Assembly (NCBI GenBank): GCA_011524425.1
Contig: WTKI01000259.1
Location: forward strand, 1-18,067
Length of the DNA stretch: 18,067 nt
Source of the DNA: Altererythrobacter sp.
GTDB taxonomy: Bacteria; Pseudomonadota; Alphaproteobacteria; Sphingomonadales; Sphingomonadaceae
Direction of reading: 5' to 3'
The position numbers and the translations under genes are program-made. Positions 1-18,067 of this stretch are shown here, piece by piece. How positions within the stretch are numbered: position 1 is the first letter of the stretch; the number at the start of each line of letters is the position of its first letter. The notes below the pieces were generated by a model. It was not told the DNA's origin, ran no database searches, and saw only the letters and a program-made list of their open reading frames with translations.

Positions 1-126
1 CATCATTTGTGCCCTACTACCAGCCAAAGCGCTAGCAGAATGGCAGAAAACCATGCTTCCTGTCTCTTAAAGGATCGATTTTGAACGCAAAGTTACCTTC
101 GCGAAACAACATAAATCCTGACAATT
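1..126. other. Left-edge segment, no gene identified
   Basis: This segment lies downstream of the clpP stop codon and runs to the window edge. Two plus-strand frames are open from base 1 and close at about 70 and 84, so the end of a rightward gene is possible, but neither frame has a recognisable C terminus. On the minus strand an ATG at 54 follows a purine-rich stretch and stays open to the edge for 18 codons without any family resemblance. clpX often follows clpP, but nothing here shows it. Confidence 0.3.
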
Positions 127-831
127 TTACTCTGGAGCGCCGCCGGAACCGGAATCTTCGCTGTCTTCTTCTGATTCCGGACGCGTCTCGAACACTTTAT
201 CGACGAGCCCGAAATCCTTGGCTTCGTCTGCAGTCAACCAGGTGTCGCGATCCATTGCTTCTTTGATTTCAGCGACTTTCTTGCCGGTGTATTTGGAATA
301 CAGCTCGTGCATGGTTTCTTTAAGACGCAGGATCTCGCGCGCTTGGATTTCGATATCAGACGCCATCCCGCGGGCACCGCCAGAAGGTTGGTGAACCATG
401 ATGCGTGCCTGCGGGAGCGCGATGCGCATGCCCGGTTCGCCCGCAGCCATCAGGAATGAACCCATAGAGCATGCTTGCCCGATACAAACCGTCGACACGC
501 GCGGTTTGATATATTGCATGGTGTCATGGATGGCCATGCCAGCTGTGACGACGCCGCCTGGCGAATTGATATACATGCTGATCGGCTTCGAAGGGTTTTC
601 GCTTTCCAGAAACAGCAATTGGGCAACGATCAGCGACGCCATGCCATCTTCGACTTGGCCGGTGACGAACACGATCCGCTCACGCAGCAGCCGTGAGAAG
701 ATGTCAAAGCTGCGCTCTCCCCGGCTGGTTTGCTCCACCACAACCGGCACCAGAGCGCCGGTAAGAGGATCACGAGTAAACTGACCTTGAGAGCCAAAGG
801 TTTGACCGGAATTTCCGAGCACGTCGATCAT
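127..831 (-). CDS. clpP: ATP-dependent Clp protease proteolytic subunit ClpP
   Basis: ClpP is the cytoplasmic serine peptidase that forms a double heptameric ring and degrades substrates unfolded by ClpX or ClpA. The 234-residue product carries the catalytic triad with family spacing: Ser122 in ACSMGSF, His147 in MVHQPSGG and Asp196 in MDRDTW (25 and 49 residues apart, as in E. coli ClpP). The substrate-strand motif SPGGVVTAG is at 90-98. The C-terminal tail from about 217 is acidic and low in complexity. I chose the ATG at 831 because AAGGA lies 9 bases upstream on the minus strand and the next residues ([12 protein letters not shown]) fit alphaproteobacterial ClpP. The frame stays open to 951, but that extension is Arg-rich and unlike ClpP. 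The upstream neighbour is a chemoreceptor gene, not tig directly. The identification is secure. Confidence 0.97.
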
Positions 832-862
832 GCGAATACGTCCTTGTCTGCAATGTTGCGTT

Positions 863-894
863 CCTATGTCGCGATCACGAGCGCGATGTTCAAG
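863..894 (-). promoter_or_regulatory. Possible heat-shock (sigma-32-like) promoter of clpP
   Basis: Read on the minus strand, CTTGAA (894 to 889) is followed after 17 bases by CGACATAGG (871 to 863), about 32 bases before the clpP ATG. CTTGAA is the core of sigma-32 -35 elements, and clpP is heat-induced in many proteobacteria. The -10 part matches only loosely (CAT within a C/G-rich start), so this is a candidate and not a firm call. Confidence 0.3.
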
Positions 895-989
895 TGCATT
901 AACCCTTGAAAGTGGATTCCATGCCGGCTGGGAATGCAACAGGCCGTGCATAAGTTTAGTATGCGAGAGGTAAATACACAGCCTTGCGC

Positions 990-2696
990 TTAAGCAGACT
1001 TCACGCTGTCGAGAAATTCATCTGCATGCTTGCGCAGTAAAGTGAGCTGGGAACGCAGTTGCTCAGAACTTTCCTGCAAGCGATCTGCTGTGTCCCGGGA
1101 TCCCGACATCAGGTTGTTCACATCTTCTATGTTGTCACTCACCTGCCCGGTGTTGCTCGCAGCAAGATCAACTGCCCTGGCAAGCTCTCTGCCGGCGTTG
1201 GCTTGCTGCTCAACCGCGCCAGCAATCGCACCGGCAGAAGACTGAAGTTCGATAACTTCCTGCGCGATTGTTGCCAACGCAGAGGCGCTCTGGCCGGTCG
1301 CATTCTGCATGGCCATAATGAGCAGTTCCACGCGGGCCGTTTCCCGATGGGTCTGCGCGGCAAGCTCTTTCACTTCATTGGCCACAACAGCAAACCCGCG
1401 CCCTGTATCGGCATGACGCGCCGCTTCGATCGCGGCATTAAGGGCAAGCAAGTTGGTCCGCCGTGCAATGCCCGCGATAACTTCTACGATCTGGCTGATC
1501 TGATCAGCAGATTCAGTCATCTCTTTGATCGTGGTATCTGCGCTTTGCGCGGCGGCGGCCGCTTTGATCGCACGTTCAGAGCTGACCCCAGCTTGCTCGC
1601 TAACCTCGTTAATCGACAAAGCAAACTGATCGGATGCAGCAGCTGCACCTGTCATATAGCCAGACGCGTCCGACAAAATTCGCCTGGAATCCTCTACTCT
1701 TTGAAAGGATGTTTCTACGTTAGAGGCCAAAGATCTCGCGCCATCACTGACTGTCTTTGATGCAGCAGAGACTTGGACCGCAACACCGGAAATGGTTTCT
1801 TCAAATTTCTCAGCAAATGAATGAAGCAAAGCAGTTTGCTCAGCGCGCTGCTCTTCCTTGTGCCTGTCCAATTCCCGTTGTTGCTCGAGCTCTCGCATCG
1901 CGTTCTCGGCAGCTTGAACTTGCACCCCCCTAAAGACTTCAAGCGAGCGCGCCAGCACCCCCACTTCATCCTCGCGCGTTCTTCCAGGGATCTCTAATTC
2001 GCTTTGTCCGCGCGCAATTCGCTCACTGGCGTCACTTATCGCTGCGATAGGCACAATGACCCGCCGCGTCAGCAGCGTTTTGCCTACAATCAGCAATACC
2101 ATCATAATTGAAATGGCGGCGAAACATGCCATCGAGAGCATTTTGGCATCTTGCAAATTTGATTGCGATACCGCGCGAACTCTAATCTTGAGCACCCCTT
2201 GAAGCTCTGTGATTTGTACGCTGGTACGACTTATGGCCGCATAGCTTGCTTCTAAATAGTCCTGATCCGGGGCAAGAGAGCGTGACGAATTGCCCAATGC
2301 GAGCAGCGACGTTTCAAGCCGGGCAAGTTCTTCTTCCAGAACGACCAGAATTTGAGAAAACTGAGCGTCATCCTCCTTTTGGCTTTGGTTAAGAAGGGCC
2401 ACGGCCTTCTGGCGTGCCTGCTGTACAGCGTTGAGCTCTTTGGACCCTAAAGAACCAAGGCTTTCAGGCTCACGGTAGTTTTCCAACCCTGTCAGTATGA
2501 TCGACAGTTTTCGTCTTAACTTTACCGACTCATAGCCAATGTCGCTTAACTGCGAGATTTCAGCCGCTCGCTCTTCCATTCGGCTAAACCCGTAAAGTGC
2601 GATGCTGCCTAGAAGCAGCGCCATCATTCCAAGGAGCAGCAATACTCCGCCAAACTGTTTGGCGATGGATGTCGGGCGAAGCCAATCGCTAAGCAT
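990..2696 (-). CDS. Methyl-accepting chemotaxis protein (transmembrane chemoreceptor)
   Basis: This 568-residue chemoreceptor would sit in the inner membrane and pass a ligand signal to CheW/CheA. The order is: TM1 at about 15-37, a roughly 150-residue helical periplasmic sensor (38-186), TM2 at 187-208, a HAMP domain at about 209-262 ([18 protein letters not shown]), and a long coiled-coil signalling domain at about 300-550. The CheA/CheW-binding tip is clear at 408-447, with [16 protein letters not shown] followed by [15 protein letters not shown]. No NWETF-type CheR/CheB tether is present at the C terminus, which ends in DSVKSA. The start at 2696 puts TM1 at the usual distance from the N terminus. 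The frame is open to 2825, but that 43-residue extension has no ribosome binding site. The sensor domain does not point to a ligand. The gene lies between tig and clpP, away from any chemotaxis gene visible here. Confidence 0.93.
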
Positions 2697-3087
2697 TACT
2701 CGGGCATCGGACCTCTCGCGCTCTGGCGCAATAATGCCTCGCGACGACTTGCCTAATTCTACCACTAAAACCTCGCAAACAACAGTTGCCAGCGCATGGC
2801 CAGGACAATTCGGTAAATTGCCCATTGGCCGAAGCGATGCGATTTGGGTTAACGGGTTCTGGCTTATGTTGAGTGATTAGCCGCCTAAGTGAAAACCGAT
2901 ATTTGCGCGAAACACTCTCGGCGCGGACAAGAGCTTTGATAATGACTTGCCCAGCTCTGCATCGCAGATGTTCAGGTACAAATTCGAGTGCGGGCCCGGC
3001 ATACGAAGAGGCGCGAACAGCCAAGCTGCCCGCGCCTTCTTTCAAACCGTGATCGCCGCCTTCACAAGAAGGCAATTGAACGGCTGA
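2697..3087. other. Gap between tig and the chemoreceptor gene
   Basis: No convincing gene is present in these 391 bases. A 128-codon minus-strand frame (3075 to 2689) runs through most of it and into the chemoreceptor start, but it is Cys/Arg-rich, matches no family I know and lacks a ribosome binding site. The part next to tig holds two hairpins: a 6-bp stem with a 4-base loop at 3058-3073 and a larger one at 3010-3036. The remaining roughly 300 bases presumably carry the chemoreceptor promoter; I could not assign clear -35/-10 boxes. Confidence 0.6.
3010..3036 (-). terminator. Stem-loop downstream of tig, likely transcript end
   Basis: GGCGCG (3010-3015) pairs with CGCGCC (3031-3036), and inside it CAGC (3018-3021) pairs with GCTG (3025-3028) around a 3-base loop, with a 2x2 internal loop between the stems. 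On the minus strand the stem is followed by TCTTCGTAT, which is only moderately U-rich. It lies about 50 bases after the tig stop codon. It could be an intrinsic terminator or a 3'-end stabilising structure. Confidence 0.45.
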
Positions 3088-4641
3088 TTACTTCTTCGCT
3101 GCCGGTTTCTTAGCGGCAGGTTTTTTAGCCGGAGCCTTTTTTGCAGCAGGTTTCTTAGCCGCAGGCTTCTTAGCCGGAGCCTTTTTTGCAGCAGGCTTGT
3201 CATCAGCTTTCTTAGCCGGCGCTTTCTTAGCGGCAGGCTTCTTGGCAGCTGCTTTCTTAGCCGGTGCCTTTTTCTTGGCAGGCGCTTTCTTGGCTTTAGC
3301 GACTTCAGCTTCTTCGTCCGCTTCGATCGCTGCTTCCAGCTCTTCTTGCGTTACTTCACGCTCTGTAACTTCAGCCTTGTCGAACAGGAAGTCGACCACC
3401 TTGTCTTCATAAAGCGGGGCGCGCAATTGCGCCGCTGCCATAGGCTCTTGCTGGACATATTGAATGAACCGCTCGCGATCCTCAGCGCGGTATTGTTGCG
3501 CCGCCTGCTGGATCAGCATGCTCATTTCTTGGCTAGTGACTTCTACACCATTGGCTTGGCCGATTTCTGACAATAGCAGGCCAAGACGCACACGGCGCTC
3601 GGCAATGTGGCGGTAATCGTCTTTTTCCGCTTCGATTTCTTTTTGCGCCGCTTCCGGATCTTCCTCGCGCGCGGCTTCTTGCTGCAGCTGAGCCCAGATT
3701 TGCTCAAATTCAGCGTCCACCATATTGCCCGGCACTTCGAAGTCGTGCCCTGCTGCAAGTGTATCAAGCAGCTGGCGCTTCATCTGCGTGCGGGTAAGAC
3801 CAGCTGTCTGCTGTTCCAATTGGCCTTTCAGGAGCTCTTTCAGCTTGTCCAAGCTGTCAAGGCCCAGCGATTTTGCAAAGTCTTCATCGACCTTGGTTTC
3901 AGTTTCGACTTTGACCTGTTTAACGGTGATCGCGAATTGCGCTTCTTTGCCTTTCAGGTCTTCAGCCTGATAATCTGCCGGGAATGTGACAGTGATGGTT
4001 TTCTCATCACCGGTCTTCACACCAACGAGTTGCTCTTCGAAGCCGGGAATGAACTGGCCTGAACCCAGAACCAGCGGCGCATCGTCTGCCTTGCCGCCTT
4101 CGAATTCCACGCCATCGACGCTGCCGACAAAATCAATGATCAGCTGATCACCGTCAGCCGCCTTCTTGGTTTTAGCAGCATCCTTGTAAGACTTGTTGTT
4201 GCCAGCAAGGTCCTTAAGCGCTTCGTCAACCTGCTTGTCAGCAACCGGAACAACCAGCTTTTCAAGCTTGATGCCATCGGTGGACGGCGCTTCTACAACC
4301 GGCAGGACTTCCAGCTCGACCGTCAGCTTGGCATCTTTGCCGTCTTCATAGCCTTCACCCAGCTCGATTTTCGGCTGCATTGCAGGACGGAGCTCTTTTT
4401 CCTTCATGAGCTCATCGACCGAATCGCGGATGGTATCGTTCACCACTTGGCCGTGAATCTGCTCGCCATGCATTTTCTTGACCAGATTCGCTGGCACTTT
4501 GCCCGGGCGGAAACCCGGCATGCGCACTTGCGGTGCAACTTTCTTGATCTCCGCATCGACCTTGTCTGCAATCTCTTTTGCAGTGATGGTCAGCTCATAT
4601 CCGCGCTTGAGACCTTCATTGGTCTTTTCTGTGATCTTCAT
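3088..4641 (-). CDS. tig: Trigger factor, ribosome-associated chaperone with a Lys/Ala/Pro-rich C-terminal tail
   Basis: Trigger factor binds at the ribosome exit tunnel, shields nascent chains and has peptidyl-prolyl isomerase activity. The ribosome-docking signature GFRPGKVP is at 43-50. An FKBP-type domain spans about 163-245 (GDQLIIDFVG, LGSGQFIPGFEEQL, VTFPADY), and the helical substrate-binding C domain runs to about 430. The protein is 517 residues, against roughly 430-450 usual. The excess is a tail from about 449 built of AKKAPAKK/AKKPAAKK units ending at the stop. The start at 4641 gives the typical N terminus MKITEKTNEG. No clear Shine-Dalgarno is visible (the bases before it are T/C-rich), but the open extension to 4728 enters the flank of a tRNA gene and cannot be coding. 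A tRNA-Leu gene lies just upstream on the same strand. Confidence 0.95.
   Translation of the reverse strand: MKITEKTNEGLKRGYELTITAKEIADKVDAEIKKVAPQVRMPGFRPGKVPANLVKKMHGEQIHGQVVNDTIRDSVDELMKEKELRPAMQPKIELGEGYEDGKDAKLTVELEVLPVVEAPSTDGIKLEKLVVPVADKQVDEALKDLAGNNKSYKDAAKTKKAADGDQLIIDFVGSVDGVEFEGGKADDAPLVLGSGQFIPGFEEQLVGVKTGDEKTITVTFPADYQAEDLKGKEAQFAITVKQVKVETETKVDEDFAKSLGLDSLDKLKELLKGQLEQQTAGLTRTQMKRQLLDTLAAGHDFEVPGNMVDAEFEQIWAQLQQEAAREEDPEAAQKEIEAEKDDYRHIAERRVRLGLLLSEIGQANGVEVTSQEMSMLIQQAAQQYRAEDRERFIQYVQQEPMAAAQLRAPLYEDKVVDFLFDKAEVTEREVTQEELEAAIEADEEAEVAKAKKAPAKKKAPAKKAAAKKPAAKKAPAKKADDKPAAKKAPAKKPAAKKPAAKKAPAKKPAAKKPAAKK
3091..3297 (-). repeat. Degenerate tandem repeat encoding the AKKAPAKK tail of trigger factor
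   Basis: The last 69 codons of tig are made of short, near-identical units. At the DNA level a 26-base stretch at 3125-3150 recurs exactly at 3170-3195, a 45-base (15-codon) period, and shorter copies fill the rest. Such a tract can expand or contract by replication slippage, so tail length may vary between strains. The encoded peptide is strongly basic, like the C termini of histone H1 and of bacterial H1-like proteins. Confidence 0.85.
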
Positions 4642-4698
4642 GGGAAAAAACTTAAGCCTTCTCAGTATTTTGCGAGTCCGAACATGGGCTAGCGGAGG

Positions 4699-4783
4699 TG
4701 GTGCGGGCGAAGGGACTCGAACCCCCACATCTTGCGATACTGGTACCTAAAACCAGCGCGTCTACCAATTCCGCCACGCCCGC
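4699..4783 (-). tRNA. tRNA-Leu, anticodon UAG
   Basis: On the minus strand the sequence folds into a full class II tRNA. The 7-bp acceptor stem is GCGGGCG with CGCCCGC, the D arm contains AATTGGTAGACGC, and the anticodon stem is CTGGT/ACCAG with loop TTTAGGT (anticodon TAG, reading CUN Leu codons). The variable arm has stem ATC-GCAA-GAT, and the T arm contains GGTTCGAGTCC. The discriminator is A, and CCA is encoded (4699-4701). It lies 57 bases before the tig start on the same strand. Confidence 0.97.
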
Positions 4784-4913
4784 ATCCTGAACGAAGCGGC
4801 GCGGGAAACCCAAAGGTCCCCGCGCGCGTTGCTGTGCGCCTCTAAAGGGGTGAGAGGAAAAGGGCAAGCGTAAGCCGCTTGTTTCGCATCTCTAACGCGA
4901 CTAATGGCGCGCC

Positions 4914-5198
4914 ATGACTGAAGAAACTGCACAAGACACACCACCCGATCACTTGTCCGTAAACCCGCGCAGCGCATTTTTCGACAGCGAGAAGCTGCAG
5001 CGCGGCGTTGGCATCAAGTTCAAGGACCGCGTGCGCACGGATATAGAGGAATATTGCATTTCCGAAGGCTGGGTGCGGGTCCAGGCAGGCAAGACAGTTG
5101 ACCGCAAGGGCCAGCCCCTGACGATCAAATTGAACGGACCGGTCGAAGCATGGTATGAAGACCTGGGCGAAAATCCGCCGGTCGCTAAGAAGGGTTAA
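4914..5198 (+). CDS. DUF3297 family protein
   Basis: This is a 94-residue protein of a small conserved family of unknown function found mainly in proteobacteria. The family pattern is visible: DHLSVNPRS near the N terminus, LQRGVGIKFK, EEYCISEGWVRV, then DRKGQPLTIKLNGPVE. No signal peptide or membrane segment is seen, so it is probably cytosolic. The ATG at 4914 has no clear Shine-Dalgarno, so a leaderless or weakly initiated message is possible. It is the first gene of a plus-strand run, with der starting 51 bases after its stop. Homology is recalled, and no biochemical role can be inferred. Confidence 0.85.
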   Translation: MTEETAQDTPPDHLSVNPRSAFFDSEKLQRGVGIKFKDRVRTDIEEYCISEGWVRVQAGKTVDRKGQPLTIKLNGPVEAWYEDLGENPPVAKKG

Positions 5199-5215
5199 GC
5201 CCGCGATTAGCTTGC

Positions 5216-5240
5216 CAAGTGGCAGGTTACTCGCCACTTG
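5216..5240 (+). promoter_or_regulatory. Inverted repeat just upstream of der
   Basis: CAAGTGGC (5216-5223) and GCCACTTG (5233-5240) form a perfect 8-bp stem around a 9-base loop. The stem ends one base before the AGG (5242-5244) that probably serves as the der ribosome binding site, and 9 bases before its ATG. In the mRNA it could affect der translation or partly end DUF3297 transcripts. There is no T-run, so it is not a standard terminator. Confidence 0.5.
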
Positions 5241-5249
5241 CAGGCACAT

Positions 5250-6689
5250 ATGGCATCGCTCTCGAAACCTCAGGTCATCATCATTGGCCGTCCCAATGTG
5301 GGCAAGTCGACGCTGTTTAACCGCCTCGTCGGCAAAAAGCTTGCGCTGGTCGATGATCAGCCCGGCGTCACACGCGATCGCCGGATGGGCGATGCCGAGC
5401 TTGCGGGCTTGAACTTTACCATCGTTGATACCGCCGGGTGGGAGGATGAAGACGAACTCACTCTACCGGGCCGGATGCGCAAGCAAACCGAAGCGAGCCT
5501 GGAAGGGGCAGACGCGGCTTTGTTCGTGATCGACGCGCGTGCGGGCCTGACTCCGCTCGATAATGAGATCGCCCGATATCTGCGCGAACATGACGTGCCT
5601 ATAGTGCTGGTTGCAAACAAGGCAGAGGGTTCAGCTGGCGAAAGCGGCGTACTGGAGAGCTATTCGCTGGGTCTTGGTGACCCGGTTCCGCTGTCTGCCG
5701 AGCACGGCGAAGGGGTCGCTGATCTTTTTCAGGCGCTTTGGCCGATTATCGGCGCAAAGGCAGAGGCAGCGCAAGCGGCTGCAGAATTTGAATCGAGCGA
5801 GGATGAAGACGCACCGCTCGGTCCGTTAAAGCTCGCAATTGTCGGACGGCCTAATGCAGGCAAGTCCACACTGATCAACCGGCTGCTTGGCGAGGATCGG
5901 CTGCTGACCGGGCCAGAGGCAGGGATTACACGCGACTCCATCGCGATCGACTGGCAATGGGACGATCCCAAGGCGGGGGAGACACGCGAAATTCGCCTGA
6001 TCGACACGGCCGGTATGCGCAAGAAACGCAATGTGACTGAGAAGCTGGAGAAGCTCTCTGTCGCCGATGCGCGGCGCGCGGTGGACTTTGCCGAGGTAGT
6101 GATCCTGCTGCTCGATGCCACTCAGGGGCTAGAGCATCAGGATTTGAAGATCGCTAGCATGGTTCTTGAAGAAGGCCGCGCGCTGATGATTGCAATCAAC
6201 AAATGGGACGTGGCGCAAGACGCCTCGAGCCTGTTCAACGGCGTGCGCGCAGCACTAGATGATGGCCTCGCGCAAGTGCGCGGCTTGCCGCTGTTTGCGG
6301 TCTCAGCGAAGACCGGCAAAGGCTTAGACACGATGCTGAGCGCGGCGTTTGAAATCCGCGAAAGCTGGTCCAAGCGGGTGCCGACCGCAGCGCTCAACCG
6401 CTGGTTCGATGACGCGATGGCAGCGAACCCGCCACCTGCACCAGGTGGGCGCCGGGTAAAGCTGCGCTACATCACTCAGGCTGGCACACGCCCACCGCGC
6501 TTCGTCGTGTTCGGAACAAGGCTGGAATCGCTACCAAAGAGCTACGAGCGGTATCTAGTGAACGGCATTCGCGCAAAACTAGGATTTGAGGCCGTGCCCG
6601 TGCGCGTTGTGCTTAAGAGCCCGAAAAACCCATACAACGCCAATAGAGGCGGAGGCGGCAATTACAGCGGAGGCGATGGCCGGTCATGA
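5250..6689 (+). CDS. der: Ribosome biogenesis GTPase Der (EngA)
   Basis: Der is the double-GTPase needed for maturation of the 50S ribosomal subunit. The 479-residue product has the hallmark tandem G domains. G domain 1 has GRPNVGKST at 13-21, DTAGW at 60-64 and NKAE at 123-126. After an acidic linker (about 180-190), G domain 2 has GRPNAGKST at 199-207, DTAGM at 252-256 and NKWD at 317-320. A KH-like domain follows at about 370-460, and the tail is Gly/Asn-rich. The first G4 motif carries Glu instead of the canonical Asp. I chose the ATG at 5250; an in-frame TTG at 5238 lies inside a perfect hairpin and is unlikely. The stop overlaps the next start by 4 bases (ATGA), implying translational coupling to the DUF2721 gene. 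Confidence 0.96.
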   Translation: MASLSKPQVIIIGRPNVGKSTLFNRLVGKKLALVDDQPGVTRDRRMGDAELAGLNFTIVDTAGWEDEDELTLPGRMRKQTEASLEGADAALFVIDARAGLTPLDNEIARYLREHDVPIVLVANKAEGSAGESGVLESYSLGLGDPVPLSAEHGEGVADLFQALWPIIGAKAEAAQAAAEFESSEDEDAPLGPLKLAIVGRPNAGKSTLINRLLGEDRLLTGPEAGITRDSIAIDWQWDDPKAGETREIRLIDTAGMRKKRNVTEKLEKLSVADARRAVDFAEVVILLLDATQGLEHQDLKIASMVLEEGRALMIAINKWDVAQDASSLFNGVRAALDDGLAQVRGLPLFAVSAKTGKGLDTMLSAAFEIRESWSKRVPTAALNRWFDDAMAANPPPAPGGRRVKLRYITQAGTRPPRFVVFGTRLESLPKSYERYLVNGIRAKLGFEAVPVRVVLKSPKNPYNANRGGGGNYSGGDGRS

Positions 6690-7189
6690 TCCTTGATCTG
6701 CTCGTAAACAGCAATATTGCAGCAGACCTGCTGGAACGTACTTCTAGCACGTTCAGAGTGCAGGAAATGGTGCGGCTGAGCTTAGCCCCTGCCTTCCTGT
6801 TGGCTGGTATCGGCGCGATCATGAACGTCATGATGAGCCGGTTGATCTGGGTCGCAGAACGGATCGAGCGACTGGAAGCGCGCATGGAAGATGAGCGCTC
6901 TCGCAAAGAAATGGTGGAGATCGCGCGGCTTTGTCAGAGGCGTAGCCTGGCGCAGCGCGCTGTGATGTTCTCGACCGCTGCAGCGCTAACGGTTTGCGTT
7001 GTAATCGCTCTGCTTTTCGTGAGCGCCTTTATTGAGCCGCAGATCGGATCGCTGGTCGCCATCGCATGGATCGCCAGTATGGGGTTCCTCATTACCGGTC
7101 TGGTGCATTTTGCGATGGAGACGATCGTGGCCGCCGGCGGTCAAAAGATATTCCGCAAGATATTGGAAGAGGACCAGTCAGACAGCTGA
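6686..7189 (+). CDS. DUF2721 family inner-membrane protein
   Basis: This 167-residue membrane protein belongs to a family of unknown function. The conserved N-terminal part RVQEMVRLSLAPAFLLAGIG leads into a first membrane segment at about 32-50. A charged helix rich in Arg/Glu follows (56-80), then two more hydrophobic segments at about 93-115 and 119-142. The C terminus is charged and probably cytoplasmic. The ATG overlaps the der stop codon (ATGA), and a GGAGG lies about 12 bases upstream inside der, so it is probably co-translated with der. It is the last gene of this plus-strand group. Family membership is recalled from sequence, and the function is unknown. Confidence 0.8.
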   Translation: MILDLLVNSNIAADLLERTSSTFRVQEMVRLSLAPAFLLAGIGAIMNVMMSRLIWVAERIERLEARMEDERSRKEMVEIARLCQRRSLAQRAVMFSTAAALTVCVVIALLFVSAFIEPQIGSLVAIAWIASMGFLITGLVHFAMETIVAAGGQKIFRKILEEDQSDS

Positions 7190-7221
7190 AGCGATCTGCA
7201 AGAAGCTCTGCAACAAATAAA

Positions 7222-7245
7222 GGGCGGAGCATTTCTGCCCCGCCC
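7222..7245 (-). terminator. Rho-independent terminator between convergent genes
   Basis: GGGCGGAGCA and TGCCCCGCCC form a 10-bp stem with one A-C mismatch around a TTTC loop. On the minus strand the stem is followed by TTTATTTG, a good U-rich tail for the secreted-protein gene that ends at 7279. On the plus strand it lies 33 bases after the DUF2721 stop but lacks a T-run, so it may help there as a weaker, bidirectional terminator. Confidence 0.75.
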
Positions 7246-7278
7246 CAGCGAACCCGCAGGCTCTTATTCGATTGGTGA

Positions 7279-7743
7279 TCAGTCAGTTTTGATGTCGATC
7301 CGGCGCAGCATATAGACGCCTTTGATCTTACGGATCTTGTTATACAGCTCGATCACAGTGCGGTTGCTCTCTGCTTCGCGTTCCTTGCCCCATTCAGCCA
7401 TGAACGCATCATAACGCTCTTTGCTAGGCGCTAGAGAAGCGGTGTCTGGATAGGTCACCGTGAGCATCAGGTTGAAGCTGCCATCACCATACGGCACGCC
7501 CCAGATCGCATAGCTTTTGATATGGCCCAGTTTCTTCGCCACTTCATTGCCGGCAACCCAGGTCTCTTTCAGGCCTGCAAGATAGGTTTCAAACTGGCCC
7601 TCATCGACTTTGACGACGGTGAGTTCCAGCACCTCTTCAGAAGGCGTATAGTCCTCGAAGGGTTCCATTTGTGCAGCCGCCGGTGTTGCAACAGCCAATG
7701 CAGTGGCAGCGCATGCGAACGCTGCAGTCTTCAAAAAATTCAT
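7279..7743 (-). CDS. Small secreted protein of unknown function
   Basis: This 154-residue protein has a clear Sec signal peptide: a Lys near the N terminus, a hydrophobic core at 7-20, and a probable AAA|Q cleavage after residue 24. The mature part is mixed alpha/beta and polar, with LELTVVKVDEGQFETYLAGL and a strand-like FNLMLTVTYP. This arrangement resembles ferredoxin-like dimeric alpha/beta-barrel domains, but that is a weak inference. It has no cysteine in the mature part and no visible catalytic motif. I chose the ATG at 7743 because GGGGGA lies just upstream and the signal peptide begins there; the open extension to 7827 does not look coding. It is transcribed alone, between a terminator and the bfr transcript end. 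I do not recognise the family. Confidence 0.8.
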   Translation of the reverse strand: MNFLKTAAFACAATALAVATPAAAQMEPFEDYTPSEEVLELTVVKVDEGQFETYLAGLKETWVAGNEVAKKLGHIKSYAIWGVPYGDGSFNLMLTVTYPDTASLAPSKERYDAFMAEWGKEREAESNRTVIELYNKIRKIKGVYMLRRIDIKTD

Positions 7744-7921
7744 GATTACATTCCCCCAATAGATTGTGTGATGAGACACGACCCTTTTGAGGAGACTTGT
7801 GCGACCTAATCCGATTTGGATTTTCAAGGTCTCCTGCGCGCATTGCTGCGCACGGGAAGACTATAGGTCAAATGAAATCGAAGTGACTTGTAGAGATGCG
7901 ACAGGAAGGGCCCGGCAAGGG

Positions 7922-7951
7922 TTGGCGGCGCTGTTTGCAGCTATCCGCCAA
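7922..7951 (-). terminator. Stem-loop just downstream of bfr
   Basis: On the minus strand TTGGCGG pairs with CCGCCAA, and an inner GCTG pairs with CAGC around a 4-base loop. There is a 3-base bulge on one side and a 1-base bulge on the other. It starts 15 bases after the bfr stop. There is no U-run after it, so it may be a 3'-end protecting structure rather than an intrinsic terminator. Confidence 0.45.
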
Positions 7952-7965
7952 GAACCGGTGCTTGA

Positions 7966-8451
7966 TCAGTCGCCGTCCCCTGCGGGTTTGCTTTGCAGCT
8001 GGACATAGTTTTCCAGCCCCATGCGTTCGATCATTTCGAACTGGGTTTCCAGGAAGTCGACATGCTCTTCTTCGCTTTCCAGGATGCGAGCAAAAATCTC
8101 GCGAGTGACATAGTCGCGCACTTTCTCACAATGCTCGATCGCATCCTGCAGCAGCGGAATGGCTTCATGCTCCACCGCGAGGTCTGCTTTGAGGATTTCC
8201 TCGACGCTCTCGCCAACCTTCAGCTTGTGGATCGCCTGAAAGTTCGGCAGCCCGCCGAGAAACAGCACGCGTTCCGCCAACACATCCGCATGCTTCATCT
8301 CGTCGATGGATTCATGCCGCTCATACTCGGCCAGCTTGTGCACGCCCCAATCGGCAAGCACACGGTAATGCAGCCAGTATTGGTTGATGGCGGTCAGCTC
8401 GTTAGTGAGCGCCTTGTTCAGAAATTCAATGACAGTCGCGTCGCCCTTCAT
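7966..8451 (-). CDS. bfr: Bacterioferritin
   Basis: Bacterioferritin is a 24-subunit haem-binding cage in the cytoplasm that oxidises Fe(II) and stores Fe(III). At 161 residues it has normal length and every key residue at its classical position: ferroxidase ligands Glu18, Glu51, His54, Glu94, Glu127 and His130, Tyr25 near the centre, and the haem axial ligand Met52. I chose the ATG at 8451 because AAGGGGAA lies about 7 bases upstream and the family N terminus (MKGDATVIEFLNKAL) starts there. bfd, encoding the ferredoxin that releases the stored iron, lies upstream on the same strand, 150 bases away. That gap contains a Fur-like inverted repeat and a TATATA box, suggesting bfr has its own iron-responsive promoter as well as possible read-through from bfd. 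Confidence 0.97.
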   Translation of the reverse strand: MKGDATVIEFLNKALTNELTAINQYWLHYRVLADWGVHKLAEYERHESIDEMKHADVLAERVLFLGGLPNFQAIHKLKVGESVEEILKADLAVEHEAIPLLQDAIEHCEKVRDYVTREIFARILESEEEHVDFLETQFEMIERMGLENYVQLQSKPAGDGD

Positions 8452-8570
8452 GGCGCAATTCCCCTTGTCCAAAGGTCGTTTCTTACAGTGGTGATGTGCC
8501 AGACTATATGCCCTTCACTCACCCACTTCGCAAGGGGTTTATCGAAATTTTCGTATATATTTCAGTAGTT

Positions 8571-8585
8571 TGCGAGGCATTCGCA
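8571..8585. promoter_or_regulatory. Fur-like box between bfd and bfr
   Basis: TGCGAGGCATTCGCA is an inverted repeat (TGCGA/TCGCA, extendable to TTGCGA/TCGCAA) with the 15-bp size and spacing of a Fur 7-1-7 site. It shares ATTCGCAATAGC (8579-8590) exactly with the box at 8822-8836. It lies about 120 bases upstream of the bfr start, close to a TATATA (8554-8560) that could be a -10 region on the minus strand. Confidence 0.55.
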
Positions 8586-8601
8586 ATAGCGGAAAGTTAC
8601 C

Positions 8602-8805
8602 TCAGAATGCGAATTCTTTGCAACAAGCGGGTGCGCAGCTGCCATGGCGTTCTTCGCTCAAAATTTCGTCAGCATCTTCAAGGCATTGGCCACAATTGGG
8701 CCGCTTGCCCATGGCCGCATAGACAGCCTCTGCATCGCCGTTCGCATGCTGTGCCGCACGGCGAAAATCCGTTTCCCGGATTGCATTGCAAATGCACACG
8801 TACAT
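8602..8805 (-). CDS. bfd: Bacterioferritin-associated ferredoxin (Bfd-like [2Fe-2S] protein)
   Basis: Bfd binds bacterioferritin and passes electrons to its haem, so that stored iron is reduced and released. The 67-residue protein has the typical four-cysteine [2Fe-2S] pattern C-x-C near the start (Cys4, Cys6 in YVCICNAI) and C-x2-C (Cys38, Cys41 in PNCGQCL). Extra cysteines at 57, 61 and 62 lie in the tail. I chose the ATG at 8805, since the family begins MYVCICNAI; the frame is open to 8844, but that extension covers a Fur-like box and is probably leader. Two adjacent Fur-like boxes lie upstream, which fits strong expression when iron is scarce. It is the upstream partner of bfr. Confidence 0.93.
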   Translation of the reverse strand: MYVCICNAIRETDFRRAAQHANGDAEAVYAAMGKRPNCGQCLEDADEILSEERHGSCAPACCKEFAF

Positions 8806-8821
8806 CTTGCCTACAAACTCC

Positions 8822-8836
8822 TGCGATTGATTCGCA
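8822..8836. promoter_or_regulatory. Fur-like box 1 upstream of bfd
   Basis: TGCGATTGATTCGCA is a 15-bp inverted repeat (TGCGA/TCGCA) centred at 8829, 17 bases upstream of the bfd ATG. Its half-site ATTCGCAAT recurs in the box between bfd and bfr. At this position a bound repressor would block the start of the bfd transcript. Confidence 0.6.
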
Positions 8837-8848
8837 ATAGCCAAGTTA

Positions 8849-8863
8849 TGCGAATTATTCTCA
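8849..8863. promoter_or_regulatory. Fur-like box 2 upstream of bfd
   Basis: TGCGAATTATTCTCA matches the Fur consensus TGANAATNATTNTCA at 11 of its 12 fixed positions and contains the perfect palindrome GAATTATTC. Its centre (8856) is 27 bases from box 1. ATTCTCAATAGC here is a one-mismatch copy of the shared ATTCGCAATAGC. It lies between the DUF418 gene stop and bfd. Confidence 0.65.
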
Positions 8864-8896
8864 ATAGCAAGGGTTTTTTGTTGTTCTGGGTCGACT

Positions 8897-10195
8897 CTAC
8901 TTTTTCAACGCAAACAGTTTGCCGTAGGTCAGACAACGCCAAAGCCATTCGAGCGGCCCATAGCGGAAATTATCTAGCCATGGCTTGGACCACAGCAGCA
9001 TGATCGCGCATGTCCCGATGACTATTCCATAAAGCTCCGGACGATTGAGTTTACCGTAAAGACCGAACCCCCAGCCGTGGAACAGGACGATCATCAGAAC
9101 CGATGTGCCGAGGTAGTTCGTGAATGCAGCTCTGCCAGCAGCTCTTATGCGCTCGCTAAGCCAGCCGGTGGCATATGGGGCATACAGCACCAGCACAGCT
9201 GCCAGCCCGATCACCATCACAAGACGGGGCAATACCGAGAAACCCACAAAGGCTGCTAGAGTGCCGTAATATGTAAAGCCGCTCGCCTGTATCCAGAGAC
9301 CGATCGCCAAATGGGCAAGCGCACCTGCGATCACACCGGTCCATCCCCAAAAGCGCATGCGCTGTGCGTCAAATTCGCCAGAGAACATACCCATCCGGTA
9401 AAGCGCCGCCCCCATCAGCATCAGTGGAAGCGTTTCCAGTCCGAACAGCATCAAATTGGCCAAAGGTTCTGTGAGATTGTTCTCGATCCGGTGCGCGACA
9501 AGCCCGGTAAATTCTCCAGCCGAGATTAGAGCGGTTTCCGCTTCGTCAGCCGCGAGCGCTGCAGTCTTTGGGGCGGCCAGACCAGCGCGCATCTCGCTAA
9601 AGTTATCGCCTTCGCCCAGCGGCGTATCCGCAACAAAAGGAAGAGGCGCCATCATAAGCGCGTAGAGAACGGCGCCCGCAATGTAGCTGAACAGCCCAAC
9701 CTTCCACTGCACCGAGACAGTCCAGCGCAATGCCAGCAAAACGACAAGCCCGATCACAGCGTAATAAAACAGGATATCGCCGCGCCAGATCACGAAGAAA
9801 TGGAACAATCCGAACAAGCCAAGCCAGAACAACCGCCTCGCCTGTAGCCACCGTGTCTCGCCCCGGGCCCAGCTGCGTTCCATAAACAGATAAAGACCTG
9901 CACCGAACAAAAGCGTGAACAGCCCGCGCATTTTGCCGTCGATCAACACAAATTGCGCGATCCACTGCCAGCCGCCCGGATCGCCATCGGGAACCAGAAA
10001 GCCGTCTGGATACATATAGGCGCTGAAAGGCTGCCCGAACGCGATGATATTGGCGGCGAGAATGCCCATGACCGCAAGGCCGCGTATAAAATCGAGCGAA
10101 CCGATCCGCTCTGACTTTGAGACAGGTGCCGCCTCGCCGGCGGCCAGAGCTGGCTCTGGAGCATCATTATCAAAGACTTCACTGGTATCTGGCAT
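8897..10195 (-). CDS. DUF418 domain inner-membrane protein (YeiB-like)
   Basis: This 432-residue polytopic membrane protein belongs to the DUF418/YeiB family, whose function is poorly defined. After a roughly 30-residue Ala/Pro/Glu-rich cytoplasmic start, the family's first helix is marked by RIGSLDFIRGLAVMGILAAN at 31-50. FTLLFGAGLYLF follows at 93-104, with more hydrophobic segments in between. The DUF418 domain itself occupies roughly the last 150 residues, including FTNYLGTSV and the C-terminal WLDNFRYGPLEWLWRCLTYG, a strong family signature. I chose the ATG at 10195 because GAGG stands 7 bases upstream; the open extension to 10216 is unnecessary. It is divergent from the ParA-type gene. 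On the minus strand it lies upstream of bfd, but the Fur-like boxes between them suggest a separate promoter. Confidence 0.9.
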   Translation of the reverse strand: MPDTSEVFDNDAPEPALAAGEAAPVSKSERIGSLDFIRGLAVMGILAANIIAFGQPFSAYMYPDGFLVPDGDPGGWQWIAQFVLIDGKMRGLFTLLFGAGLYLFMERSWARGETRWLQARRLFWLGLFGLFHFFVIWRGDILFYYAVIGLVVLLALRWTVSVQWKVGLFSYIAGAVLYALMMAPLPFVADTPLGEGDNFSEMRAGLAAPKTAALAADEAETALISAGEFTGLVAHRIENNLTEPLANLMLFGLETLPLMLMGAALYRMGMFSGEFDAQRMRFWGWTGVIAGALAHLAIGLWIQASGFTYYGTLAAFVGFSVLPRLVMVIGLAAVLVLYAPYATGWLSERIRAAGRAAFTNYLGTSVLMIVLFHGWGFGLYGKLNRPELYGIVIGTCAIMLLWSKPWLDNFRYGPLEWLWRCLTYGKLFALKK

Positions 10196-10322
10196 TGTCC
10201 ACCCTCGCCTGTGCAAGCGGCTTTATTGCGCAAAGAAAAGGCCACGTTAACCTAAAATTAGCGGTATCCTGCGATCCCAGTGCACGAACCCGCCAACCGG
10301 CGGAATTGTATAGGGCAATCCA

Positions 10323-10328
10323 GGGGGA
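10323..10328 (+). promoter_or_regulatory. Ribosome binding site fixing a TTG start for the ParA-type gene
   Basis: GGGGGA lies 8 bases before a TTG at 10337, whose product begins directly with the ATPase fold (MRVLALASQKGG). The upstream in-frame GTG at 10280 has no Shine-Dalgarno and adds 19 residues unlike ParA proteins. The TTG is therefore the more likely start. Confidence 0.65.
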
Positions 10329-10336
10329 CCCAACCG

Positions 10337-11053
10337 TTGCGTGTACTCGCTTTGGCATCGCAGAAAGGTGGCTCAGGCAAGACCACCCTCTCCGGACATC
10401 TTGCCGTCCAGGCTCAGCGCGCAGGTGCTGGCCCGGTCGTCCTGATCGACATCGACCCACAAGGCTCTCTCGCCGATTGGTGGAACGAGCGTGAAGCAGA
10501 ATATCCTGCATTCGCTCAGACAACCGTCGCGCGTTTGGCCAATGACTTGCAGGTTTTGCGCCAGCAAGGCTTCAAGCTGGCTGTGATCGACACGCCGCCT
10601 GCAATCACTATGGCGATCCAGTCAGTGATTTCAGTTGCGGAACTGATCGTTGTTCCCACACGCCCCAGCCCGCACGATTTGCGTGCAGTTGGTGCGACAG
10701 TTGACCTGTGCGAGCGTGCTGGCAAGCCGCTGGTGTTTGTCGTCAACGCAGCAACGCCTAAAGCAAAGATCACGTCTGAAGCTGCTGTTGCGCTTTCGCA
10801 GCACGGCACGGTTGCTCCGATCACTCTGCACCACCGCACAGACTTTGCAGCATCAATGATCGATGGCCGCACAGTGATGGAAGTGGATCCGGAAAGCCGC
10901 AGTGCCGCAGAAGTCACAGCGCTGTGGAAATACATTTACGACCGTCTGGAAAAGAACTTCCGCCGCACGGTCTTCGCAGCACCAAACTCGCAGTCTCAAC
11001 TGCCTGGTTCCAATCGCCCAGCAGGTGGCTTCGGTCGCCGCGTCGCTCAATAA
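10337..11053 (+). CDS. ParA/MinD-family ATPase without a neighbouring parB
   Basis: This 238-residue deviant-Walker ATPase is of the type that positions DNA or protein cargo using ATP-driven binding to nucleoid or membrane. The deviant Walker A motif KGGSGKTT is at 10-17, with signature Lys10 and Lys15. Walker A' is at 38-43 (DIDPQG, Asp40) and Walker B is VIDTPP (Asp85). The C-terminal 30 residues are Ser/Pro/Gly/Arg-rich and probably flexible. There is no N-terminal DNA-binding domain and no amphipathic C-terminal MinD helix. No parB or centromere repeat is visible. The next gene, 15 bases downstream, encodes a small likely ribbon-helix-helix protein, as in ParA/ParG-type pairs. It is divergent from the DUF418 gene. 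The cargo is unknown; the operon's SPOR lipoprotein hints at cell division or the envelope. Confidence 0.88.
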   Translation: MRVLALASQKGGSGKTTLSGHLAVQAQRAGAGPVVLIDIDPQGSLADWWNEREAEYPAFAQTTVARLANDLQVLRQQGFKLAVIDTPPAITMAIQSVISVAELIVVPTRPSPHDLRAVGATVDLCERAGKPLVFVVNAATPKAKITSEAAVALSQHGTVAPITLHHRTDFAASMIDGRTVMEVDPESRSAAEVTALWKYIYDRLEKNFRRTVFAAPNSQSQLPGSNRPAGGFGRRVAQ

Positions 11054-11068
11054 GAGAGGGACGCGACC

Positions 11069-11539
11069 ATGAACGAAGCCAGCTTCGCCTCTTTGAGCCC
11101 AACGCTGCTGGCCCGCAAAGGCGGCGCTAAGCCAGCTATGCGGCCGCAGCTTGCTCCGATCCCTGACAAGACGCCTAAGAATCTGGATGATCTGGGCTGG
11201 AATGACATGGGTGAAGATGCTGCATCTGCACCAGAAGCCGATGACAGCGCTGAAGTCGTACAACTCAAGCCTAACCCAGCGGCAGGCAAGGTTGCGATCA
11301 CGCAAGACAATTCACCTGGTCCAATCACTAAGCCTGTTCGCAAGCGCCAATCCGCGCTCAAGCAAGGCAAGCGCGCGGCATTTACTCTGCGTCTGGATCA
11401 GGAACGCCATCTCAAGCTGCGTCTTGCAGCGACCATGCAGGAAACCAGCGCGCAAGAGCTTGTAACCAAAGCTCTGGACGCTCTGCTGGCAGAGATGACG
11501 GAACTGGAAACTCTCGCCGCTCAGATGAAAAAAAACTGA
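11069..11539 (+). CDS. Small protein with a probable ribbon-helix-helix C terminus, likely ParA partner
   Basis: The product has 156 residues. The N-terminal 100 look disordered: a short basic/hydrophobic stretch (SPTLLARKGGAKPAMRPQ, 10-27), an acidic Ala-rich part (39-63), then a basic part (KPVRKRQSALKQGKR, 88-102). The C-terminal 100-144 reads as one strand (RAAFTLRLD), a helix (QERHLKLRLAATMQ), a turn, and a second helix (SAQELVTKALDALLAEM), which is the ribbon-helix-helix layout of DNA-binding dimers. A basic flexible N terminus on an RHH protein is what ParG- and Omega-type partners use to stimulate their ParA ATPase. GAGGGA lies 7 bases before the ATG. It sits 15 bases after the ParA-type gene and 40 before the lipoprotein gene. 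The DNA-binding role is inferred from shape, not homology. Confidence 0.75.
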   Translation: MNEASFASLSPTLLARKGGAKPAMRPQLAPIPDKTPKNLDDLGWNDMGEDAASAPEADDSAEVVQLKPNPAAGKVAITQDNSPGPITKPVRKRQSALKQGKRAAFTLRLDQERHLKLRLAATMQETSAQELVTKALDALLAEMTELETLAAQMKKN

Positions 11540-11579
11540 GCGCGAAATTCTCGCTGAAAGTGAAGGAAGGGGAAGATCA

Positions 11580-12917
11580 ATGACCCGCACCGCAAAAACT
11601 GCAAACATCATTGCTCCTAAAGTAGCATTGGCCGTTACAACTGCGCTCGCAAGCGTTGCGCTGGCTGGCTGCACTACTGGCGGCGACGCGCCGCGCGCAG
11701 ATAGCTCTTACAGCAAAGCGCAAAGCGCGCTGGCTAAAGGCGAAGCTGCAAAGGCTGTCACCCATGCAGAAGCTGCCGTTCAGGCAGAACCGCGCAATGC
11801 AAGCTATCGTGCGATGCTGGGCGCAGCCTATCTTGAAAGCGGTCGTTTCCAGTCTGCTGCCACAAGTTTTGGCGACGCGCTGGATCTGGGTGACACGGAC
11901 CCGCGCACTGTTCTGAGTTACGCACTGGCGCAAACGGCCATGGGCAATAACAAAGCTGCAGTTGTGGCTCTTCGTGAAAACGAGAACAACATTGACGGTG
12001 CAGATCTGGGTCTCGCTCTGGCACTTGCCGGCGATGCAGATCGCGGCGTTGAAGTCCTCGGCAATGCTCTGCGTGCCGGTCAGAATTCCGCCAAGCTGCG
12101 TCAGAACCTTGCTTATGCCTACGCGCTGCAAGGCAATTGGCGCGGTGCCCGCGTGATGGCTGCTGAAGATGTTCCCGCTGACCAGCTGGACGAACGTATC
12201 AGCCAGTGGGCGCGCATGGGCAAGCCGGAAGACTATCAGATGCGCGTTGCAACGCTGCTCAATGTCACTCCGACTTATGACGCTGGCCAGCCAACCTATC
12301 TCGCGCTTGGCAACCACCCTGCTCATGCCGAAATGGTTGCAGAAGCAGCGGCAGAGTTGCCGATGCAGGAAGCAGCTCCGGCAACATTTGCTGAAGCACA
12401 GCCGGCCGCTGTTGCAGCGCCTGCTGCTAAGCCAGCAGCGAAGCCAGCAACTCCGGCTCGTGTCGCTGCTGCTCCGGCAAAGATCCGCTATGTTTCCAAT
12501 CCGGTGATTCAGCAGATCAACACAGATTATGACGAGCGCCGCGCAAGCGCCAAGAAGCGTCCAAGCAACCGTTTGGCAGCGCGTTCTTCGCAGCGTCGTA
12601 TGGCGTCGACTGCCGACAAAGCGACAGATACACATCTGGTACAGCTGGGCAGCTTCTCTAGCCGCAAGAGCGCTGAGAACGCCTGGTCAATCTACCAGAA
12701 GCGCTATCCGAACCTTAAAGGTCACGACATGGTGATCACGCAGGCTAATGTCGCCGGGAAAACCTATTACCGTGTTGCAGCCGCAGGTTTCGGCAAGAAT
12801 GGCGCAGCCGCTATGTGCGGACAGGTTAAGGCATCCGGCCAAGGTTGTCTGGCCTATGCCGACAGCACCGGCCTTCCTGGGGCAACGGACAAGGTTATCC
12901 GCGTGGCTGCACGCTAA
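11580..12917 (+). CDS. TPR- and SPOR-domain outer-membrane lipoprotein
   Basis: This 445-residue envelope protein has a lipoprotein signal ending in the lipobox LAGC (acylated Cys31); Thr at +2 favours the outer membrane. Residues about 42-200 form TPR-like helical repeats (AEAAVQAEPRNASYRAMLGA, then YLESGRFQSAATSFGDAL). An Ala/Pro/Lys-rich linker (about 262-300) and a basic stretch (318-340) follow. A SPOR domain occupies about 350-427, starting THLVQLGSFSSRKSAENAW; SPOR domains bind denuded glycan strands at the division septum. Cys413 and Cys423 inside the SPOR domain could form a disulphide. The start is sound: AAGGGGAA lies 7 bases upstream of the ATG. It is the last gene of the ParA-type operon and is followed by a strong terminator. 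Tad-type TPR lipoproteins were considered, but no pilus genes are nearby. Confidence 0.9.
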   Translation: MTRTAKTANIIAPKVALAVTTALASVALAGCTTGGDAPRADSSYSKAQSALAKGEAAKAVTHAEAAVQAEPRNASYRAMLGAAYLESGRFQSAATSFGDALDLGDTDPRTVLSYALAQTAMGNNKAAVVALRENENNIDGADLGLALALAGDADRGVEVLGNALRAGQNSAKLRQNLAYAYALQGNWRGARVMAAEDVPADQLDERISQWARMGKPEDYQMRVATLLNVTPTYDAGQPTYLALGNHPAHAEMVAEAAAELPMQEAAPATFAEAQPAAVAAPAAKPAAKPATPARVAAAPAKIRYVSNPVIQQINTDYDERRASAKKRPSNRLAARSSQRRMASTADKATDTHLVQLGSFSSRKSAENAWSIYQKRYPNLKGHDMVITQANVAGKTYYRVAAAGFGKNGAAAMCGQVKASGQGCLAYADSTGLPGATDKVIRVAAR

Positions 12918-12945
12918 GTTCAAGCTTCAAAGAGCTTTCAGCGAG

Positions 12946-12987
12946 ACTGCCCCCGGCCCTACCAAGGGTGCGGGGGTAGTTTTTTTT
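12946..12987 (+). terminator. Strong rho-independent terminator of the ParA/RHH/SPOR operon
   Basis: ACTGCCCCCG pairs with CGGGGGTAGT (one G-U pair). After a small internal loop, CCCT pairs with AGGG around an ACCA loop. A run of eight T residues (12980-12987) follows directly. It lies 28 bases after the lipoprotein stop codon. Confidence 0.92.
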
Positions 12988-13003
12988 AGCCTTTGAATAG
13001 CTC

Positions 13004-13025
13004 GGTTTCGACCTCCGTCGAAACC
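13004..13025. repeat. Perfect 9-bp inverted repeat in the gap before the dihydroorotase-like gene
   Basis: GGTTTCGAC (13004-13012) and GTCGAAACC (13017-13025) pair perfectly around a CTCC loop. No T-run follows on either strand. It lies between the plus-strand terminator and the end of the minus-strand pyr genes. It may be a transcript-end structure for those genes or one copy of a dispersed repeat; the rest of the gap to 13150 shows no gene. Confidence 0.5.
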
Positions 13026-13150
13026 TTGCGGCGCCGGCCATTCCTCTACCCGGCTACTCATGCGACTATCCAAACTGGGTGGTCGGATGGGGGAGTGGGA
13101 TAGCATAGCTAAGGGAAACGCGGACCCGCTTCACGCACGCAACAAACTAT

Positions 13151-14380
13151 TCAACCAACCCCAACCCCGCCTTTGAACAGCGCGGTGACGCGGCCTTGGG
13201 TTGGCTGACCGTCAAACGGCGTATTGTCAGCCGTCGCTGCCATTTTGCGGCGATCCACCACCCACGGCTTTTCTGGATCAACCAGCGCGATATCCGCTTC
13301 AGAGCCTTCCGCCAGTGCGCCCGCTTCCAAGCCCAGCAGTTTCGCAGGATTGCCAGCGAGAAGCTCAAATGCGCGGCCCATCTCGATCACCTGGTCACGC
13401 ACCAGCGTTAGCGTCATCGCGAGCAGCGTTTCCGCGCCCGCCATGCCCGGCTCTGCATCGGCAAAGGGCAACCGCTTATCCTCTGGTCCGCGCGGATCAT
13501 GCCCGCTGGAAATCACATCGATTACGCCTTCACCCATCGCCGCGATCACCGCTTGCCGGTCGGACTCGCTTCGCAAGGGCGGGGAAAGCCGCATGAAAGT
13601 CGTGAATTCAGCCGTGGCAAGGTCTGACAGCATGAAATGCGCTGGCGTGACCCCTGCAGTAACATTGACGCCGCGCGCTTTGGCATCGCGCACAAGTCTG
13701 ATCGAGCCGGCGGTTGTCACTTGGCGGATGTGAAGCCGCGCGCCGCTCATTTCAGCAAGCGCAATATCGCGCGCTACAGCAAGAGCCTCCGCTTCAGCAG
13801 GCGCACTCGGCAGACCCAGCCGGGTTGCCATCTCACCTGCTGTTGCAACGGCCTCGCCAGTCAAACCGCCATCTTCGGCATGAGTGACAACGACAAGGTC
13901 GAGCATTGCCGCATATTGCATGATGCGCAGCATGACGCCGCTGTCCGCGACCCACCCGCGTCCTGTCGCAATGCCGCGCGCACCCGCCTCTTTCATCAGG
14001 CCGATTTCAGCCAGCTCGCTCCCCGCGAGCGTCTTTGTCGCGGCGGCCAAGGGATGCACCCACAAGTCAGGCTTGCCGCTCTTCGCAATGTAATTGACCC
14101 GGCTCGGCAGATCGAGCGGCGGAGACTGATCAGGCATCAACGCTGCGCGCGTAATGCCGCCAAAGTGAAACGCCGGTTTGTCCACCGCAAACACGCCCAG
14201 ATCGACCAGTCCCGGCGCGATCAGCTGCCCTTTTGCATCCAGCGTTGTGTCTCCTGACTGTGCGGAAACATCGCCGACTGCATCGATCAGGCCATTGGCG
14301 AGCCGCACACCGCCCGCTCTTACGCCCTGCGGCGTTACGACAAGCCCGTTTGTTATGGTGAGAGGCTGTTGCTGCTTCAT
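13151..14380 (-). CDS. pyrC': Catalytically inactive dihydroorotase-like protein (PyrC'/PyrX type)
   Basis: This 409-residue amidohydrolase-fold protein is related to dihydroorotase (pyrimidine synthesis step 3) but lacks its metal site. Where active enzymes have PGLID-x-HVH, this one reads PGLVDLGVF at 57-65, so both His are lost (Gly62, Phe64). The second metal-binding His of the LHI-x-H motif is Gln220, and the Asp of the usual DHAPH is Gly293 (SSGHDPRG). Only His167 of the usual set is clearly kept. In Pseudomonas a dead PyrC' encoded next to pyrB is a structural subunit of aspartate transcarbamoylase, and the same is likely here. Its ATG overlaps the pyrB stop by 4 bases (ATGA), implying coupled 1:1 translation. 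An active dihydroorotase must then be encoded elsewhere. Confidence 0.88.
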
Positions 14381-15402
14381 GACCAGCCCTCCACACCGCG
14401 CGCATTGCGGGTCAGGATATCCAGACACGCCATGCGGATTGCGACGCCCATTTCCACCTGCCGCGTTATGATCGAGCGATCGAGCAGATCGGCCACATCG
14501 CTGTCGATCTCTACTCCGCGGTTCATCGGGCCCGGGTGCATAACCAAGGCCTCTGGCGCTGCGCGCTCCAAGCGGTCCTTGGTAAGTCCATAAAGGTGAT
14601 GATATTCGCGCGGGGACGGAATGAACTGGCCTTCCATCCGCTCTGTCTGAAGCCGCAGCATCATGACGACGTCTGCACCCTTCAAAGCTGCATCGAAATT
14701 GTAAAACGGTTCAGCGCCAATTGCCTCTACATCGGCAGGCATTAGAGCAGGCGGTGCGCACAGCCGCACACTGGCGCCAAGCGCTTGCAAGCAAAGCAGA
14801 GTGCTGCGCGCGACCCGGCTGTGCAGAATGTCGCCGCAGATCGTAACTGTAAGGCCGGTAAAGTCGTCGGCCGCCTCCCCACGCTGGCGCAACGCATGGC
14901 GCAAAGCGAGCGAATCCAGCAGTCCTTGCGTGGGGTGTTCGTGGCTTCCGTCCCCTGCATTAAGGACAGGACAATCGACTTTCTCTGCGATCAGTTTTGT
15001 CGCTCCGCTAGAGCCATGCCGGATCACGATTGCATCTGGGCGCATCGCGTTCAACGTGATCGCCGTATCAATCAGCGTTTCGCCTTTTTTCACGCTGGAT
15101 TGCGCCGCGTGCATATTGACGACATCCGCTCCCAGGCGCTTGCCTGCAATCTCGAAGCTCAGCAGCGTTCGGGTGGAATTTTCAAAGAAGGCGTTGATGA
15201 TGGTGAGGCCTGACAACAGGTCAACGTGCTTTGACGATTGCCGGTTCAATTCGATCCAGGGCTCTGCCTGATCAAGCAGGTACAGGATTTCATGCCGTTC
15301 AAGCTGCGAAATGCCAAGCAAGTCGCGATGCGGGAAGGCCAAGCTGCCCGCTGGATAGCGGCCGCTGGTCGATGCTGGGTCCGTCGATGTCATTAAAGCC
15401 AT
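14377..15402 (-). CDS. pyrB: Aspartate carbamoyltransferase catalytic subunit
   Basis: PyrB condenses carbamoyl phosphate with aspartate, the committed step of pyrimidine synthesis in the cytoplasm. The carbamoyl-phosphate loop STRT is at 76-79 within [20 protein letters not shown], the partner loop SSVKKGE is at 102-108, and HPTQ is at 156-159. The C-terminal part has MLRLQTERM and [11 protein letters not shown], both family signatures. The length is 341 residues from the ATG at 15402. An ATG at 15393 is equally possible, and neither has a clear Shine-Dalgarno. A 14-codon reading frame ends 4 bases before 15402, so initiation may be coupled to it. The frame also stays open to a TTG at 15441. 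Downstream lies the overlapping dead dihydroorotase gene, as in Pseudomonas-type holoenzymes. It is divergent from sppA. Confidence 0.95.
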
Positions 15403-15406
15403 GCCG

Positions 15407-15451
15407 TTAGACGAGCTGTGTGCGTCGCTCAACCCCTTCAATCGCTTTCAT
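15407..15451 (-). CDS. Possible 14-residue leader peptide of pyrB
   Basis: An ATG at 15451, preceded by AAGG, opens a 14-codon frame ([14 protein letters not shown]) that stops 4 bases before the likely pyrB ATG. Stop-to-start spacing this short permits termination-reinitiation, which would explain why pyrB itself has no ribosome binding site. No U-rich pause tract or attenuator hairpin is visible, so PyrL-style attenuation is not supported. It may be chance. Confidence 0.25.
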
Positions 15452-15526
15452 TCCTGCCTTTTTGTTGGAAGTTTGCGCATAAGACACTAGTTTGGAAGGT
15501 AGTCACGTAAACGAATGGGGCATTCG

Positions 15527-17404
15527 ATGAGTTTTGCAGGCAAAGTTTGGCGGCTTCTGGTTGGGATCAAAGACGGGCTGGTGCTCGTCTTCATGCTGCT
15601 GTTTTTCATGGCGCTGTTCGCTGTTTTGTCTGCGCGGCCAAGCCCCGGTCAGGTGCGCGATGGTGCACTGATGCTCGATCTCGACGGATTCATTGTTGAA
15701 GAGCGCGCGGAAATCGATCCAGTCCAAGCGCTGTTGTCGCAAGATGCACCGGTTCAGGAATTCGAAGCGCGCGAATTGGTCCGCGCCATCGATGCAGCCG
15801 TTGGAGATGAGCGGATCAATGCCGTGGTGCTTGACCTCACAGCGTTTCTGGGCGGCGGCCAGGTCCACTTGCAAGAGGTTGGCGAAGCGCTCGACCGGGT
15901 TCGCAAAGCGGAAAAGCCGGTGTTCGCGTATGGCCTCGCTTATAGCGATAGCAGCCTGATGTTGGCGGCTCATGCAGACGAAGTGTGGATGGACCCGCTA
16001 GGCCTTGCATACATCACTGGCCCGGGCGGCACTGTGCTGATGTATAAAGACCTCATCGGGAAGTTGAACATCAATCCCAAGGTCTACCGCGTCGGCGCTT
16101 ACAAGGCAGCGGTCGAGCCCTATTTGCGCAGCGAATTCTCAGACGAGGCGCGCAGCAATATCCAGCCGATCTTTGATACACGTTGGGAAGAATGGAAAGC
16201 GCATGTCAAAGCCGCGCGTCCGCAATCCAATATCGATCTGGTTGCCAATGATTCCGTCACTTACGTCCAAAGTAGCAACGGTGATCTTGCGCAAGCGGCT
16301 GTTGATGCAGGACTTGTCGACAAGCTCGGCACATATGAGGAGTTTGGCGCACGCGTGGCAGAAGTTGCCGGCGAAGGTCAGACAGACAAGCCCGGCGATT
16401 TTGCGCAGAACGATCTTGGCGTGTGGCTCGCAGCCAATCCGCCAAGCACTGACGGCAAGAAAATTGCGCTGGTCAACATTGCCGGCGTCATTGTCGATGG
16501 TGATGCCGGGCCCGGCACAGCAGGTGGTGACAGGATTGCTGATCTGCTCAAGAACGGGCTTGACGATGACTATGACGGCTTAGTCGTACGGGTTGATTCC
16601 GGCGGCGGTTCAGCGCTCGCGTCTGAAAAGATGCGGCTGGCGATCCAGATGTACCGCGACAAGGACATTCCTGTGGCAGTATCCTTTGCCAATGTCGCAG
16701 CCAGCGGCGGCTATTGGGTCGCATCAGCAAGCGACCGAATTTTCGCACAACCTGAGACTGTGACAGGCTCGATCGGTGTGTTCGGTTTCTTGCCGACATT
16801 TGAAAACTCGCTGTCTGAAATCGGCGTTGCAACTGACCGGTTTACCACCACGCCCTTGTCCGCTCAGCCTGACACGATCGGCGGTTTCACTCCTGAAGTG
16901 GATGCAGTCATTCAAAGCTCGGTCGAGCGGATCTATGACAAGTTCCTGACAATCGTCGCTGAAAATCGCGGCATGACGACGGAAGCTGTCCATGAAATGG
17001 CGCAAGGTCAGGTCTGGGACGGCGGCGCAGCACGCCAGAAAGGGCTGATAGACCAGTTCGGCGGTTTGCAAGACGCAGCAGCCTGGGTTGCAGAGCAAGG
17101 CGAAGCCAATGAAGACGGCTTCCATCTGGTCAGGCTGGGAAGCGCGCCCGATCCCTACCAATCACTGATCCGCCAATTGCTGACGAGCGATACCAAAACC
17201 AACTTCCTGCAGACCGGCCTTACAGGCCACATTGCTGTGGGCCAGCGCGCTGCGATGGGGCGCGTTGCAAGCGATATGGAGCGGATCGTCAACGGCACCG
17301 GGGTTCAGGCCTATTGCGAAGTCTGTCCAATGGATATGCGTGCTCAGGACCTGTCAAAAGGCCAGAAGCTGTTGCAACAGTTCGCTGGCTTGATCGCGCG
17401 CTAG
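15527..17404 (+). CDS. sppA: Signal peptide peptidase SppA, 67-kDa type
   Basis: SppA is an inner-membrane S49 serine protease that digests cleaved signal peptides from the periplasmic side. The 625-residue product has a short basic N terminus, one membrane anchor at about 17-36, then two S49 domains. The catalytic base Lys193 lies in VGAYKAAVEPYLR (N domain) and the nucleophile Ser393 in ANVAASGGYWVA (C domain). The 200-residue distance equals that of E. coli SppA (Lys209/Ser409). DSGGGSALASE (358-368) and TGSIGVFG (413-420) are further family motifs. I favour the ATG at 15527, with GGGG 6 bases upstream and the family-like start MSFAGKVWRLLVG; the ATG at 15515 adds only four residues. It is divergent from pyrB. 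Its stop is followed at once by a gene remnant. Confidence 0.95.
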   Translation: MSFAGKVWRLLVGIKDGLVLVFMLLFFMALFAVLSARPSPGQVRDGALMLDLDGFIVEERAEIDPVQALLSQDAPVQEFEARELVRAIDAAVGDERINAVVLDLTAFLGGGQVHLQEVGEALDRVRKAEKPVFAYGLAYSDSSLMLAAHADEVWMDPLGLAYITGPGGTVLMYKDLIGKLNINPKVYRVGAYKAAVEPYLRSEFSDEARSNIQPIFDTRWEEWKAHVKAARPQSNIDLVANDSVTYVQSSNGDLAQAAVDAGLVDKLGTYEEFGARVAEVAGEGQTDKPGDFAQNDLGVWLAANPPSTDGKKIALVNIAGVIVDGDAGPGTAGGDRIADLLKNGLDDDYDGLVVRVDSGGGSALASEKMRLAIQMYRDKDIPVAVSFANVAASGGYWVASASDRIFAQPETVTGSIGVFGFLPTFENSLSEIGVATDRFTTTPLSAQPDTIGGFTPEVDAVIQSSVERIYDKFLTIVAENRGMTTEAVHEMAQGQVWDGGAARQKGLIDQFGGLQDAAAWVAEQGEANEDGFHLVRLGSAPDPYQSLIRQLLTSDTKTNFLQTGLTGHIAVGQRAAMGRVASDMERIVNGTGVQAYCEVCPMDMRAQDLSKGQKLLQQFAGLIAR

Positions 17405-18067
17405 GTCAGGAAAACAGCGCTTCGGCGCAGGGCTGGTTCCAGCCCAAAGGCAAGTCTGGACCTGTGGTGATTCGGTTGCCATCGGTAATATTGAGTATCT
17501 GCAATTCGATGACGAGACCATGCGCTTGCTTCCGGGCACAGGCATCTCTGTCAATTTCAACACCGCTGACCCGAGTGTCTATCAAGCCGCGATGAACAAT
17601 ATCCGTGACTTTGACGGTAATGATCTGGGCGGTGATGGAAACTGGCTGCGTATCGGTGAAGCCGACATCAACGGTGATGGCGATATGGATCAAATCCTCG
17701 TCAATGATGCCATCGGCCGCTTTGCAACCGTTGGCACCGCCCCAGATGGTCTGGTCTATTATGATGACCATGGCTGGGCCGGCGAAACGCGCGTTGCAGG
17801 CATCTATATCGATCCGCTGGTGGCTGATGGCACTGTAGTCGCAGGCAGCCCCGATGACAGCCAAGTGCGCTTCCAGAACGACCTTGCCATTGAGAACATC
17901 AATGGAGTGCTGGGCGCTGATGATTATGATGGCGATGGCATCTGGGAAGTCTATTTCGCGCTGACCGATGGCACTGCATATTTGCGCGCATTCATGCATG
18001 CCGATGGCAATATCCGCTATGCCAACTATCAGTCAGAGCAGCAGATGATCGATTATCTGACGGCCAA
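17405..18067 (+). pseudogene. 5'-truncated, apparently frameshifted fragment of a calcium-binding-repeat (VCBS/FG-GAP-like) surface protein, cut by the window edge
   Basis: From about 17469 to the end one frame is open and clearly protein-like. It reads DSVAIGNIEYLQFDDETMR, then DINGDGDMDQILVND and DDYDGDGIWEVYFALTDG. The Asp/Gly-rich DxDxDG loops resemble the calcium-binding or VCBS/FG-GAP repeats of secreted proteins. No start codon with a ribosome binding site precedes this: the frame has no start before the ATG at 17520, and coherent sequence begins upstream of it. From 17404 to about 17466 a different frame looks coding (GQENSASAQGWFQPKGKSG, GC-rich third positions) and would join the main frame if one base were missing near 17464-17469. 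No promoter or gene start fits between the sppA stop and this segment. An intact gene starting at 17520 is the alternative. Confidence 0.6.

Follow-up and report, generated by a model that had tools for sequence, protein, structure and literature searches.

The closest described relatives of the locus studied here are the partition pair ParF/ParG of TP228, whose genes follow the same order, ATPase and then partner, as in our pair, and similar pairs carried by small plasmids. Proteins of the ParG type can repress their own transcription. On the side of the cell envelope, the SPOR domain in the RgsS/AmiC system of Sinorhizobium reads amidase-processed wall as a landmark of the new pole, and the system affects chromosome segregation (PMC7822825). 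The type IVa pilus machine reaches division sites via motifs that bind the septal wall (PMC5285504). We analyzed a locus of Altererythrobacter sp. that brings such elements together. The window, i.e., the whole stretch of DNA analyzed, has 18,067 nucleotides and includes a real trio of genes, encoding a ParA ATPase, a ribbon-helix-helix (RHH) protein and a TPR/SPOR lipoprotein, which share one terminator. The features are as follows.

8897..10216, minus strand: DUF418 membrane protein, in the place held by a Sel1-SPOR gene in 60/74 close loci
10247..10261, plus strand: CtrA-like box TTAACCTAAAATTAG (TTAA-N7-TTAG), 75 bases upstream of the ParA start
10322..10329, plus strand: probable ribosome-binding site AGGGGGAC, ahead of the TTG start of ParA
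10337..11053, plus strand: ParA ATPase, ParF-like, 238 aa, deviant Walker A KGGSGKTT
11030-11041, plus strand: codons of the C-terminal FGRR tail of ParA
11069..11539, plus strand: RHH adaptor, 156 aa
11084..11149, plus strand: N-terminal conserved motif FASLSPTLLARKGGAKPAMRPQ of the RHH adaptor (strict regular expression)
11195..11212, plus strand: GWNDMG motif of the RHH adaptor
11369..11503, plus strand: ribbon-helix-helix domain of the RHH adaptor
11580..12917, plus strand: TPR/SPOR outer-membrane lipoprotein, 445 aa, lipobox LAGC (Cys31)
12627..12851, plus strand: SPOR domain, residues 350-424 of the lipoprotein (Pfam SPOR 35.2 bits, cut-off 21)
12943..12983, plus strand: intrinsic terminator hairpin, then T run
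13151..14428, minus strand: dihydroorotase-like PyrC, downstream neighbour

The conserved gene order, which the first-pass annotation had proposed to score, was recovered: the 80 best-matching loci, where part of the matches are partial, have all three genes in the same order. The 8-mer CAGGGGGA is present in 60 of 77 upstream regions (counted at any position). ParA has a SPOR gene no further than 2.5 kb away in 78/78, 28/29 and 17/20 loci of the order, and in the order miss (L169) the lipoprotein gene is present at a weaker E. The corresponding count in other orders is 0/19, after removal of a TPR glycosyltransferase (L189). In family f5 (L297, L299), the ParA-RHH genes adjoin a Sel1-SPOR/TPR-SPOR pair without sharing an operon with it. 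Since the SPOR gene adjoins ParA even under this different layout, chance adjacency was rejected.

The RHH protein was found in 240 genomes and ParA in 20 more, giving 260 of the 297 sampled Sphingomonadales genomes. The pair had been described as possibly specific to this order, which does not hold, as ParA occurs in 50 of 381 sampled genomes from other orders of the class (E 1e-69 or better). ParA is present in 21/22 class loci, and ParA-RHH pairs are on chromosomes of several alphaproteobacterial orders. No common theme emerged among their neighbours in these other orders, judging by 20 proteins taken from 14 of the 20 class loci that were fetched. These neighbours include two Rce1-like proteins, two TPR/GT41 glycosyltransferases, PAS, ROS/MucR, an Mrp antiporter, AMP-binding and enoyl-CoA hydratase proteins, and the remainder have no family. 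The lipoprotein gene is independent of ParA-RHH, because it persists in 18 of the 37 ParA-negative genomes; among 18 ParA-negative loci fetched, 7 still have a PyrC homologue next to it. One genome (G103) keeps ParA and the lipoprotein in the absence of the RHH protein.

The ATPase is of the small deviant-Walker type, begins at the Walker motif and lacks an N-terminal DNA-binding domain. Its median identity among near relatives is 94.7%, exceeding that of the neighbouring pyrC and pyrB. Comparisons of sequence and of fold both place TP228 ParF/ParA nearest to it in the PDB, and it reaches 165.6 bits against NF041546 (ParA family partition ATPase), below the NCBI cut-off of 180. The Pfam MipZ model matches with 33.3 bits (cut-off 20.7) over residues 3-54 only, and is outscored by AAA_31 and CbiA. 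Given this partial match and its large distance on the tree from the genome's real MipZ, we rejected the identification of ParA as MipZ. As that MipZ is full-length (L084, Pfam 384 bits), the trio would be an addition to MipZ-like control and not an alternative to it, a choice that had been left open. Nor is ParA an orphan, as had been stated, because the middle gene encodes its partner.

The RHH fold suggested for this partner is supported by the domain found in its C-terminal part. Its profile matches those of plasmid partners with a probability of 98.9-99.0%, spanning the N-terminal motif to the RHH, and its top PDB sequence match is ParG, albeit weak (E 0.1). The strict expression of FASLSPTLLARKGGAKPAMRPQ is found in 78/80 close loci, 6/6 and 23/23 in the order and 12/20 in the class, whereas GWNDMG is restricted to Sphingomonadaceae (77/80 close loci, 5/6 other family members, 0/23 in other families and 0/20 in the class). 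We infer that FASLSPTLLARKGGAKPAMRPQ may be a ParA-docking peptide. In two loci (L193, L222), the protein encoded next to this ParA joins the motif to a helix-turn-helix match that is weak and scores below cut-off. Because of these HTH-like partners, the motif looks as if it travels with ParA while the DNA-binding part is exchangeable. In an AlphaFold2 model of a read-through fusion, the motif was undocked on ParA, with a pLDDT of about 40 at the motif.

Judged by sequence comparison, ParA and the RHH protein belong to the type Ib (ParF/ParG-like) pairs and are homologues of small-plasmid partition proteins. The six near plasmid ParAs examined have 53.6-66.5% identity, each with a small partner alongside, and none (0/6) has the FGRR tail. 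Clustering of the ATPase with plasmid partition proteins that have their own partner, which would have refuted the first-pass reading, holds in part: the six plasmid ParAs do come with their own homologous partner, although the tree separates chromosomal from plasmid rows with moderate support (87/88). The chromosomal ParA is inherited vertically, since the rows of families f1, f4, f5, f6 and f8 each form a single group.

The third gene was rightly described as encoding a SPOR lipoprotein, its domain scoring above the Pfam cut-off. The export signal is the lipobox, read from sequence, and Cys413 and Cys423 of the SPOR domain are invariant in 14 aligned relatives. The score against the FtsN model TIGR02223 is 16.4 bits, below the cut-off of 107.65. 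The predicted ligand of the lipoprotein is cell-wall material of the division site. A fourth gene, encoding a divergent Sel1-repeat/SPOR exported protein, lies directly upstream in 60 of the 74 assessable close loci. It is absent from the window; the assembly being 77% complete, we make no claim that this gene, or another chromosomal ParA, is absent elsewhere in the genome. Outside these genes, a 249-aa SPOR match was seen at the far end of one Tad locus (L288) in unfiltered frames.

The full CtrA box has the consensus TTAA-N7-TTAA (PMC8921679). The box upstream of ParA agrees exactly in spacing and in the first half; its final base is G in Sphingomonadaceae, and other families have TTTAC-N6-TTAA in its place. 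It is the only match to TTWA-N7-TTAR on either strand of the window, and is followed by the conserved GGTATCCTGCGAT. The extended pattern is unique in the genome (77% complete) at 3 mismatches, and the box is present in 72/76 close upstream regions. None was found before ParA in the 16/16 loci of f5 (L266-L281), nor between the SPOR genes of L297, L298, L299 and L334. Of 13 ParA-negative loci, 7 keep the box ahead of the lipoprotein gene (0.32 expected); it is therefore unlikely to be an operator of the RHH protein, a role that we disfavored. Its pattern recurs upstream of Tad-pilus (Tad-domain) and c-di-GMP (GGDEF) genes, in 3/6 genomes each; out of 32 matches across the six genomes, 21 lie beside other genes or none. 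The box, which may be bound by CtrA, brings new support for a link between the trio and the cell cycle.

We propose, with a probability of roughly 0.4, that a septal/new-pole envelope module under the control of CtrA has taken in a domesticated plasmid partition pair. The homology, the fold, the conserved linkage and the conservation of the box are the observations behind this proposal. From them we infer CtrA binding, septal binding, stimulation of ParA and the whole new-pole signal step. A plasmid-type ParF/ParG-like pair would have turned chromosomal before the Sphingomonadales diversified, and the envelope locus that it now belongs to would include the TPR/SPOR lipoprotein and, as a second SPOR protein present in most close relatives, the divergent Sel1/SPOR exported protein. 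CtrA would switch the operon on at its cell-cycle stage, and the SPOR domains would keep both solenoid proteins on denuded septal peptidoglycan, and so at the new pole. On the cytoplasmic side, a dimer of the RHH protein would sit on DNA, and the basic peptide at its N terminus would stimulate nucleoid-bound ParA to hydrolyse ATP. This interplay would yield a signal of nucleoid position that sets when or where the envelope of the new pole is assembled; the assembly in question may be that of a polar machine such as the Tad pilus. We know of no physical route from the cytoplasm to the lipoprotein, and the joint chromosome-to-septum role is put forward as a hypothesis. Several results count against the proposal: the undocked motif in the fusion model, the lipoprotein gene that outlasts ParA-RHH, the RHH-free genome G103, the f5 loci and SPOR gene pairs that lack the box, the 21 box matches beside other genes or none, the lack of a convincing repeated site for the RHH adaptor, the distance of the locus from the origin, and the moderate support for the split between chromosomal and plasmid rows on the tree. 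It is rather doubtful that the plasmid-derived, nucleoid-reading ParA/RHH pair and the two septal peptidoglycan-binding solenoids form a dedicated, CtrA-timed coupling of chromosome position to the new pole throughout the Sphingomonadales, i.e., a further ParA-family control beside ParABS, MipZ and TadZ.

The Tad pilus may play a more direct part, with the lipoprotein as its outer-membrane TPR partner (TadD- or pilotin-like), the SPOR domain pre-installing the pilus at the septum and ParA-RHH helping its placement. We consider this unlikely. The box upstream of the Tad-domain gene fits such a role, as do the type IVa pilus machine sent to septa (PMC5285504) and the lack of a TPR-SPOR homologue among the filtered frames of nine fetched Tad loci. 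Genomes without CpaB (E 0.001) have also lost ParA more often than the others, with 6/9 versus 31/288 (Fisher p 1.6e-4, kinship uncorrected). However, CpaB is present in 288 of the 297 genomes of the order, so that co-occurrence tells little. Strict co-occurrence was rejected as not clean: at least four CpaB-negative genomes keep TPR-SPOR (G037, G043, G070, G081), and TPR-SPOR is missing or weak in several CpaB-positive ones (e.g., G099, G111, G133, G216, G089, G217). In addition, no TadD signature was found in the lipoprotein, whose PDB matches are only generic or designed TPRs and MamA.

It is likewise improbable that the pair still works as a DNA partition system, now on the chromosome (e.g., at the terminus or mid-arm), and shares an operon with the lipoprotein for timing only. 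Both proteins are homologous to plasmid partition pairs, the conservation of ParA is extreme, and MatP and CdbA also have the RHH fold. However, the locus lies away from the origin, at 0.12-0.47 of the genome from rsmG (median 0.26, in 24 of 30 genomes searched, the six multi-contig ones being left out and several genome lengths rounded), and we rejected an origin-proximal par locus on this distance. The upstream regions yielded no repeat convincing as a DNA site of the RHH adaptor; the repeats there are short, two-copy only and confined to four regions, although degenerate sites could escape detection. This explanation also leaves unexplained the adjoining SPOR gene where f5 has a split operon. 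A regulator pair, in which the RHH protein represses the operon, ParA modulates it and the dose of SPOR protein is the sole output, would suit the compact operon and the auto-repression that ParG-like proteins can exert, but is unlikely given the box retained in ParA-negative loci, which speaks against an RHH operator, and a motor ATPase of 95% identity, seemingly more than an auto-repressor would need.

The plasmid-like pair stands in an operon with a predicted septal-wall binder, under an apparent cell-cycle switch, and may for this reason link chromosome position to the building of the new pole, a link possibly unstudied in the Sphingomonadales, which are common environmental bacteria. We found no paper describing this gene set in the open-licence PMC literature, a source without most subscription papers. 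If the coupling is real, a plasmid segregation motor has been converted into a controller of the cell pole or division. Should ParA-RHH do no more than segregate DNA, the putative docking motif would still be a specific target, as would the box and the fourth gene.

Among known systems, the type IVa pilus machine resembles the proposed module in that domains binding the septal wall put a polar machine in place beforehand, but these are AMIN and LysM domains and the pilus is of another class (PMC5285504). The RgsS/AmiC system also relies on a SPOR domain, but RgsS is an FtsN-like transmembrane protein and the abstract of that study does not mention a ParA/RHH pair (PMC7822825). MipZ belongs to the same deviant Walker ATPase family, but is a separate full-length gene of the same genome, distant on the tree. 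Both proteins are homologous to those of the small-plasmid pairs compared (Comamonas pZM22-2, Deefgea, Lichenicola, Acidiphilium, Xanthomonas pAG1 and Roseomonas; the Lichenicola and Acidiphilium partners, outside the gene tables of their records, were read as open frames). The same N-terminal motif is found in 5/6 of these partners and is degenerate in Roseomonas. These pairs differ in being plasmid-borne, several adjoining replication genes, and in lacking the lipoprotein and the tail. TP228 ParF is the nearest solved ATPase, by sequence and fold, and TP228 ParF/ParG, like the locus, has a small partner with a C-terminal RHH. The locus differs in that centromere repeats were not found, and in being chromosomal and vertically inherited, with an extra C-terminal FGRR tail, a longer adaptor with extra motifs, and SPOR genes attached.

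The analysis bore out the first-pass annotation's three-gene layout, in that all three genes were confirmed at their positions in the window. The features used below are the following.

8897..10216, minus strand: DUF418 membrane protein, upstream neighbour
10247..10261, plus strand: TTAA-N7-TTAG box, 75 bases before the ParA start
10337..11053, plus strand: ParA, 238 residues, start codon TTG at 10337 preceded by a probable ribosome-binding site (AGGGGGAC), deviant Walker A motif KGGSGKTT
11069..11539, plus strand: RHH protein, 156 residues
11580..12917, plus strand: TPR/SPOR lipoprotein, 445 residues, with a lipobox LAGC and Thr following the cysteine, as read from the sequence
12943..12983: terminator hairpin, then a T run (folding energy -30.5 kcal/mol, z -5.5)
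13151..14428, minus strand: pyrC, with pyrB beside it

Elsewhere in the window, a trigger factor (3088..4728, minus strand; TIGR00115, 427.5 bits) ends in a long C-terminal tail rich in Ala, Lys, and Pro, which matches histone H1-like proteins weakly, with a score under the cut-off.

We scanned the contigs of 253 relatives with the RHH protein and retained the best 80 loci. In each of the 80, ParA is matched upstream and the lipoprotein downstream. ParA matches are partial in loci L028, L064, and L070 and cover only 26 residues in L077; lipoprotein matches are partial in several loci. Over the loci with at least 60% coverage, median identity is 94.7% for ParA (78 loci), 50.6% for the RHH protein (80), and 50.6% for the lipoprotein (71), and for the neighbours 75.4% for pyrC (71), 82.3% for pyrB (66), and 56.4% for DUF418 (68). 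Wherever the two could be compared, ParA shows higher conservation than its neighbour: in 70 of 70 loci for pyrC and in 65 of 65 for pyrB.

The close-family RHH profile matches 240 of the 297 genomes labelled as Sphingomonadales by the genome collection. ParA was found in 20 of the remaining 57 at E 1e-60 or better, mostly with a divergent RHH partner. Hence, one or the other protein is present in 260 of 297 genomes, a count in which the 240 were scored by RHH and the 20 by ParA. Among the other alphaproteobacterial orders, ParA occurs in 50 of 381 genomes (E 1e-69 or better), and 21 of the 22 RHH matches have ParA adjacent; the ParA-less one (L145) resembles an unrelated HicB-type protein. 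Two loci of these orders have an Rce1-like CAAX protease gene 3' of the ParA-RHH pair (L179, 6313..7326; L184, 3783..4757).

Within Sphingomonadales the pair is closely linked to SPOR genes, with one at most 2.5 kb from ParA in 78/78 close loci, 28/29 loci sampled across the order, and 17/20 further ones. The misses are L169, where the lipoprotein gene is found at a weaker E; L268, where the stretch stops short, the SPOR gene being present in L298; L283, at a contig end; and L281. In other orders the frequency is 0/19, the single scripted hit being a TPR glycosyltransferase of L189. TPR/GT41 glycosyltransferase genes converge on the pair in two such loci (L188, 708..3548; L189, 2283..5225).

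A fourth gene was noticed because it was seen in loci of ParA-negative genomes. Eight examples of this divergent neighbour all match Sel1 (six above cut-off), and seven have SPOR above cut-off; a profile built from them places the gene immediately upstream of ParA in 60 of the 80 close loci, with 14 lacking it and 6 too short to judge. It is missing there from the window, where DUF418 takes its place, and from several of the window's closest relatives. In family f5 (L297, L299) the order is ParA, RHH, Sel1-SPOR gene on the opposite strand, and lipoprotein gene; the ParA-RHH pair thus adjoins the SPOR genes, yet lies outside their operon.

The lipoprotein gene is kept by 18 of the 37 ParA-negative genomes (E 1e-40 or better) and by 9/9 ParA-positive controls. 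Among the 18 loci fetched from the former, it adjoins the Sel1-SPOR gene in 15, seven of the 18 having themselves supplied sequences for the profile, and still adjoins pyrC in seven. In L282/L296 (one genome), ParA and the TPR-SPOR lipoprotein gene are retained and directly adjacent, and the RHH gene is missing.

The box precedes ParA in 72 of 76 close upstream regions, for a background of 1.4e-6 per base, and alternative spacings of 3 to 13 give 0 to 2 matches. Other Sphingomonadaceae retain it; other families mainly have TTTAC-N6-TTAA. Upstream sequence was available for 29 order loci, and 25 of them carry the relaxed TTWA-N7-TTAR (0.05 expected per region); its single match in the whole window is the box before ParA. 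The box was found in 0/16 f5 loci and 1/19 loci of other orders. Since the known full CtrA site is TTAA-N7-TTAA (PMC8921679, in excerpt), the boxes are CtrA-like and we regard them as putative CtrA sites. Across six genomes, TTAAC-N6-TTAR has 32 strand matches. The trio is a target in five of these genomes; three genomes have a match before a Tad-domain protein (L234, L254, L262), and three have one before GGDEF proteins (L236, L242, L252), the latter 34-36% alike and so not clearly one gene. The remaining 21 of the 32 adjoin other genes or none. The control, the pattern read backwards, is more frequent in all six genomes, hence the motif is avoided elsewhere. Both SPOR genes could be placed in 13 ParA-negative loci, and in 7 of these a box is directed at the lipoprotein gene (0.32 expected). 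Because the lipoprotein gene can outlast ParA and can remain by pyrC, the SPOR genes together with the box seem to form the more robust core, and ParA-RHH seems to be the part that can be lost.

The best solved relatives of ParA, by both sequence and fold, are TP228 ParF/ParA, and it scores 165.6 bits against the NCBIfam partition model (cut-off 180). ParA matches 3484 plasmid records, the top one at 66.5% identity. In the six examined among the 40 listed (53.6-66.5%), a small protein lies directly behind ParA, two of these being absent from the gene tables and read as open frames. As a group, the six partners align with the RHH protein at 98.9-99.0% profile probability, spanning the N-terminal motif, most divergent in Roseomonas, and the RHH. 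Together with the kinship of ParA, this establishes homology between the pair and the partition pairs of plasmids. In a ParA tree of 57 rows, the 49 chromosomal rows cluster apart from the six plasmid ones with moderate support (87/88), and f1, f4, f5, f6, and f8 each form a single group, as would be expected from vertical inheritance. The C-terminal tail FG[RKN][RKQ] is found in 77/78 close, 28/30 order, 9/19 class, and 0/6 plasmid ParAs.

Two partners from other orders, L193 (90..638) and L222 (857..1378), lie beside a similar ParA and fuse the motif (LARKGxAxPAM) to a weak, below-cut-off helix-turn-helix match, with no RHH. Since they combine these parts, we infer that the motif would be the element recognised by ParA and the DNA-binding part exchangeable; a fusion model left docking of the motif on ParA unconfirmed. 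A CxC tail (e.g. NCPCL, TCICG), possibly a metal or redox site, follows the RHH in 15/23 order members of other families (among L154-L176), 9/20 class members (among L177-L194), and 0/80 close ones. In L153 (253..1770, genome G085) a long acidic insert separates the conserved blocks of the RHH protein and brings its length to 505 residues.

An origin-proximal par locus was rejected because the trio lies at 0.12-0.47 of the genome from rsmG, a proxy of the origin (24 genomes). ParA-RHH may still serve in DNA segregation or as a regulator. The own genome encodes a full-length MipZ (384 bits), a CpaB, and a MinD-like, TadZ-like protein adjoining a TadA-family ATPase. It also has a further ParA/BcsQ-like ATPase of 244 residues (L081, 1285..2019, contig C54), under the cut-off of all named NCBIfam models listed. 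Losses of ParA and of the Tad-pilus marker CpaB gave a Fisher p of 1.6e-4, kinship ignored; the lipoprotein may be a Tad pilotin.

The best-supported reading is that of a domesticated ParF/ParG-like pair that would work inside a cell-cycle-controlled envelope module. By analogy with known systems, a role at the new pole is plausible, the route from a cytoplasmic ATPase to an outer-membrane lipoprotein being hypothetical. This rests on excerpts of the literature: Sphingomonas melonis grows without needing CtrA (PMC8116508), wall-binding domains can pre-install polar pilus machines at septa (PMC5285504), and SPOR domains bind amidase-processed wall, which a SPOR protein of Sinorhizobium uses as a new-pole landmark, with effects on chromosome segregation (PMC7822825).
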